DNA of 64,000 nt, from assembly GCA_016222825.1 (NCBI GenBank), contig JACRQF010000025.1, positions 28,244 through 92,243 on the forward strand, given 5' to 3'. The notes beneath the pieces are model-generated. The model worked only from the letters and a program-made list of their open reading frames with translations, ran no database searches and was not told the origin of the DNA. This DNA is from Verrucomicrobiota bacterium (GTDB lineage: Bacteria > Verrucomicrobiota > Verrucomicrobiia > CAIQCK01). This document shows, in pieces, positions 1 to 64,000 of this stretch (positions are counted from its first letter, which is position 1; each line of letters starts with the position of its first letter). A program made the translations under genes and the position numbers.

Positions 1-170
1 GCATGGCCGCGCCGCCCGATAATGCGAAACTCGCCGTCCACGTCTTCGCAGCGATACCGCGCGCACGCATCCCGCGCCAGCGCCATGTTCTCGGCCTTGA
101 ACCAGATCAGCTTGCCGCGCAGTTTCGAGTCTTTCGCCAACAGCCGCCCACGCTTTAGAAACGTGCTCAC
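1..170 (-). CDS. Partial hypothetical protein (GTG start, runs off left edge)
   Basis: Manual translation of the minus strand from GTG at 170..168 stays open to the window edge (VSTFLKRGRLLAKDSKLRGKLIWFKAENMALARDACARYRCEDVDGEF...); overlaps the stop of the upstream HTH gene by 4 nt (GTGA). Not in the ATG-based ORF track. Confidence 0.5.
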   Translation of the reverse strand, partial: MSTFLKRGRLLAKDSKLRGKLIWFKAENMALARDACARYRCEDVDGEFRIIGRRGH

Positions 171-376
171 GCGACGGCCTCCGGTTTCGGTTCCTCTGCG
201 GCGGCGGAGTTCGCCTCAATCCAACGCGCCAGTTCCGTCTCGGCGACGCGAACGATGCCGCCCGACCGCAGCGCCTTCAGCCCGCGCTCATTGATAAGCC
301 GCCATGCCGTCGTGCGGCTGCACTTCAACCGCTCGCGCACGTCGTCAATCGTCAGAAACACTTCACCCGGATTCAT
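167..376 (-). CDS. Small helix-turn-helix DNA-binding protein, excisionase/MerR-like
   Basis: 69 aa; 'FLTIDDVRERLKCSRTTAWRLINERGLKALRSGGIVRVAETELARWIEAN' matches the HTH_17/excisionase pattern. Confidence 0.75.
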   Translation of the reverse strand: MNPGEVFLTIDDVRERLKCSRTTAWRLINERGLKALRSGGIVRVAETELARWIEANSAAAEEPKPEAVA

Positions 377-576
377 CGTGCCACCTCCTTTGCGCGCCGC
401 TCGCGCTCCGCCCGAAGTTTTCCAACTTGCTCCGCCGTGAACAACCGCGCACCGCTTTGCGTCAAGAGCGGCTCAACACCGATCTCCGCCGCCGTGCGCT
501 TTACCGTCGCCGCCGAAACGCCAAGCTCTCGCCCCGCTTCCGCTGGCCCGTAAACTTTGCCAATGCCTTTTGTCAT
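373..576 (-). CDS. Small MerR-like HTH protein
   Basis: Start taken at internal Met (MTKGIGKVYGPAEAGRELGVSAATVKRTAAEIGVEPLLTQSGARLFTAEQVGKLRAERERRAKEVAR); 4-nt overlap with next HTH gene. Confidence 0.6.
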   Translation of the reverse strand: MTKGIGKVYGPAEAGRELGVSAATVKRTAAEIGVEPLLTQSGARLFTAEQVGKLRAERERRAKEVAR

Positions 577-639
577 GCTCCGACTTCTCCAACCTGCGGC
601 ATAAGTTTGCGCGGGCCGTCTGCCGCAAAAAAACAAAAC

Positions 640-680
640 CCGCGCAGCAACACACTCGTTGCTAACTACGCGGGGAAGTT
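640..680 (-). terminator. Candidate Rho-independent terminator
   Basis: On the minus strand, nested stems CCCGCG/CGCGGG and AGCAAC/GTTGCT followed by a T-rich run (TTTTGTTTTTTT), downstream of the 827..1531 gene. Confidence 0.6.
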
Positions 681-826
681 ACCAAACGGGATTGCTGGCT
701 TTTTGAGGCTCCGGCCTAAGCGAATTCCGCCACCAAGCCAGCGAAAGGAGTGAAAAACACAGCGAAGGGGAAACCGAACTTAGCAAATTCCGTCAGTCAC
801 CGAGCGAGCGGCAGATTTTGTCCGCG

Positions 827-1531
827 TCACTTCGAGTCAAGAGGCTTTTCGAGTCGTTTCATGGCCGCTGCCCGCGCTTTGTTCCCGCGCTCATTCAGCC
901 ACCAAGTCTCATAAGTCTTGGTCAACACGAACCACTCAAAGCCGCTTAGAATCCCATGTTGTCGGAAGTATGCTAGGAGGCTGATAGCGCCTTTGTCGGC
1001 ATCCGATTCGTTCGCTCGAAGTGTTTTCGACCACCCCCAGCGTGGCGAGTGAAACGGTTGATACTCCATCCATCTAGGCACCTGAAACAAGGGCTTTTCC
1101 TTTTCCAAGCGCGCCGGCTCGCGAAAAAGCCCCACTTCAAAGCGCAGGAAATCGCGAAACCGTTTTGTCCCGTCTGCTAACGTCTTGGCCTTGACGACGA
1201 GCCGCAGAAATTCATCGAGTGGCGCTGGGCACTCGTCAGGCAGTTGCCCGCTGAAAACATTCTCGAAAAACTCCGCGCCTTCCTTTGTCTCTTCCTCCAT
1301 TTCATTCAATTGCATAACCGCCGCGTCATACAGCGCAGCGGCATATTCGACCGCTTTATCCGGTGGTGTCTTCAAACCTCTGGATGCAGTTGCAGCAATA
1401 AGCGCGAGGGTTTCAGGCGGACACTTGTAGCGGGGTTCAGATTTAGCCGCCGCTTTCGGTTCTTGTTCAACCGTTTCCGAACTGTTGCAGCGTTGGCCAC
1501 GTTGGCCCGTTTTCTTGGTTTCTTTCTTCAT
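827..1531 (-). CDS. Hypothetical protein (234 aa)
   Basis: Long ORF in accessory region; no recognised family. Confidence 0.5.
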   Translation of the reverse strand: MKKETKKTGQRGQRCNSSETVEQEPKAAAKSEPRYKCPPETLALIAATASRGLKTPPDKAVEYAAALYDAAVMQLNEMEEETKEGAEFFENVFSGQLPDECPAPLDEFLRLVVKAKTLADGTKRFRDFLRFEVGLFREPARLEKEKPLFQVPRWMEYQPFHSPRWGWSKTLRANESDADKGAISLLAYFRQHGILSGFEWFVLTKTYETWWLNERGNKARAAAMKRLEKPLDSK

Positions 1532-1749
1532 AACGTCTGACTCCGTTACGGCGCGCAGCGGTGCGGGGAGTCAGCCCCGCCCCGCCGCCGCAGAGCTTCG
1601 CGTTGCTCGCGGCCCGTTGCCGGATGCGCCAAATCCGAATTCTCTCACACCGCGCCGCGCTTGCAAACCACTACTTTCCGCATCGCGTGCTTGTGTTTCA
1701 CCACCCGTTGCGTTACGCATTGCCGCAACGTCCAACGACCGAACGACCG

Positions 1750-2649
1750 ATGCCCAAAACTGCAACAATCGTGATCTCCGGCTCTCTGGACTGGTCCAAC
1801 CTTCCGAAGTTGCTGCGCCAGTTGGAACCCCTTGCCAACGAGCAGGCGGGCAGCGTAATTCTCGACTTATCCGACGTGGCTTGGTGTTGCCCCATCGGTG
1901 TGGCGACATTGGCTGCATCGGTTTATTGGTTAGCCAAGAGAGGTTTCAAGTTGCGTGGCTTGCGCCCTACTAGGAGCGACATTGAGCGGTATCTGGAACG
2001 TATTGATTTTTACCGCGTGCTGAAAGCCCCCGACCAATTCGTTTTCAATCGTTACGATTCGAGCGGTCGTTTCGTGGAACTGATACACCTTACGCGCATC
2101 GAGGATTGCATGGACGTTGTTCGGCGAGTCAACGAAGTCCTCTGGAGTCAATTGAACTTGAGTGACCGGACCATGAACGCTCTCGATACCGTAGTTGGCG
2201 AGTTGACGGAAAATATTTTCCACCATGCCCAATCGGCTGCCGGTGGGTTTTTGTGTTGCCAGTCCTATGCCACCGACATTCAACTTGCCTTCGTGGACCT
2301 CGGCCGAGGTATTGAGCGCGCTTTAGCCGAGAATCCTGAAATGGTGTTGGCAATGCAACAGAACGGGGTATTACAGACGGCTTTACAAGCTGGCACAACA
2401 GGTAGGCCGACACACAATGCCGGCTACGGTCTGTTTTTGACCTCGGAACTGATCAAGGATAACCGTGGACTTCTTGGCATTCAGTCGTATGACCGACGTT
2501 TGTTCCAGCACGGGCACGTCAAGATTGAAAAAGTCGTCAGTAATTGGCCCGGCACCGCTATTCACCTGAAGTTCTTGCGAAACAGACCGCTGGACATCCT
2601 TGAGGTTTACAAGCGGCTCCCAAAACTGGCGGATGAAATGCCTTTTTAG
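1750..2649 (+). CDS. STAS-like N-terminus plus HATPase_c-like (GHKL) C-terminus, anti-sigma-regulator-like protein
   Basis: Start at MPKTATIVISGSLDWSNLPKLL; STAS-like 'SVILDLSDVAWCCPIGVATLAASVYWLAKRG'; GHKL-like 'MNALDTVVGELTENIFHHA' (N-box) and 'NAGYGLFLTSELIKDNRG' (G-box). Confidence 0.7.
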   Translation: MPKTATIVISGSLDWSNLPKLLRQLEPLANEQAGSVILDLSDVAWCCPIGVATLAASVYWLAKRGFKLRGLRPTRSDIERYLERIDFYRVLKAPDQFVFNRYDSSGRFVELIHLTRIEDCMDVVRRVNEVLWSQLNLSDRTMNALDTVVGELTENIFHHAQSAAGGFLCCQSYATDIQLAFVDLGRGIERALAENPEMVLAMQQNGVLQTALQAGTTGRPTHNAGYGLFLTSELIKDNRGLLGIQSYDRRLFQHGHVKIEKVVSNWPGTAIHLKFLRNRPLDILEVYKRLPKLADEMPF

Positions 2650-2663
2650 TCTGCGATTTTGCA

Positions 2664-2682
2664 CTAGCCCAAGATGGGCTAG
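2664..2682. promoter_or_regulatory. Perfect palindrome CTAGCCCA-aga-TGGGCTAG between the STAS/HATPase and DUF4325-like genes
   Basis: 8-bp arms, 3-nt spacer, read directly. Confidence 0.45.
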
Positions 2683-2723
2683 ATTGTGCTACAGTGTGAC
2701 ACAGACATAACGTGCAACGCAGG

Positions 2724-3023
2724 ATGACCATGAACACCATTGCCATGAACCAGTGGGGCGATTTTCTAGGCACCCGCTTTCTCGGCGAGGAGGCCCGACG
2801 CGCCATTCACGACGCACTGGCGGGCGAGGCACGGGTCTGTTTGGACTTTGCCGGCGTTCGCGGCGTCTCCCATTCCTTCGCCGACGAAGCCATCGGCATC
2901 CTCGTTCAGGAAATCGGTCTGGGCGCGCTGAAGACTAACGTGCGCTTTGCAAACCTCAACGAAGAGATCAAGACCATCCTTCGCTTCGTCGTGTCCGAAC
3001 GGTCAAGCAAGCACCTCGCGTAG
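2724..3023 (+). CDS. STAS-like domain protein (DUF4325-like)
   Basis: ~99 aa; 'ARVCLDFAGVRGVSHSFADEAIGILVQEIGLGALKTNVRFANLNEEIKTILRFVV' is typical of DUF4325. Confidence 0.75.
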   Translation: MTMNTIAMNQWGDFLGTRFLGEEARRAIHDALAGEARVCLDFAGVRGVSHSFADEAIGILVQEIGLGALKTNVRFANLNEEIKTILRFVVSERSSKHLA

Positions 3024-3258
3024 CGACGCTGGCTGGCTCATCACCGGCTGGCCCCTTCCACGATCTTCTGTTCCTCCGGCGTCAGGTCTTCGCGGCGCGG
3101 TGTCGTCACCCATGCCGCGATTCTCTCCAATCTCCCGCGACGTTTCCAGCCGTTTCATCGGCCAACCTGCGCCCCGCCCCGACCGTCGCCGGCTTCCCTG
3201 CGCTGTTTACTTGCCGCGCCCGCTCTGATAAACAGTGGTGCTACTCAACGGCCACGAC

Positions 3259-5376
3259 ATGAGCAAAACACTTTTGGAGCAACTGCCGGAAATCGTCCGC
3301 GCCGGGAAACGACAGGCGGAGCGCATCCTTGAAGGGCTGGAAGGCAAGACGCGCGTCGGTTTACAGACGCGGGAACTCGTCACCCCGGCGAAGGATTCAA
3401 ACTGGCAGATGTTCCAAGCGTTGCGGACGGTGCAGAAGGCAAAGGACACGCTGCGGGGGAATTTTTCGCTGGTCAACCAAGCCGGTGGACAAACGGAACT
3501 CACCGCCACTTCGCGCCCGTGGTTCAACCGGCTGATTTACGGCGACAATTTGTTGGCGATGGCCGCGCTGCTGGCGGGCGATGATGAAACACCGTCACTG
3601 CGTGGGAAGATTGACCTCATCTACATTGACCCGCCGTTCGACTCGAAAGCCGACTACCGCACGAAGATCACGTTGCCCGGCGGCGACGTAGAGCAAAAGC
3701 CGACGGTGATTGAACAATTCGCCTATTCCGACACTTGGGCGGACGGCACCGCGAGCTATCTGGCGATGATTGTCCCGCGCTTGTGCCTCATGCGCGAACT
3801 GCTTTCCGATAAAGGCTCGATTTATATCCATCTTGATTGGCACGTCTCTCATTACGCGAAGACGGCGCTTGATGATGTCTTTGGCAAAGAGGTTTTCCGA
3901 AACGAAATAATCTGGCGGCGAACTAGTGCGCACAGTGAAGTGCAAGGTTTTGGCCGAGTGCATGACGCAATTCTCCTCTACACCAAAACCGAGAACGCAA
4001 TCTGGAATCAACAGTATGTCCCTTACTCAGCCGACTACATCGAAAAGCAATACATATATTCCGACACGGATGGTCGCAGATGGAGGTCGGTTGACCCGAC
4101 TGGCGCAGGCAAGACGGCAAGTGATTATCTCTGGAAAGGCAAGCCCCCGATACAGGGACGACATTGGGCAAACAATTACGAGAGGATGTTGGAGCTAGAG
4201 CAACAAGGGAGACTCACCTACACCGGTAAAGGCTCTGTTCGTATCAAACAGTATTTGGATGAAATGCCGGGACAACAGATCATGGACGTTTGGGATGACG
4301 TGGACAAAATTCACCACATGGCACACGAGCGTCTTGACTACGGGACGCAGAAGCCGGAAGCCCTTCTTGAACGCATAATCAAGTCCTCGTCGAACAACAA
4401 TTCCATCGTCGCGGATTTCTTCGGCGGTTCGGGCACAACCGCAGCCGTCGCGGAAAAGTTGAGCCGTCGCTGGATAATTTCCGATCTCGGCAAGCCCGCC
4501 TGCATGATTATGCGCAAGCGGCTGATTGACCAAAACGCGCAGCCGTTTTTGTATCAGGCCATCGGCGATTATCAGGTGGAAGCGGCGCGCTCCACGCTGG
4601 GCCGCAAATTCCGCGTCGGCGCTTTGTCGCAAATCGTCTTGGGCCTTTACGGCGCGTTGCCTCTGGACGCCGACGACAATCCAAATCGCAATCTAGGCAA
4701 GCTGCCATCATCGCGCACGCTGGTCTTGGTGGATTCGCCGCAAAAGCTCACGGGCTTGGCGACGTTGAAGAAGGCGCAGGAACTTCGCACGTCGCATTTG
4801 GGCGGCTGGGAAAAGGTGGCCGTGCTGGGCTGGAATTTCACGTCGGACATCGGCCACGTCATCACGGAGTTGAACGACGCCAAGCTGGAAGTGCTCGTCA
4901 TTCCGCCAGATTTGCTGGACCGGCTGAAAAAGAGCGGCGGGTTTGAAAAATTGAAAGCGGATTTCGCGGCGCAACGCATCCGGTTTTCGTCGCTGCAATA
5001 CGTCACCGTGAAGCCGATTCAGCGCAAGACGTTGCCGAGCGGCGAGGCGTTGACGGTGGAACTGGACAATTACGTTTTGCTCTCGCCGGACGCGCTGAAT
5101 CTGGAAGCGAAGGACAAGGAACGGTTGCAAGCAGTGGTGAACCGCGACCCGCTGGCGCTGGTGGAGTATTGGAGCGTTGACCCGGACTACGACGGCGAAC
5201 TTTTCCGCTCCGTGTGGCAGGACTACCGGGGCAACACGGAAGACGACCACGACCCGCTCCATGTGGTGAGGAAAGCGATTCTCTCAGGCTTGCCGGTGAA
5301 GAATGGCAAACGCCGCGTGTGTGTGCGCGTGGTGGATGTGTTCGGATTCGAGGCGGAGGTTATCAAAGAAGTCTAA
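3259..5376 (+). CDS. mod: Type III restriction-modification system DNA methyltransferase (Mod subunit)
   Basis: DPPF motif ([20 protein letters not shown]) upstream of SAM-binding [19 protein letters not shown]; beta-class order; followed by a res gene. Confidence 0.92.
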
Positions 5377-5389
5377 CCGAGCTGCCGCC

Positions 5390-8296
5390 ATGATGCTTCC
5401 TCTTGTCAAAGCCCTTTCACCGCGCGTGCAAGCGGAGTGCGCCGGCTTGGAGTCCGGCAACGCGCCGATTCTGGAGAAGGTCACGCCTGTTACCGCCGAC
5501 TTGCTGCGCTGGTGGTTTCAACAGGACTGCATAGACGGTCGCGGCGTGAATTTCCACGAAGGCCAGCGGCAGGCGATTCTCCACGCGATCTACGCGCATG
5601 AAGTTTTGCAGCCGGAAACGCTGGTGGAGCTTTACCAAAAGCTTGCCGCCGAAGACTTGCTGACGGCGCGGCGCATGGAAGAAGTGGTGCAAAGCAAGCA
5701 CCCGAAGTATTGCCTTAAAATGGCGACGGGCACGGGCAAGACATGGGTGTTGCAAGCGTTGCTCTACTGGCAGTTGCTAAACGCGGCGCGTGCGCCAGAG
5801 GATAAACGGTTTACGCGGAATTTTCTCGCGGTCGCGCCGGGGCTGATTGTTTACGGCCGGTTGCTTGATGCGTTTCTCGGCAAGGAACGGGACGGCCAGC
5901 GGGATTTCAACACGTCAGACTTGGCTTGCTACAAAGACTTATTCGTGCCGGATACGTATCGCGACGAGATTTTCCGATTCGTGCAAGGCAATGTTTGCAC
6001 GAAGGAAGACTTGGGAACGAAAATCACGGCGGGCGGACTGATTGGCATTTGCAACTGGCACGCGCTGGCGGAAGCCGACGAGCCGGAAGAAGACGACACG
6101 ATAGAGACGCCGGGCTTGGTTGCGGACCCGAAACAAGTGGCGGCATCGGCGCTGCCGTTGTCGCCGGGAACGAGCGCGGGCAATTCGCTGGAAGTGTTGA
6201 ACCGCCGTTTCGAGCGCGGCGGCACGCTGGCCTATCTGCGCGAAATGCCAAGTCTGCTGGTGTTCAACGACGAGGCGCACCACATCCACGAACTTCGCTC
6301 CGAAGGCGAGATTACTGAAGTCGAATGGCAAAAGAGCCTGCGGAAGATTGCAGAGACGAAGGGCAGCCGATTTCTTCAAGTGGACTTCTCCGCCACACCC
6401 TACAACCAGGTTGGCAGCGGCGTGAAGGCGAAGGCGGTCTATTTCCCGCACATCATCGCGGACTTCGATCTGAGGGCGGCAATGAAAGCCGGCTTGGTCA
6501 AGTCGCTGGTGCTCGACAAGCGGCGCGAGCTTGGCGCGCTCGCAAACGATGAACTTCAATTCAAAGCCGACCGGGACGAGCATGGCCGACCGATTTTGTC
6601 GGAAGGCCAGCGCATCATGGTGCGGGCGGGCGTGGCAAAGTTGATGAAGCTCGAAAAAGAGTTCGCAGCGATTGACGCCACGCGGCATCCGAAAATGATG
6701 GTGGTGTGCGAAGACACGACCGTTACGCCGCTCGTTGTGGAGTTTCTGATTTCTCAGGGATTGAACGCGGACGAAATCTTGCAGGTGGATTCCAACCGCA
6801 AGGGCGAGTTGCCGGAAGCGGAATGGGCGGTGTTGCGCGAGAAGCTTTTTGACATGGATGCGCACCCTAAGCCGCGCGTGGTGATTAGCGTTCTCATGCT
6901 CCGCGAGGGGTTCGACGTGAATAACATTTGCGTAATCGTGCCGCTGCGCACGACGGGCGCGAAGATTCTGCTGGAGCAGACCGTCGGGCGCGGCTTGCGT
7001 CTCATGTGGCGCGGCAACGAGTTTGACGATCAGAAAAAGGAAAACCGCGCGCTTATCAAAGAAGGGCAGGAACCCAAGAGCCTGATTGACGTTCTCAGCA
7101 TCGTCGAGCATCCGAAATTTGCGGAGTTCTACGAACAGTTGCGGCAGGACGGTTACGAGTTCGCCGTGGCGACGCCAGACGATCCCGCCAAGCGCAGCAC
7201 GGGCGATTTGATTCCGGTGGAACTCCGCGACGGCTACGAACAGTTTGATTTTGCCGTGCCGTTTATCATGCGCGAGATGGAGGAGGAGTTTGTTGGGAAA
7301 GAATTGGACGTGACGACCTTGGCGCGCTTCGGCGCAATGACATTCGAGCAACTGAAAGCCGCGATTGGCAAGGGCGACGTGTTCCGCTCTGAGGACGTGC
7401 AGACGCGGACGCAGTTCGGCGATTACCGCGTGGACGGCGGCATAATGACCGCGACCGGCTACAATGATTTCCTCAGCCGGCTGGTGCGGCGCATTGCGGA
7501 AAGTCTGAGCGCGCCCGTAACGGGAAGCTCGCAGGTGTTCGCGAACATTTCGCGGTTTCCATTCCTGCAAGTGAACCTGCCGCAATTGTCCGCGTGGGTG
7601 GACGAGTTTATCCGGCGGCAGTTGTTCGGGCGGGAGTTCAACCCGTTCGAGGATGAAAACTGGCGCTTGCTCTGTCTCGACCCGGTTGCGAATCACATCA
7701 TCCGCGAGTTTGGCCGGAAGCTGCCGGAACTTGCGGACACGCAAACGACTGCCGAGCCGGAAATCAAACACCGGCGCTTGTCGGAAGTCGCGAAGATCAC
7801 CGTGCGCGAATCTTGCTCTATCGAAACGCCGAAGTGTATTTACGAGCGGTTGCCTTATCCGTCCCGCAACGGCGGCTTTGAGCTGGCGTTCATGCAGAAG
7901 GCCGTCAGCGATGCGACGGTTGAAGCGTTTTGCAAGGTGAACGAGCAAAAACATTTGTTCATGCGCTTGCGTTACGTGAAGGAAAACGGGTTGCCCGGCT
8001 TCTACTCGCCGGATTTTCTCGTCCGCACCCAAACCGGAATCTGGCTCGTCGAAACCAAGAGGCAAGACCAGTTGACGCAAGCGGACGTGATACGGAAGAA
8101 AACCGCCGCTGTCGCATGGTGCGAGCGGGTCAACGAACTCTCGCCGGAAGATCGAGCCGGGCGGACGTGGAACTATTGCTTGCTGGGCGAGGCGCTGTTT
8201 TACGAGTTCCGCGACAAAACCGCTTCGATGGAAGAAATCGTCCAGTTCTCGCGCGTCCGCGCAAAAACAGCGGAAAAAGGAAGCCTTTTTGATTGA
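5390..8296 (+). CDS. res: Type III restriction enzyme Res subunit (DEAD/DEAH helicase + endonuclease)
   Basis: Walker A MATGTGKTW, DEAH box VFNDEAHHIH, helicase motif VGRGLRLMW, C-terminal PD-(D/E)XK-like 'FYSPDFLVRTQTGIWLVETKRQDQ'. Confidence 0.92.
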   Translation: MMLPLVKALSPRVQAECAGLESGNAPILEKVTPVTADLLRWWFQQDCIDGRGVNFHEGQRQAILHAIYAHEVLQPETLVELYQKLAAEDLLTARRMEEVVQSKHPKYCLKMATGTGKTWVLQALLYWQLLNAARAPEDKRFTRNFLAVAPGLIVYGRLLDAFLGKERDGQRDFNTSDLACYKDLFVPDTYRDEIFRFVQGNVCTKEDLGTKITAGGLIGICNWHALAEADEPEEDDTIETPGLVADPKQVAASALPLSPGTSAGNSLEVLNRRFERGGTLAYLREMPSLLVFNDEAHHIHELRSEGEITEVEWQKSLRKIAETKGSRFLQVDFSATPYNQVGSGVKAKAVYFPHIIADFDLRAAMKAGLVKSLVLDKRRELGALANDELQFKADRDEHGRPILSEGQRIMVRAGVAKLMKLEKEFAAIDATRHPKMMVVCEDTTVTPLVVEFLISQGLNADEILQVDSNRKGELPEAEWAVLREKLFDMDAHPKPRVVISVLMLREGFDVNNICVIVPLRTTGAKILLEQTVGRGLRLMWRGNEFDDQKKENRALIKEGQEPKSLIDVLSIVEHPKFAEFYEQLRQDGYEFAVATPDDPAKRSTGDLIPVELRDGYEQFDFAVPFIMREMEEEFVGKELDVTTLARFGAMTFEQLKAAIGKGDVFRSEDVQTRTQFGDYRVDGGIMTATGYNDFLSRLVRRIAESLSAPVTGSSQVFANISRFPFLQVNLPQLSAWVDEFIRRQLFGREFNPFEDENWRLLCLDPVANHIIREFGRKLPELADTQTTAEPEIKHRRLSEVAKITVRESCSIETPKCIYERLPYPSRNGGFELAFMQKAVSDATVEAFCKVNEQKHLFMRLRYVKENGLPGFYSPDFLVRTQTGIWLVETKRQDQLTQADVIRKKTAAVAWCERVNELSPEDRAGRTWNYCLLGEALFYEFRDKTASMEEIVQFSRVRAKTAEKGSLFD

Positions 8297-8345
8297 AGTG
8301 ATGAGAAGAAACTGAACAAGTTTTACAGGGTGCTTGACATGGTTC

Positions 8346-8355
8346 ACCTATAGGT
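8346..8355. promoter_or_regulatory. Palindrome ACCTATAGGT just upstream of the TAC toxin gene; candidate antitoxin operator, near TTGACA at 8334-8339
   Basis: Perfect 10-bp palindrome 8-17 bp upstream of the ATG at 8363. Confidence 0.4.
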
Positions 8356-8362
8356 TAAATGT

Positions 8363-8803
8363 ATGGCGCAGGTTCGACTAGAGCTAATCAAAGATGGTCA
8401 AGCATTCAAAATCTTTGCTCTGGTTGTGGACGAACAGAATGCGCTTTTGGAGTTTCTGAACGACCAGAACGAGGCGATGCCAGATGAAACTGCGAAACTC
8501 ATGCGGCTTCTGGATAATGCGGCGAAATCAGGACCGCCGCGCAACGAAGAGAAATGTCGGCCGCTTCAAGACGGAATTTTTGAGTTTAAGACGAGAGGTG
8601 GCATCAGAGTGTTTTGGTTCTACGACCGAGACAAGTTGATTATTTGCACACACGGGTTCGTAAAGAAAAAACAGAAGACACCGCCGAAAGAAATTGAGCG
8701 AGCCTTAAAGCTCAAGAAGCTTTACGAGAATGCCGAGTCTGAGAAAACGAAACTGACCGCACGCGAGAACAAACATGAAAAAAGCGATGAAAACCTTCGC
8801 TGA
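8363..8803 (+). CDS. higB: RelE/HigB-family (phage-derived Gp49-like) toxin
   Basis: 'GIFEFKTRGGIRVFWFYDRDKLIICTHGFVKKKQKTPPKEIERALKLKKLYE' is the canonical HigB/Gp49 signature. Confidence 0.88.
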   Translation: MAQVRLELIKDGQAFKIFALVVDEQNALLEFLNDQNEAMPDETAKLMRLLDNAAKSGPPRNEEKCRPLQDGIFEFKTRGGIRVFWFYDRDKLIICTHGFVKKKQKTPPKEIERALKLKKLYENAESEKTKLTARENKHEKSDENLR

Positions 8804-9338
8804 TCTGTTCAAGGAAGCCCGTCAACGGCTGGCATACTACGTTGAGGGCGCAATCTTGGACTTCACCGAGCAAGTGGTTGCCCGGATGAGCGCCGCGAAC
8901 GTGTCGAAATCCGAACTGGCGAAGAAACTGGGTGTAGAACCCTCCTACGTCACGAAGCTCTTGAGTGGGTCTAACAACTACACCTTGGAAACGATGGTGA
9001 AGGTTGCGACGGCGCTAAATTCGGAAGTTCGTATTTCTCTCCAACCCGCAAGAGTGGAAACACAATGGATTGAGTCAAAGTTGACTAAGCCCCTGAACGC
9101 TTTCACTCATTCGTCCAAGGGGAAAGCAGTATCCGATACGGTGTGGATTTCTGCCAAAGTAGTCCAGCCCGATGCTACAGCGTGGAGCGAAGTCTTCTCT
9201 AAACCAACAGCAGGCAGCCCAAGGCTAGTCGCGCAAGATTTGCCACTTTTCCCCGATACGAGAAAAGTGCCACCCCAACCGCCGAAGTCAGAAACCGCTC
9301 AGGAGACAGGCAATGAAGCTCTCGCCCTTGCAGCTTAG
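8775..9338 (+). CDS. higA: HigA-type XRE-family antitoxin with long C-terminal extension (candidate chaperone-addiction region)
   Basis: HTH 'VSKSELAKKLGVEPSYVTKLLSGSNNYTLETMVKVATALNSEVRI'; overlaps the toxin by 29 nt; ~90 aa tail after the HTH. Confidence 0.85.
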   Translation: MKKAMKTFADLFKEARQRLAYYVEGAILDFTEQVVARMSAANVSKSELAKKLGVEPSYVTKLLSGSNNYTLETMVKVATALNSEVRISLQPARVETQWIESKLTKPLNAFTHSSKGKAVSDTVWISAKVVQPDATAWSEVFSKPTAGSPRLVAQDLPLFPDTRKVPPQPPKSETAQETGNEALALAA

Positions 9339-9768
9339 CCGACAGGTTTTGACGAAACTCAACATTGAGGCAATACACGACGGAGACCCCAATGTGGGGC
9401 CTGATGTTGCAACGACCGTTGACGCTAACCCAACCAAAGACAATCCACGCGAATGGATTGTCTTTCTCAACGTCGAGTTGAAATCACCCGCAGGAAAGAA
9501 AGCTAGCTACACCGGGCACATTGACCTTGTTGGACTTTTTAGAATTAACGACCAGTGGCCTGCGGAAAAAATCGAAAAGCTGGTCCGGGTCAATGGTCCA
9601 AGCATTCTTTACGGCGCAGCTAGGGAACTGGTCGCAAATTTGACCGCTCGTGGTCCTTGGCCGATGGTGATGTTGCCGACGCTTTCGTTCTTCACTCCCG
9701 CGAACGAACCCGCGCCACAACGCCAAGTCACACCCGAAACAAGTCGCGAAGCCACAAAAGCGACGTGA
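9313..9768 (+). CDS. SecB-like chaperone (TAC-associated)
   Basis: 'LVRVNGPSILYGAARELVANLTARGPWPMVMLPTLSF' aligns by eye with SecB C-terminal '..[32 protein letters not shown]'; overlaps the antitoxin gene. Confidence 0.82.
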   Translation: MKLSPLQLSRQVLTKLNIEAIHDGDPNVGPDVATTVDANPTKDNPREWIVFLNVELKSPAGKKASYTGHIDLVGLFRINDQWPAEKIEKLVRVNGPSILYGAARELVANLTARGPWPMVMLPTLSFFTPANEPAPQRQVTPETSREATKAT

Positions 9769-9785
9769 ACCTTTGTGCGGGCGCT

Positions 9786-10001
9786 TTATTGGTTAAGCCG
9801 CCCAAGAATCCGCATCATCGCTCTGTTCCCTGCGCCAAGGCTCACAACCCAACCAAAGTCTTGTCGCCTCACCAATGCTCTCACCGTGTTCTTGGAAATG
9901 CCCAGCGCCGCTGCCGCCGGTTTGATGCCGATTCCCGCAGCCAACTCAAGCACGCGGATGGCTAGTTGCGGATTCGATTCTTCAAGTCTTGGTCGTGCCA
10001 T
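9786..10001 (-). CDS. Small HTH protein
   Basis: 71 aa with 'GIKPAAAALGISKNTVRALVRR' HTH-like segment. Confidence 0.4.
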   Translation of the reverse strand: MARPRLEESNPQLAIRVLELAAGIGIKPAAAALGISKNTVRALVRRQDFGWVVSLGAGNRAMMRILGRLNQ

Positions 10002-10320
10002 TGTTTGATTTCCTTTTTTTATGGGTCAGAAACCCCCACCTAGACCGGTCAGGACGCCCGATTTGCAAGGACTTGCGATCTTGATTCATTAGGTAACTGC
10101 GCCATTTACCCATGAGTTCCTGCCCCTCATTTCATGCCTCTTTTTTGTTTTTCGCGGGGAGAGAACCAACCTGTAGCACCCTCATGCGCCCGGCTTTTCC
10201 CCCTCCCCCTAGTGGTGTGCGCCGCGCCGCCCTTTTGTGAGAATTGTTCCAAGAGGAAATCCGTTCGCGCGATACCGCCCTGAGAATGCTCATTGCCCCC
10301 CCCCGCCCCCGCCGGCACGT

Positions 10321-10812
10321 TCAGAACGCCGCGCTTGACTTGTGGATTCCACCCTCGATGGCCGTTGCTTTATCAATTGCGCGACAAGACATCTTCACCA
10401 GTTGCAGAAATGACATCTTCGCCATCACTCTTTCCATCCGGCCCGGCCTGCTGTAGGCCAGTTGCGCCAACCAACTACCAGTCATCCGCGTCGGCAACGG
10501 CAGATCATCGCCTGCGCGTTCACGAATGCCGAGCACGGTATGCTGCGAACACCGCAACCGCTTCGCGATGTCCACCACACGTTCGCCGCGTTTCAGCGCA
10601 TCCAGAATCGCCAGATATTTTTCCGGGTTGCGTTGCGCCAGCCGCGCGCCCGTGAAGACCGGGTTGCGACTGACGGGAAACCGGAATGGCCTTGCGGTCG
10701 TTCCCGTGCTTGGCGACGCTGGCTTGATCGCGTTGGCCGCTGGCGGTGTCGGCTCACAATGGCTTGGCGGTGGGTCTTGTGCTTTCTGATTCATGCTCGC
10801 AACTCCCTGCAA
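10321..10812 (-). CDS. HTH-containing hypothetical protein, possibly truncated
   Basis: 'YLAILDALKRGERVVDIAKRLRCSQHTVLGIRERAGDDLP' HTH-like; C-terminus lacks obvious domain. Confidence 0.45.
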   Translation of the reverse strand: MQGVASMNQKAQDPPPSHCEPTPPAANAIKPASPSTGTTARPFRFPVSRNPVFTGARLAQRNPEKYLAILDALKRGERVVDIAKRLRCSQHTVLGIRERAGDDLPLPTRMTGSWLAQLAYSRPGRMERVMAKMSFLQLVKMSCRAIDKATAIEGGIHKSSAAF

Positions 10813-10890
10813 GTCGCACGGCCCGATTGTTCAAATGGTATCCACGTATGGTATCCAGTGGTTTTCTCGTGTTGGCAGCGCGAAAGAGAA

Positions 10891-10922
10891 AGCCCGCGCA
10901 ACTCGTTGGAGTCACGCGGGCT
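10891..10922 (-). terminator. Intrinsic terminator downstream of tRNA-Cys
   Basis: Minus strand AGCCCGCG-TG-ACTC-CAAC-GAGT-TG-CGCGGGCT followed by TTCTCTTT. Confidence 0.65.
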
Positions 10923-10926
10923 GAAT

Positions 10927-11001
10927 TGGAGGCGGGGGTCGGAATTGAACCGACGCATAGGAGTTTTGCAGACTCCTGCCTTACCACTTGGCTACCCCGC
11001 C
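10927..11001 (-). tRNA. tRNA-Cys (GCA), CCA encoded
   Basis: Minus strand GGCGGGGTAGCCAAGTGGTAAGGCAGGAGTCTGCAAAACTCCTATGCGTCGGTTCAATTCCGACCCCCGCCTCCA; perfect 7-bp acceptor stem, anticodon loop CTGCAAA. Confidence 0.97.
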
Positions 11002-11427
11002 TGGGGGCGCCGCGAACATCGCGGCGATAAGGCGCGAAGATAATACAGGTTGAGGTTCCGATTGCAACTGCGGAAGCAGGTTTTTGAAAGGCTGCCACAT
11101 CCCCACGCTACCATGTCAACCTCGACAAGCGCGTCTGCGACAATCGCCCAGGCGCCAGACCGGACCCCTCGTGGATTTCCAGTTCGTCCTGATTGTGGGG
11201 ATGTTTTTTTGCGGGCTTGCGTTCTTCGGGCCGTTTGGTATTGTCCGCGCCCGAAGAGTTGGCCGGGCATTCTTGAAGCTTGCGTTTTGGGAAGGGAACT
11301 TGCGTGGTGAAGAAAAACAGACAAAGACACGGATGGCGTTTGCCACCAGCGTCTCTTGTTGCTTGCCGTGTTTCTCAATCATCCATGTCCCGATGTTCGG
11401 GAGATGCCGCGCTGGAAGGTTCATGAA

Positions 11428-13968
11428 ATGAGCCTGAACCGGCTGGGCCATGTTTTGGGACGGGAGCGGGCGCCACGCGCGGCCAGGTGGCGGGGAGGGA
11501 TTTGCGCCGTGTTGCTGGCGTTCGTTGTCCCGGATGGCCAGGCCAATAACGTCAACGTGGCTCAGACGGTGGGGGCCGGCCAGACACAAAGCGGGCAGCC
11601 CGCCCAGGAACAAGCCGTCGGGGTGGAACTGAAGAAGTTGAGCTTGGAGGAGCTGATGAAGGTGCCTGTCACCACGGGCACGTTGATACCGACGACGGAG
11701 CAGAAGGCTCCGGTTGCGATGACGGTCATCACGTCGGAGGACATTCGCGTCACGCCCCACCGCCATCTGTTGGATTTGATCGAGGTGTATGTGCCCGGCG
11801 CGATGCAGTTCACGCACAGCGACGGCGCGAAGCTGGGAATGCGCGGGATTGTCTCGGATCGAAACGTGAAGTTCCTGCTGTTGGTGAACGGGCGGAACAT
11901 CAACCAGACGGCGCACAGCGGCGCGGCGGCCGAGTTGACCAATTTCGACCTGAGCGACGTGCAGCGCGTCGAGGTCGTCCGCGGTCCCGGCTCGGTCACG
12001 TATGGCCCCGGCGCGATTGCGGGCGTGGTGAACATCATCACCAAGACGGCCGACGATGTGCAGAAGGCGGAGCTGACGGCCAAATACTTCACGGAGTATG
12101 ACTCCAAGATCCTGGCCATCAGCAAAGGATTTGTCACCGACCACATGAAAGGGTTCATGTATTTCAGCGTGGCGGCCACGGACGGTGTGGACGAGCCACG
12201 GGCTTATTCGATGGAGCGAATCGGCATCAGCACCCTGAACAAAGCCTTCGGCTACGTTGGCACCGCCGATTTTGCGCCGGGGCTGAACCGGGCCAATCCG
12301 CCGCATCCGTATTATCAGGACTTCGAGGATTTCCCGCAGATGAAGGGGCAGATGGACTTCAAGTTCTTTGACGAGGTGCGGCTGTGGGGACGCTACACCA
12401 GTTCCGGCGGCACGGTGGACTACCGGGATGGGTTGGCGCGGTATCAGAAGGGGCTGGCGGGAGCCACGCCGGTGTTCGGGCCGCTGGAGGTCTTCAAGGA
12501 AATCCAGACCCGGAACGCCACGGTGCAACTGGAAGACAGCCACGAGTTCAGTTCGTGGTTCACGCTGGACAGTGCGGTGGGCTGGAGCAGCCAGGACTAT
12601 GAGCGGCGCAATTTCGCGCCGTTCACTTACACGGCTGCCACCGCCCCGCCGCTGGACATCCAGCAGCAACTGGGCGACCCTGGCAGCGTCCGCAACATGG
12701 TGCAAAACTTCGCGGAGGACCAGGTCTTTGCACGGCTCATGGGGCGCTTCGAGATCACGGAGGAAACCAAACTGGCCCTGGGCGGCGAGTATGTTCGGAG
12801 CCATTTCGGTCCGGGGTGGTTTGACGATCCGAGGGACTTCCGCATGGGCGAGACAGGCTTGGCGGGGGTTCCCAACATCGTTTCCGGCCCGGACTCCCGC
12901 GCGATCAATCCCGCCGGCGTGACGGGGGCCAGGGGACTGACACCGGCCCAGGCGATCTTTGTCGGCGATGACGGCTGGTGGACCGATATGTTCTCGGCGC
13001 TGGGCGAGTTGAAGTTCGAGCAGATTCCCTGGTTCAACGTGATCCTCTCCGGCCGGATGGATTATCACCGGGACACCGACTACCTGTTCTCGCCGCGCGT
13101 GGCCATCGTGTCGGAGGTCAGCGAGAACAGCTTCCTGAAGCTGACGGCGCAGGAGTCGGTGCGCATGGGCACCGGCGAGCAGTTGCTGGCCTCGCACGTC
13201 AACGGTCAGAAGAACCAGCCTGAGAAACTGGATTCCATCGAGTTGTCCTATGACACGCTGGTGACCGACAATCTTCGCCTGACGGCTGGCGTGTTTTACG
13301 ATGAACTGACGGTAGTGGGCTGGTCGAACCCTCAGCAGCGAACGGTGTCACTCGGCGAGCAAAAACACGGCGGGCTGGAGTTTGAGGCGAAGTATTTCAC
13401 CAAGTCCTTCGACGTGGGTGTGAATCATTCTTTTGTGAAGCTGCTGGATTGGAAGCTCGCGTCGGGTGTGACGCAGTCCGGCGTCAGTTTCTCCGACTAC
13501 GCGGTTTCGGCGAATGACAGCACGGGGACTCCCCATGTGATGCGCGGCGCCGGCAACGATCTGGCCAACTGGGCCAACAACGCCACGAAGCTCTGGCTGA
13601 ATTACCGGTTCTTGAAGGCATTCACCTTCCATGCGGATGCGCGGGTGTTCTGGGGCATGGACGGCGCGAAGGATCAACTCGACATGGTCCAGCGGGCCGC
13701 CGCCGGCACTGTGGACGAGGCCCAGGTAAACACCGCCATTCAGGACCTCCGGGACCGGGATGTCTGGGGCATAGATTTTCGCACCAATGTTTCCATCACT
13801 TACGACATCAAGGAATGGTGGTCGGTGTCAGTCTTCTGCCAGAACCTGATCGGATACGGAAACAACAAACGCTACGACTACGATACCGGCACGAGCACGC
13901 TGGGGCCTCGGGTGTTTTTTGTCGAGGAGCCGCGTGTGGTCGGCGTGCTGAGTTCGCTACGATTCTGA
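11428..13968 (+). CDS. TonB-dependent receptor
   Basis: Plug domain 'VTVITSEDIRVTPHRHLLDLIEVYVPGAMQ...RVEVVRGPGSVTYGPGAIAGVVNIITK' and beta-barrel; upstream in-frame Met at 11404/11356 possible. Confidence 0.9.
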   Translation: MSLNRLGHVLGRERAPRAARWRGGICAVLLAFVVPDGQANNVNVAQTVGAGQTQSGQPAQEQAVGVELKKLSLEELMKVPVTTGTLIPTTEQKAPVAMTVITSEDIRVTPHRHLLDLIEVYVPGAMQFTHSDGAKLGMRGIVSDRNVKFLLLVNGRNINQTAHSGAAAELTNFDLSDVQRVEVVRGPGSVTYGPGAIAGVVNIITKTADDVQKAELTAKYFTEYDSKILAISKGFVTDHMKGFMYFSVAATDGVDEPRAYSMERIGISTLNKAFGYVGTADFAPGLNRANPPHPYYQDFEDFPQMKGQMDFKFFDEVRLWGRYTSSGGTVDYRDGLARYQKGLAGATPVFGPLEVFKEIQTRNATVQLEDSHEFSSWFTLDSAVGWSSQDYERRNFAPFTYTAATAPPLDIQQQLGDPGSVRNMVQNFAEDQVFARLMGRFEITEETKLALGGEYVRSHFGPGWFDDPRDFRMGETGLAGVPNIVSGPDSRAINPAGVTGARGLTPAQAIFVGDDGWWTDMFSALGELKFEQIPWFNVILSGRMDYHRDTDYLFSPRVAIVSEVSENSFLKLTAQESVRMGTGEQLLASHVNGQKNQPEKLDSIELSYDTLVTDNLRLTAGVFYDELTVVGWSNPQQRTVSLGEQKHGGLEFEAKYFTKSFDVGVNHSFVKLLDWKLASGVTQSGVSFSDYAVSANDSTGTPHVMRGAGNDLANWANNATKLWLNYRFLKAFTFHADARVFWGMDGAKDQLDMVQRAAAGTVDEAQVNTAIQDLRDRDVWGIDFRTNVSITYDIKEWWSVSVFCQNLIGYGNNKRYDYDTGTSTLGPRVFFVEEPRVVGVLSSLRF

Positions 13969-13977
13969 GGAACCCCG

Positions 13978-14706
13978 TTGACCGGACAACAGAACACAGG
14001 GTTGGAAGAGCGGGCCGCCGGCGGAACCGCATGGCGACACCAAGGGTGTTGCATCGCGAGGCTGGCGCGGCGTGCGCCGGCTGGCCGCCGTGCGATGGCC
14101 GCGCGAAGCGGCGCGCGCGCATGGATGCGGCGCGTGGGTGTCGTGTCGCTGGCCGCGATGCTGGCGGGAGCGGTTTGCCTGTGCGCGCCCAGCACGCTGG
14201 AGGTGAGCGCCGCGGCGCCCGTAGTCAGGGAGTATGAGGTCAAGGCCGCCTTCCTGTTTAACTTCGCGCAGTATGTCGAGTGGCCGGCGGAAGCGTTCCA
14301 AAGTCCCGCAACGCCCATCATCATTGGCATCCTCGGTGACGACCCGTTTGGCGAAGCCCTGGACCGGATCGTTCGCGGCGAGACCGTCAGGAACCGGCCC
14401 ATCGCGATCCACCGGTCCAGACAGATCGAGAACCTGAAGCACTGCCATTTGCTTTTTGTCAGCAAGTCGGAGCGGGGACGGCTGGCCCGCGTTTTTGCCA
14501 CTCTCGTGGGAAAACATTGTCTCACTGTGGGCGAGACAGACCGGTTCGCGCACAACGGCGGCATCATCAACTTCCGGCAGCAAGGCGCCAACGTCCGGTT
14601 TGAAATCAATCTGGGCGCAGCCAGGCAGACTGGATTGACGATCAGTTCCAAGCTCTTGAGGCTGGCGAGCATCGTTGGCTCCGAACGCGCCAAGGAGGGC
14701 AACTGA
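13978..14706 (+). CDS. YfiR family protein (DUF4154)
   Basis: 'REYEVKAAFLFNFAQYVEWPAEAF...ITIGILGDDPFG'-type pattern and 'CLTVGETDRFAHNGGIINFRQQGANVRFEINLGAARQTGLTISSKLLRLASIV'. Exact start uncertain. Confidence 0.85.
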   Translation: MTGQQNTGLEERAAGGTAWRHQGCCIARLARRAPAGRRAMAARSGARAWMRRVGVVSLAAMLAGAVCLCAPSTLEVSAAAPVVREYEVKAAFLFNFAQYVEWPAEAFQSPATPIIIGILGDDPFGEALDRIVRGETVRNRPIAIHRSRQIENLKHCHLLFVSKSERGRLARVFATLVGKHCLTVGETDRFAHNGGIINFRQQGANVRFEINLGAARQTGLTISSKLLRLASIVGSERAKEGN

Positions 14707-14707
14707 C

Positions 14708-17116
14708 ATGCAGTGGTTCCGTGACATGCCAATCAAGCGGAAGTTGTCGCTGGTGGTCATGCTGGCCAGCAGCGGGGCGTTGCTGATGGCCTCGCTGGTC
14801 CTGGTCGCCTCGGAGATGGTCACCTTCCGCCGGGAAATGGCCCGCAGCCTGATCGTGCTGACCAGCGGCATCGGCTACAACTCCACCGCCGCGCTGCTCT
14901 TCAATGATCCCGCCGCCGCCACAGAGACACTCAGCGCTCTGCGGGTGGAAGAACATGTCATCGGGGCCTGCCTTTACGAGAAGGACGGCGCCGCCTTTGC
15001 CCAATACGTCCGCAAAGGCGCGAAGATCACCTTCCCTGCCGATCTAGGGCCGGATGGCTACCGGTTTGAGAAAGACCGGCTTGTGTTGTTCCGTCCCGTC
15101 ATCCAAGACAACAAACGTCTGGGCACCCTCTATGTTCTCTCCGACCTCGAAGCCCTGCACGACCGTCTGAAGATGTATGCAGGCGTGGTCGCGGCGGTGC
15201 TGATTGCGGCGTTCTTTGTGAGCTTCGCATTCTCCACCATCCTGCAACGGTTCATTGCGCGGCCGATCCTGGTGCTGGCCGCCACCGCCAAGGCGATTTC
15301 GGAAGGAAAGGACTACTCGGTCCGCGCCGAGCTGCGCAGCCATGACGAACTGGGCATGCTCACCGACGGTTTCAACCAGATGCTCGACAGCATCCAGGAG
15401 CGCGAGACCGCCTTGAGCCAGACCAACGAGGCCCTCAAGCAGGAAATCGGCGAGCGCATCCGCACGCAGGAGGAGCTGACCCGCCTCAACGAGACCCTCG
15501 AACAGCGCGTGGCCGAGCGGACCCGCGAAGCCGTCGAGGCCAACCGCGCTAAGAGCGAATTCCTGGCCAACATGAGCCACGAGTTGCGCACGCCGCTCAA
15601 CTCCGTCATCGGCTTCGCCAACATCCTGCTCAAGAACAAGAACAGGAATCTCCATCCCGACGACCTCACGTTCCTGGATCGCATCGTCGCCAACGGCAAA
15701 CATCTCCTCAGCCTTATCAACCAAATCCTCGACCTCTCCAAGATCGAAGCCCGGAAGGTGGAACTGGAATTGGCTCCGGTCCCGCTGGATGCCGTGGTCC
15801 GCGAAGTGGTCGGCCAGCTCGAAGGCCAGGTCCGCGGCCGCGATGTCCGCCTTCTGGTCGAACTGCCGCCGGTCGTCGCGCCATTTGAAACCGACGCCGC
15901 CAAGCTCAAGCAAGTCCTCATCAACCTCGTCGGCAACGCCCTGAAGTTCACCGAAAAAGGCCGCGTCACCGTCCGCATCATCGCCGACCCGACGACCAGC
16001 CGCCCCACCCGCATTGACGTGGCCGACACCGGCGTCGGCATCCCGCGGGAACGGCTCGGCATGATCTTCGAGGCGTTCCAGCAAGCCGACCCCAGCACCG
16101 CGCGCAAGTTTGGCGGCACCGGTCTGGGGCTGACCATCTCCCAGGCGCTCTGCCAACTCATGGGCTATCGGATTGAGGTCGCCAGCGAGGTCAACAAAGG
16201 TTCCACCTTCAGGATCATCCTGGCGCGGCCCGCCGAAGCCCAACCTGGCATGGCCATCGCGGATTCGGGCGCAGCGCGGCCCTTCCCGAAGCCGTCCACG
16301 ACCTGGCACGGCAAACCGCTGGAAGAGTGGAGCGGTTTGAAAACGAGGGTGGTCCTTGTCATTGACGACGAACCGGACGCCCGTCTCCTGCTGACGCACT
16401 TCATCGAGGAGTGCGGCTACCGCGTCATTACCGCCGGCTCCGGCGAAGAAGGCTTGCGCATGGCCAGGGAAGTCCAGCCCGACCTCATCACACTCGACCT
16501 CTTGATGCCGCGCATGGACGGCTGGCAGGTGCTCAGCGCCATCAAGACCGATTCGCAGATCGCCCACATCCCCGTCGTGGTCATCAGCGTCGTCGCCCGC
16601 GAGAAAAAAGGCACCGTCTTCGGCGCCGTCGAAGTGCTCCAGAAGCCCATTACCCGCGAGGAACTCCTGCCCGTGCTCAGGCGGACGTTGGGCCGCAAGA
16701 CCGGCAGAGTCCTCGTCGTGGACGACGCGGACGATGATCGGCGCATCCTGACCAACTACCTGGCCGAAGAGGAAGTCGAGATCGAAACCGCGGTCAATGG
16801 CCAGGACGGCTTGAACAAAATCGAGCGATTCGCGCCCGACCTGATCATCCTGGACCTGATCATGCCGGTCATGGACGGCGTGGGCTTTCTTAGCAGAATT
16901 CGGAAGGATTCCCGCTACCGCCAAGTGCCCGTGATCGTCTGCACCGTCAAAGAACTCGAACCGGCTGAAAAACTCCGCCTCGGCCAGCAGGCCCACGCGG
17001 TCCTCCAAAAAACCGAGGACATGGAGAAGGAACTCAGGCGCGTGTTGCGCGAGTTGCTGAAGCATCCGCACAGCGGCGTCCGCCGGATCGCCGCCAGCCT
17101 TGCTCCGCCTGACTGA
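14708..17116 (+). CDS. Hybrid sensor histidine kinase: TM region, HAMP, HisKA, HATPase, two receiver domains
   Basis: H-box 'KSEFLANMSHELRTPLNSVIGFA', G-boxes 'DTGVGIPRE'/'GGTGLGLTI', two REC segments (VVLVIDDEPDARLLL; RVLVVDDADDDRRIL). Confidence 0.93.
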   Translation: MQWFRDMPIKRKLSLVVMLASSGALLMASLVLVASEMVTFRREMARSLIVLTSGIGYNSTAALLFNDPAAATETLSALRVEEHVIGACLYEKDGAAFAQYVRKGAKITFPADLGPDGYRFEKDRLVLFRPVIQDNKRLGTLYVLSDLEALHDRLKMYAGVVAAVLIAAFFVSFAFSTILQRFIARPILVLAATAKAISEGKDYSVRAELRSHDELGMLTDGFNQMLDSIQERETALSQTNEALKQEIGERIRTQEELTRLNETLEQRVAERTREAVEANRAKSEFLANMSHELRTPLNSVIGFANILLKNKNRNLHPDDLTFLDRIVANGKHLLSLINQILDLSKIEARKVELELAPVPLDAVVREVVGQLEGQVRGRDVRLLVELPPVVAPFETDAAKLKQVLINLVGNALKFTEKGRVTVRIIADPTTSRPTRIDVADTGVGIPRERLGMIFEAFQQADPSTARKFGGTGLGLTISQALCQLMGYRIEVASEVNKGSTFRIILARPAEAQPGMAIADSGAARPFPKPSTTWHGKPLEEWSGLKTRVVLVIDDEPDARLLLTHFIEECGYRVITAGSGEEGLRMAREVQPDLITLDLLMPRMDGWQVLSAIKTDSQIAHIPVVVISVVAREKKGTVFGAVEVLQKPITREELLPVLRRTLGRKTGRVLVVDDADDDRRILTNYLAEEEVEIETAVNGQDGLNKIERFAPDLIILDLIMPVMDGVGFLSRIRKDSRYRQVPVIVCTVKELEPAEKLRLGQQAHAVLQKTEDMEKELRRVLRELLKHPHSGVRRIAASLAPPD

Positions 17117-17153
17117 CACCCATTGTGCCGCAAGAACCCCACCCACCTGCGCT

Positions 17154-17534
17154 ATGAAAAAAATCGCCGTCGTTGAGGACAATCCAGACAACCGACTCCT
17201 CGTGCGGGTCATGCTCGAAGACCGGTATAAGGTCACGACCTACGAAACCGGCTTCGATGCGTTGGAAGGACTCAAGCACGACATTCCCGACCTGATCCTC
17301 CTCGACATCTCGCTCCCGCACATGGACGGCACCGAGGTCTTGCGCCACCTCCGCGCCGACAGCGCCCTCTGCCGCGTGCCCGTCATCGCCCTGACCGCTC
17401 ACGCCATGGCGGGCGACCGCGAGAAATACCTCGGCGCAGGCTTCAACGACTATGTCCCCAAGCCGATCGTGGATGAAACTCTCCTGCTGGCCGCCATCGA
17501 ACGCGCCCTGCCCCCGGCCGGCTCCGCCGCCTGA
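17154..17534 (+). CDS. Single-domain response regulator (CheY-like)
   Basis: 'KKIAVVEDNPDNRLLVRVML...DLILLDISLPHMDGTEVLRHLR...PVIALTAHAMAGDREKYLGAGFNDYVPKPI'. Confidence 0.93.
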   Translation: MKKIAVVEDNPDNRLLVRVMLEDRYKVTTYETGFDALEGLKHDIPDLILLDISLPHMDGTEVLRHLRADSALCRVPVIALTAHAMAGDREKYLGAGFNDYVPKPIVDETLLLAAIERALPPAGSAA

Positions 17535-17613
17535 TGCCATCTCTGCTCCGCCGCGCAAGGCATGCAGGCCGCCAACGGCGCAAAGAAAGCAACAGACCGT
17601 GCCCGGCGGGAGA

Positions 17614-17690
17614 TGGTCGGGGCGCCGGGATTTAAACCCGGGACCTCCTGCGCCCAAGGCAGGCGCGCTATCAAGCTGCGCTACGCCCCG
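17614..17690 (-). tRNA. tRNA-Pro (TGG), CCA encoded
   Basis: Minus strand CGGGGCGTAGCGCAGCTTGATAGCGCGCCTGCCTTGGGCGCAGGAGGTCCCGGGTTTAAATCCCGGCGCCCCGACCA; anticodon loop CTTGGGC. Confidence 0.96.
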
Positions 17691-17803
17691 ACAAGTGGCG
17701 GATGTTTCCTAGACCAGATTCCCGGAGGCTGCAACTGCAAAGAGAGACCGGGAATCGTAAAACGCAAGACGTAGAAAGCGTTGCGGATTTCGGAAATGAC
17801 GCG

Positions 17804-19012
17804 TTACGCGTGACTCGTCAATTCGATCTTCCGCACGACCCGCTTGCCGGCCTTCAGTATCTGGCCCGCGCGCGGCTCGATCACCAGTTTCGGGTCGGTC
17901 AGCTTCTGGCCGTCGAGTTGGACGCCGCCTTCCTGAATGACGCGACGGATGTCGCTGCGGCTCTTGAACGCGCCGGTCTTTTCGACCAGTTCGATGAGGC
18001 CGACGTTGCCCGCGGCAAGCGCGATCGGCTCGGCCACCTCGTCGAGTTTCTTTTTCGAGAATTGCTTGTCGAAATGTTCCCGCGCGGCGCGCGCGGCGTC
18101 GGCGTCGTGGAGCCGCTCGACGAGCGCGGCGGCGAGCGATTTTTTGGCCTCCATCGGGTGGCCGGCCTTCAATGCCGCAACCTCGGCCTGGGTCTTGCCG
18201 AGCAGCATCTCATACCACTGCCACATCAACTCGTCACTGATGCTCATGGCCTTGCCGAAGACCTCGTTCGGCGGCTCGCTGACGCCGATGTAGTTGCCGA
18301 GGCTCTTGCTCATTTTGTGGACGCCATCCAAGCCCGGCAGGATCGGCATGATCATGACGATCTGCGGCTGCTGGCCGGCGTCGGTTTGGAGCTGGCGGCC
18401 GACGAGGTTGTTGAAGGTCTGGTCGGTGCCGCCAAGCTCGACATCGGACTGGATGCAGACGCTGTCGTAACCCTGCATCAACGGGTAAAGGAACTCGTGG
18501 ATGCTGATTGGCTCGCCGGCCTTGTAGCGTTTCTCGAACGTGTCGCGCTCCATCATGCGGGCGACGCTCATCTTGCTGCACAGTTTGATGACGTCTGCCA
18601 GCCGCATCGGCGCGAGCCACTCGCTGTTGTAGCGGATTTCGAGTTTGTCCGGCGCGGTGTCGAGGACCTTGCCGGCCTGCTGGAAATACGTCTCGGCGTT
18701 GCGCTTGATTTCCCCGGCGGAAAGCATCGGGCGCGTCTTGGTCTTGCCGGACGGGTCGCCGATCAGGGCGGTGTAGTCACCGATGATGAGCACGGCCTTG
18801 TGGCCGAGGTCCTGGAACTCGCGCATTTTGCGGAGCACGACGGTGTGGCCGAGGTGGATGTCCGGCGCGGTCGGGTCCATGCCGAGCTTGACGCGCAGCG
18901 GCCGGCCGCCGGCGCGCGACTCGTCGAGTTTCTTGCGCAACTCGCCCGCCGTCTCGATCTGGACAGCGCCGGCGCAGAGAGTCTTCAGTTGTTCATCAGA
19001 GGAGCGGAACAT
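17804..19012 (-). CDS. tyrS: Tyrosyl-tRNA synthetase
   Basis: '[52 protein letters not shown]' (class I HIGH-type), KMSKS motif '[15 protein letters not shown]', C-terminal S4-like domain. Confidence 0.96.
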   Translation of the reverse strand: [402 protein letters not shown]

Positions 19013-19087
19013 GGCCAGAGGATGGGCAAAACCGCCGACGCGGGCAAGGCGAAACGCGACGGCGTCGGGGCGTGGCGGCGAGCGGCG

Positions 19088-20059
19088 CTACCGGCCCATC
19101 ATATCGGTGGATAACCCGAGGGGGCTTGTCTTGGCCGCCACCGGCAACTGGATCAGCACGCGGTTGGCCAGATCGTCGAGCAGCAACTGGTCGTCGGCTG
19201 ACGCGCGCTCGCCCTTCAGCCAGATCAGCTTCTTCGGCTCGCGCGCCTTGTCGAACAACTTCTGCGCCGCGCTAGCCGGCATCCAACTGTCGTTCTTGCT
19301 GTTGAGGATCGTCAGCGGCCGGGGCGCGATGTGGCCGGCGTAACGGCCCGGCTCCAGCGGCTTGAACAGCCACTCACCGATGTGACCGGCCGTCACGGCC
19401 GGCACGGGCAGTTTCAGCCGGCTGGCATTGGCTTCGATCAGGCCGCCGATGCCCGCGCCCGCCTGAAGCAGCGCCACGTGGGAAAACTGGTTCTGGCTGT
19501 CCGCCGCCGCCGCCGCCGCGCAGATGAGCGCGCCGGGGCCGATGCCAGCCAGCGCCACGCGCTCCGGGTTCACCATCTGCTGCGCCGCCACGAAATCGCC
19601 TGCGAGCAGGACGTTGGCCACCATCTGCATCGCCGCCTCGCGCACCTCCCACACCGACTTGAACGTCGCCACCTCGGTCGAGAAATCCAGTTTCAGCGCC
19701 TCCGGATAGTCGAGCGCGATCACCATCATGCTCTTTTGCAGCGGCATTCTATCCACCGCCTTGCGGCCCGTTCCCGTGCCGGCCAGCAGGACCACCGCCG
19801 GCCAGGTGTGGCGCTTTCCGGCGGCAGCGGGAATGCTCACGCGGCACATCACATGCCGGCCCTTGTCGTTGCTCAACTCCACGTCATACATCGTCATCTC
19901 GTCCGTCGTCGTCATGTCGGTGACGGGCGCGTTCACCAGCTTGCCCTTGGCGGCGCGAAACATCGGCGTCCAGTCGCCCGCGTCGTAGAAGGCCAATCCG
20001 CCCCCTCCCAACAGCACGAGCACACCGATGATGATGCACAACCACTTCAAGAACTTCAT
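19088..20059 (-). CDS. Alpha/beta hydrolase-fold protein, membrane-anchored or secreted
   Basis: N-terminal hydrophobic segment; 'ERVALAGIGPGALICAAAA' nucleophile-elbow-like (GxGxG rather than GxSxG), 'PRPLTILNSKNDSWMPASAAQKLFDKA'. Confidence 0.65.
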   Translation of the reverse strand: MKFLKWLCIIIGVLVLLGGGGLAFYDAGDWTPMFRAAKGKLVNAPVTDMTTTDEMTMYDVELSNDKGRHVMCRVSIPAAAGKRHTWPAVVLLAGTGTGRKAVDRMPLQKSMMVIALDYPEALKLDFSTEVATFKSVWEVREAAMQMVANVLLAGDFVAAQQMVNPERVALAGIGPGALICAAAAAADSQNQFSHVALLQAGAGIGGLIEANASRLKLPVPAVTAGHIGEWLFKPLEPGRYAGHIAPRPLTILNSKNDSWMPASAAQKLFDKAREPKKLIWLKGERASADDQLLLDDLANRVLIQLPVAAKTSPLGLSTDMMGR

Positions 20060-20625
20060 TCCACATTTTCCTTCCCGAGATATTTCCGCTCCCGCGTGTC
20101 CACGCGGATGACTTCGTCCGGCCCGATGAACAGCGGCACCATGACTTCCAGGCCGCCTTCGAGCTTCGCCGCCTTGTAAGCCGCCTGCGAGCCGCCTTTC
20201 TGCGGCGCGGCGGTTTCCACCACTTTCAGCGCCACATGCTCCGGCAGCACGATGTCCAGCAGCTTGCCTTCGAGGAACATCGCCTTGTATTCCTCGTTCT
20301 CTTTCAGGAACCCGCGGCGCTCGCCGACCCGTTCCGCCGTCATGTCCAACTCGTCGAACGTTTCCGCGTCGAGAAACACAAACTTATCGCCTTGATGATA
20401 ACTGAACTGCACCGGCCGCGTCTCCAGGTCCGCCACGGCCGTGCGCTCATTGTCCGCGAACAGCCGCTCCACCACCCGGCCCGTCTTCAGGTTCCGCAGC
20501 CGCGCGTGCATCTTCGGCTTGGCCTGCGCCGCGCCCGACGAATGGCAGTGTTCGATCACGTGCGGCGCGCCGTCCAGCATCAACGCCGTCCCGCGTTTGA
20601 ACTCCGAAGGCAGAATCGTTTGCAT
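20056..20625 (-). CDS. efp: Elongation factor P-like protein
   Basis: KOW/EF-P layout: 'RLRNLKTGRVVERLFADNE', 'PVQFSYHQGDKFVFLDAETFDEL', 'LPEHVALKVVETAAPQKGGSQAAYKAAKLEGGLEVMVPLFIGPDEVIRVDTRERKYLGK'. Confidence 0.9.
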   Translation of the reverse strand: MQTILPSEFKRGTALMLDGAPHVIEHCHSSGAAQAKPKMHARLRNLKTGRVVERLFADNERTAVADLETRPVQFSYHQGDKFVFLDAETFDELDMTAERVGERRGFLKENEEYKAMFLEGKLLDIVLPEHVALKVVETAAPQKGGSQAAYKAAKLEGGLEVMVPLFIGPDEVIRVDTRERKYLGKENVE

Positions 20626-20743
20626 CGCGTCCTCCGTTCAAGAGCGTTACCACCGCAGTATGCCACAACCACCGTTTCTGGCAAGTGGCGGGATGGGCAA
20701 GAAGTAACGGTCGCCAATCGCAGCCTGGAGGCGAAGGGCCGGG

Positions 20744-21652
20744 TTACTTCTTCACGGCGCGCGCCGCCTTTGGCTTGCGCGGCGGCTTGGAATCGAGGTT
20801 CCGTTTCAGGTCCTCCTCGGTCACCGCGGACGCCACGCCGTCCGCGGGCACTTCGACTTTCGCGCTCCAGAGGATGGCGTTGAGCACGACCTTGCGGAAA
20901 TCATCGTGGCCCCAGTTCTTGTGGAAGTGGCCGCCGGTGAATCCAAAGCCGCGGCCGCCGTCATCGCGCTGGCACGCCCACATCACGTGCTGCGGCTCGC
21001 CTTTTCTGACCGCCTCGCGCGCGGCGGGGTTGCCGCTGTGCGCGCCGTCGGGCCGGCTCATCGTCTCCGCCGGCGGCACGGCCGAAAGGACCGCGGTGAC
21101 GCCCTTCATCCCTTCACGGAACCGCATGTGGAAATACCACTCGTCGCGCATCCGGAACGATTTCACGCCGCGCGTGATGGGATGGTCGGGCAGGCTCTTG
21201 AACTCGGCATCCCAGTGCGGATTGACCGACCAGAACGTCTCGAAACAGCCGCCGATCCAGTCGCGAAACTCCTTGTTGCCTTTCTCCGTCGTCGGTTCGC
21301 AGGCGTAGTGGACGCAGCCGAAGCCGACGCCCTTCTTCAAGAGCGCGCCGAGTTGCTCCAGCCGGTTGTCTTGGAGCGCCACGTGTCCGCGTCCGCCGTC
21401 GCAGTAGATGATCACGGCCGCCGCGCTATTCAGCGCCGCCTCGTCGGGCCACTGGCCGCTGAGGAAAGTGGAAACCTTGACGCCCGGCACGCCGGCCAGG
21501 CATTTCTGAAACAACAGCACGCCGGCATTGTGTTCGTGCTCGCCCGGCGCGTGGCTCGGCCGGCCGGCGATGAGCAGGATGTTGGCGTCACCGGCGAGCG
21601 CCGCCGCTGTGATCCAGACGCTGCCGAGCAAGGATGCAGTAAGCTTGTTCAT
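20744..21652 (-). CDS. ThuA-domain protein with signal peptide
   Basis: Start at MNKLTASLLGSVWITAAALAGDANILLIAGRPSHAPGEHEH; 'VIIYCDGGRGHVALQDNRLEQLGALLKKGVGFGCVHYACE', 'HPITRGVKSFRMRDEWYFHMRF'. Confidence 0.85.
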   Translation of the reverse strand: MNKLTASLLGSVWITAAALAGDANILLIAGRPSHAPGEHEHNAGVLLFQKCLAGVPGVKVSTFLSGQWPDEAALNSAAAVIIYCDGGRGHVALQDNRLEQLGALLKKGVGFGCVHYACEPTTEKGNKEFRDWIGGCFETFWSVNPHWDAEFKSLPDHPITRGVKSFRMRDEWYFHMRFREGMKGVTAVLSAVPPAETMSRPDGAHSGNPAAREAVRKGEPQHVMWACQRDDGGRGFGFTGGHFHKNWGHDDFRKVVLNAILWSAKVEVPADGVASAVTEEDLKRNLDSKPPRKPKAARAVKK

Positions 21653-21794
21653 TCTAGGTTTCTCCAAGTGCCGTGGCATTTAGCTGTTTGTTCGCTTCGG
21701 TGCAAGCACGCAATAAGGCTGCCGGGCGCCCGGCAGGTAAAACACCCTTCCGCAGCTTTGGTTTCGCCGGCACGACAACTGGACATCGAACAAT

Positions 21795-24700
21795 TCACCT
21801 CGGCAACTCCGCGCGAACCGTGACCACGCTCCAAGCTGGCACTGAAACGTCGCCGGTCAGCTTCTGGAGCGGCTTCTCGCTGGTGTCGCTCAGCCAGAGG
21901 CGGTGCGGCGCAGGCTTCGACCACGTCAGTTTCGCGTTCGCAGGAGTTCCGCCGGCGCCGAAGAGACGGATAATCCATGCTTTGCCGTCGTCGCTGGGTT
22001 TGAGCGCGGTGACGAGCACGTCAGCGGGTTCGACGCGCAGGAGCGGCGTTGATGACGGCGCGCGACCGCGGGCAGGCGTGGCGACGAGCGGCTGGCTGAA
22101 GGCGGTGGCGAAGCGGGAGTTCTCCGCGTCGGCGGCGCGGCCGCGATGGGGGCGCAGGACGAAACGGAACTGCACCGGGCCTTCCTGGTAGGCGCGGTAG
22201 TTGGTGCCCCAGTGGTTGTTCATCGCCCAGACGTAGAGCTTCTGTGTCGGCTCGATCTTCTTGCGCCACACATCGGGATTGAACTGCGAGTTCAGCAGCG
22301 TCGCGGTGATGCCGCCGACCTGCACCAGCGGCGCGTCAAGCGTGACCCACGTGACGCCGTAGTCCTTGTTGGCCACGTCGGCCCAACGGCCGAGCGTCAG
22401 CCAGTTCTTGCACGCGCTCGGCATCTGGTCGTGCTCGGGGCGGATGACGCCGAGCGGCACGTCGAGCCGCATCTCGCCGCCGGGGACGTTGAACGGGAAG
22501 GCGATGTTGATGCTCTCCTTGCCGTCGTTGGCGTGGTAGCTCGCCGCTTCGAGCCGCTTCTTGTCCACGGTGTCGAGCAACTCGACGTAGTCCGCGCCGG
22601 CCACGAGCCGGATTTCGCGCAGGAGCCTGTGGCAGCCGGGCGCGTCGGACTCGACGAGCAACGATGTGACGAGCGGGCCGCGCTCCCGGACTGTGATCTT
22701 GACCGGGCCGTTGCGCTGGAGGGCCTTGAGATCGTCGGCGATGAGATAAAGGTAGTCATTGAGCGCGTGGCCGCTGGCGGTGTCGGCGAGGTTGGCCTCG
22801 ATGCCGGCAGCGCGCAACTCGACGATGCCGCCGGTCTTCAGGTCGAGACGCAGACGCAACTTCCCGTTGTCGAGCGTGCCGGCGGTGGCGTCAGCGTTCG
22901 GAGTCCCGGCTTTAGCCGGTGCTGTTGTCCGCGACGCGGGAGGTTTGCCGGCTGAAGCCGGGACTCCGAACCCGGAGGGCGCATCTTTCGAGAGTGTGTA
23001 GCGCCGGCCGGAGAACGGCGACAGATCGCGGACGAACACGGCGAGTTCGCGGGTGGTGAGGCGCTGTGCCGGAATCGGCTGGCCTTGGTCGTCGGTGACG
23101 AAGTTGCGGCCTTCGGAGATCTCGTGCGGGATCAGCACGAGTTCACTGCGCGGCCAGGAGGTTGTGTTGAAGATGTCTATTTCATGTTTTGCCGACGCGC
23201 CGTAGCCGCCGACGTGAGGAGGCGGACTGCTGGTTGGGCGCGACGATTCCGCCTCCTCACGTCGGCGGCTACAGCTAACGTCGCTGAGCAATTGCCGCGA
23301 CTGGAGATTCGCCACGGTCGCGTAGGATTGTTTGATGTTCCACTGGTCGGTCGTGAACGGGTTCGCCGGCTGCGAGATGCTGCAATACGCGCCCCACGTG
23401 TGCTCGGAGTAGAGCAGCACATTGTTCCACGCCTCCTCGAACCGTTTGGCCGGGTAACGCTTCGGATCGAGCATCGCCCAGAGCGTTTCGGCCTGCGCGA
23501 GCCGCTCGCTGCTGGCGCGGTTCATCGCGGTCTCGGCGGCGGAGGAGCCCGCGCCGTCCTCCCAATAGGGCGTCCAATCGCCGCGCACCTGCGGCAGTTT
23601 GTCGCCGTGGCGTTTCTCGAACGCGCGGAACGCCTCGCTCGTGGAGGAGATCACGAACTGCGGCCATGCGTGCGTCGCGTTCCAATCGCGCACGAACTCA
23701 CAGATGGCAGGGTCGGGCACCGCGTTGTCGCCGTGGCCGGCCCAGCGCATGTAGGCGATGTCGTAAGGATAGGCGGTCTTGTCGAGCTGGCCCATGTATT
23801 CGTCAACGAACCGTGGCATCAGCGTGCGCACGACCATGGACATGGCGTAACCCTTGTAGGGAATCCAGACGAGCACCTTGCTCTTGCCGTCGGGACCGAC
23901 CCACCAGAATGGCTTGTTCTCCCACTCGACGAGGATGTTGCCGATGCGGTCGAAGTAGTTCGGCGCGACCGAGAAGTAACGAATGCCCGCCTGCGCCATT
24001 GCGGTGACCGTGCCCCACGTGTAGCCGGGCACGTCGCTGATCATCGCGGAATCCACCGGCACGCCCGTGCGCCCGCCGAGCTGCGTCGCGTAACGGAACA
24101 GCCGCAGCAATTCCTCCGGGCGGCAGAGGCCGGTGAGTTCGTTCAGATACATGCCGTTGAGCGAGATCTGGCCGCGCTTGACGGCGTCGAAGAACTCGGC
24201 GCGCTGCTTCGGCGCGAGGCGTTGCAGGAAGAGATCGGCGGCCCACATCACCTCGACGTTCCAGACGAACCGCGCGCCCGGCGGATAGTTCGCGGTGCGG
24301 CGGGCGGCGGCGATGCCTTCGAGCAGGTTGTTGATCTGCTTCTCCTCGATGTCGGTCTGGATGGCCGTGTAGCCGATGTCGGTGTGCGAGTGCGGCAGGA
24401 TATAGACGGTGAACTTGCGCGTCGGCTGGAGCGTGACGGCTCGCGAGGCGACCTTCTGGCCGGCAGCTTCGATGGCGACGTTCAGCGTCCGCTCGGCGTC
24501 GCTGGCGGCCACCGCGTATTCGAGCGTCTGGCTGCCGAACTTCAGTTCTGTTGGCCGCACTTCCTGGCCCTCGACGCGCACAACAGCCTTCAGCGGTTCC
24601 GCATAGGGATAATCGAGCGTGACCCGCAACGGCTGCACCAACTTGCCGTTCTTGCGCTCGATGATCTGCACCGTGCGCGCCTCGATGCCGACGCCGCTCG

Positions 24701-25205
24701 GCGACGGTTCCGGCTGACCTGCGGCGAAGAACGCAATCTCCGCGCCGCCGACGGTGCCGTGCGGGCTACCGAGCTTGGCAACGCGCCAGCGGACACGCTG
24801 CGCCGTGACTGGTTGTGCAACGGCGAAGAATGTGACACCGCCGCGCTGGTTGACGTGAGTGACCTGCGCCGTGGCCAGCGGTTTGCCAGCCGCATCGCTG
24901 AACACAAGCTCCGACGCCGCGACGGTCGCAGGATCGTTGCGGTCCTGATGCCGGAAGCCGCCGATGCGGACGGGCGCGCCGAAATCGAACTCGACGAAGG
25001 TGTTGGTGCCCTTGCCGTGAGAAGCGAACTCGGTCTTCAGGTTGCCGTCGAGCAGACGGGTGGCGGCGTAGTTGCCACCGGGAAACTCCTCCGCCACCGC
25101 GACGATCTTCGGCGCGGGCAGCGGCGTGAGCCGCGTGAAGTCCGCGGCGCGGGCCGGAGCGAGGATGAGAGTGGCGGTGAAGATGAAGCTGAAGACTGTG
25201 CGCAT
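21795..25205 (-). CDS. Secreted glycoside hydrolase family 38-like (alpha-mannosidase-type N-terminal domain) protein
   Basis: Signal peptide; 'KFTVYILPHSHTDIGYTAIQTDIEEKQINNLLEGI' (HSHTDIGY hallmark), discoidin-like N-terminal segment, C-terminal beta domain. Confidence 0.82.
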   Translation of the reverse strand: MRTVFSFIFTATLILAPARAADFTRLTPLPAPKIVAVAEEFPGGNYAATRLLDGNLKTEFASHGKGTNTFVEFDFGAPVRIGGFRHQDRNDPATVAASELVFSDAAGKPLATAQVTHVNQRGGVTFFAVAQPVTAQRVRWRVAKLGSPHGTVGGAEIAFFAAGQPEPSPSGVGIEARTVQIIERKNGKLVQPLRVTLDYPYAEPLKAVVRVEGQEVRPTELKFGSQTLEYAVAASDAERTLNVAIEAAGQKVASRAVTLQPTRKFTVYILPHSHTDIGYTAIQTDIEEKQINNLLEGIAAARRTANYPPGARFVWNVEVMWAADLFLQRLAPKQRAEFFDAVKRGQISLNGMYLNELTGLCRPEELLRLFRYATQLGGRTGVPVDSAMISDVPGYTWGTVTAMAQAGIRYFSVAPNYFDRIGNILVEWENKPFWWVGPDGKSKVLVWIPYKGYAMSMVVRTLMPRFVDEYMGQLDKTAYPYDIAYMRWAGHGDNAVPDPAICEFVRDWNATHAWPQFVISSTSEAFRAFEKRHGDKLPQVRGDWTPYWEDGAGSSAAETAMNRASSERLAQAETLWAMLDPKRYPAKRFEEAWNNVLLYSEHTWGAYCSISQPANPFTTDQWNIKQSYATVANLQSRQLLSDVSCSRRREEAESSRPTSSPPPHVGGYGASAKHEIDIFNTTSWPRSELVLIPHEISEGRNFVTDDQGQPIPAQRLTTRELAVFVRDLSPFSGRRYTLSKDAPSGFGVPASAGKPPASRTTAPAKAGTPNADATAGTLDNGKLRLRLDLKTGGIVELRAAGIEANLADTASGHALNDYLYLIADDLKALQRNGPVKITVRERGPLVTSLLVESDAPGCHRLLREIRLVAGADYVELLDTVDKKRLEAASYHANDGKESINIAFPFNVPGGEMRLDVPLGVIRPEHDQMPSACKNWLTLGRWADVANKDYGVTWVTLDAPLVQVGGITATLLNSQFNPDVWRKKIEPTQKLYVWAMNNHWGTNYRAYQEGPVQFRFVLRPHRGRAADAENSRFATAFSQPLVATPARGRAPSSTPLLRVEPADVLVTALKPSDDGKAWIIRLFGAGGTPANAKLTWSKPAPHRLWLSDTSEKPLQKLTGDVSVPAWSVVTVRAELPR
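22896..22971. repeat. Palindromic repeat element (24-nt arms, 1 mismatch) inside the GH38-like CDS
   Basis: GTTCGGAGTCCCGGCTTTAGCCGG (22896-22919) vs reverse complement of CCGGCTGAAGCCGGGACTCCGAAC (22948-22971). Confidence 0.9.
23202..23272. repeat. Palindromic repeat element (perfect 25-bp arms, 21-nt loop) inside the GH38-like CDS
   Basis: GTAGCCGCCGACGTGAGGAGGCGGA (23202-23226) and TCCGCCTCCTCACGTCGGCGGCTAC (23248-23272). Confidence 0.95.
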
Positions 25206-25286
25206 GGTTGTTCCTTGTGTGTTGCCTCGGACTTTTTACCTTGCATGGCGTGTCAAAGGCGAGTCTTGTTCACGCTCACAACGCGC

Positions 25287-26744
25287 ATGAAAGCGACTCT
25301 GCAATTCCTGCTCCTTGTGCTGGCGGCGCTGCTCCCGCCGTCGCTCCCGGCCGCCGAAGCGAAGCGGCCGAACATCGTCTTCATCCTCGCCGACGACCAC
25401 GCGGCGCAGGCCATCGGCTGCTACGGCGGCAAGCTGATGAAGACGCCGAACCTCGACCGCATCGCCGGCGCGGGCATGAGGTTCGACCGCTGCTTTTGCA
25501 CCGAGTCCATCTGCGCACCGAGCCGCGCGACGATCCTCACCGGCAAATACGGCCACGTCACCGGCGCGATGGGCTGGAAGCCTTACGACCGGGGGCATCG
25601 CACGTTCCCCGAATACCTGCGCGACGCCGGCTACCAGACGGCGCTCGTCGGCAAATACCATCTCGGCAACAATCCGCCGGGCTTCGACTACTTCGACATC
25701 TTTCCCGGCCAGGGGCGGCATCGCGACCCGCAGTTGATTTCCAAAGAGGGAACGAAGCTCCACCGCGGCCATTCCAGCGACGTGATCACCGACATCGCGC
25801 TGGCGTGGCTGGAGCGTCGCGACCGCGAGCGGCCGTTCCTGCTCTGCCTGCACGACAAGTCCACGCACATGCCGTGGCAGCCGGCGGAGCGGTTTGCGAA
25901 GCTCTTCGAGAACGAGACGCTGCCGGAGCCGCCGACGTTGTTCGATGACTACCGCGGCCGCGCCGACTGGCTCAAGCTGAGCATCTGCCGCGTGGACGGC
26001 ATCAACCGCTGGCAGGAGAAACTCTGGGGCGCGCCGCCCGCCGGCCTTTCGCGCGAGCAGGAGTGCCGCTGGCTTTACCAGACCTACATGAAGCACTACC
26101 TGCGTTGCGCCGCCGGGCTGGACGAGAACGTCGGCCGCGTGCTCGACTGGCTCGACCGCAACCAACTCGCGCAGGACACCGTCGTCGTCTATTCCTCCGA
26201 CCAGGGCTTCTTCTTGGGCGAGCACGGCTGGTTCGACAAACGCTGGATGCAGGAGGAGTCGCTGCGGATGCCGCTCATCGTCCGCTATCCACGCCTCGTG
26301 AAACCCGACTCCGTCGCGGGCGCGCTCGTGTTGAACACCGACTTCGCTCCGACGCTGCTCGACCTCGCGGGCGTGGCGGCGCCCGGCGACATGCAGGGCC
26401 GCTCGCTGCGGCCAATCCTGGCCGGCGACAAGCCGCCCGACTGGCGCAAGGCGATCTACTACCGCTACTACACCGAGGAATACGGCATTCCGCCGCAACT
26501 CGGCATCCGCACCGAACGCCACAAGCTGATTCACTACAAGGGCCGGGTCGGTATTGGCTTCCCGCCGAAAGCTGCCGCGAATCCCGCGAGTTGGCGGGAC
26601 GTGGACGAGTGGGAGTTGTTCGATCTCCAGGGCGATCCCGACGAGCAAACCAATCTCTACAACAAGCCGGAAGCGCAGAAGACCGTCGCGGAGTTGAAGA
26701 AGGAGTTGGAGCGATTGCGGAAGGAACTTGGAGACAATCAATGA
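25287..26744 (+). CDS. Sulfatase (arylsulfatase family, formylglycine-type)
   Basis: Signal peptide MKATLQFLLLVLAALLPPSLPAAEA; 'RPNIVFILADDHAAQAIGCYGG'; active-site motif CAPSRATILTGKYGH; ORF-track start at 23085 is a spurious antisense extension. Confidence 0.94.
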   Translation: MKATLQFLLLVLAALLPPSLPAAEAKRPNIVFILADDHAAQAIGCYGGKLMKTPNLDRIAGAGMRFDRCFCTESICAPSRATILTGKYGHVTGAMGWKPYDRGHRTFPEYLRDAGYQTALVGKYHLGNNPPGFDYFDIFPGQGRHRDPQLISKEGTKLHRGHSSDVITDIALAWLERRDRERPFLLCLHDKSTHMPWQPAERFAKLFENETLPEPPTLFDDYRGRADWLKLSICRVDGINRWQEKLWGAPPAGLSREQECRWLYQTYMKHYLRCAAGLDENVGRVLDWLDRNQLAQDTVVVYSSDQGFFLGEHGWFDKRWMQEESLRMPLIVRYPRLVKPDSVAGALVLNTDFAPTLLDLAGVAAPGDMQGRSLRPILAGDKPPDWRKAIYYRYYTEEYGIPPQLGIRTERHKLIHYKGRVGIGFPPKAAANPASWRDVDEWELFDLQGDPDEQTNLYNKPEAQKTVAELKKELERLRKELGDNQ

Positions 26745-27715
26745 GAAGAGAATTGCTGGCGCTTGTAGTGTTCCTGGCTGCGGCGGGCGAACTGCTGTCC
26801 GACGGCCTGCCCGCGATGCGCTACCACGGCGTTGTGCTTGAGGCAGCCGGCCTGAAGTATCGCCCGCACGATGACATCATCTATCCCTCCGTTGTGCGCG
26901 TGGAGGGCCGCGTCGCGAAGCCGCTCGGCAAGTTCTATCTCTACTACGCGCCGCACGACATGCCCGGCGGCATCTGCATGGCCTACGCCGACAAACCCGA
27001 AGGCCCGTGGCATGAATACGCCAACAACCCGATCATCGCGCGCGAGTGGCCGCCACATTTTAAGGTTTCGCACGTCTCCGGGCCGGACGCGATCTGGAGT
27101 CCTGACGAGGGAAAGATGTTGCTCTATTTCCACGGCGAGAACCCGATTACGCGCGTGGCCAGCAGCAGCGACGGCGTGCACTTCACTTACGAAGGCGAGG
27201 CCGTCACCACGCGCATGTTCCCGAACATCTCGGAAGCCTCCTACGGGCGCGTCTTTCATCACCGGCTGCCCGGCAAGGACAACCGCTACGTCATGCTCTT
27301 GATGGGCAACGACCGCGGCACGCGCCGCATCTACCTCGCGTGGTCGAAGGACGGACGGAAGTGGGAGAGCCGGCCAACGCCGTTGATGAATCCTCCCGCA
27401 GGCACCGACCAAGTGGCCGGCGCGGCGCTGCTGCGATGGGCGGGGAAGCTGTATCTCACCGCCCACGCCAACAACAGCAAGGCCGGTTTCAACGTCGGTT
27501 ATGACCTCTACGCGGCCGAGACCGACGAGGCATTGGAAACCGTCAAACCGCTCGGCAAGTTCTTCGACCGCACGCGGGTATCGCCAGACAACCCCGCAGT
27601 GATGTCACCCAGCTTCATCCAAGACGCCGGGCGCTTGTGCATGTTCTTCAACATCGGCGCGAGGCTGCGAAACAAGATCGCGCTGGCCCTTTCGACGCCC
27701 AACCACGAACACTGA
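26741..27715 (+). CDS. Secreted five-bladed beta-propeller glycosidase-like protein (GH43/GH130-like)
   Basis: ATG overlaps sulfatase stop (ATGA); 'IIYPSVVRVEGRVAKPLGKFYLYYAPHDMPGGICMAYADKPEGPWHEYANNPII', 'VSGPDAIWSPDEGKMLLYFHGE'. Confidence 0.7.
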   Translation: MRRELLALVVFLAAAGELLSDGLPAMRYHGVVLEAAGLKYRPHDDIIYPSVVRVEGRVAKPLGKFYLYYAPHDMPGGICMAYADKPEGPWHEYANNPIIAREWPPHFKVSHVSGPDAIWSPDEGKMLLYFHGENPITRVASSSDGVHFTYEGEAVTTRMFPNISEASYGRVFHHRLPGKDNRYVMLLMGNDRGTRRIYLAWSKDGRKWESRPTPLMNPPAGTDQVAGAALLRWAGKLYLTAHANNSKAGFNVGYDLYAAETDEALETVKPLGKFFDRTRVSPDNPAVMSPSFIQDAGRLCMFFNIGARLRNKIALALSTPNHEH

Positions 27716-27716
27716 C

Positions 27717-29093
27717 ATGAGCACCACAGCCATGCCCGCAACACAAGCCCGCTCCTCATCGCTTGCGCTGGTCACGCTCGTCGCTGCGACGGGCGGCTTC
27801 CTTTTCGGCTACGACACGGCTGTCATCAACGGCGCGAACCAATATCTCAAGGCACACTTCCATCTCGATGCGATTCAGGAAGGCATGGCCGGCGCGAGCG
27901 CGATCCTCGGCTGCATCCCCGGCGCGATGTGCGCGGGCTTCTTGAGCGACCGCTTCGGCCGGCGGAAGGTGCTGTTCCTGTGCGCGATCCTCTACGCCGT
28001 GAGCGGGCTGCTGTCGGCGATTCCGCGGACGTTCACGGAGTTTCTGGTAGCGCGGTTCATCAGCGGGCTGGGCATCGGCGCGTCCTCGATGATCTGCCCC
28101 ATCTACATCGCGGAGCTGGCGCCCGCGGCCAAACGCGGCCGGCTCGGCTCGTTGTTCCAACTCGGCATCGTCGTCGGCATTTTCCTGACACTCTTCATCA
28201 ACGCGCGCATCCAGGGTCTCGGCGACGAGGCGTGGAACGCCGCGAACGGCTGGCGCTGGATGCTCGGCGCAGAGGTCGCGCCAGCGGCATTGCTGTTGGG
28301 GCTGCTGTTCTTCGTGCCGGAAAGCCCGCGCTGGCTGCTGGGCGTCGGGCGCGACGACGAGGCCCGGCGCATCCTCGAAAGCGTTGATGGACCGAAGCAC
28401 GCGGAGCAGGAGATCGCGGCGGTGCGCGCGGTGCTCGGTGAGGAGGAGGGGCGATTCTCGGAGCTGTTCCATGCGCGGTTCCGCCGGCCGCTCATCGTGG
28501 CGGCGCTCGTGATGGCGTTCAGCCAGTTCAGCGGCATCAACGCCATCATGTATTACTCGACGAAGATTTTCGCCACCGCGGGCGTGGGCGTGAAGGACTC
28601 GTTCATGTCGTCGGTGATTGTCGGGCTGGTCAACGTCGTGTTCACCTTCGTGGCCATTGCGTTCGTGGACAAGGTGGGGCGGCGCGCGCTGCTGCTCATC
28701 GGCCTGGCGGTGCAGGTGGCGGCGCTGGCGACGGTCGGCGCGATGTTCCACGCCGGCTACAACGGCCTGCCGCTGTTGCTGGCGATCCTGGCGTTCATCG
28801 GCGCGTTTGCGATGGCGATGGGGCCGATTTCGTGGATTCTCTGCTCAGAAATCTTCCCGACCAAGGTGCGCGGCCGTGCGATGTCGGTGGCGACGTTCGT
28901 GATCTGGACCTCGTGCTACATCGTGGCGCAGACCTTCCCGATGCTGAACGACAACCCCGCCATCGGCCCGGCGATGACCTTCTGGGTTTATGGCGCGTGC
29001 AGCCTCGCCTCGCTGGTCTTTGTGGCGGCGATGGTGCCGGAGACGAAAGGCCGGACGCTGGAGGAAATCGAAGCCTCGTGGGGCAGGCGATAG
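27717..29093 (+). CDS. MFS transporter, sugar porter family
   Basis: 12-TM-like; 'GFLFGYDTAVINGA', 'LSDRFGRRKVLF', 'FFVPESPRWL', 'VDKVGRRALLL', 'VPETKGRTLEEIE'. Confidence 0.95.
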   Translation: MSTTAMPATQARSSSLALVTLVAATGGFLFGYDTAVINGANQYLKAHFHLDAIQEGMAGASAILGCIPGAMCAGFLSDRFGRRKVLFLCAILYAVSGLLSAIPRTFTEFLVARFISGLGIGASSMICPIYIAELAPAAKRGRLGSLFQLGIVVGIFLTLFINARIQGLGDEAWNAANGWRWMLGAEVAPAALLLGLLFFVPESPRWLLGVGRDDEARRILESVDGPKHAEQEIAAVRAVLGEEEGRFSELFHARFRRPLIVAALVMAFSQFSGINAIMYYSTKIFATAGVGVKDSFMSSVIVGLVNVVFTFVAIAFVDKVGRRALLLIGLAVQVAALATVGAMFHAGYNGLPLLLAILAFIGAFAMAMGPISWILCSEIFPTKVRGRAMSVATFVIWTSCYIVAQTFPMLNDNPAIGPAMTFWVYGACSLASLVFVAAMVPETKGRTLEEIEASWGRR

Positions 29094-29167
29094 TCTTGCC
29101 CCAACGGCGGAAAGGATTTGAACGGGACTGCCCTCCCGCCGGTCAAACGTTGCGCATCTGACCATCC

Positions 29168-29863
29168 ATGAAAACACCTTCGGCCCTCAAACAACTCTGG
29201 CACGAATGGCTCCAGCCGCTCGCCGTGATGGCCGCCATCATCTGCCCCATCAAGTCCTCGCTGGCCGACTACAACTTCGTGCCCACTGGCTCGATGAAAC
29301 CAACCATCCTCGAAGGCGACCTCGTCTTCGTGAACAAACTCGCCTACGATCTGAAGATTCCATTCACTACGGTGCATCTGGCTGAGTGGAACGAGCCATC
29401 GCGTGGCGACATCGTCGTGCTCTTCTCGCCGGAGGACGGACTGCGGCTCGTCAAACGCATCGTGGCGGTTCCAGGCGACACGGTCGAATTGCGAAACAAC
29501 ATGCTTCGGATCAATGGTCAGCCAGCCCGCTACAGCCCGTTGCCGTCCGCCGTGACTGCCGGCGTTCCTGCCACAGAGCGGGCCGTTGCGAAGTTTGCCA
29601 CAGAAACGATAGGAGAACGTTCCCACGCCGTCATGGTCCATCCGTTCCTGCCGTCGCCACGCTGTTCAGTCCCGCCGTTGACCTTGCGAGCCGGCGAGTA
29701 TTTCGTCATGGGCGACAATCGCGACAACAGCAAAGACTCGCGCTACTTCGGCGTCGTGGATCGGCGGCTGATCGTTGGCAAAGCGAACGCGGTAATCGCT
29801 TCGGTGGACAAGAACGGTTCCGGTTTGCCGCGGTTCGGCAGGTTCTTCTCCGCGTTGCGATAG
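29168..29863 (+). CDS. lepB: Signal peptidase I
   Basis: 'NFVPTGSMKPTILEGDLVFVNKLAYDLKIPF', 'LVKRIVAVPGDTVELRN', 'YFVMGDNRDNSKDSRYFGVVDRRLIVGKA'. Confidence 0.94.
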   Translation: MKTPSALKQLWHEWLQPLAVMAAIICPIKSSLADYNFVPTGSMKPTILEGDLVFVNKLAYDLKIPFTTVHLAEWNEPSRGDIVVLFSPEDGLRLVKRIVAVPGDTVELRNNMLRINGQPARYSPLPSAVTAGVPATERAVAKFATETIGERSHAVMVHPFLPSPRCSVPPLTLRAGEYFVMGDNRDNSKDSRYFGVVDRRLIVGKANAVIASVDKNGSGLPRFGRFFSALR

Positions 29864-31180
29864 TCACGGTTGCCGTTCGCCCGGTCGGACGCAGGCGTTT
29901 GTCTCGCAGGCGTGGGAACGATGGAGGAGGTTGAAGCGGTTCCGGGAGATCCAGTCGTAAACAGGCGTGCCGATCAGGCCTAGCCCCGGAAGGTTCAGCA
30001 ACGGCGCGAGCGGCCAGAGCATCGGCAGCCAGAGCGACAGCCGCCGGAAAGCATGGAACCCGCCGGAAAGCCGGGCACTTGGCTCCAATAAATAGATGCG
30101 GGTGTGGCAGGCTTCCGGCGTGAGCGCGGGGTGCAGGTTGGCGACGTCAATGCTGCGAAAGTCCACGGGTTCGATGCGGCCGGTCGGGTCGAGCGCGAGG
30201 ATGCGGGCCAGCGACGCGCGACAGAAACCGCAGCCGCCGTCGTAGATGAGCCTCGCGCGGCCGCGTTGCCGCCACAGTTCGCGGCGGCGCTCCAGCCACG
30301 CGAGGAGCGTTTCCGGTTCCACGAAGAGCAAGAGCATCGGCGGAAAGAGGAAGAAGAAGATGGTCGGCACGTGCATCGTCGCCACCAGCAGGATGTGGAA
30401 CACGAAACCGGCGGCAATGGCAAAGGGGCGGCTTTTCCGCCAGAACAACCAGAACGGCAGGGTCATCTCGCAAAGGATCACGCCGATGCCGATGGCGTAG
30501 CAGAGGTCGGGATGCGCGCCCAGGAACTCGCGCCCCGGAAACGCCTTGATGACGCCCATCGGCGGCGAGTGCATGAGGTAATAATAGGGGTTGTCCGTCA
30601 GCCAGTTGCCCTGCGCGGTCCATTTGCACAAGCCGGTGAAGAAATAGGTCGCGGCGAGTTGGATTTGCAGGAGACGCTGGATGAAGAACGGGCGGGGCCG
30701 CCGCCACGGCTCCGGGTCGCCGCGGATGAGCGCGTCGAGCGAGAAGCTGTCGCCGGGATACGGCGTCACGATCATCAGGAAGAGCGTCACGAGCAGGATG
30801 TCGTAGGAGAGCGTGCCGATGTGCAGGCAGTTCCGCGCGTAGAAGTAGTAGCAGCCCAGGTCCATTACGATGCCGGCAACCTGTGTGAACGCTCCCAGCA
30901 GAAATGCCAGCCACGCCAGCGTGAAGACGCCTGCCATCGTCCAGACGAACCAGTCGGGGTTCTGGTCCACCCATCGCAAGACGCTAGCGGTGAAAAAGGA
31001 CGGGTTGTATTCCCGGAACGCGGTGGAGAGGTAGTTGTCCTCCATGTGCAGGAACGTCGGGAAGATGTGCAGCCCCACGGTGGCCGCCACCGCGATGCGG
31101 AACAGCCCCAGGCTCAGCGACGGCCGCTCCGCGAGAAACGCCCGCTCCCACCATGTCGCGATTGGGTTTTCAGAACTCAT
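29864..31180 (-). CDS. HTTM-domain (vitamin K-dependent carboxylase-like) membrane protein fused to DCC1-like thiol-disulfide oxidoreductase domain
   Basis: N-terminal multi-TM HTTM-like region (MSSENPIATWWERAFLAERPSLSLGLFRIAVAATVGLHIF...), C-terminal 'ARLIYDGGCGFCRASLARILALDPTGRIEPVDFRSID' (DGxCxxC). Confidence 0.8.
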   Translation of the reverse strand: MSSENPIATWWERAFLAERPSLSLGLFRIAVAATVGLHIFPTFLHMEDNYLSTAFREYNPSFFTASVLRWVDQNPDWFVWTMAGVFTLAWLAFLLGAFTQVAGIVMDLGCYYFYARNCLHIGTLSYDILLVTLFLMIVTPYPGDSFSLDALIRGDPEPWRRPRPFFIQRLLQIQLAATYFFTGLCKWTAQGNWLTDNPYYYLMHSPPMGVIKAFPGREFLGAHPDLCYAIGIGVILCEMTLPFWLFWRKSRPFAIAAGFVFHILLVATMHVPTIFFFLFPPMLLLFVEPETLLAWLERRRELWRQRGRARLIYDGGCGFCRASLARILALDPTGRIEPVDFRSIDVANLHPALTPEACHTRIYLLEPSARLSGGFHAFRRLSLWLPMLWPLAPLLNLPGLGLIGTPVYDWISRNRFNLLHRSHACETNACVRPGERQP

Positions 31181-31201
31181 GGCACGGGATGCAGTCTTGA
31201 C

Positions 31202-31575
31202 CAACGATTCAGCCGCCGCAGCCCCTCACCCTGACCCCATCGGATGGGGCGAGGGAAGCGGCTCACACGGCTTTGAAAGTGCTCACCATTTGGTTCGCGT
31301 GTCTTACAGTGCGGCGGAGCCGCGGTAAAACGTAGCCGCCGACGTAAGGAGGCGGAGTGATTGGCCGGCGACAGAAATGAGCATAGAGACGTCATTGGCG
31401 ACGCTTCGTTCGCGACACCTTCTCCTGTCATGCTCTCCGCCTCCTTACGTCGGCGGCTACGAAGCGCGCAAAACTTCCACGTTGGTGAGTCGCAGCGCCG
31501 CGCGCGCGTCCTCTCCCTCTCCCCGCACCAACGGGGAGAGGGGCGGGGTGAGGGGCTGCGGCGATTGAATGGTTG
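31202..31575. repeat. Composite nested palindromic repeat: outer ~30-nt inverted arms flanking an inner element of the 23202-23272 family
   Basis: Outer arms CAACGATTCAGCCGCCGCAGCCCCTCACCC (31202-31231) vs GGGTGAGGGGCTGCGGCGATTGAATGGTTG (31546-31575); inner perfect 26-bp arms 31332-31357 / 31435-31460. Confidence 0.85.
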
Positions 31576-31579
31576 CGGT

Positions 31580-32029
31580 TTAGTCACAACGATAAATGTT
31601 CTGCCGGATCTGGCGGCCCGGCTCCTTCGTCACCGACGGCGTCCAGACCTGCACGATGTCGAATCCGTCGCAGGCCGGGAACTTGCGGCGCAGGTAGCGG
31701 CAGAAGGCGCGCTCGTGGGCCGGGTCGAGCACGGTGATGAGCACGTTGCGGCGGATGTTGTCGCAGCCAATCCAGCGCGTCGCGAAGATGCGGTGCGGGT
31801 CAATCAACTCGCGCTTGTCGCCGATGCGGCCCCAGACCTCGGCGCGCCCGTCCGTGTCGTCCACGTGATAGAACATGATCCAGCCTGCCGGCGGGAACAG
31901 GAACATGACCTTCGGCAGGTCGGCGCGGAGCCAGCGGCCGAGATAGTTATATCGCAGCGACTCGTAACAGAAGACCGTGAGCCAGACAGCCACGAAGACG
32001 GATATGCGAAACTTTCGGTTCGCCGTCAT
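31580..32029 (-). CDS. Hypothetical protein with N-terminal TM segment
   Basis: MTANRKFRISVFVAVWLTVFCYESLRYNYLGRW...; start chosen at the last plausible Met, since upstream sequence is repeat/antisense. Confidence 0.55.
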   Translation of the reverse strand: MTANRKFRISVFVAVWLTVFCYESLRYNYLGRWLRADLPKVMFLFPPAGWIMFYHVDDTDGRAEVWGRIGDKRELIDPHRIFATRWIGCDNIRRNVLITVLDPAHERAFCRYLRRKFPACDGFDIVQVWTPSVTKEPGRQIRQNIYRCD

Positions 32030-32090
32030 GGGGGAAATTACCGGTGGATTCCCCGATGTCCATCTTCGTTTCGCAGACGCCGGCGACAAC

Positions 32091-32160
32091 AAAGTAGTCA
32101 TCACGCTCCGCGTGACGGCTTCAAGGGGAAGAGCCTCACGCGGAGTGTGACGACTGCTTT
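32091..32160. repeat. Imperfect palindromic element (25-nt arms) overlapping the 3' end of the PAP2 gene
   Basis: AAAGTAGTCATCACGCTCCGCGTGA (32091-32115) vs TCACGCGGAGTGTGACGACTGCTTT (32136-32160), 3 mismatches. Confidence 0.85.
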
Positions 32161-32807
32161 GCCTCATCCTCCCGCCGGCAGCGGCGCGCGGCGAAGCCCA
32201 GCACCACGCCGTTGAGCGTCCCCACCCACGCGCCCACCCACACATCGGAAGGGAAATGGCTCCGCTGGCAGACCCGCGACCAGCCGACCCCGGCCGCGCC
32301 CGCCAGCAACGGCACGCCCACCGGCGGCAACGCCACCGCCAGCGCCCCCGCCGTGGCAAACGCCGTCGTCGTGTGCGCCGAGGGGAAACTGAAGTAATCG
32401 CGATGGAAGTGCGGCCCGTAGAGACCGTCCGGCACGCCCACGCCCGGCCGCGGCCGGCCCGTGGCGAAGCGCACGATGTCCACCTCGATGCCCGCCACGC
32501 TCGCGCCCAGGAGGCACGCCAGCGCCGCCGTGCGCCACCACGGACGCCGCAGCGCCGCGCCAGCCAGCCACAACGCCGCCGTGATGATCAGCGTCCCCGT
32601 CCAGTAATCACCCCACTTGCTGAACAGCGTCGCGATCCGGTGCCACGGCTCCCCGACGCCGGAGACCCAATTGCTCCACGCGCGGTCGTATGGCAGCAAC
32701 AGCGCGCAGCCGATCGCCGCCACGACGAGCGACGCCGCCAGCGCGACCCATCGCTCCCGCGCGATGCGGCCAGCCTGGACCAGAAGGCGTTGGATTGTCT
32801 TGAACAT
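32136..32807 (-). CDS. PAP2-family phosphatase (lipid phosphatase-like)
   Basis: 'RFATGRPRPGVG', 'FSFPSAHTTTAFATAGA', 'SRVCQRSHFPSDVWVGAWVG' = KXXXXXXRP / PSGH-like / SRXXXXXHXXXD motifs. Confidence 0.9.
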   Translation of the reverse strand: MFKTIQRLLVQAGRIARERWVALAASLVVAAIGCALLLPYDRAWSNWVSGVGEPWHRIATLFSKWGDYWTGTLIITAALWLAGAALRRPWWRTAALACLLGASVAGIEVDIVRFATGRPRPGVGVPDGLYGPHFHRDYFSFPSAHTTTAFATAGALAVALPPVGVPLLAGAAGVGWSRVCQRSHFPSDVWVGAWVGTLNGVVLGFAARRCRREDEAKQSSHSA

Positions 32808-32943
32808 TGGCCGTCACCATAGCCGCCCCCGTCCGGCGAGACAATCGGGATTCTCCGCCCGTGTGAAAATCCCGTTCAACAACTCAGCCAGCAGTTTTGC
32901 AAGAAGAAGTCGGCCTCCTCCGGCAGCCGTTCAGGCCTCACCG

Positions 32944-33648
32944 TCACCACGAGATTCTGACGTCATAGATATCTGATCCACCCTTCTTGTCATCGAGATA
33001 AATGGAAAGCGTTTGCTCGTTCGCGTTGGTCGGCGGCTCGATCATCTTCACCTCGCCGCGGCCCAGATGTTTCCTGACGCTGACGACGGAAGTCCCGAAC
33101 GGGGCCAACGGCGGTGCGAAGCCCGTGAAGTTCTCGGTCCGCTTGCCCTGCCACTGCGGGTGCCACCGCACGCCGTTGATGGTAATCGCCTCCGGTTTGC
33201 CCCAGCCGTTATGCTCGATCCAAAGCTGCCCGTCACGCACCTTGACCGTGTCCTGGCCGTCCACGCGCAACTTGAGGCTGATCTTGCGCACGCCGACGGG
33301 AGCGCCCATGGCGGGCAGGGGCGCGAGAACCGGCAACCCCGTCTTCGGCGCGGTGCCCGCGGCTGCGGCAGTTGGGCTCCCCGGATTGCCCCGCGCCACA
33401 ATCCTCACCACGGTTTGCTGATCCGTCAGCGTCAACGTCACGATCATGCCCGCCCGCAATTGCTCCGCGACCGCTCGCACGCCGTTGATCGTCACATCCG
33501 TGAAGCTGGCGACGCGAAAGCTTTTCAAGCCGCCGCTCTGGTCCACCGTTAGGATGCCGGCGGTCTTCTCAAATGAAACCACCTTGTAGTCCGCCAACGC
33601 CTTTGCCCCGCCCGCCGCGAGCAGCACCGCCGCAACGGCCATCAACAT
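32944..33648 (-). CDS. Hypothetical secreted protein
   Basis: Signal peptide MLMAVAAVLLAAGGAKALA; no clear domain. Confidence 0.5.
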   Translation of the reverse strand: MLMAVAAVLLAAGGAKALADYKVVSFEKTAGILTVDQSGGLKSFRVASFTDVTINGVRAVAEQLRAGMIVTLTLTDQQTVVRIVARGNPGSPTAAAAGTAPKTGLPVLAPLPAMGAPVGVRKISLKLRVDGQDTVKVRDGQLWIEHNGWGKPEAITINGVRWHPQWQGKRTENFTGFAPPLAPFGTSVVSVRKHLGRGEVKMIEPPTNANEQTLSIYLDDKKGGSDIYDVRISW

Positions 33649-33813
33649 CAATCGCTTTATACGACACCTTTCGATTTTTGCCCGGTGCCCGCACCGGGCG
33701 GATGATGGATGTTCGCCGCGTGAGGGCACGCAGCCTACACCGCTCATCTCTGCGGGGATTTTGCGCGCCGCGGGCACGGTGGGCAAGCGGTTTTCGCCAT
33801 CGCCGGGGGGGGG

Positions 33814-33873
33814 CGGGCATCTTGCCCGCCTTGGGCCGAACAGGATTAAGAACGACAACGGGCAAGATGTCCG
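33814..33873. repeat. Inverted repeat (15-nt arms, 1 mismatch)
   Basis: CGGGCATCTTGCCCG (33814-33828) vs CGGGCAAGATGTCCG (33859-33873). Confidence 0.6.
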
Positions 33874-33910
33874 CGCTCCCAGGCCGGAATCTCCCATCGC
33901 GATCTCCACT

Positions 33911-35215
33911 TCACACCGTCCACGGCGCGCGCAGGGCGCGTCGCATCATGCGGGCGGCGGAGTCGTCACCGACGATCGTCTCGCGCTTCGGGTCCCACTT
34001 GATCTTGCGGCCGGTGCGGATGCAGATGTCTCCGAGATGGCTGATGAAGTCGGATTGCACGGCGGAATCAATGTTGCTCGCCGGCGTGCGGCGGGTCAGG
34101 ACACAGTTGAGGAAGTCGCCGTAGTGGTTGTTCTCCTGAAGCAGGTGGATTTCGTCGGGCTTGATCTTCACGTCCAGTAGCGATGCCGGCTCGGCGGCCA
34201 ACGTCTGGCGACCGCGGCCGACGGCGATCCATCCTTTCGTGCCGACGAACGTCGTCAGGTCGGAGCCGGGCTTGAGCGTGAACTCCGCGCCGCTCGCGTA
34301 ACGACCGCGCACGTCCCAATCCATGACGGTGTCGAAGAGGCCGTCGGTCGGGATAACGCCGGTGCCTTCGTATTCCACCGGGATGTGCGGGTAACCCCAA
34401 TGCGCGATGTCCAGCGGATGCGCGCCCCAGCCGGCGATGAAACCGATGGCGTAGTCGTAAATGTGATAAACCCCCTTGCCAGAACCGCCACCCAGACAAC
34501 GGTCACGGCAGAACGGCGTCACCGGCGCGGGGCCGAGCCAGAGATCGTAGTCAACGCCCTCCGCCACCGGCTCCGGCTTGGCGCCGCCGCCGCGCTGGCC
34601 ATTGGGCGCAATGACGTGGACGGCCTTGATGTCGCCGATGTAACCGTTTCGGACCAGCTCGCACGCGAAGCCGCAATGCTGGCTGAACGACCGCTGCTGC
34701 GTGCCGTATTGAAACACCGCGCCGTGCAGATGGACCGTCTCGCGCATCGCCTTGTCGTGCTCCATGCTGATGCCGAGCGGTTTCTCGACATAGACATCCT
34801 TTCCCGCGCGCACCGCTGCGATGGCGGCCGGCACGTGCCAGTGGTCGGGCGTGGCGACGACAACGGCGTCAATGTCGTCGCACGCAAGCAGTTCGCGGAA
34901 ATCGTTGTAGGTGCGGCAGCCTTTGTAACCGAGCCGCTCGCGGTCGGCGGCGTAACGCTGCTCAACGCGCTTGGCGGCGGCCTCGCGGCGGTCCTTGATG
35001 GGGTCGCACGTGGCGACGCTCTGGCCCTGTGCGCAGCCGAGGAAACCGTTGAGCAAGCCGGTGCCCTGGCCGCCGACGCCGATGTGGCCGACGTTGACGC
35101 GCTTGCTCGGAGCGCTGGCGCCGAGCAGGCGGGCGGGGATGAAGTTCGGGAACGCCAGCGCCGCGCCGGCGGCGGAGGTGCGCTGGAGGAACTGACGACG
35201 GGTGATTCGATTCAT
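33911..35215 (-). CDS. Gfo/Idh/MocA family oxidoreductase with Tat signal
   Basis: MNRITRRQFLQRTSAAGAALAFPNFIPARLLG (RRxFL), 'VNVGHIGVGGQGTGLLNGF', 'VVVATPDHWHVPAAIAAVRAGKDVYVEKPLG'. Confidence 0.93.
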   Translation of the reverse strand: MNRITRRQFLQRTSAAGAALAFPNFIPARLLGASAPSKRVNVGHIGVGGQGTGLLNGFLGCAQGQSVATCDPIKDRREAAAKRVEQRYAADRERLGYKGCRTYNDFRELLACDDIDAVVVATPDHWHVPAAIAAVRAGKDVYVEKPLGISMEHDKAMRETVHLHGAVFQYGTQQRSFSQHCGFACELVRNGYIGDIKAVHVIAPNGQRGGGAKPEPVAEGVDYDLWLGPAPVTPFCRDRCLGGGSGKGVYHIYDYAIGFIAGWGAHPLDIAHWGYPHIPVEYEGTGVIPTDGLFDTVMDWDVRGRYASGAEFTLKPGSDLTTFVGTKGWIAVGRGRQTLAAEPASLLDVKIKPDEIHLLQENNHYGDFLNCVLTRRTPASNIDSAVQSDFISHLGDICIRTGRKIKWDPKRETIVGDDSAARMMRRALRAPWTV

Positions 35216-35228
35216 GACGTGCTCCTTC

Positions 35229-38200
35229 TCAAAGCTGCTGCATCTTGCTGAACTGAAACCATTCCTTCTCGACCGCTGCCTTCTCAAACGCGCCGGTGTG
35301 GACGAGCAACCGGTAGCGCAGCGTGAGCTTGCCGCCAGCCGGCAATGTGAGCGGTTCATTGAATATCAGCGCGGGGCTGAAGTAAGGCATCCCCGCCGCG
35401 ACATACCACGGCGTCGGGTGGCGCAGGTTCGAGGGGTGATCGAACACCGCCACGCCGCCCGGCTTGCCGCTAAAGTCCATCCATCGCGCGGGCTTGCCGT
35501 GGGTCTCCGTCTGGCCAGTCGCACCTTCGCTGTTGGTGAACGTCCAGCCACGCGTCGCCGCCGCCATGCGCAGCGACAGGCCGGCGTAACCGCCGTGGCT
35601 CTTGCCATCTGGCTGGCCCGGAATCGGCGTGCGGTCCAGCTTCACTTCCTTGTCCGTGGCGGTGAACGTGGACTCCCAGTCAAGGCGGTAGTTCTTCGCG
35701 GCGTCCGGCGCGCTGACGGCGATCACACGTTTCTCGCGCAACACGGGCGGGGCGTCGGGCGGATGACAGCTCAGTTCCATTTCGATTCGCGCGGAGCCGT
35801 CCTTGTTATTGGTGATTTTCGCCGCGACGATGTCCGTGCGGCCGGCGCTGAGTCCAGTCTTCTTGTCCTCCTCCCAGTAGTTCAGCCCGTTGATCGTCTT
35901 CCAAGACCACCAGAGCGCGCGATGCCAGACGTGGTCTGCCGGCCGCAGCCATATCAGTTCCGTGCCGTCGGGCAATGCGAGCGGATGGAAATACGGCTTG
36001 CCCTCCTTGGGATCGAAGTTCAGTTGCCACAGCGTCTGGCCGTCGTTGACCAACGCCAGCTTCGTGTCCGTGCGCTCCCAACGGAGACCGGACTCCTTCT
36101 TCGCCGGCTTCTTCTTTGGCTCGGCGGCGGCCGGGGCATAGATGCCCAGCTCGCGAATTGCCGCGCTGCGACTGTAGTAGCCGGTGATTCTCAACTCGAC
36201 GGCCGAGCACTCCGTCGGCGGCAGTTCCAGCGTGAGTAGGTTGTCCTTATACTCCGCGCCCTCGACCTTCTTGACGACCTTGCCGTCGCAGATCACCTCG
36301 AAGTCCTTCGGCGCGTAGTTGTGATGGCCGTAGCCGAGGATGCGGATGCACGCCACTGTCGCGCGCTCCTTGAGTTGGACGCGGATGTGATAGAGCTTCT
36401 GCTGGTCTGTCTCATCCCAGTAGGTGGACGGATTTCCATCAATCGCCGCGAACGGCGGCTGGCCCTGGCCGTCCGGCGAGAGGCCGTCGAGGTTCGTCGC
36501 CCGGCCGCCGCGCGCGAGATTGTCCGGCGCGTCGAAGAGCTTCACCACGTCGTCCGTGAACGCCGGCCCGCCGCTGCGGGCCGCCTTCGTCTTGCCGCCG
36601 AACTTGATCTGCTGGATCGCCGCCTTTGCCTCCGCCGCCAACTCCGGGTCTTTCAGGCACGACTCGGCTGCCTTGAGCGCCGCCGCGCCGTGGAAATTCC
36701 CCAGCGCGCCGAGCAACGCCCGCCGCTCGCCCACACCGCCACCCGCGGCCATCGCCTGCGAGATCAACTTCACCACGTCCGTCGGCGGCCGGTCCTTCGC
36801 CATCGGCGCGAGCTTCGCGACGCCGCGCAGCGCGAATGCCTTGCACTTCGCGTCGTCGCTTGCCGCTGCGAGCGCGGCCAATTCATCCAGTGGCGCGGCG
36901 TCGGACCAATCCGCCAGCGCGCGCACCGCTGCGAGCCGCTGCGCCGCGTCGCCGGACTTCATCGCGCCGCGCACCACCTCCAACGCCTGCGGTCCGCCGA
37001 CACCGCCGAGCACACCGAGCAATGCCGCCTTTTTCGCCGGCGACGCCGGGCCGAACGCCGCGAGCACCGGCTCCAGCGTCGCCTCGCGCCGGCAAATCGC
37101 CACCAGCGCCACCTCCGCCGCCTGACTGTGTTCCACAATCGCCAGGAGCGGCGCGCACGTCTTCTTGTCACCGAGCTTGCCGAGCGCGGCGATGGCTTCC
37201 TTCCGCACGTTGTCTTCCTTGCCGCCGCTGGCCTCGACCAGCGCCGGCACCGCGGCCTTGGCGTTGCGCGCCACGAGCGCGCGGATGATCTCGCGCTGCG
37301 CCATTGGGGCCGCCTGTTTCAACTCCGCGACCAGCGCCGCATCCACGCCGCCGCCTCGCAGCCGGGTGAGCGACGTGACGATGATCTTCTTCTCCTCGTC
37401 GGTCGCGCCGTCGGCCTGCTTCGCGAGGAAGCCAACGATGGAGTCGTTGCCCACCGTGCCAAACGCCGCCAGCGCCGCCTCGCGCACGGACGATTCCTTG
37501 CTTTCGACGGCGTCGGCTATCGCCGGCAACGCCGCCGCGTCGCCGCGGTCGGTCAACAACACAATCAACTGCACCTGCAAATCAGGGGGGAGGTTCTTCG
37601 CGCGCAAGGTGGCGCCCATCACCAGCGCCGGGCTGCGCGTGGAGCGCAGCGCGCGAATCGCCGCCGTCTGCTTCGTGCGGTCGCCGCTGCCCAGCGCGGC
37701 AAGAACCATCTCCTCGCCTTTCTCGCCGAGCGCCGCCGCCCACGCCGGAAACGCCGCGATACGGATGAACGGCGGCTGGCTGGCGCGGCAGAGCTTCTCC
37801 AAAACCGGCGTCGCCTCCTTCGCCGGCAACCGTTCCGAGCACCGCAGCAAGGCAACGCTCAATCGCGTCTTCAGCGCCGCCGGCACTTTCCCATCCGCAG
37901 CCATCAGCGCACCAGTCGCCTGCGCGCCGCCGATCTTGCCGAGGGCCTCGATGGCCGCGCCCGCTGTTGTCACATCGGCATCACCAAGGAGCTTGGCGAT
38001 CTCGGCGACGGTCTTCGCGTCGCGACGGACAGCGAGGGAGTTGATGAGACTCACGCGCGTTTCGCCGGAAGCCGATGCCAGCGCCGCGCGCATCGCCGCC
38101 AACGGCTCGTCGCCGGGAATCCGCTCCAACGCCAGTCGTGCCTGGTAGCCGAGGTCCTTGTCGGTGATGAGCTTCGCGAGCACCGGCACCTCGCTGGCGG

Positions 38201-39161
38201 AACCAACGATGGATAGCTGCCAGCACGCGGCCTGTTTCGCCTCGACGGTTGCGTTGGAAGCGAGCAGCGCAACGAGTTTCGCAGCGAGAGCTTTCTTCGC
38301 CGCCGGTTTGGTGGAAGCGGCGGCGGCGAGATTCTCCAGCGCAAGCACAGGCTGGCGGCTGTCGCCGAAGCGATACGCCGCCAGTTCCTTCAGCACGGCG
38401 TCCGCACCGGCCGGCTTCGGCGCGGCGAGCGTGACGTCGCCCGTGGCGGCCCACTCCGTGCCGCGCAACAACAGCGACTGGAAGCCGGGCGTGGCCATGA
38501 ACGCGCCGTTGTGGCCTAGCAGCAACGCAAAGCCGCGTCCCTTGCCGAACGCGGTGGTGACGGCGAGCGGCTGGTCCTCGCCGGTGGCCAGCACTTTCGC
38601 GGCGGGATGAATCCCGGGCTTCATCCAAAGTTCATCGGTGGTCCTGAACGGCTCCAGGCCGCGCGTGATCGGATGCGCCGGGTCGGTGAACTTGACGGTG
38701 AACTCGCAGGGCTTGCCGTGGTGGGTCTCGCCGAGCTTCCACGACGCGCCGCCGGCCCGGTGATACTCCGGCCAGTCGTAGAAGGAACTGGCGCCGGCAT
38801 GGACGACGACAAGGCCCTTGCCGCCGCGGATGAAATCGAGATACGCCGTGCGGGTCGCGGCGGGCCAGTTGGTGACGGCGACCTTGCCCCAGGAGTTCCA
38901 ATTGCTGAGCAGCACGTCGTATTTCGCGAAAGCCGCGGCGTCGCACTGCTCCGGGTGCTCGGTGACATCCACCGCGAAGCGCCCGCTCGCGGCGAGGATT
39001 TCCTTCAGCTTCGGCGTCGTCTCCTGCCACTTGTGGTTGTTCTGGCCGGTGAGGATCAGCACGCGGAGCGGTTCGGCAGCACCCAGTTGCGCGACGAGCG
39101 CGGCGAGGCACGCGGCGATAACAGGAAGGGGTTTCGTTCGGAAGAAGAGCGTTGTTCTCAT
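35229..39161 (-). CDS. Giant secreted multidomain protein: ThuA-like + HEAT-repeat array + discoidin-like + PmoA/DUF6807-like C-terminus
   Basis: N-term '[39 protein letters not shown]', many HEAT-like repeats, '[37 protein letters not shown]', C-term '[44 protein letters not shown]'. Confidence 0.82.
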   Translation of the reverse strand: [1310 protein letters not shown]

Positions 39162-39430
39162 GGCACTGGACCTCATGATAGTGGCGGACGGCTATGTAAC
39201 GAGCGTGCGCAGAATACACACTCGCATGCGATTCGTCTTGTGGATTTTGCCTTCGAAGGATTTTGCAAATGGCGCCTGGGCCGCGTCGAGGCCAAGACAG
39301 GAGCTTGACGCTTGGCGGAAAGTGCGGGAGAATTCCGCCATTGTGGATGGTGGACGGTTTTCAGCAGAAAGCTGCGAGCGGCGGCTTGCCGGGACCGTTG
39401 TGCGCTTTACTTAAGACAAGCCGACGAAGA

Positions 39431-40240
39431 ATGCAGATCATGAGAGCTTGGTGGCTGTTGATAACAACTCTTCTGGTTGCTTCCGGACAGCTCACGTTTG
39501 CACAGGGGCTGCCTGGGGCGGCGGATGCTGCTAGGAATGAATGGCCCCCATATATCAGCGTAAACCGGCCAGTCGAACTGCCGGCCATGGCTGCGAACGG
39601 ACAGTTGCGTCTGGCCAAGGTGCCCGAAGGCGCAACGGTCCAGCTTGTCAAGGTGGACGGCGACCGGGTGGAAGTAATCTACCAAGGTCTCACTCTACGA
39701 ATGCCCGCCATCGCAACCGACCTTGCGAGCCGCGCCCACGCACCGAGACCGGCGGCTGCGCTTGCACCATCGCCCGCTTCGCCGGCCACGACGACCGCAG
39801 AACCGCCGGCGCCGAGCCAGTCTTCGCCGGATGCGAAGACTTTTATTGGTTCCTCCATGAGCGACGAGACTTTCAAAGCGGCTGGTCTTGCCAAACTTTC
39901 ACCCGCCGAGTTGCAAGTCCTGGACGGTTGGTTTCTGGATATCGTGCTCACAACAAAGCGAGCGGGCGCCTCCCAGCAGAACGACCCGTTGGCCCCCGTG
40001 CTGGGTAAGAAGGCGGGCGTTGTCGAGCGTGCGTTGCTGGTCAAGAACTTCAACGGCGAGCGGGTCCTGGTTCAACGGACCAACGGCGAGAAATGGATGC
40101 TGAGGGCCAAGACTTGGTGCCGCTGGTCGTGGCGATACGAGGGGCGCTACGTCTGTCTGGTCTTCGGCCCAACGATGTCACAACTGATCAACGACTACGG
40201 CGAAACCTACGATTTCTGGACGGACAAACCCGTCGAGTAG
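39431..40240 (+). CDS. Hypothetical secreted protein
   Basis: Signal peptide MQIMRAWWLLITTLLVASGQLTFAQG; Pro/Ala-rich linker. Confidence 0.55.
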   Translation: MQIMRAWWLLITTLLVASGQLTFAQGLPGAADAARNEWPPYISVNRPVELPAMAANGQLRLAKVPEGATVQLVKVDGDRVEVIYQGLTLRMPAIATDLASRAHAPRPAAALAPSPASPATTTAEPPAPSQSSPDAKTFIGSSMSDETFKAAGLAKLSPAELQVLDGWFLDIVLTTKRAGASQQNDPLAPVLGKKAGVVERALLVKNFNGERVLVQRTNGEKWMLRAKTWCRWSWRYEGRYVCLVFGPTMSQLINDYGETYDFWTDKPVE

Positions 40241-40273
40241 TCGAAGCACGCGGGCCGATTCCCCGCCCGCCAG

Positions 40274-43200
40274 TTAATCCCAAGCCACCGTCACCGGCGC
40301 GGTGAGCCTCCGGCTATCCTCCGCAGCGAAACCCGCGTCCTTCGCGCCGGGACGAATCACGTAACTCATCCGGATGCCGCTCGACTGCCGCGCGTTTGTG
40401 TGAAAACCGATGCTGCCCCAACTGCCGCCGGCGTCCCAGTAGGCTACGCTCTCGGCGGACGTCAACGCCACGCACGAGTGCGCCCAGTCCGGCGCGAACA
40501 CCGCATACCACTTCGGCTTCGCGTTGCGGCCATAGACGTTCTCGGCGTCGCCGTGGCCGTCCACGATCGCCGTGTTGCCGCGGTTGTCCGCATAAGTGCC
40601 GCGCTCCAAATAGTGGGCGCGCGAGTAGAGATAACCGGCGGGTTTGTTGACGCTGATCTCCACGTCAAACCGTTGCGGGAAAAACGTGTAGCGCTTCTCG
40701 TAAACCACGCCGTCCTTCAGCGCCTTGCGGACGCGCACGACCGTGCGCACCGGGCCGATGTGTTCCACGTCAAACTTCTCCACCTTTCCCTCCTCGCTGT
40801 TCCAACCGGTTTCACGCGAAGACAGGATCAGGTTCTTCAGGAAGCTCTTGCCGGTCACGCCGTCCTTACGCGCCGCGAGGAACGTCAGCGCGCCGTTCTC
40901 AAACCGCGCCTCGTAGCCCGGGGCGACCACCGCTTGCTGTCCCGCGCGCCAAAACGAACCGCCCGGAGGCAACGAGACCGGCGTCGCGGACTTGTCGCGC
41001 CAGAGGACCACAAATTTGCGCGACGCATCGGCCGACAGACTGCCGGGCACTATGAAACAGAGCTTGTCGCCGTCCAGTTGCGCTGGCACGACCTTCGCCG
41101 GCTTGCCATCCGGGCCGGCTTCCGCCACGCGCACAGAGTTCGTGTCGGCTCCGGCGGGCAGAGCGAACGGCACGACCACCGGCTCGTCTTCCCGCGCAAC
41201 GCCGGCGGCTGAGACGCGCAAAACTTTGCGATGCTGCCAGCGCGACCAATCGGCGGCGACTTGCACCGTCTGTTCGGCATGATTGTTTTGCTTCGACAGC
41301 TCCTTCACCTTTCCAGCCGGATCCGCCACCACCGACAGGATGCGAACGCCATCAGCCGCCGCCGTATCCAACTCCGCAACGACTTGCGTGCCAGCGCGAG
41401 ACTTGAGGCTGACCGTCGCCCGGCTCATGGCGCGGCCGTCCACACAGAAATCCACCGCCGCGCCGCTGACCGGAACCCCGCCGTAGTTGGAGATCGTCGC
41501 CGAGACTCGCAGCTTGTCACCTTGCTTCGGCGCCGCCGGCTCGATCTGCATGTCGCTGACGCGAAGATCCGGCTGCTGCATCCCCTTGCCTCGCAGCAAG
41601 AGGAACGACGCCGGCGCGGCCACAGGCCCAAACTCAATCTCGCCCACCGCGCCCGCGCGAAACTCCACCACGTCGAGCGGCTGCCCCTGTTCGTCGCAGC
41701 GGTAAAGCACGCCGGTCGTGGCCTTGCTCGCGCGGTCCGCGTCCGCCGGACGCAAACGCACGCACGCCGCCGACGCGCCGACCGTCACGCGCAGCCAGCC
41801 CTCCGACTCGGCAACGAGTGTCACCGGCACGCCGCCGCGGTCACTGAAGGCGTAGCCCGGCGCGCGAATGCTCGTCACCGGCTTGCCGTCTTCCAGCACC
41901 AGCGATTGCTGCACTTTCGGACCGGTCACGACCCATCCGTTCTGCGGCAACTCGCACGCCTTGCCGGCAACAGTCGCGCGATACGGCTTCTCGCCGAAGT
42001 TGACGAGGCAAACAGTACTGTCGCTGAACTGCGTGCGCTGCACGGCGCGGTCCGAGGTGACGAACTCGTGCGAGAGCAACTCCGCCGTCGCCAGCGTCTC
42101 ATGAAGCTTGCAGGTGTTGCGATAGGTGCGCAGGAAAACGGCGCGATCCTTGTGCCAGGCGCCTTCCTTGTTCGCCCACAGCAGCGGGATGGTGCCGTAG
42201 AGGATGTTGAATGCGTCCTTCTTCGGCGTGATCTCCGGCGCGGCGTCGAGCAGCCAGTCGCTCGCGTCACCCCAATACCACGTCGAGACGATGCAGTCGT
42301 GGAAGACCAGTTCCCACAGGGGCACGCGCGACTCGTGGCCGATGCCCCACTTCGCGTAAGTTTCCCACTTCGTCTTGAGCTTGCCCCACGCGCCCTCGAA
42401 CTCTTGGTCCTTCGTTTTCGGATGAATCAGGTGTCCCGCCGGCCACGACGCGTAGCCGCCGCTTTGCATCCCTTCGATGTAATCCACCCACGGCACGCAC
42501 CACCAGATGCCGTGCTCACCGCCCATGACCAGCTTGCGGTCGCGGAAGACGCGGTGAAGCGCCGGCCCGCATTCGCGCTTCTGGGTGCGCGTCATTGGAT
42601 GCTTCGGGTCGTAGCACTCATACATCCCCTCCGCTGTCGTCACGTCAATGAACCGCCCGATGAACGGCCACTCCGCGAGCACCTTCTCGGCGGTCCGTTT
42701 CGCTGCGTCCGCCCAGAGCATTGGGCAGCGTTTCATATATTGCGTTTTCTTGTCCCACGTCAGCCACGCCGTCATCCGCTGCTGGTCGTTCTTGAGGACG
42801 GCGTCGTCAGGCAGGTTCGCGTGGCTGGAATCGAGTTTGCCGTCCTTGGCCTGGAGGATGTCGGTGTAATTGTCGTATTCACTGGTCAGATAGCCGAGGT
42901 CGTTGATGGCGCGCATGTCGGCGGGCGTGGCGGGCTTGCCGTGGATGAGCATCTTCTCGACGCCCGCTGCCTTCGCCTCGCGCGCGAACGCCAGCGTCGC
43001 GTCGCCCCACACGTCTGGCGCGCCGAACAGCTGCTTGAGGTTCGGATTCTTCTTCAACTTCTCCGTGAAGGGCACGATGAGGCCCTGCTCCTTTGCATAA
43101 GTGCGATAGCGTTTGCAGAGCGCGACATGGCCGCCCTTCGTTGCGAAATGGTAGAGCACGCTCCGCGTGTAGCCGAACGCCTCCTTCTGCGGACGCCAAA

Positions 43201-43840
43201 TCACCTGTGGCGCGACCAGCGCGCGGCCGCCTTTGCCGGCGACCTTCTGCATCCGCACGTCGCAGTCGTCGCTCGTCTCCAGCAACAGCAGATAGCCCGC
43301 TCCCGAATCGAGATCGCACAGTCCGACCCAAGGCATGTCGAGCCGGTCGCCGCCGAAGCTGCCGCGCGGGAACGGCTGTAGGTCGAGCGGATAAAGATGT
43401 CCATTGCTGTAGTCGGCCACCACCAGCACGCCGTGCGGCGCGTCGAGCACGAACGGCTCGATAAAACGCGGGTAACCACACGGCTTTTTCGGGTCGTCGG
43501 CGTTCGCCTCAACGCGCAACTCGGGGGCGTTCGCCGACGGCAGCGTGAAGCGCAATCGCAGCGTCACGCGCAAGTCCTTGCTGGGATCGAAGGTCCGCTC
43601 AGTCTCAATCGAGGTCTTGCTCTGCTTCAGCACGCGATACACCGCCTCCCGCCGTGCGGCAGACGCTTCCGGCGCGGGCTGTTCCCAAAGCCGGCCGCTG
43701 GTTTTCTCGCGGACGCTGATCCGCCCGTTGTCGGGCGCGATCTCGACGCGGAGCGCGCGGTTCTCCAACACAACGGGATCGGCGGCGGTCGCCAGTGCGA
43801 CCCAGGAAACAAGGTTGAGAAGGAGGAAGCTGTTTTTCAT
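40274..43840 (-). CDS. Large secreted glycoside-hydrolase-like protein with CARDB domain
   Basis: Signal peptide; barrel-like region 'EKMLIHGKPATPADMRAINDLGYLTSEYDNYTDI...FIDVTTAEGMYECYDPKHPMTRTQ'; CARDB 'DLRVSDMQIEPAAPKQGDKLRVSATISNYGGVPVSGAAVDFCVDG'. Confidence 0.6.
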   Translation of the reverse strand: MKNSFLLLNLVSWVALATAADPVVLENRALRVEIAPDNGRISVREKTSGRLWEQPAPEASAARREAVYRVLKQSKTSIETERTFDPSKDLRVTLRLRFTLPSANAPELRVEANADDPKKPCGYPRFIEPFVLDAPHGVLVVADYSNGHLYPLDLQPFPRGSFGGDRLDMPWVGLCDLDSGAGYLLLLETSDDCDVRMQKVAGKGGRALVAPQVIWRPQKEAFGYTRSVLYHFATKGGHVALCKRYRTYAKEQGLIVPFTEKLKKNPNLKQLFGAPDVWGDATLAFAREAKAAGVEKMLIHGKPATPADMRAINDLGYLTSEYDNYTDILQAKDGKLDSSHANLPDDAVLKNDQQRMTAWLTWDKKTQYMKRCPMLWADAAKRTAEKVLAEWPFIGRFIDVTTAEGMYECYDPKHPMTRTQKRECGPALHRVFRDRKLVMGGEHGIWWCVPWVDYIEGMQSGGYASWPAGHLIHPKTKDQEFEGAWGKLKTKWETYAKWGIGHESRVPLWELVFHDCIVSTWYWGDASDWLLDAAPEITPKKDAFNILYGTIPLLWANKEGAWHKDRAVFLRTYRNTCKLHETLATAELLSHEFVTSDRAVQRTQFSDSTVCLVNFGEKPYRATVAGKACELPQNGWVVTGPKVQQSLVLEDGKPVTSIRAPGYAFSDRGGVPVTLVAESEGWLRVTVGASAACVRLRPADADRASKATTGVLYRCDEQGQPLDVVEFRAGAVGEIEFGPVAAPASFLLLRGKGMQQPDLRVSDMQIEPAAPKQGDKLRVSATISNYGGVPVSGAAVDFCVDGRAMSRATVSLKSRAGTQVVAELDTAAADGVRILSVVADPAGKVKELSKQNNHAEQTVQVAADWSRWQHRKVLRVSAAGVAREDEPVVVPFALPAGADTNSVRVAEAGPDGKPAKVVPAQLDGDKLCFIVPGSLSADASRKFVVLWRDKSATPVSLPPGGSFWRAGQQAVVAPGYEARFENGALTFLAARKDGVTGKSFLKNLILSSRETGWNSEEGKVEKFDVEHIGPVRTVVRVRKALKDGVVYEKRYTFFPQRFDVEISVNKPAGYLYSRAHYLERGTYADNRGNTAIVDGHGDAENVYGRNAKPKWYAVFAPDWAHSCVALTSAESVAYWDAGGSWGSIGFHTNARQSSGIRMSYVIRPGAKDAGFAAEDSRRLTAPVTVAWD

Positions 43841-43936
43841 GGCAAATGTTGATTCAAATGCGAACACGGACGCGCATAGTCGCGAATGCCGCCCGAAATT
43901 CCAAGATGAAGTTTCGGCGAGCGTCGCTCGCGCGAT

Positions 43937-45085
43937 GTGCTAGATTACGCGCCTATGAGCCAGACGACTGTGCCCATCGCCATCAGCGACCCGATCAATC
44001 ACCGCATCCTGGAGGTTTCGGAGGACAAGGTTCGAGGGTTCCAACGCGACCCGTTCGCCGAAATCAGCCGGCTTGCCGGCGTGGACGCGCCCGTCGTTAT
44101 CGAACGCATCCGCGCCATGCTCGCCGCGGGCGTCATCCGGCGCGTGCGGCAGACGTTGCTGGCCAACAACCTCGCTCCCGGCGCGCTCGTGGCGTGGAAG
44201 GTGCCGGACGAGAAGCTCAACGCCGGCTTCGAGTTCCTGTTGCAGAACGACCCGTTCTCCGGGCACATCGTCATCCGCACCACCGACGTGGTCGTGCCCG
44301 GCTGCGACTACAAGCTCTGGACGACGCTGAAGGTGCCGCAGGGTTACTCGATCCAGAAACATTGCGAGTTCCTGATGCGGCGTCTCGGTGCGACGGCGTT
44401 CCATCTCATGCCGGCGAAACGGATGTTCGCGCTCGGCGTCGGCCACATGCGGCGGCGCGGCATCCAGCCCGGCAGCAAAGGCGACGCGCCCGCCGAGCCG
44501 ATAGAGTTCGACGTCGTGCGGCTCTTGGAGCAGGAGTGGCGCGTGCTCATCGCCCTCAAACGCGAGTTCAAGCCGGAGGAACTCTGCCGCAACCTCTGGG
44601 ACGCGCGCGCCAGCGAAGCCGGCGTGCCGCTGGAGAAGTTCTGCGAAATCGCCGGGGACTTCAGCCGCCGCAAGCTCATCGGCCGTTTTTCGACCTTCCT
44701 CGAACATGTCAAGCCGCTCGCCAGCGGCGAGAAGGTGACCGGCTTTAATGGCCTCTTCCACTGGGCCGTGCTCGCCGGCCGCGAACTAGAAGCCGGCGCG
44801 GAAGTGGGCCGATTCCACGCGCTCACGCACGCTTACTGGCGCGATGCCGGCCCCGACTTCGGCAACGTCAACATCATGGCCGTCGCCCACGCACCCGACA
44901 AGGAGACCGTCCTCGCCCACAAAGCCGCCATTGACGCGCACCTGAAGCAATGCGGCATCCCCGTCACGCTCAGCGCCGTCTATTGGGGCGGCCGCAGCGA
45001 GATCAAGCCGTCAGAGATTTCGCCCTTCGCCTACCGCGACTGGTGCAAGGGCATGGGGCTGGATCCCGACGTGATGATGGAGTAG
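43937..45085 (+). CDS. Two-domain Lrp/AsnC-type protein resembling a siroheme decarboxylase (AhbA/AhbB-like) fusion
   Basis: Two winged-helix+RAM-like halves; second half 'GFNGLFHWAVLAGRELEAGAEVGRFHALTHAYWRDAGPDFGNVNIMAVAHAPDKE' resembles the Ahb 'VSHCYxR...yNLfaMvH' region. Confidence 0.55.
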   Translation: MLDYAPMSQTTVPIAISDPINHRILEVSEDKVRGFQRDPFAEISRLAGVDAPVVIERIRAMLAAGVIRRVRQTLLANNLAPGALVAWKVPDEKLNAGFEFLLQNDPFSGHIVIRTTDVVVPGCDYKLWTTLKVPQGYSIQKHCEFLMRRLGATAFHLMPAKRMFALGVGHMRRRGIQPGSKGDAPAEPIEFDVVRLLEQEWRVLIALKREFKPEELCRNLWDARASEAGVPLEKFCEIAGDFSRRKLIGRFSTFLEHVKPLASGEKVTGFNGLFHWAVLAGRELEAGAEVGRFHALTHAYWRDAGPDFGNVNIMAVAHAPDKETVLAHKAAIDAHLKQCGIPVTLSAVYWGGRSEIKPSEISPFAYRDWCKGMGLDPDVMME

Positions 45086-45089
45086 CTCG

Positions 45090-46304
45090 CTAAACTCTCA
45101 ACTCCGTTTTCAACGCCTCCGCGAGCCGCCGGTATTGCGGCACCGAGTTGTAGAGCTGGGCGGAGATGCGCAGCAGGCGCTTCGGAGGCGCGGGCCAGGG
45201 GATGATGGGCGCCTCGATGCGATGCCGGAGACGGAGCGTGTCCTGAAGCGGATCGGCGTAGAGCGGCGAAGTGGGCGCGGTGCTGTCGGCAGCATCGGGA
45301 ATCGGCACCGATGCCAGCGAGCCGATGAGTTCTTCCGGACACGGCGGCGCAATGCCGAGCGCTTCGCACAACACTTTTCTCCCCGCCAACGCCAACGCGC
45401 GGTTGCGCCGTTTCACTTCCGGCCAGCCGCCGGGCAGTTGCGAGCCGACGACCCGCAGCGATTCCGACACGCTCAACCATGCCGACGGATCGCACGTGCC
45501 CGTCCAGCCAAACTCGATCTGGAAGCGCGACCGGTCGGTCCGCGTCGTGTTCGCGCCATGGCTGATCGCCAGCGGACGGATAAGCGCCTGCCGGTCGCGG
45601 CGCACGACGAGAAAACCCGCGCCCTTCGGCGCGCAAAGCCATTTGTGGCAGTTGCCGGTGTAGTAGGCCGCGCCGATTTCCCGCAACCGCAACGGCAACA
45701 TCCCCGGCGCGTGCGCGCCATCCACGAGCGTCTCGACGCCGCGCGCGGCGAGTTCCTCCGCCAGCCGCTGGATCGGCATCACCAAACCGGTCTGGCTGGT
45801 GACGTGGTCGAACAACGCGAGCCGCGTCCGCGGCGTCACGCGCTCCATCACCGCCGCCACGATATCGTCCGCCGAGCGCACCGGGAACGGAACCGCAACG
45901 GCCGTCACGCGCGCGCCCCATTGCGCCGCGGCGAACTCCAGCGCGTTGCGGCAGGCGTTGTATTCGTGGTCCGTCACGAGCAGTTCGTCGCCGCGCTCGA
46001 ACCGCAGCGAACGCAGCACCGCGTTCACGCCGGCGGTGGCGTTCGTCACGAAGACCAGATCGCCCGCATCCGCGCCGAGAAACTCCGCCAGCGTCTCCCG
46101 CGCGTCGTCGAGCAGCTTCTCCAAATCGCGCACGAAAAACTGCACCGGCTGCCGCTCCATCCGCGCGCGGACTTGCTGCTGAAACTCCAGCACCGGCCGC
46201 GGGCAACTGCCGAACGAACCGTGGTTCAGGAAGACGACATCCGGGTCGAGCGGCCAGATTGCTAAACCGCCCGCGGGATGGGTTAGAGATAGATCTTCGA
46301 CCAT
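45090..46304 (-). CDS. PLP-dependent class V aminotransferase (isopenicillin-N epimerase-like)
   Basis: 'FLNHGSFGSCPRPVLEFQQQVRARMERQPVQFF', 'LVDGAHAPGMLPLRLREIGAAYYTGNCHKWLCAPKGAGFLVVR'. Confidence 0.92.
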   Translation of the reverse strand: MVEDLSLTHPAGGLAIWPLDPDVVFLNHGSFGSCPRPVLEFQQQVRARMERQPVQFFVRDLEKLLDDARETLAEFLGADAGDLVFVTNATAGVNAVLRSLRFERGDELLVTDHEYNACRNALEFAAAQWGARVTAVAVPFPVRSADDIVAAVMERVTPRTRLALFDHVTSQTGLVMPIQRLAEELAARGVETLVDGAHAPGMLPLRLREIGAAYYTGNCHKWLCAPKGAGFLVVRRDRQALIRPLAISHGANTTRTDRSRFQIEFGWTGTCDPSAWLSVSESLRVVGSQLPGGWPEVKRRNRALALAGRKVLCEALGIAPPCPEELIGSLASVPIPDAADSTAPTSPLYADPLQDTLRLRHRIEAPIIPWPAPPKRLLRISAQLYNSVPQYRRLAEALKTELRV

Positions 46305-46358
46305 TGCGCCGCCATCGTAGCGCGAGAGACAGCCCGCTTCAACACCGATAGGCGCGGT

Positions 46359-46895
46359 TCAGACCTTCTCGACTTTTTCGTAAACGACAAGTTCGTCGCG
46401 ACCGGTCAGGTCCTGGGGATGATAACGGGGGATGGGAAGCTCGATCTGCTTGAACTTCACAGGCGCGGTCTTCTTGTCCACGAGGCCGACGGCGACGGCG
46501 ACACCATAGATGATCGCCTCCGGCCGCGGCGGACAACCGGGGATGTAGAAGTTCACGGGCACGACCTTCTCGACGGGACCGAGGACGGAGTAGCTGTCGA
46601 ACCAGATGCCGCCGCCGCAGGCGCAGGAGCCGATGGCGAAGACGAGCTTCGGCGCGGGCATGGCGTCGTAAGCGCGCTTGAGGGCCTGCGCGGTGGAACG
46701 CATCGCCGGCCCCTGGCAAAGCATCACGTCGGCGTGGCGTGGCGAGCCGACGAGCTTGATACCGAAACGCTCGACGTCATAGTAGGGCGTGAGGACGTTG
46801 AGCACCTCGATGTCGCAGCCGTTGCAGCCGCCGCTGTTGGCGTGATAGACCCACAGCGACCGGCCGAACATTTTCTGGCAAAGGTTCTTCAACAT
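46359..46895 (-). CDS. Group 4-type [NiFe] hydrogenase small subunit (HycG/HyfI-like)
   Basis: 'NSGGCNGCDIEVLNVLTPYYDVERFGIKLVGSPRHADVMLCQGP', 'FAIGSCACGGG', 'FYIPGCPPRPEAIIYGV'. Confidence 0.9.
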   Translation of the reverse strand: MLKNLCQKMFGRSLWVYHANSGGCNGCDIEVLNVLTPYYDVERFGIKLVGSPRHADVMLCQGPAMRSTAQALKRAYDAMPAPKLVFAIGSCACGGGIWFDSYSVLGPVEKVVPVNFYIPGCPPRPEAIIYGVAVAVGLVDKKTAPVKFKQIELPIPRYHPQDLTGRDELVVYEKVEKV

Positions 46896-46901
46896 GACGG
46901 C

Positions 46902-47426
46902 TCAGTCCATTTCGATCTTGATGTCGTCCACGGCCGGCTCGGTTTCGAGATACGACTTGGAGCGGAAGACCCAACGCTCGTGGGCCACGTCGTCCACGCG
47001 GTAGCCTTTCAGCTTCAGTTGCTCCAGCGCTGACGGTTCCTTGAAACAACGGCCGCACCGCTGGCAGGTGCTCATGAACAACTCGACCCGCTGCTGGATG
47101 TCGCCGATGGCGTTCGTGCCAGTCTCGAACTCGTGGCTCATCGTAATCGCCTTCTCCGGGCACACATCGGCGCAACGGCCACAGTAGGTGCAGCGCCGGC
47201 CGAGGTATTGGACAATGCGAATTTCCTGGCAAAGGTCGAAGAGAAGAATTTCGCGCGCGGGGCAGTTGTTGGCGCAACCACCGCAGCCGGTGCATTTGGC
47301 GGCGTCAAAGAGCGGCCGGCCACGGAACTTCTCCGGCACCGGTTGCGACTTCACCGGATACGGCAGCGTCACGCGACCCGCCTTCAGGCAGACAACCGCT
47401 TCCTGTAGTTTGCTCAAGACAGACAT
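46902..47426 (-). CDS. 4Fe-4S ferredoxin-type hydrogenase subunit (HycF/HyfH-like)
   Basis: 'CTGCGGCANNCPAREI', 'CTYCGRCADVCPEKAI'. Confidence 0.88.
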   Translation of the reverse strand: MSVLSKLQEAVVCLKAGRVTLPYPVKSQPVPEKFRGRPLFDAAKCTGCGGCANNCPAREILLFDLCQEIRIVQYLGRRCTYCGRCADVCPEKAITMSHEFETGTNAIGDIQQRVELFMSTCQRCGRCFKEPSALEQLKLKGYRVDDVAHERWVFRSKSYLETEPAVDDIKIEMD

Positions 47427-47435
47427 GCGTTCACC

Positions 47436-48356
47436 TCAATATCCATAGCTCGCCAACACCAACGCGACCAACGCCACCGCCAGCAGCGCCGCGAAGTAGC
47501 GGATGGCCTGGTCAATCCGGTAGCGCGCGTGCGTCGCCGCCACCAACGTCACCAACAGCACGAGACCCGAGACCTTCGCCCAGAACACCAGCCAGCCCAG
47601 CGGGAACATCAGGCCCGTGCCCCACGGCACAAACAGCGTCACGAAGAGCGCGCTGTAGATGACGAGCTTCGCCATCTGCGCATATTTGAAAAGCGCCAGC
47701 TTCGGCCCGGAGTATTCCATCAGCGGGCCTTCCATGATTTCCGTTTCCGCCTCGGAGATGTCGAACGGCACACGCTGGACGAACGCCTGGAACGACAGCA
47801 GCATCACGCCGCACATGATGACACCCGACCACGGAAACGCGGTGCTCGCGTAAACGGAGCCGTTCAGCACCGTGTCGAGCCGGAACGATTGCGTATGCAC
47901 CGCGCCGACGACGATGGCGACCGCAAACAGCGGCTCCAGCGCGATCATCGTCATCATCTCGCGGCTGATGCCGAGCAACGAGTAAGTGGAACCGGCCGCG
48001 AGGCCCGCCAACAGCGTGCAAATGCCGCAGAGCGTCAGCAGGTAAATCAGCAGAATCACGTCGCCAGCGGCGTTCATCGGCGCGGCGAAGCCCATCGGCA
48101 CGAGACACGCCACCGTCAGCACCGACGCCAACGACAAGTAAACCGCGAACCGCTGCATGAGCGGCGACTCGCCCGATTCGATGTCCTCCTTGCCGAGGAG
48201 CTTTAGCAGGTCGAAGTAAGGCTGCAAGAGCGGCGGGCCCTGGCGCGATTGGATGAGCGCGGTGATCTTGCGCAGCACGCCCTGGAAGAACGGCGCGAGC
48301 AGCAGCACGATGACCACGTTCGCCACACCGCCGAGGATGGAGAGGAGCGTCTTCAT
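47436..48356 (-). CDS. Membrane subunit, NuoH/HycD/HyfC-like
   Basis: 'KITALIQSRQGPPLLQPYFDLLKLLGKEDI', 'PFDISEAETEIMEGPLMEYSGPKLALFKYAQMAKL'. Confidence 0.9.
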   Translation of the reverse strand: MKTLLSILGGVANVVIVLLLAPFFQGVLRKITALIQSRQGPPLLQPYFDLLKLLGKEDIESGESPLMQRFAVYLSLASVLTVACLVPMGFAAPMNAAGDVILLIYLLTLCGICTLLAGLAAGSTYSLLGISREMMTMIALEPLFAVAIVVGAVHTQSFRLDTVLNGSVYASTAFPWSGVIMCGVMLLSFQAFVQRVPFDISEAETEIMEGPLMEYSGPKLALFKYAQMAKLVIYSALFVTLFVPWGTGLMFPLGWLVFWAKVSGLVLLVTLVAATHARYRIDQAIRYFAALLAVALVALVLASYGY

Positions 48357-50056
48357 GCTTTCTTCGTCCTCGTCAGCTTCAACAACTCGTCCTGCGTCCA
48401 GACCTTCGTCGCGCCGGACTTGAGGTCAATCGTCTCCAGCCGGTCCGTGCAGGAGAAACACGGGTCAATGCTGCCGAGCGAGATCGTCATGTCGGCGAGC
48501 TGCTGGTCCTTGATCATCGCCGGAATGCCCTGAAGGTTCTGATACGTCGGCGCGCGCACGCGCCAGCGGCGCGGCCGGTTGTTCTCGCCGGTGATGACGA
48601 AGTGATGGCTCTCGCCGCGCGGCGCTTCGACGGATGACAGGCCCAGTCGGCCCACGGGCAGTTCGTCCTTGATCGTCAACTGGAGCGGCCCGTCTTCCAT
48701 CTTTTCCAGACACTGGCGGATGATCTTGATGGACTCGAAAACTTCCTTCGCCCGCACCAGCACGCGCGACCAGACGTCGCAACCGCCTTCGGTGATGACC
48801 TCAAAATCGAGACGATCGTAGGCGGCATACGGATGGTCGCGCCGGCAATCAATGTCCACGCCCGCCGCGCGCGCCACGGGACCAACCAGCCCCATGTTCT
48901 TCACGAGCGCCCGGTCTGCGACGCCGATGCCGTGCGTGCGCTTCTGGATGTTCTTGTCCTTGCTGACGGCGGCGACGACCGGCGTCCACTCGGCTTCGAG
49001 CTTGTCGAGCAGCTTGCGCAGCTCGTTCTTCACTTCCGGCGTGATGTCCCAGCGCACGCCGCCGATGACGCAAAGCGCGTAGGTCTTGCGATTGCCGCTG
49101 ATTTTCTCCGCGATCCACATGATCGGTTCGCGGATGCGCCAGCTCTGCATGAAGAGCGTGTCGAAGCCGACGATGTGGCAAGCAAGGCCGACCCAGAGCA
49201 AGTGGCTGTGCAGGCGCTCGATCTCCAACATGATGGTGCGGATGTATTCGGCGCGCGGCGGCGGCTTGATGGCGGCGGCGCTCTCGACGGCCTGCGCGTA
49301 GGCGACGTTGTGCACACAACCGCAGATGCCGCAGATGCGCTCGGCCATCATCGGGATGTCATTGTAGGTGAGCACCGACTCGGCGAGCTTCTCGATGCCG
49401 CGATGGACCATGAAGCCGCGATATTCGCAGCCGCGCACCATCTCGCCCTCGATGTAGAGCCGGAAGTGCGCCGGCTCGTCGAGCGTCGGATGGAACGGCC
49501 CGAACGGCACCACCGTGCAGCCCTCCGGCGGATCGTCAAACTTGAACTCGCGCGTGTCGTCGTAGCCTTCAGGCACCTGGTTCCACGCGAAATCCTTCCG
49601 CAGCGGATGCGCGCCGTCGGGCCAGCCGTCGGGCAGCACGAGGCGTTTCAGGTAACGATGGCCCACCGGTTCGATGCCGATGAGGTCGTGGATTTCGCGC
49701 TCGGCCCAGTTCGCAGCCGGCACCACGTCGGAGATGCTGTCCACCTGAGGGTTGTCCGCCGGCACGTGCGCGAGCACGCTGCAAAGCAGATGGTCCTCGT
49801 CGAACGCGAAATCGTGCGCGACCATGAACTGCCCGGAGAACGGCCGGTCGTCCATGCCGATGCCGATGACGTAGCGGGCGTTGAGGTCGCGGAAAAGGAA
49901 CTGGCAGACGGCCTTCAGCGCCGACGCCTCGACGAAGACGAACAGGCGTTCGTCGCAAGGCATGTCGGCCCGCTGGACCGCGGGGCCAAACTTCTCTTTC
50001 AACTGATTCAGTTTCTCTCGTGCGACCATGTAAAGTCTTCCTTCATCATTTGCCAT
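48353..50056 (-). CDS. Group 4-type [NiFe] hydrogenase large subunit with fused NuoC-like N-terminus (HycE/HyfG-like)
   Basis: NuoC-like segment 'NWAEREIHDLIGIEPVGHRYLKRLVLPDGWPDGAHPLRKDF'; L1 motif MAERICGICGCVHN; L2 motif IDPCFSCTDR. Confidence 0.93.
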   Translation of the reverse strand: MANDEGRLYMVAREKLNQLKEKFGPAVQRADMPCDERLFVFVEASALKAVCQFLFRDLNARYVIGIGMDDRPFSGQFMVAHDFAFDEDHLLCSVLAHVPADNPQVDSISDVVPAANWAEREIHDLIGIEPVGHRYLKRLVLPDGWPDGAHPLRKDFAWNQVPEGYDDTREFKFDDPPEGCTVVPFGPFHPTLDEPAHFRLYIEGEMVRGCEYRGFMVHRGIEKLAESVLTYNDIPMMAERICGICGCVHNVAYAQAVESAAAIKPPPRAEYIRTIMLEIERLHSHLLWVGLACHIVGFDTLFMQSWRIREPIMWIAEKISGNRKTYALCVIGGVRWDITPEVKNELRKLLDKLEAEWTPVVAAVSKDKNIQKRTHGIGVADRALVKNMGLVGPVARAAGVDIDCRRDHPYAAYDRLDFEVITEGGCDVWSRVLVRAKEVFESIKIIRQCLEKMEDGPLQLTIKDELPVGRLGLSSVEAPRGESHHFVITGENNRPRRWRVRAPTYQNLQGIPAMIKDQQLADMTISLGSIDPCFSCTDRLETIDLKSGATKVWTQDELLKLTRTKKA

Positions 50057-51968
50057 CGGACACCGGCACCGGCTCCGTCTGCGGACGCGGCGCGCCGCCC
50101 ATCCAGTTCACGTAGCGTTTCAGTTCAGCGTAAAAACCGCGGGCGCGATAACGGTGCATGTCGGCTTCGCGCGCGTAACCGCAGAGCCAGGGCTTCGCGG
50201 AGCGCCGCTGTGAACCGCCGAGCTTGGCGACGCGGCGCGTCACAAGAAACATCGCCACCAAGACGAACGCGAGGAATACCGGCACGTAGATGAACTCCTG
50301 GTTCATACTGCCGAGACCCGCCCAACCGCCCGAAGGCAACGGCGGCGTCGAGGCGATCAGTTCGCCGAAACCGTGGCGGCTTCCTTCCATCGCGCGGTGA
50401 ATCAACGAAATCGGCAACACCGGCAACAAGCCGAACACGACACAGACAAACGCCAGCACGACCTGCGGCACGCGCATCTTCCAGCCAACTTCCAGCCGGC
50501 GATGCTTGTGCGTCCGCTCCGCCACGATCGCGCTCGTCCGCGACAGGAACATCACGCCGAAGAACTTGATGAACAGCGCCAGCGTGATCGCGCTGGTGAT
50601 AATTGCCACCATTGCGCACAACGGCAGCAGCCGGCACGCGGAGTTGCCCTGGATGGCCGCGGTGAAGAGGCCCCACTTGCTGGCGAAGCCACTGAAGAGC
50701 GGCACGCCCGCGATCGAGAACGACGCGATGAGCGCCGTCACCGCCGTCACCGGCATATAGCGCATGAGACCGCCGAGCTTGTTCAAATCCTGCGTGGCGG
50801 TGGCGTGGAGCACGGAGCCGGCGTTGAGGAACAAAAGGCTCTTGAAGACGCCGTGGTTGAGCGTATGGAAGAGCGCGCCGTAAAACGCCGCCACGCCGAG
50901 CGCCGACACCGCGCAGTCCGTTGAGCCGATTAGGGTCATGCAGACGCCCAGACCGAACAGGATGTAACCGCCCTGGCCGATGGTGGAGAACGCCAGCAGC
51001 CGCTTCGACAAATCCTGCCGCAACGCCTGCACCGTGCCGGTGAACAGGGTGATCGTGCCGAGCAACATCACAACGACGCCCCAGTAGTGAACCGGATAGT
51101 CCACGCAAGCCTTGGCGGGCACGAGCCAGAGGAAGCAGCGCATCAAGCCATACACGCCGGTCTTGATCATCACGCCAGAAAGCATCGCGCTCACCGGCGA
51201 CGGCGCAGCCGGATGCGCGTCTGGCAACCAAATCTGCCCGAACGGCCACATGCCCATCTTGATACCGAAGCCGACGAAGAACAGTGCCAGCGCCGTCGCG
51301 ACGGTGCCGGGATGTTTGAGCAAGAGCATCGGCAGGTGGCCGCTAATGTTGCCGAAGTCATACCTGAACATCGGCGGAATGCTCGACGGCCCGCTCGCGT
51401 TGACGAGCAACTGCGCGCCGATCATGCTCACGGCGCAGGCGATCTGCATCATGATCATGAACTTTTTGGCGGCGCGGAGCCGGCCGGGGTTCATCGGGTC
51501 AAACCGGATGAGCGTGTAGCCCGCCAGCGTCATCATCTGCCAGAAGATGAAGAAAAACCACATCATGTCCGTCGTGCTCACCAAGCCATACATCGCGGTG
51601 ATAAACATGAGGAAATCCGGATAGTAACGCCCTTTGCCGTGCTCCAGATGGTGCTGCATGTATTCGATGGAGTAGAGCGCGGCGGGAATCGCAACGGTCG
51701 CGATTAGGGCAAGAAACACGGCACTCAGACCATCCACATGCAACCGCAACGCGAAGCCGAGCGACGGCACTTCGAGGCACGTGACCGGTTCGCCGGGGCC
51801 GAACATGAGCACGCTGCCAACGCCCGCCATCACCAGCAGACTCGACACAACTACTGTGGCGAACGCAATCCACCCGACGACGGGCTTGCGTCCTCCGGTC
51901 CAAGTCGCCAGCGCCCCGCTGAGACAAACCAGCATGGCGGCGGTAACGGCATGTTCGGCGGCTATCAT
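50046..51968 (-). CDS. Proton antiporter-like membrane subunit (NuoL/HycC/HyfB-like), copy 2
   Basis: 'KMGMWPFGQIWLPDAHPAAPSPVSAMLSGVMIKTGVYGLMR', 'TLNHGVFKSLLFLNAGSVLHATATQDLNKLGGL'. Confidence 0.93.
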   Translation of the reverse strand: MIAAEHAVTAAMLVCLSGALATWTGGRKPVVGWIAFATVVVSSLLVMAGVGSVLMFGPGEPVTCLEVPSLGFALRLHVDGLSAVFLALIATVAIPAALYSIEYMQHHLEHGKGRYYPDFLMFITAMYGLVSTTDMMWFFFIFWQMMTLAGYTLIRFDPMNPGRLRAAKKFMIMMQIACAVSMIGAQLLVNASGPSSIPPMFRYDFGNISGHLPMLLLKHPGTVATALALFFVGFGIKMGMWPFGQIWLPDAHPAAPSPVSAMLSGVMIKTGVYGLMRCFLWLVPAKACVDYPVHYWGVVVMLLGTITLFTGTVQALRQDLSKRLLAFSTIGQGGYILFGLGVCMTLIGSTDCAVSALGVAAFYGALFHTLNHGVFKSLLFLNAGSVLHATATQDLNKLGGLMRYMPVTAVTALIASFSIAGVPLFSGFASKWGLFTAAIQGNSACRLLPLCAMVAIITSAITLALFIKFFGVMFLSRTSAIVAERTHKHRRLEVGWKMRVPQVVLAFVCVVFGLLPVLPISLIHRAMEGSRHGFGELIASTPPLPSGGWAGLGSMNQEFIYVPVFLAFVLVAMFLVTRRVAKLGGSQRRSAKPWLCGYAREADMHRYRARGFYAELKRYVNWMGGAPRPQTEPVPVSDGK

Positions 51969-51975
51969 AAGTCAG

Positions 51976-53916
51976 TTACTGCAAATTCGTCTGCGGCACG
52001 ACCTGAATCCGGCTGGGCTTGTGCGACGCCGGCATTCCGCCCAGCCAGCGAAAATAGCGTTTGATCTCACCGTAGAAATTGTGCGCCACGTAACGATTCT
52101 GCTCCGTCTCGCCCATGTAGCCGCAGAGCCACGGCGTAGCGGCGCGGCGCGAGGCGCTGCCGAGCTTCGAGATCGCCAGCGCGGCGAGGAACACGATGCC
52201 CAGCACCGCCGCGAGCACAACCGGCGCGAAGAGCGCGGCGGAGTTGATCTGCTGCAAACCGCTCAGCGAGCCACCCATTATCGGCGCAGCCTTCGCCAGC
52301 GCAATGCCGTAGCTGTGCTGGCTGGCGTTCATGGCGGCTTGCATCAGGTTGAATGCGATGACCGGCGCGACGCCGAGCAACACGCAGAGCGCGGCGAGAA
52401 GGACCTGCGGCAATTGCATCATCCAACCGACTTCCAGCCCGCGCCGTTTCGCCGCCTGCACCTTCACAAGCAGGCTGGTGCGGGAGAGGAAGCTGACGCC
52501 GAAGAACTTGATGAACGACGCGAGCGTAAGCGCGCTGGTCAGGATGGCGATGACGGCGCAGACGGCGAGGTATTTCGCCGAGCCGCTGCCCTGCACCGCC
52601 GCGACGTAGATGCTCCACTTGCTGACAAAGCCGTTGAAGAGCGGCACGCCGGAGATCGAGAACGACGCGATGATCGCCGTGATCGCGGTGAGCGGCATGA
52701 ACCGCATCAGCCCGCCCATCTTGTTGAGGTCCTGCGTGCCGGTCGCGTGGAGCATCGAGCCGGCGTTGAGGAAAAGCAGGCCCTTGAAGAGGCCGTGGTT
52801 CAGCACGTGGAAGAGCGCACCGAAGAAAGCGATGGCCGCGAGCACGGCGACGTTCGGGTCTTTCACGGGCAACAGCGCCATGCACGCGCCCGTGCCGAAC
52901 AGGATGTAGCCAATCTGGCCGATGCTGTGGAACGCCAGCAGCCGTTTCGATTGCTCCTGCTTCAGCGCCTGCATCGTGCCGGTAAACAGCGTGATCGTGC
53001 CGAGCACGGCGACGACGAGACCCCATTTCGCGAGCGGGTAATCGGCTTGCGCCGAGGGCGGCACGAGCCATAGGAAATAACGCATCAGGCCGTAAACGCC
53101 GGTCTTGATCATCACGCCGGAGAGCATCGCGCTCACAGGCGACGGCGCGGCCGGATGGGCGTCCGGCAACCAGACCTGGCCAAACGGCCACATGCCCATC
53201 TTGATACCGAAGCCGACGAGGAAGAGCGCGAACGCCAGCGCGGTGACGCCGGGCTTGGCGACGAGCATGACGGGGAGGTTGGCGCAGACGGTGTCGAAGT
53301 CGTATTTCAAGCTCGCGGCGCCGGTCACTTTCGCGCCGGTGACGGCGAGCAACTCCGCGCCAATCATCGTCGCGACGCAGGCGATCTGCATCATGATGAG
53401 GTATTTGTTCGCCGCGCGGATGTTCTCCGGCTTCTTGTTCTCGAACCGGATGAGCGCGTAGCCCGGCAGCGTCATCATCTGCCAGAAGATGAAGAAGAAC
53501 CACATCATGTCCGTCGTGCTGACGAGGCCATACATCGCGGCGAGGAAGAGCAGGAAGTTCGGATAGTAGCGCGCCACGCCGTAATCTTCGTAGTGCCGCA
53601 TGTAGGCGATGGAGTAGAACGCCGCCGGCACCGCGATGAGCGCCGTCAGCATTAGGAACATCGCCGTCAGCCCGTCCACATGGATGCGCAACGCGAAGCC
53701 GAACTTCGGCATCGCCCAAAAAGCCGCCGGATGAGCGGACGGCCCCGCCGCCAGCACCTTCGCCACCGCCGAGAGAATCAGCACCGCCGTCGCCGCCGTC
53801 ACCGCGAACGCCAGCCAACCCGCCGCGGTCTTATTCCGCGACACTAGCAGCGTCAGCACCGCCCCTGCGAGGCAGAGGAGGATGGAGGCAACGACGGCTT
53901 GTTCGGGAGACATCAT
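51976..53916 (-). CDS. Proton antiporter-like membrane subunit (NuoL/HycC/HyfB-like), copy 1
   Basis: 'KMGMWPFGQVWLPDAHPAAPSPVSAMLSGVMIKTGVYGLMRYF', 'VLNHGLFKGLLFLNAGSMLHATGTQDLNKMGGLMRF'. Confidence 0.93.
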   Translation of the reverse strand: MMSPEQAVVASILLCLAGAVLTLLVSRNKTAAGWLAFAVTAATAVLILSAVAKVLAAGPSAHPAAFWAMPKFGFALRIHVDGLTAMFLMLTALIAVPAAFYSIAYMRHYEDYGVARYYPNFLLFLAAMYGLVSTTDMMWFFFIFWQMMTLPGYALIRFENKKPENIRAANKYLIMMQIACVATMIGAELLAVTGAKVTGAASLKYDFDTVCANLPVMLVAKPGVTALAFALFLVGFGIKMGMWPFGQVWLPDAHPAAPSPVSAMLSGVMIKTGVYGLMRYFLWLVPPSAQADYPLAKWGLVVAVLGTITLFTGTMQALKQEQSKRLLAFHSIGQIGYILFGTGACMALLPVKDPNVAVLAAIAFFGALFHVLNHGLFKGLLFLNAGSMLHATGTQDLNKMGGLMRFMPLTAITAIIASFSISGVPLFNGFVSKWSIYVAAVQGSGSAKYLAVCAVIAILTSALTLASFIKFFGVSFLSRTSLLVKVQAAKRRGLEVGWMMQLPQVLLAALCVLLGVAPVIAFNLMQAAMNASQHSYGIALAKAAPIMGGSLSGLQQINSAALFAPVVLAAVLGIVFLAALAISKLGSASRRAATPWLCGYMGETEQNRYVAHNFYGEIKRYFRWLGGMPASHKPSRIQVVPQTNLQ

Positions 53917-54419
53917 GCGGTGGCGTATTGCGTATTGCGTATTGCGTGGGCGGCCATCTCGCTCAATAGGCTCGCAAGTGCGTCGAGCGTGTGGCGAAGC
54001 GTGATCGTCAGATCAACGCCGGGTTTGAGCGACTGCGGCTGGACGCCGAGCAGATGCGCGCGCGTCGGGCTGTTGGATTCGACCCATTTGGCCAGCGTGC
54101 CGAGCGAAATCTTGTGCGTGGAAATCTGCGGGAAGCGCGCCGCCATTTCCTCGGCGTCCAGAAAGACCACCGAGCCGGGCGCACCGCCGAACTCCACCGC
54201 GTCGAGGAAGATCAGCGTGTCGAAACCGCCGTCCGCGACACGGCCAATGAACCGGTCCGGCGTCGTGCCGGCAATGATCACGTCCGGCACGCCCGCAGCA
54301 GCAAGAACTTCTGCCAGGCGAACGCCGAAGCCGTCGTCGCTGTAGTCGGTGTTGCCAAGGCCCATCAGGCAGACGCGGCCGACAAAGCACTGCTCAAGTT
54401 GTTCGCGGAGGTCGGGCAT
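53913..54419 (-). CDS. Hydrogenase maturation protease (HycI/HyaD family)
   Basis: Start MPDLREQLEQCFVGRVCLMGLGNTDYSDDGFGVRLAEVL (GxGNxxxxDDGxG); 'PQISTHKISLGTLAKWVESNSPTRAHLLGVQPQSLKPG'. Confidence 0.9.
   Translation of the reverse strand: MPDLREQLEQCFVGRVCLMGLGNTDYSDDGFGVRLAEVLAAAGVPDVIIAGTTPDRFIGRVADGGFDTLIFLDAVEFGGAPGSVVFLDAEEMAARFPQISTHKISLGTLAKWVESNSPTRAHLLGVQPQSLKPGVDLTITLRHTLDALASLLSEMAAHAIRNTQYATA
53923..53947. repeat. Heptamer tandem repeat (GCGTATT)x3.6
   Basis: GCGTATTGCGTATTGCGTATTGCGT read directly, 7 bp from the start codon of the downstream antiporter gene. Confidence 0.85.
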
Positions 54420-55276
54420 CAGATGTCCTCGCCGAGCTTCTGGATTTGATCGTAGGTGAACACGGGACCGTCCACGCACACGTAGGCGACGCCGATGCAG
54501 CAATGACCGCATTTTCCGACGCCGCACTTCATATAACGTTCCAGCGTCGAGACGATGTTCTTGTCCTGGAAGCCGAGCGCCTTCAGATCCTTGATGACGA
54601 AGCGGAACATGATCGGCGGGCCGCACACGAACGCCACCGTGTCCTCCACCGCCACCTGCACGCCAGGCTTCTTGAAGAGGCTGCCGACGACGCCCACGTT
54701 GCCGGTCCAGCCGTCGGCGGCCCGGTCCACGGTGAGATGGCACTCCACGCCGGCGGACTTCTCCCACTCGCGGAGATTGTCGCGATACATCAGGTCGCGC
54801 GGCGTCTTGGCGCCTAGGAAGATCTGGATGCGCTTGTATTTCTCGCGGTGGGCCAGCGCGTAGATGATGCAGGAGCGCAGCGGAATCAGTCCGATGCCGC
54901 CGGCGACGAAGACGAGGTTCTTCCCGTAATACTCCTCCATCGGGAAGCCGTTGCCGTAGGGGCCGCGCACGGCAAACTTGTCGCCCGGCTTGAGCGCGTG
55001 CAGCGCCGCCGAGCAACTACCGACCTGTTTCACAGTGAAAAAAGTGTCCGCTTCCGTCGGGCTGGGCGGCAGCGAGGCGGGAAATTCGCCAATACCGAAG
55101 AGCGACACCTGCGCGAACTGGCCGGGGCGGAACTTTTTAAACGCCGCCTGCTCGGCCGGGTCCGTGAAGCGCCAATAGAACGTCTTGACCTCGGCGATTT
55201 CGTCCACCACCCGGTCGAGGATCGCGATCTTCGGCAGATAACAGTTGTCAACGGGCGACAGGTTCATGTTTGTCAA
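54419..55276 (-). CDS. FAD/NAD(P)-binding oxidoreductase, sulfhydrogenase gamma (HydG)/AsrB-like
   Basis: 'KFAVRGPYGNGFPMEEYYGKNLVFVAGGIGLIPLRSCI', C-terminal [2Fe-2S] 'MKCGVGKCGHCCIGVAYVCVDGPVFTYDQIQKL'. Confidence 0.9.
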   Translation of the reverse strand: MTNMNLSPVDNCYLPKIAILDRVVDEIAEVKTFYWRFTDPAEQAAFKKFRPGQFAQVSLFGIGEFPASLPPSPTEADTFFTVKQVGSCSAALHALKPGDKFAVRGPYGNGFPMEEYYGKNLVFVAGGIGLIPLRSCIIYALAHREKYKRIQIFLGAKTPRDLMYRDNLREWEKSAGVECHLTVDRAADGWTGNVGVVGSLFKKPGVQVAVEDTVAFVCGPPIMFRFVIKDLKALGFQDKNIVSTLERYMKCGVGKCGHCCIGVAYVCVDGPVFTYDQIQKLGEDI

Positions 55277-56342
55277 CCTCTGCCGTCTCGCGGCGGATCA
55301 TTTCCACGACGCTGGGCATGCCGATGTCACCGTGGCAGACGGCGGCGCAGCGCCCGCAACCGACGCAAGCCATCGAAAGCTCGCGCTGGATGAAGTAATG
55401 CGACAGTTTTCGGAAAAAGCGGCGGTTGCGGCGGTCGTGGACGGCCCGGCGCGGGTTGTGGCCGCCGGCCATGCGCGTGAAGCCGCCGAGCGCGCAAGCG
55501 TCCCAGATGCGGACGCGCTCGACCTCGTCCGGCCCGACCTGACGGTCGCTGACGGTGAAGCAGGTGCAGGCGGGGCAAACATAGGTGCAGCCGCCGCATT
55601 CGAGGCACCGCTTGCCAATTTCCTCCCACGTCTTCTCCTGAATCCGCCCCGCCGACACGTGGCGGATGGCGGCGGAGAACCAACTCGTGGTGGACGGTTT
55701 GAAACTCTTGCGAACCTCGCCGAGGATGGCGCGGCGCTTGGCGACGTGCTCCTCGGTGCCTTTGCGGAAGAACGGTGCGCTGAACAAAGCCTCGCCCGCC
55801 TCCGTGCCGGCCACTGCCATGAATTCGCCGCCGCCGAGGTCCATCAACTGGAGGTCGAAATGCTCGCGCGCGGCCGGGCCGGTGTCGGCGCAGACGCAGA
55901 AACACTCCTCGCCGATGTCACGCGCCGGATCGGTGCAGACGACGTTGACCAAGAACATGTTCTTGCGGCGCTTTTCGTAATAGATGTCGCGATGCTCGCG
56001 GCCCAGGAAGAACCGGTCGAGGTGCCAGATGCCCGCCACGTCGCACGAGCGGATGCCAAAGATGGCGCGTTTCGGCTCGCGGTAGGTCGGCTCGATCTGG
56101 AGGTCGCCATCGCTGCGCTGGACCTTCATCAGCCGCTCAATGTGCGGGAAGATGAACCGCTTCGGCGGATAGTAGGGATTCGGCAGGTGAATCTGAATCT
56201 CGCCGCGGTTCTGGTCGGTGACGCTGTCGTAGCAGGTGTCGCGACCCCGGCCGCCGAACGGCGCGAAAACCTCGTGGCCCTGCTGGCGGAGCAGGTCCAC
56301 GATCTTCAACACGTCGGCGCTGTCGAGGATGCGGGCTTTCAT
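55248..56342 (-). CDS. 4Fe-4S dicluster protein, sulfhydrogenase beta (HydB)/AsrA-like
   Basis: Start MKARILDSADVLKIVDLLRQQGHEVFAPFGGRGRDTCYDSV; 'CLECGGCTYVCPACTCFTVSD', 'CVGCGRCAAVCHGDIGMPSV'. Confidence 0.87.
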   Translation of the reverse strand: MKARILDSADVLKIVDLLRQQGHEVFAPFGGRGRDTCYDSVTDQNRGEIQIHLPNPYYPPKRFIFPHIERLMKVQRSDGDLQIEPTYREPKRAIFGIRSCDVAGIWHLDRFFLGREHRDIYYEKRRKNMFLVNVVCTDPARDIGEECFCVCADTGPAAREHFDLQLMDLGGGEFMAVAGTEAGEALFSAPFFRKGTEEHVAKRRAILGEVRKSFKPSTTSWFSAAIRHVSAGRIQEKTWEEIGKRCLECGGCTYVCPACTCFTVSDRQVGPDEVERVRIWDACALGGFTRMAGGHNPRRAVHDRRNRRFFRKLSHYFIQRELSMACVGCGRCAAVCHGDIGMPSVVEMIRRETAEVDKHEPVAR

Positions 56343-58366
56343 GCAGTCTCCTTCTCCACGCGCACCGGCATGATCTGGTGCCCGCTGTGCGCCCGACCCA
56401 GAATCTGCTTCTGCACCTCGCGGACGAAGAACGGCACGAAGATGGTGCCGCCGCGCACTTCGTGCGTGACACGCGCGGCGGCGACAGCCGAGCCGCTGGC
56501 CGCCCGGAGCCGGATCTTCTCGCCGTCGCGGATGCCGAGCGCCTTGGCGTCGGCGGTGTTGATCTCGACGAAGCCGTCCGGGTAATCGAGCAACAGGATG
56601 CGGTATTCGCGTTTGAGCGTCTCGCTGTGCTGGATCAGGATGTTCTGGTTCCAGTAGTAGAGCGAGTGGCCAAAGACCAGGGTGAACGGGAAATCCTTCG
56701 GCGACACTTCCAGCGCCGGCTTCGGCACCGGCGCGAACTTGAACCGCCGGGCGCCGCTGCCGTCCGCAAACAGAAACTGCGTGCCCAGCGGACGGTCCTT
56801 GGTGCACGGCCACTGGCGGCCGTATGCGCGGGCGAGGTTGTCGTGGCTCGCGCCGCTGTAGAACGGCACCACATCGCCCAGCTCGTCCATGACTTCGGCG
56901 GCGGTCTTGTAGTTCCAGCCCGCGCCCATCGCGCGGCCCACGCGCGCGATTTGCTCCCAGGCCGGTATCGGCCCCGGCGGCGGCTCTATCGCCTGCCGCG
57001 CCAACTGTATCCGCCGGTCGCTACTGGTGAACGACACTTCCTCCTCGCCGAACGCGGACGACGGCAGCACGACGTGCGCAAATTGCGCCGTTCCCGTCAT
57101 GAAGAGGTGCTGCACCACCACCAGGTCGAACTGCCTGAGCGAGTGGGCGGCGTCGCCGAAGAACGCCGTGCTCACTGGATCGTAGCGGCAAAGCCAGAGC
57201 GCCTTCACTTTGCCGCCGCCGCGGTCGCCGAGCAACGAGCGCGCGTTCAAGCCGGGCGCGGCGGGCAGCTTCGTTTTCCAAACCGCCTCGACTTCGGCGC
57301 GGTCGGCGGCGCTGGCCACGGAACGGTAGCCGGGCAGGCGGTCGGGCAGCATGCCCATGTCGCAGACGCCCTGGAGATTGTTGTGCTCGGTGAGCGCATA
57401 GATGCCCGCGCCAGCCTTGCCGAGTTGGCCCGTGAGCAACGCAAGGTTCACGAGCGCCTGAATGCTCTCCGCCTCGCGTGATTCGATGCCGGTGGAGTAG
57501 AGGATGGCCGCAGACTTCGCGCGGGCATAGGCGAGCGCGGCGGCCTCGATGATGTCGGCCGGCACGCCGCAGCCCTCGGCGCCGGCCAGCAGATCGTAGC
57601 CGGCGAGCTGTTCGAGAAACGCCTCGTAATCGCGGCAGTGGGCCTTGATGAACGGCAGGTTCATCAAGCCGCGGTCCACGATGACCTTGGCCATCGCACC
57701 GTAGAGCAGCGTCTCGGTGCCGGGCTTGAGCTGAATGAAATAATCGGCGCTCTCGGCGACGCGATGCTTGCGCGCGTCAATGACAATGAGCTTGGCGCCC
57801 TTGAGCTTGGCGCGGATGACGTGGCCGCCGATGGTCGGCAACTGCCGGCCCAGATCCACGCCATCCACCACCACGACCTCGCTCGAAGCCAGTTCGCCGA
57901 TGGAGTTCGTCGTGGCCGGCACGCCGATCATGTCGAGCAGGACGTTGATGGAGTTGTTGCTATAGACGCCCGTGCCGTGATCCACGTTGTTGGTGCCGAT
58001 GACGGCGCGGGCGAGCTTCTGGAGCAGATAGCTCTCCTCGTTCGAGCAGCGCGGCGAGTTCAGGAACGCCAGCGCGTCCGGGCCGTGCTGGCCGCGGATC
58101 CTCCGCAGCCGATCGGCAATGTAGCCAATCGCTTCATCCCAGCCAACTTCCTCAAACTTGCCGTTCTTGCGGAGCAACGGCTGCTTCAGGCGGTCCAGCG
58201 ACGTGGCTACCTCGTGGACGTTCCAGCCGCGCACGCAGATTTTCCCGTCGTTGGTCGGGTGCGACATGCTGGGATAAACCCCCGCCACAGTGCGGTTATC
58301 TGTTGTCTCCAAGTAGAGACCACATCCCACGCCACAGAACGTGCAGGTTGTCAGCTTGTGCGCCAT
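56339..58366 (-). CDS. Molybdopterin oxidoreductase, formate dehydrogenase alpha-like, without the usual Sec/Cys ligand
   Basis: N-terminal [4Fe-4S] [12 protein letters not shown]...GKICVRG; '[41 protein letters not shown]'; '[27 protein letters not shown]'; C-terminal MPT-binding '[49 protein letters not shown]'. Confidence 0.88.
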   Translation of the reverse strand: [675 protein letters not shown]

Positions 58367-58418
58367 GCTGACAACCTGCTGTTCGATAATTTACGGCAGC
58401 GGTTCATGGCCGCCTAGG

Positions 58419-59309
58419 TTACACGGCGGCGGCTTTCCTGCAAGCAGCAAGCATCGCCGCCGGCGGCGACAGGAACTCGGTGCCGATGCCCAGCCGCTTG
58501 GCCGGAATGCCCATCGAGAGGCCCATCAGTTGAGTGAAGTAGAAGACCGGCACGGAATACTTCGTCCCGAACTCCGCGTTCACCTGGTCCTGGTAGCATT
58601 CGAGGTTCACTTGGCAGAGCGGGCAGGCGGTCGCAATCACGTCCGCGCCGGAGTCGAGCGCGTTCTGCAACAGGTTGCGCACCATGCTCAGCGCGGCCTG
58701 CCGGTTCGTGATGATGAGCGCCGCGCCGCAACAACGCAGCCGGAGCAGGAAGTCCACCGGTGTCGCGCCGATGGCCGTCATCAGGTCCTCGAAGTAGCGA
58801 GGCTCCTCGACGTTCTCGTGCTCGAACTTCCTCGGCCGCAGGATCTGGCAGCCGTAGTAGGGCGCAACCTTCAGGCCGGTCAGCGGGTTGGTGGCCTTGG
58901 CCTTGACCTCTTTGAGGTCTTCGGAAAACACCTCGATCAGGTGATGCACCTTAATCTTGCCGTCGTAGCGGAGGTTGTCCTCTTCAAGGGCGAAGTTGAT
59001 GTGGTCGGCCAGATCGTGGTCCTTCTTCAGGTGGGCGTTGCAGGCGTGCATGTTCTTGTAGCAGCCGCTGCACGGCGCCACGAGGTCGAGGCCTTCCTTC
59101 TCAGCCATCGCCAGGTTCCGCGCGCAAAGCGTGTGGGCGAGCAGCTCGTCCACGTGGAAATAGGCGGTGGCGCCACAACAGTTCCAGTCCTCCAGCTCCT
59201 TGAGTTCCATGCCCATCACGCGGGCGATCTCGACGGTGGAGAGGTGGTAGCTCTCCGCCATCTTCTCAAGGGAACAGCCTGGGAAATATGCGAACGTCTT
59301 TTTCGTCAT
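58419..59309 (-). CDS. hdrB: Heterodisulfide reductase subunit B-like (HdrB)
   Basis: Two complete CCG domains: 'LEDWNCCGATAYF...APCSGCYKN' and 'RLRCCGAALIITN...ATACPLCQVNL'. Confidence 0.92.
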   Translation of the reverse strand: MTKKTFAYFPGCSLEKMAESYHLSTVEIARVMGMELKELEDWNCCGATAYFHVDELLAHTLCARNLAMAEKEGLDLVAPCSGCYKNMHACNAHLKKDHDLADHINFALEEDNLRYDGKIKVHHLIEVFSEDLKEVKAKATNPLTGLKVAPYYGCQILRPRKFEHENVEEPRYFEDLMTAIGATPVDFLLRLRCCGAALIITNRQAALSMVRNLLQNALDSGADVIATACPLCQVNLECYQDQVNAEFGTKYSVPVFYFTQLMGLSMGIPAKRLGIGTEFLSPPAAMLAACRKAAAV

Positions 59310-59313
59310 TAAC

Positions 59314-59871
59314 TTAGTCTCCGATCGGGATGATGCGTTTGATCATCCGTTTGAAATTCTCCAGCCGCTTGATGCGCGCCGGCAGGACGGGGAGGCGGCC
59401 TTTGAGCATGAGCATCGTGGCGTTTTGCGCCTCGGACAGCATTTCCTTCAGGCCGAGCGTGAAGAAGTAGCTGGTGGCCAGCACCGGCTCGTAGCTGCGG
59501 CCGGTGCGCACGATGTTCTTGACAAAGGTTTCGGAGAACGCCGGGCCGATGAGGTCCTCGGGATACTGGTTCTTCCAGATGGTGTAGCGCTTCAGGCCAT
59601 ACATCAGCTCCGCGATGTCAATGCCGCGCGGGCAGCGCACGGTGCATTGGTAACAGGAGGCGCAATACCAGAAGGCGCGGGTGGCCATGACTTTGTCCTT
59701 GAAGCCGGCGTCAATCATGCGGATGAGGCGCTGGGGCCGCACGTCCATGAAGTCGCCGACAGGGCAGGTGCCGGAGCAGGTGCCGCATTGCATGCAGGCG
59801 CTGACGGGCGTGCCGCCCGCCGCGTGGAGCAAGTTGCCAATCTCCTGGCTGAATGTGACTGTCGTTGCCAT
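59314..59871 (-). CDS. hdrC: Heterodisulfide reductase subunit C-like (HdrC)
   Basis: 'CMQCGTCSGTCPVGDFMDVRPQRLIRMI', 'CASCYQCTVRCPRGIDIAELMYGLKRY'. Confidence 0.92.
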   Translation of the reverse strand: MATTVTFSQEIGNLLHAAGGTPVSACMQCGTCSGTCPVGDFMDVRPQRLIRMIDAGFKDKVMATRAFWYCASCYQCTVRCPRGIDIAELMYGLKRYTIWKNQYPEDLIGPAFSETFVKNIVRTGRSYEPVLATSYFFTLGLKEMLSEAQNATMLMLKGRLPVLPARIKRLENFKRMIKRIIPIGD

Positions 59872-59878
59872 AGGGTTC

Positions 59879-60295
59879 CTATTTCTTTTTCTTGGCCTCG
59901 GAGGACTTGATGAGCGCGCTGACCTTGTCGAGCAGCAGTTTGGGCTCGACGGGCTTCTCGATCAGCTCGTCCACGTCCACAAAGTTCGGATGCACCGCGC
60001 CGCCGGGGAACAGGAACGCCATCTGTTCGCGGATGCTGGTGATGATCAGGACGGGCAGTTCACGGAATTTCGCGTCCTTGCCGAGCTTGCGGGCGATCAT
60101 GATGCCCTCGGCGCCGCGGCCCATCATCACGTCGAGCAGCAGCAGGTCGTATTTGTTCTTCTCCAGGGCGGCCCAGCCGTCCTTCGGGTTGTGGGCCATG
60201 TCCACCTTGTATTTGGCCTTCACGAGGATGGATTTGATCCCCTCCGCGAAATCGGGATCGTCGTCAATGATCAGCAACTGTTTCTGTTCGCTCAT
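59879..60295 (-). CDS. Single-domain response regulator
   Basis: 'KQLLIIDDDPDFAEGIKSILVKAKYKVDMAHNPKDGWAALEKNKYDLLLLDVMMG...PVLIITSI...FVDVDELIEKPVEPKLLLDKV'. Confidence 0.92.
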   Translation of the reverse strand: MSEQKQLLIIDDDPDFAEGIKSILVKAKYKVDMAHNPKDGWAALEKNKYDLLLLDVMMGRGAEGIMIARKLGKDAKFRELPVLIITSIREQMAFLFPGGAVHPNFVDVDELIEKPVEPKLLLDKVSALIKSSEAKKKK

Positions 60296-60310
60296 GGTAT
60301 GGTCTCCTTT

Positions 60311-61402
60311 TCAAGTTTTCGCCGGCAGGCGAATGGTAAATTTGCTTCCTTTGCCCGGCTCGCTCTCCACGGCCACCGAACCACCGTGGGCCTCGACGAT
60401 GCGCCGGCTGATCGCCAAGCCCAATCCGCAACCGCTCTCCATCTGCGCCGCGCCTTTGCCGCGGTAGAAATCACCGAAGATGAACGGCAGGTCTTCCTTG
60501 GCGATGCCCACGCCACCGTCGGCCACCGAGATGACCACCTCGCCGGCCGCTGCTTCGGCCGCCAACCGAACGGTCGTCTGCGGCTTGGAGTATTTGACCG
60601 CGTTGTTGAGAATGTTGCCAATGACCTCCGTGAGGCTCACCGCGTCGCCCGACAACATCGGCAGTGAATCGCCAACGGTGCTGACGAGTTCGATGTTCTT
60701 GCGCGTCGCGTGCGGCAGGACATTCTCGACGGCCTTCGTGATGACCGTCGGCACAGCGACCGGCTGGAACTGCTCCTTGATCTTGTTCACGTCCACCGTA
60801 AAGACCCGCAGCCAGTTGTGGATGAGCTTCAGCAAATCGTCAAGCCGACCTTTCATCCGCTCCGTGCGCGCCTTCTGCTCCTCGGTCATCTTGTCTTCGA
60901 GGTCGGCAGCCAGGCCGAAGAGGTGTTGCTGGAGCGCGCTCAGCGGCGATTTGAGTTCATGCGAGAGGATGGCGGCGAAATTCTCGCGGAGCATTTCCTT
61001 CTCGCGGCGCAACGCGATCGCCTCCTGCACGAGCCGGTGTTTTTCGAGACCGCGCTTGGTGATGAGGCGCAGTTCGTCGGGCGTGAACGGCTTGGGCAGG
61101 AAATCGTAGGCGCCCTTCTTCATCGCGTCCACGGCCGAACTGACCGTGGCGTAGCCCGTGATGACGATGGCGACCTGGTTCGGGTCCATCGCGCGGAGAC
61201 GCTCCAACACCTCGAAGCCGGAGATGCCGGGCATCTTCAGGTCCACAAAGATGAGGTCCGGCCCGAACTCGCGCACCATGCCCAGCCCGGCAATGCCGTT
61301 GCTGGCCGTGGCGATCTTGAAGCCGGCCGGCTCCAACACGAGTTTGCAGGAGTCCAGCACGACTTCCTCGTCATCAATAATCAATATCTTCGTTTCTTGC
61401 AT
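60311..61402 (-). CDS. Hybrid receiver-histidine kinase (REC-HisKA-HATPase)
   Basis: N-terminal REC 'TKILIIDDEEVVLDSCKLVLE...FVDLKMPGISGFEVLERL', H-box 'NFAAILSHELKSPLSALQQH', G-box 'GCGLGLAISRRIVEAHGG'. Confidence 0.93.
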   Translation of the reverse strand: MQETKILIIDDEEVVLDSCKLVLEPAGFKIATASNGIAGLGMVREFGPDLIFVDLKMPGISGFEVLERLRAMDPNQVAIVITGYATVSSAVDAMKKGAYDFLPKPFTPDELRLITKRGLEKHRLVQEAIALRREKEMLRENFAAILSHELKSPLSALQQHLFGLAADLEDKMTEEQKARTERMKGRLDDLLKLIHNWLRVFTVDVNKIKEQFQPVAVPTVITKAVENVLPHATRKNIELVSTVGDSLPMLSGDAVSLTEVIGNILNNAVKYSKPQTTVRLAAEAAAGEVVISVADGGVGIAKEDLPFIFGDFYRGKGAAQMESGCGLGLAISRRIVEAHGGSVAVESEPGKGSKFTIRLPAKT

Positions 61403-61405
61403 CGG

Positions 61406-63409
61406 CTAAGCTTTATTCAGGTCCCGCGCCGGCAGACGGATGATGAACGTTGCGCCCTTGCCGACTTCGCTTTCCACCGCGATGGTCCCATCATGTTCTT
61501 TCACGATACCAGAGCTGATGGCCAGGCCCAAGCCGGTTCCGTGGCCGACTTCCTTGGTCGTGAAGAACGGATCAAAAACACGTTCGATATTCTCCTCGCT
61601 GATGCCGTGGCCGGAATCGGCGAAGAAAATCTCGGCGTAGTCGCCGTCCGGCTCCAGCCGCGTCGTCAAATCGAGCCGGCCTTTGCCGTCCATCGCCTCG
61701 GCGGCATTGATAATGAGATTCATGAACACTTGCTGGATGAGCGCCGGATCGGCGATCACCAGCGGCAGGTCTCTCTGGAAGTTTTTCTCGACCTTGATGT
61801 TGTGGAACAGCGCCTGGTTTTCCACCAACGACACGCACTCCTGAAGCACGAGGTTGAGGTTGCAGGAACGCTTGTCCGGCTTCTTCGGCCGCGAGAAATC
61901 CAGCAGGCCACGCACAATGCCCCGGCAACGGTCCGCCTGCGTGGCGATCTTGCGAAGAAATTCCTTGGTGCTGTCCCGGACATCGCCATTCTCCAGCAGC
62001 AGGTGCGAGTAGGTCACGATGCCGGTGAGCGGGTTGTTCATCTCGTGGGCGACGCCAGCCGCCAACTGGCCGATGACGGCGAGCCGCTCGGACTGCATGA
62101 TCTTCCGGCGGGCGAACTCCTTGAGTTTTTCGTCGCGCTTCTTCAGCGAGGACGCCATGGAGTTGAAGGTGTCGGCCAGTTCGTGCAGTTCGTCCTGCGA
62201 AGCGATCTCCACGCGGGCATCAAGGTTGCCGCGCGCGACCTCGCGCGAGGCCAGCACCAGCTTGTGCACCGACACCGAGATGTTCCGGGCGATGAAGTAA
62301 AAGAGACACATCGAAGCCGCGCCTCCCGCCAGCGTAATCCCAATGAACGCCGCCGCGGCGCGCGACCGGGTGTCGGTGTATTTCTGCTCGCGGACGCCGA
62401 CGTAAAGCATGCCGACGATCCTGTTGACCACGTCGCGGATCGGCTCGTAGGCGGTGATATACCAGGCGTTGACGACGTAGGCCCGGCCAATCCAACGTTC
62501 GCCCTGTTTGACCACGTGGTCATACACGTCCTGCGCTGCGCGTGTGCCAATCGCTCGCGCGCCGGTTTCGTTCTGGACGTTGGTGGAGATGCGGAGATCG
62601 TCCTGGAAGATCGTCGCCGAGCCGATTTCCTCGCCCTGATACTTCACGTCCTGGAAGACGGTCTGCTTGATCTTGTCCACGATCTCAAAGTTGCGGTTCA
62701 GCAGGACGCCGCCGTAAGCGACGCCAATGAACTGGTTCTTTATGTCAAAGATCGGCGCGGCCGCCTTCAGCATCAGCCCGGAGGTTTCCTCGCGCTCGGC
62801 GCGCGGCCGGGACTTCGGCGTGGGCGCGACCTCAAACCGCGCGCGCTCCGCCAGCGCCGGCGATTCCTTGCGCAGTTCGTCGCCGCTGACAAGACAGGTG
62901 GACGCCGCCGGCTCCCGGCTCTGCAACACACGTGCGATCAGCGGGTCCCGCACCTGGTCGTCGCCGAAGACCGCCGGGTTGGTCACGCGCACCACTACCG
63001 CGCCTTTCGCGTCCGTCACACCCAGCACATCCAGCCGCTCGCGCTCGCGAAAGGCCGCCAGCGTCTCGACCACTTTGTCACGGTCCTTGGCGGAAGAGCC
63101 GTCGCGCACAAACGTCCGGCCGGCCACGAACCGCACCTTGTCGCCGATCCGGTCGAGGTGATTGAGATAAATCTCGCGCGCGACGTTGAGGTCGGTGCGG
63201 ACCTTCTCCTGTGCCTCGTCCACGACCAGACCGCCAATGATATGGACGCCGATGACACCGAACGTGATGCCGACGATCAGGCACACGAGCAGGAAGCCCG
63301 CAATGAGCTTGGTCGCGATGGTGAGACGCACGCGGCGAAGGGCTGCCAGCGAAAGACCACCGGCGGCTGCTTCAGCCTTTGGCGCGTTGGGCTGGCTGAC
63401 CGTGCTCAC
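61406..63409 (-). CDS. Membrane sensor histidine kinase with extracytoplasmic Cache-like domain, HAMP, HisKA, HATPase
   Basis: N-terminal TM, periplasmic Cache-like region, HAMP, 'LAVIGQLAAGVAHEMNNPLTGIVTYSHLL', 'DSGHGISEENIERVFDPFFTTKEVGHGTGLGLAISSGIV'. Confidence 0.93.
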   Translation of the reverse strand: MSTVSQPNAPKAEAAAGGLSLAALRRVRLTIATKLIAGFLLVCLIVGITFGVIGVHIIGGLVVDEAQEKVRTDLNVAREIYLNHLDRIGDKVRFVAGRTFVRDGSSAKDRDKVVETLAAFRERERLDVLGVTDAKGAVVVRVTNPAVFGDDQVRDPLIARVLQSREPAASTCLVSGDELRKESPALAERARFEVAPTPKSRPRAEREETSGLMLKAAAPIFDIKNQFIGVAYGGVLLNRNFEIVDKIKQTVFQDVKYQGEEIGSATIFQDDLRISTNVQNETGARAIGTRAAQDVYDHVVKQGERWIGRAYVVNAWYITAYEPIRDVVNRIVGMLYVGVREQKYTDTRSRAAAAFIGITLAGGAASMCLFYFIARNISVSVHKLVLASREVARGNLDARVEIASQDELHELADTFNSMASSLKKRDEKLKEFARRKIMQSERLAVIGQLAAGVAHEMNNPLTGIVTYSHLLLENGDVRDSTKEFLRKIATQADRCRGIVRGLLDFSRPKKPDKRSCNLNLVLQECVSLVENQALFHNIKVEKNFQRDLPLVIADPALIQQVFMNLIINAAEAMDGKGRLDLTTRLEPDGDYAEIFFADSGHGISEENIERVFDPFFTTKEVGHGTGLGLAISSGIVKEHDGTIAVESEVGKGATFIIRLPARDLNKA

Positions 63410-63529
63410 GGCGCGCGCAATCCTTCCATTGTCCCGGCCCGGTAAACCGGGGCCGATTCTTCATCGTCGCCCGTGGCAGTCCGGGCCCATCCGATTGTCG
63501 TTGTCGCGGCCATCCGTTTGCACAGCGTT

Positions 63530-64000
63530 TCAGACCTGGGCCAGCACGCCTTCGATCTCGCTGAAGATCTCCTCGTCCTCGAACAGGTTCTGTTTGATCG
63601 AACCGGACGGGCAGCTCGCCACGCACGTGCCGCAGCCCTTGCAGAGCGCCTCGTTGATGACGGCCTTCTTCTTGGCCTCCTCGAACGTGATCGCCGTGTA
63701 GGGGCAGAGCGGGACGCACGATTTGCAGCCGCTGCACTCCTCTTCGATGATGAACGCCGTGTTCGGCTCCTGCTCGACGTGGCCCTTGTCAATCAGCGCC
63801 ATCGCCTCGGCCGCCGCCGCGCCAGCTTGCGCGACCGTGTCGGGAATGTCCTTCGGCGCCTGGCAGGCGCCGGCGATGAACACGCCGTCGGTGAAGGTGC
63901 TCACCGGCGCGAGCTTCGGGTGCCGCTCCAGGAAGAAACCTTCCGAGCCGCAGCTCATGTTGAACATCCGGCGCACGTCCTGCGCGTCGGGCTGCGGCTC
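63530..64000 (-). CDS. hdrA: Heterodisulfide reductase subunit A-like (HdrA), C-terminal part, runs off right edge
   Basis: 'FTDGVFIAGACQAPKDIPDTVAQAGAAAAEAMALI' and two 4Fe-4S motifs 'CSGCKSCVPLCPYTAIT', 'CKGCGTCVASCPSGSI'; frame open to the window end. Confidence 0.9.
   Translation of the reverse strand, partial: EPQPDAQDVRRMFNMSCGSEGFFLERHPKLAPVSTFTDGVFIAGACQAPKDIPDTVAQAGAAAAEAMALIDKGHVEQEPNTAFIIEEECSGCKSCVPLCPYTAITFEEAKKKAVINEALCKGCGTCVASCPSGSIKQNLFEDEEIFSEIEGVLAQV

Follow-up and report, generated by a model that had tools for sequence, protein, structure and literature searches.

Does a formate dehydrogenase (FDH)-like subunit that has exchanged its catalytic residues still carry out chemistry at molybdenum or tungsten, or does it serve its complex in another way? 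The question is raised by a gene in a 64,000-nucleotide stretch of DNA from a Verrucomicrobiota bacterium (hereafter the window, meaning the whole stretch that was analyzed). The gene (56339–58366, minus strand) encodes an FdhF-like subunit of 675 residues, here termed FdhX, in which Tyr135, Ser136, and Thr326 replace Sec or Cys, His, and Arg, respectively. An earlier note on this DNA had offered two alternatives: a non-formate Mo/W reaction, or an electron-transfer/scaffold subunit that had lost FDH catalysis. Our analysis supports the latter, while the former is disfavored by the lack of cofactor markers in most carriers. We assign a probability of roughly 0.78 to FdhX being a molybdenum-free, NuoG-like, electron-conducting scaffold that connects an energy-converting [NiFe] hydrogenase with an NAD(P)H module.

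Active-site residues of FdhX

The 40-residue segment of interest spans residues 120–159 of the FdhX open reading frame. FdhX comprises three Pfam domains of molybdopterin oxidoreductases and no others, and a phmmer search against the Protein Data Bank returned the FdhF subunit of hydrogen-dependent CO2 reductase (HDCR) as its best match. The catalytic loop aligned without gaps to HDCR FdhF, F420-FDH, and ForCE1, placing Tyr135 and Ser136 in the Cys/Sec and His columns, respectively (codons at 57962–57964 and 57959–57961, together 57959–57964, minus strand). When FdhX was aligned by MAFFT with E. coli FdhF and 33 further FDH-type sequences, Tyr135 fell on residue 140 and Thr326 on Arg333. The Tyr and Ser substitutions described in the earlier note were thus confirmed, while the loss of the third catalytic residue, Arg333, had been overlooked. 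Characterized FDHs keep the Cys/Sec and Arg residues, together with His or, in ForCE, Gln; their active sites fall into classes with C/U-H and RGQ, RGE, or RGH, or with C/U-Q and RGH (PMC8808070). FdhX lies outside all of these classes, with YS and TEH in the window and Y[CSGR] and [TA]E[HQ] in its clade. No Cys or Sec metal ligand was found in FdhX, that position being occupied by Tyr135.

Named genomes were scanned once with an alignment of 13 sequences, which yielded about 45 FdhX relatives at 55–91% identity, with the next matches falling to ~35%. Their record titles, in which the label of a single bin may be wrong, name Verrucomicrobiota, Acidobacteriota, Methylomirabilota, Lentisphaerae, a Phycisphaeraceae, a Chthonomonadales, and an Anaeromyxobacter. 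FdhX forms one clade in the tree (support 100/100). Across the 44 aligned members, the Sec/Cys column contains Tyr (41), Phe (2), or His (1), and never Cys or Sec. Because Tyr, Phe, or His fills this column in 44/44 members, the Tyr–Ser pair reflects neither sequencing error nor chance. The Arg333 column reads Thr (33), Ala (7), Ser (2), Cys, or Met, and the Gly that follows Arg333 is Glu in all 44. At the His column we found Cys (23), Ser (10), Arg (6), Gly (2), Thr, Val, and Ala, with no His. Conservation of the Tyr–Ser pair among homologues, which the earlier note had proposed as a check, extends to Tyr (41/44) and not to Ser (10/44). That note would also have counted a Cys elsewhere in the loop against its reading. 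Many relatives do have Tyr–Cys; because the residue-136 position varies freely among the 44 aligned members, this Cys is not an essential ligand. A one-residue register shift, with the Cys of the Tyr–Cys relatives as ligand, was rejected since the position is variable and the window has Ser.

To describe the remainder of the site, we compared 87 columns that were at least 90% conserved in the FDH-type MAFFT set and either clearly kept or clearly lost in FdhX. FdhX retains 65 and replaces 22, among them K44, R138, U140, N176, H181, R333, G334, G402, D429, and R581. The molybdopterin-binding regions had been judged intact, and these replacements show otherwise. Lys44, a pterin-contact residue, is Arg46 in FdhX; our literature search for the names of pterin-contacting residues found none. 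The N-terminal [4Fe-4S] motif is intact, as previously claimed, with C8, C11, C15, and C44 all present. Separately, in one relative (L014/L062, genome G030) Ser replaces the fourth cluster cysteine of FdhX, at position 44, which points to an altered or lost [4Fe-4S] cluster. Given L014/L062, the cluster may not be essential in every relative.

The hydrogenase operon

Downstream of FdhX, with all genes on the minus strand, the operon continues with a sulfhydrogenase-beta/AsrA-like iron-sulfur subunit (ShyB-like, 364 residues, 55248–56342, match 9nez_B), the start of which overlaps the FdhX stop and in which 16 of 17 Cys are invariant. It is followed by a sulfhydrogenase-gamma-like FAD/NAD(P) subunit with an Fe–S domain (ShyC-like, 54419–55276, match 9nez_C), a HycI-type hydrogenase maturation protease (53913–54419), and two HyfB/antiporter-like membrane subunits (51976–53916 and 50046–51968). 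The remaining genes encode a HycE-like [NiFe] large subunit with fused NuoC/D and the motifs RICGICG and DPCFSC (48353–50056; 7z0s_E, 430 bits), a NuoH/HycD-like membrane subunit (47436–48356), a HycF/NuoI-like ferredoxin subunit (46902–47426; 7z0s_F), and a NuoB/HycG-like small subunit (46359–46895; 6cfw_J, 7z0s_G). Where the flanking sequence is long enough, nearly all relatives show the same gene order, the number of HyfB genes being one or two; at L063/L064, no HyfB gene was detected. The Ni ligand motifs are invariant in readable HycE homologues (n = 40 for the first motif, n = 39 for the second). In the class, 22 of 385 genomes carry FdhX, and the set with a HycE homologue at 67% identity or more coincides exactly with these 22; two further genomes have only distant HycE homologues (34–35%).

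Every component expected of a group 4a-like formate hydrogenlyase (FHL) was found, namely a CxxC...DPCxxC large subunit, HycF, HycG, membrane subunits, and HycI, except for a catalytic formate dehydrogenase subunit. From group 3b sulfhydrogenase, the beta and gamma subunits are present and the alpha/delta NiFe subunits are not, as the hydrogenase subunits are of the FHL/Mbh type. The constant partner of FdhX is an FHL-like hydrogenase together with sulfhydrogenase-type beta/gamma subunits. We found no specific published account of this operon in the literature searched, which does not disprove that one exists. Reading of translations only places a group 3-type (HoxH-like) NiFe large-subunit gene ~2 kb upstream of FdhX at L059 and L069, and PFOR-like and dihydroorotate dehydrogenase-like genes directly upstream at L046 (6446–9990, plus strand).

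Upstream of FdhX, the window encodes accessory HdrB-like (CCG domains, 58419–59309) and HdrC-like ferredoxin (59314–59871) proteins and the C-terminal part of an HdrA-like subunit (63530–64000, translation read by eye), which is cut by the window and contig end; all are on the minus strand. Genes for a response regulator, a receiver-histidine kinase, and a sensor kinase lie between HdrA and HdrC (59879–63409, minus strand), and the same two-component cassette is found at L033, L034, L035, and L042. A placement of HdrABC and the cassette ahead of FdhX was confined to the window's genus and one close relative, L042, and Hdr was therefore rejected as the defining partner. Of the Hdr/hydrogenase complex envisaged in the earlier note, the hydrogenase proved constant and Hdr an extra confined to the window's family.

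It is conceivable that the physiological electron partner is not NAD(P)H but ferredoxin or Hdr, leaving ShyB and ShyC with some other role. HdrABC adjoins FdhX in the window's genus, FdhA–Hdr complexes are known in methanogens (7bkb), and one relative has a PFOR-like gene upstream of FdhX. However, ShyB and ShyC are found in every operon with enough flank, and Hdr in few, which makes this alternative unlikely in our view.

Relation to NuoG

Another alternative concerns the origin of FdhX, which could share its losses with NuoG. FdhX would then belong to the NuoG lineage, its hydrogenase being complex I-like, and would not stem from an independent degeneration of FdhF. A forced clade of FdhX and Nitrospirota complex I NuoG was not rejected (p-AU 0.22), and Nitrospirota NuoG (36%) ranks with the nearest sequences outside the clade. 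The free tree, however, separates FdhX from NuoG. FdhX also scores 572 bits with the Fdh-alpha model (TIGR01591; 571.9 bits, under the curated cutoff of 666.25), compared with 114–117 for NuoG models. The N-terminal [2Fe-2S] and further Fe–S domains of NuoG are missing from FdhX, which opens directly at its CTFCGVGC [4Fe-4S] motif. The best-matching folds are those of FDHs: an AlphaFold model from 36 clade sequences (mean pLDDT 82, pTM 0.85, with low confidence in the N-terminal cluster region and residues 329–333) gave ForCE1, Rhodobacter FDH (RaFDH), and E. coli FdhF (1fdi) as its top Foldseek matches. We consider descent from the NuoG lineage improbable, although to be kept in mind. Score, domain make-up, and the free tree favor, but do not prove, an origin independent of NuoG.

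Nitrospirota loci L095, L105, and L108 were rejected as further hydrogenase-linked cases, being complex I with the Ni ligands absent. A Dehalococcoidia NuoG-like protein with NuoE/NuoF-like neighbors (L099:9335-12004) also has Tyr–Ser at the Sec/Cys–His positions (SRLYSAAT).

Molybdenum-cofactor supply and selection

We surveyed cofactor genes in 22 FdhX-carrier genomes of the class, 16 of good quality. In these mostly metagenome-assembled genomes, where gene absences rest on completeness estimates, MoaC was found in 7/22 and MoeA in the same 7, both being absent from the other 15. The markers are lacking in 10 of the 16 good-quality carriers; the chance of at least 10 misses in 16 is ~4e-7, assuming independence and a 10% miss rate per gene cluster. 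MoaA agreed with MoaC/MoeA in the 14 carriers tested, and only one of the 14 carries FdhD. As a positive control, all 15 genomes of the same class that carry a catalytic-type FDH (C-H, C-Q, or Sec-H; loci L017–L031) contained FdhD and MoaA. HypD, which is needed for NiFe maturation, was found in 21/22 carriers and in 16/16 of those of good quality. The window's genome has MoaA, MoaC, and MoeA, and FdhD was not found in it. As far as these markers go, its own FdhX copy may hold a cofactor; by homology to its marker-negative relatives, it would be cofactor-free. One genome, G006, has a second FDH-like frame (C98:2037-3965) that is 39% identical and contains one in-frame TGA, a possible selenocysteine; FdhD was not detected in this genome, which is 89% complete.

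FdhX could still be a Mo/W-bisPGD enzyme that acts on another substrate, its metal being bound by Tyr or by no protein ligand at all. The FDH fold, the 65/87 retained columns, the near constancy of Tyr135, and the MoaA/MoaC/MoeA genes of the window's genome are in keeping with such an enzyme. Against it, the FdhX loop does not differ between marker-positive carriers and the 15 marker-negative ones, three of which belong to the window's genus and hold copies at 87–91% identity. Lys44 is replaced by Arg, as are several other FDH-conserved positions by other residues, and we regard a Mo/W-dependent reaction as very unlikely. Formate oxidation through an unusual active site has ForCE1/2 as its precedent, in which Gln stands for His and activity persists (PMC8808070), and the operon resembles that of formate hydrogenlyase; yet ForCE keeps the Cys and Arg that are both gone in FdhX, and FdhD is as rare in carriers as it is universal in the catalytic-FDH genomes, leaving this reading with next to no credit. 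Nor is FdhX at all plausible as a decaying pseudogene left in the operon, despite the loss of all three catalytic residues: its dN/dS within the window's genus (0.10–0.13) is similar to that of HycE (0.08–0.11) and indicates purifying selection, all complete copies are open over their full length, ~115 columns are invariant across 36 sequences, and FdhX and HycE co-occur completely.

Proposed role of FdhX

FdhX is probably an electron-passing scaffold, because its catalytic parts are lost and yet it is kept across phyla, including in bacteria that lack the markers of cofactor synthesis. We propose that it descended from an FdhF-type formate dehydrogenase fold and no longer carries a Mo or W cofactor. 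Seated in a membrane-bound, formate-hydrogenlyase-like [NiFe] hydrogenase, it would have a structural role and also conduct electrons, with a single N-terminal [4Fe-4S] cluster, and would in this be the counterpart of NuoG in complex I. Electrons would travel between NAD(P)H, at the ShyC-like FAD subunit, and the NiFe site of the HycE-like subunit by way of the ShyB-like Fe–S subunit, the cluster in FdhX, and then the HycF-like and HycG-like Fe–S subunits, with homology to sulfhydrogenase gamma pointing to the use of NAD(P)H. The HyfB/NuoH membrane arm would couple this flow to ion movement. In the window's genus, HdrABC may dock to add a second electron entry or exit. For NAD(P)H to drive H2 evolution, H2 would have to be low or an ion gradient would have to contribute; reduction of NAD(P)+ by H2, in the opposite direction, is just as conceivable.

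These results suggest that bacteria of soil, sediment, and groundwater possess an uncharacterized membrane-bound hydrogenase linked to NAD(P)H. More tentatively, at somewhat under even odds, FdhX may record a second, independent NuoG-like step: an FHL-like FdhF would have lost its metal site and become a fixed bridge to a sulfhydrogenase-derived NAD(P)H module, giving a complex I-like energy-converting NAD(P)H:H2 oxidoreductase that occurs in several phyla and is readily mistaken in annotation for a formate-linked system. The complex I step, with a dead formate dehydrogenase as the bridge, is usually known from one lineage, and FdhX provides a natural parallel against which to ask how complex I acquired its NADH-input arm.

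Comparison with known systems

In fold, domain order, and single N-terminal [4Fe-4S] cluster, FdhX matches the FdhF subunits of E. coli formate hydrogenlyase-1 (1aa6/1fdi, 7z0t) and HDCR (7qv7), which also share a hydrogenase operon with HycE/HycF/HycG/HyfB-type partners. FdhX differs from them in lacking the Sec/Cys, His, and Arg at the metal site, in the change of Lys44 to Arg, and in that its carriers are mostly without FdhD and molybdenum-cofactor genes. Complex I NuoG is likewise a degenerate FDH-like protein without a metal cofactor, positioned between an NAD(P)H module and a NuoI/B/D-type arm; FdhX, by contrast, lacks the N-terminal Fe–S domains, scores far better as Fdh-alpha, and precedes a large subunit that retains its Ni ligands. 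In Pyrococcus sulfhydrogenase I (9nez), the module for NAD(P)H input consists of homologues of ShyB and ShyC; these beta/gamma subunits serve a soluble group 3b NiFe hydrogenase there, whereas here they stand beside FdhX and a group 4-type hydrogenase of the membrane. HydDB group 4f, described as 'formate-coupled (putative)' (PMC5037454), resembles this system, as compared by description, in pairing a group 4-type hydrogenase with a formate-dehydrogenase-like neighbor. The FDH-like subunit here argues against formate coupling, a warning that formate metabolism should not be read from FdhX operons.

The FdhF-like domain of StnC in the Stn transhydrogenase is also catalytically inactive and serves structure and electron transfer, although StnC belongs to a soluble bifurcating transhydrogenase, is fused to a GltD-like domain, and has no group 4 hydrogenase (PMC10482914). 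Inactive FdhF-like scaffolds are thus already known from NuoG and StnC (PMC10482914). What appears to be new is an inactive FdhF-type subunit without the N-terminal domains of NuoG, fixed in an FHL-like [NiFe] operon with sulfhydrogenase beta/gamma subunits, in genomes without molybdenum-cofactor genes.
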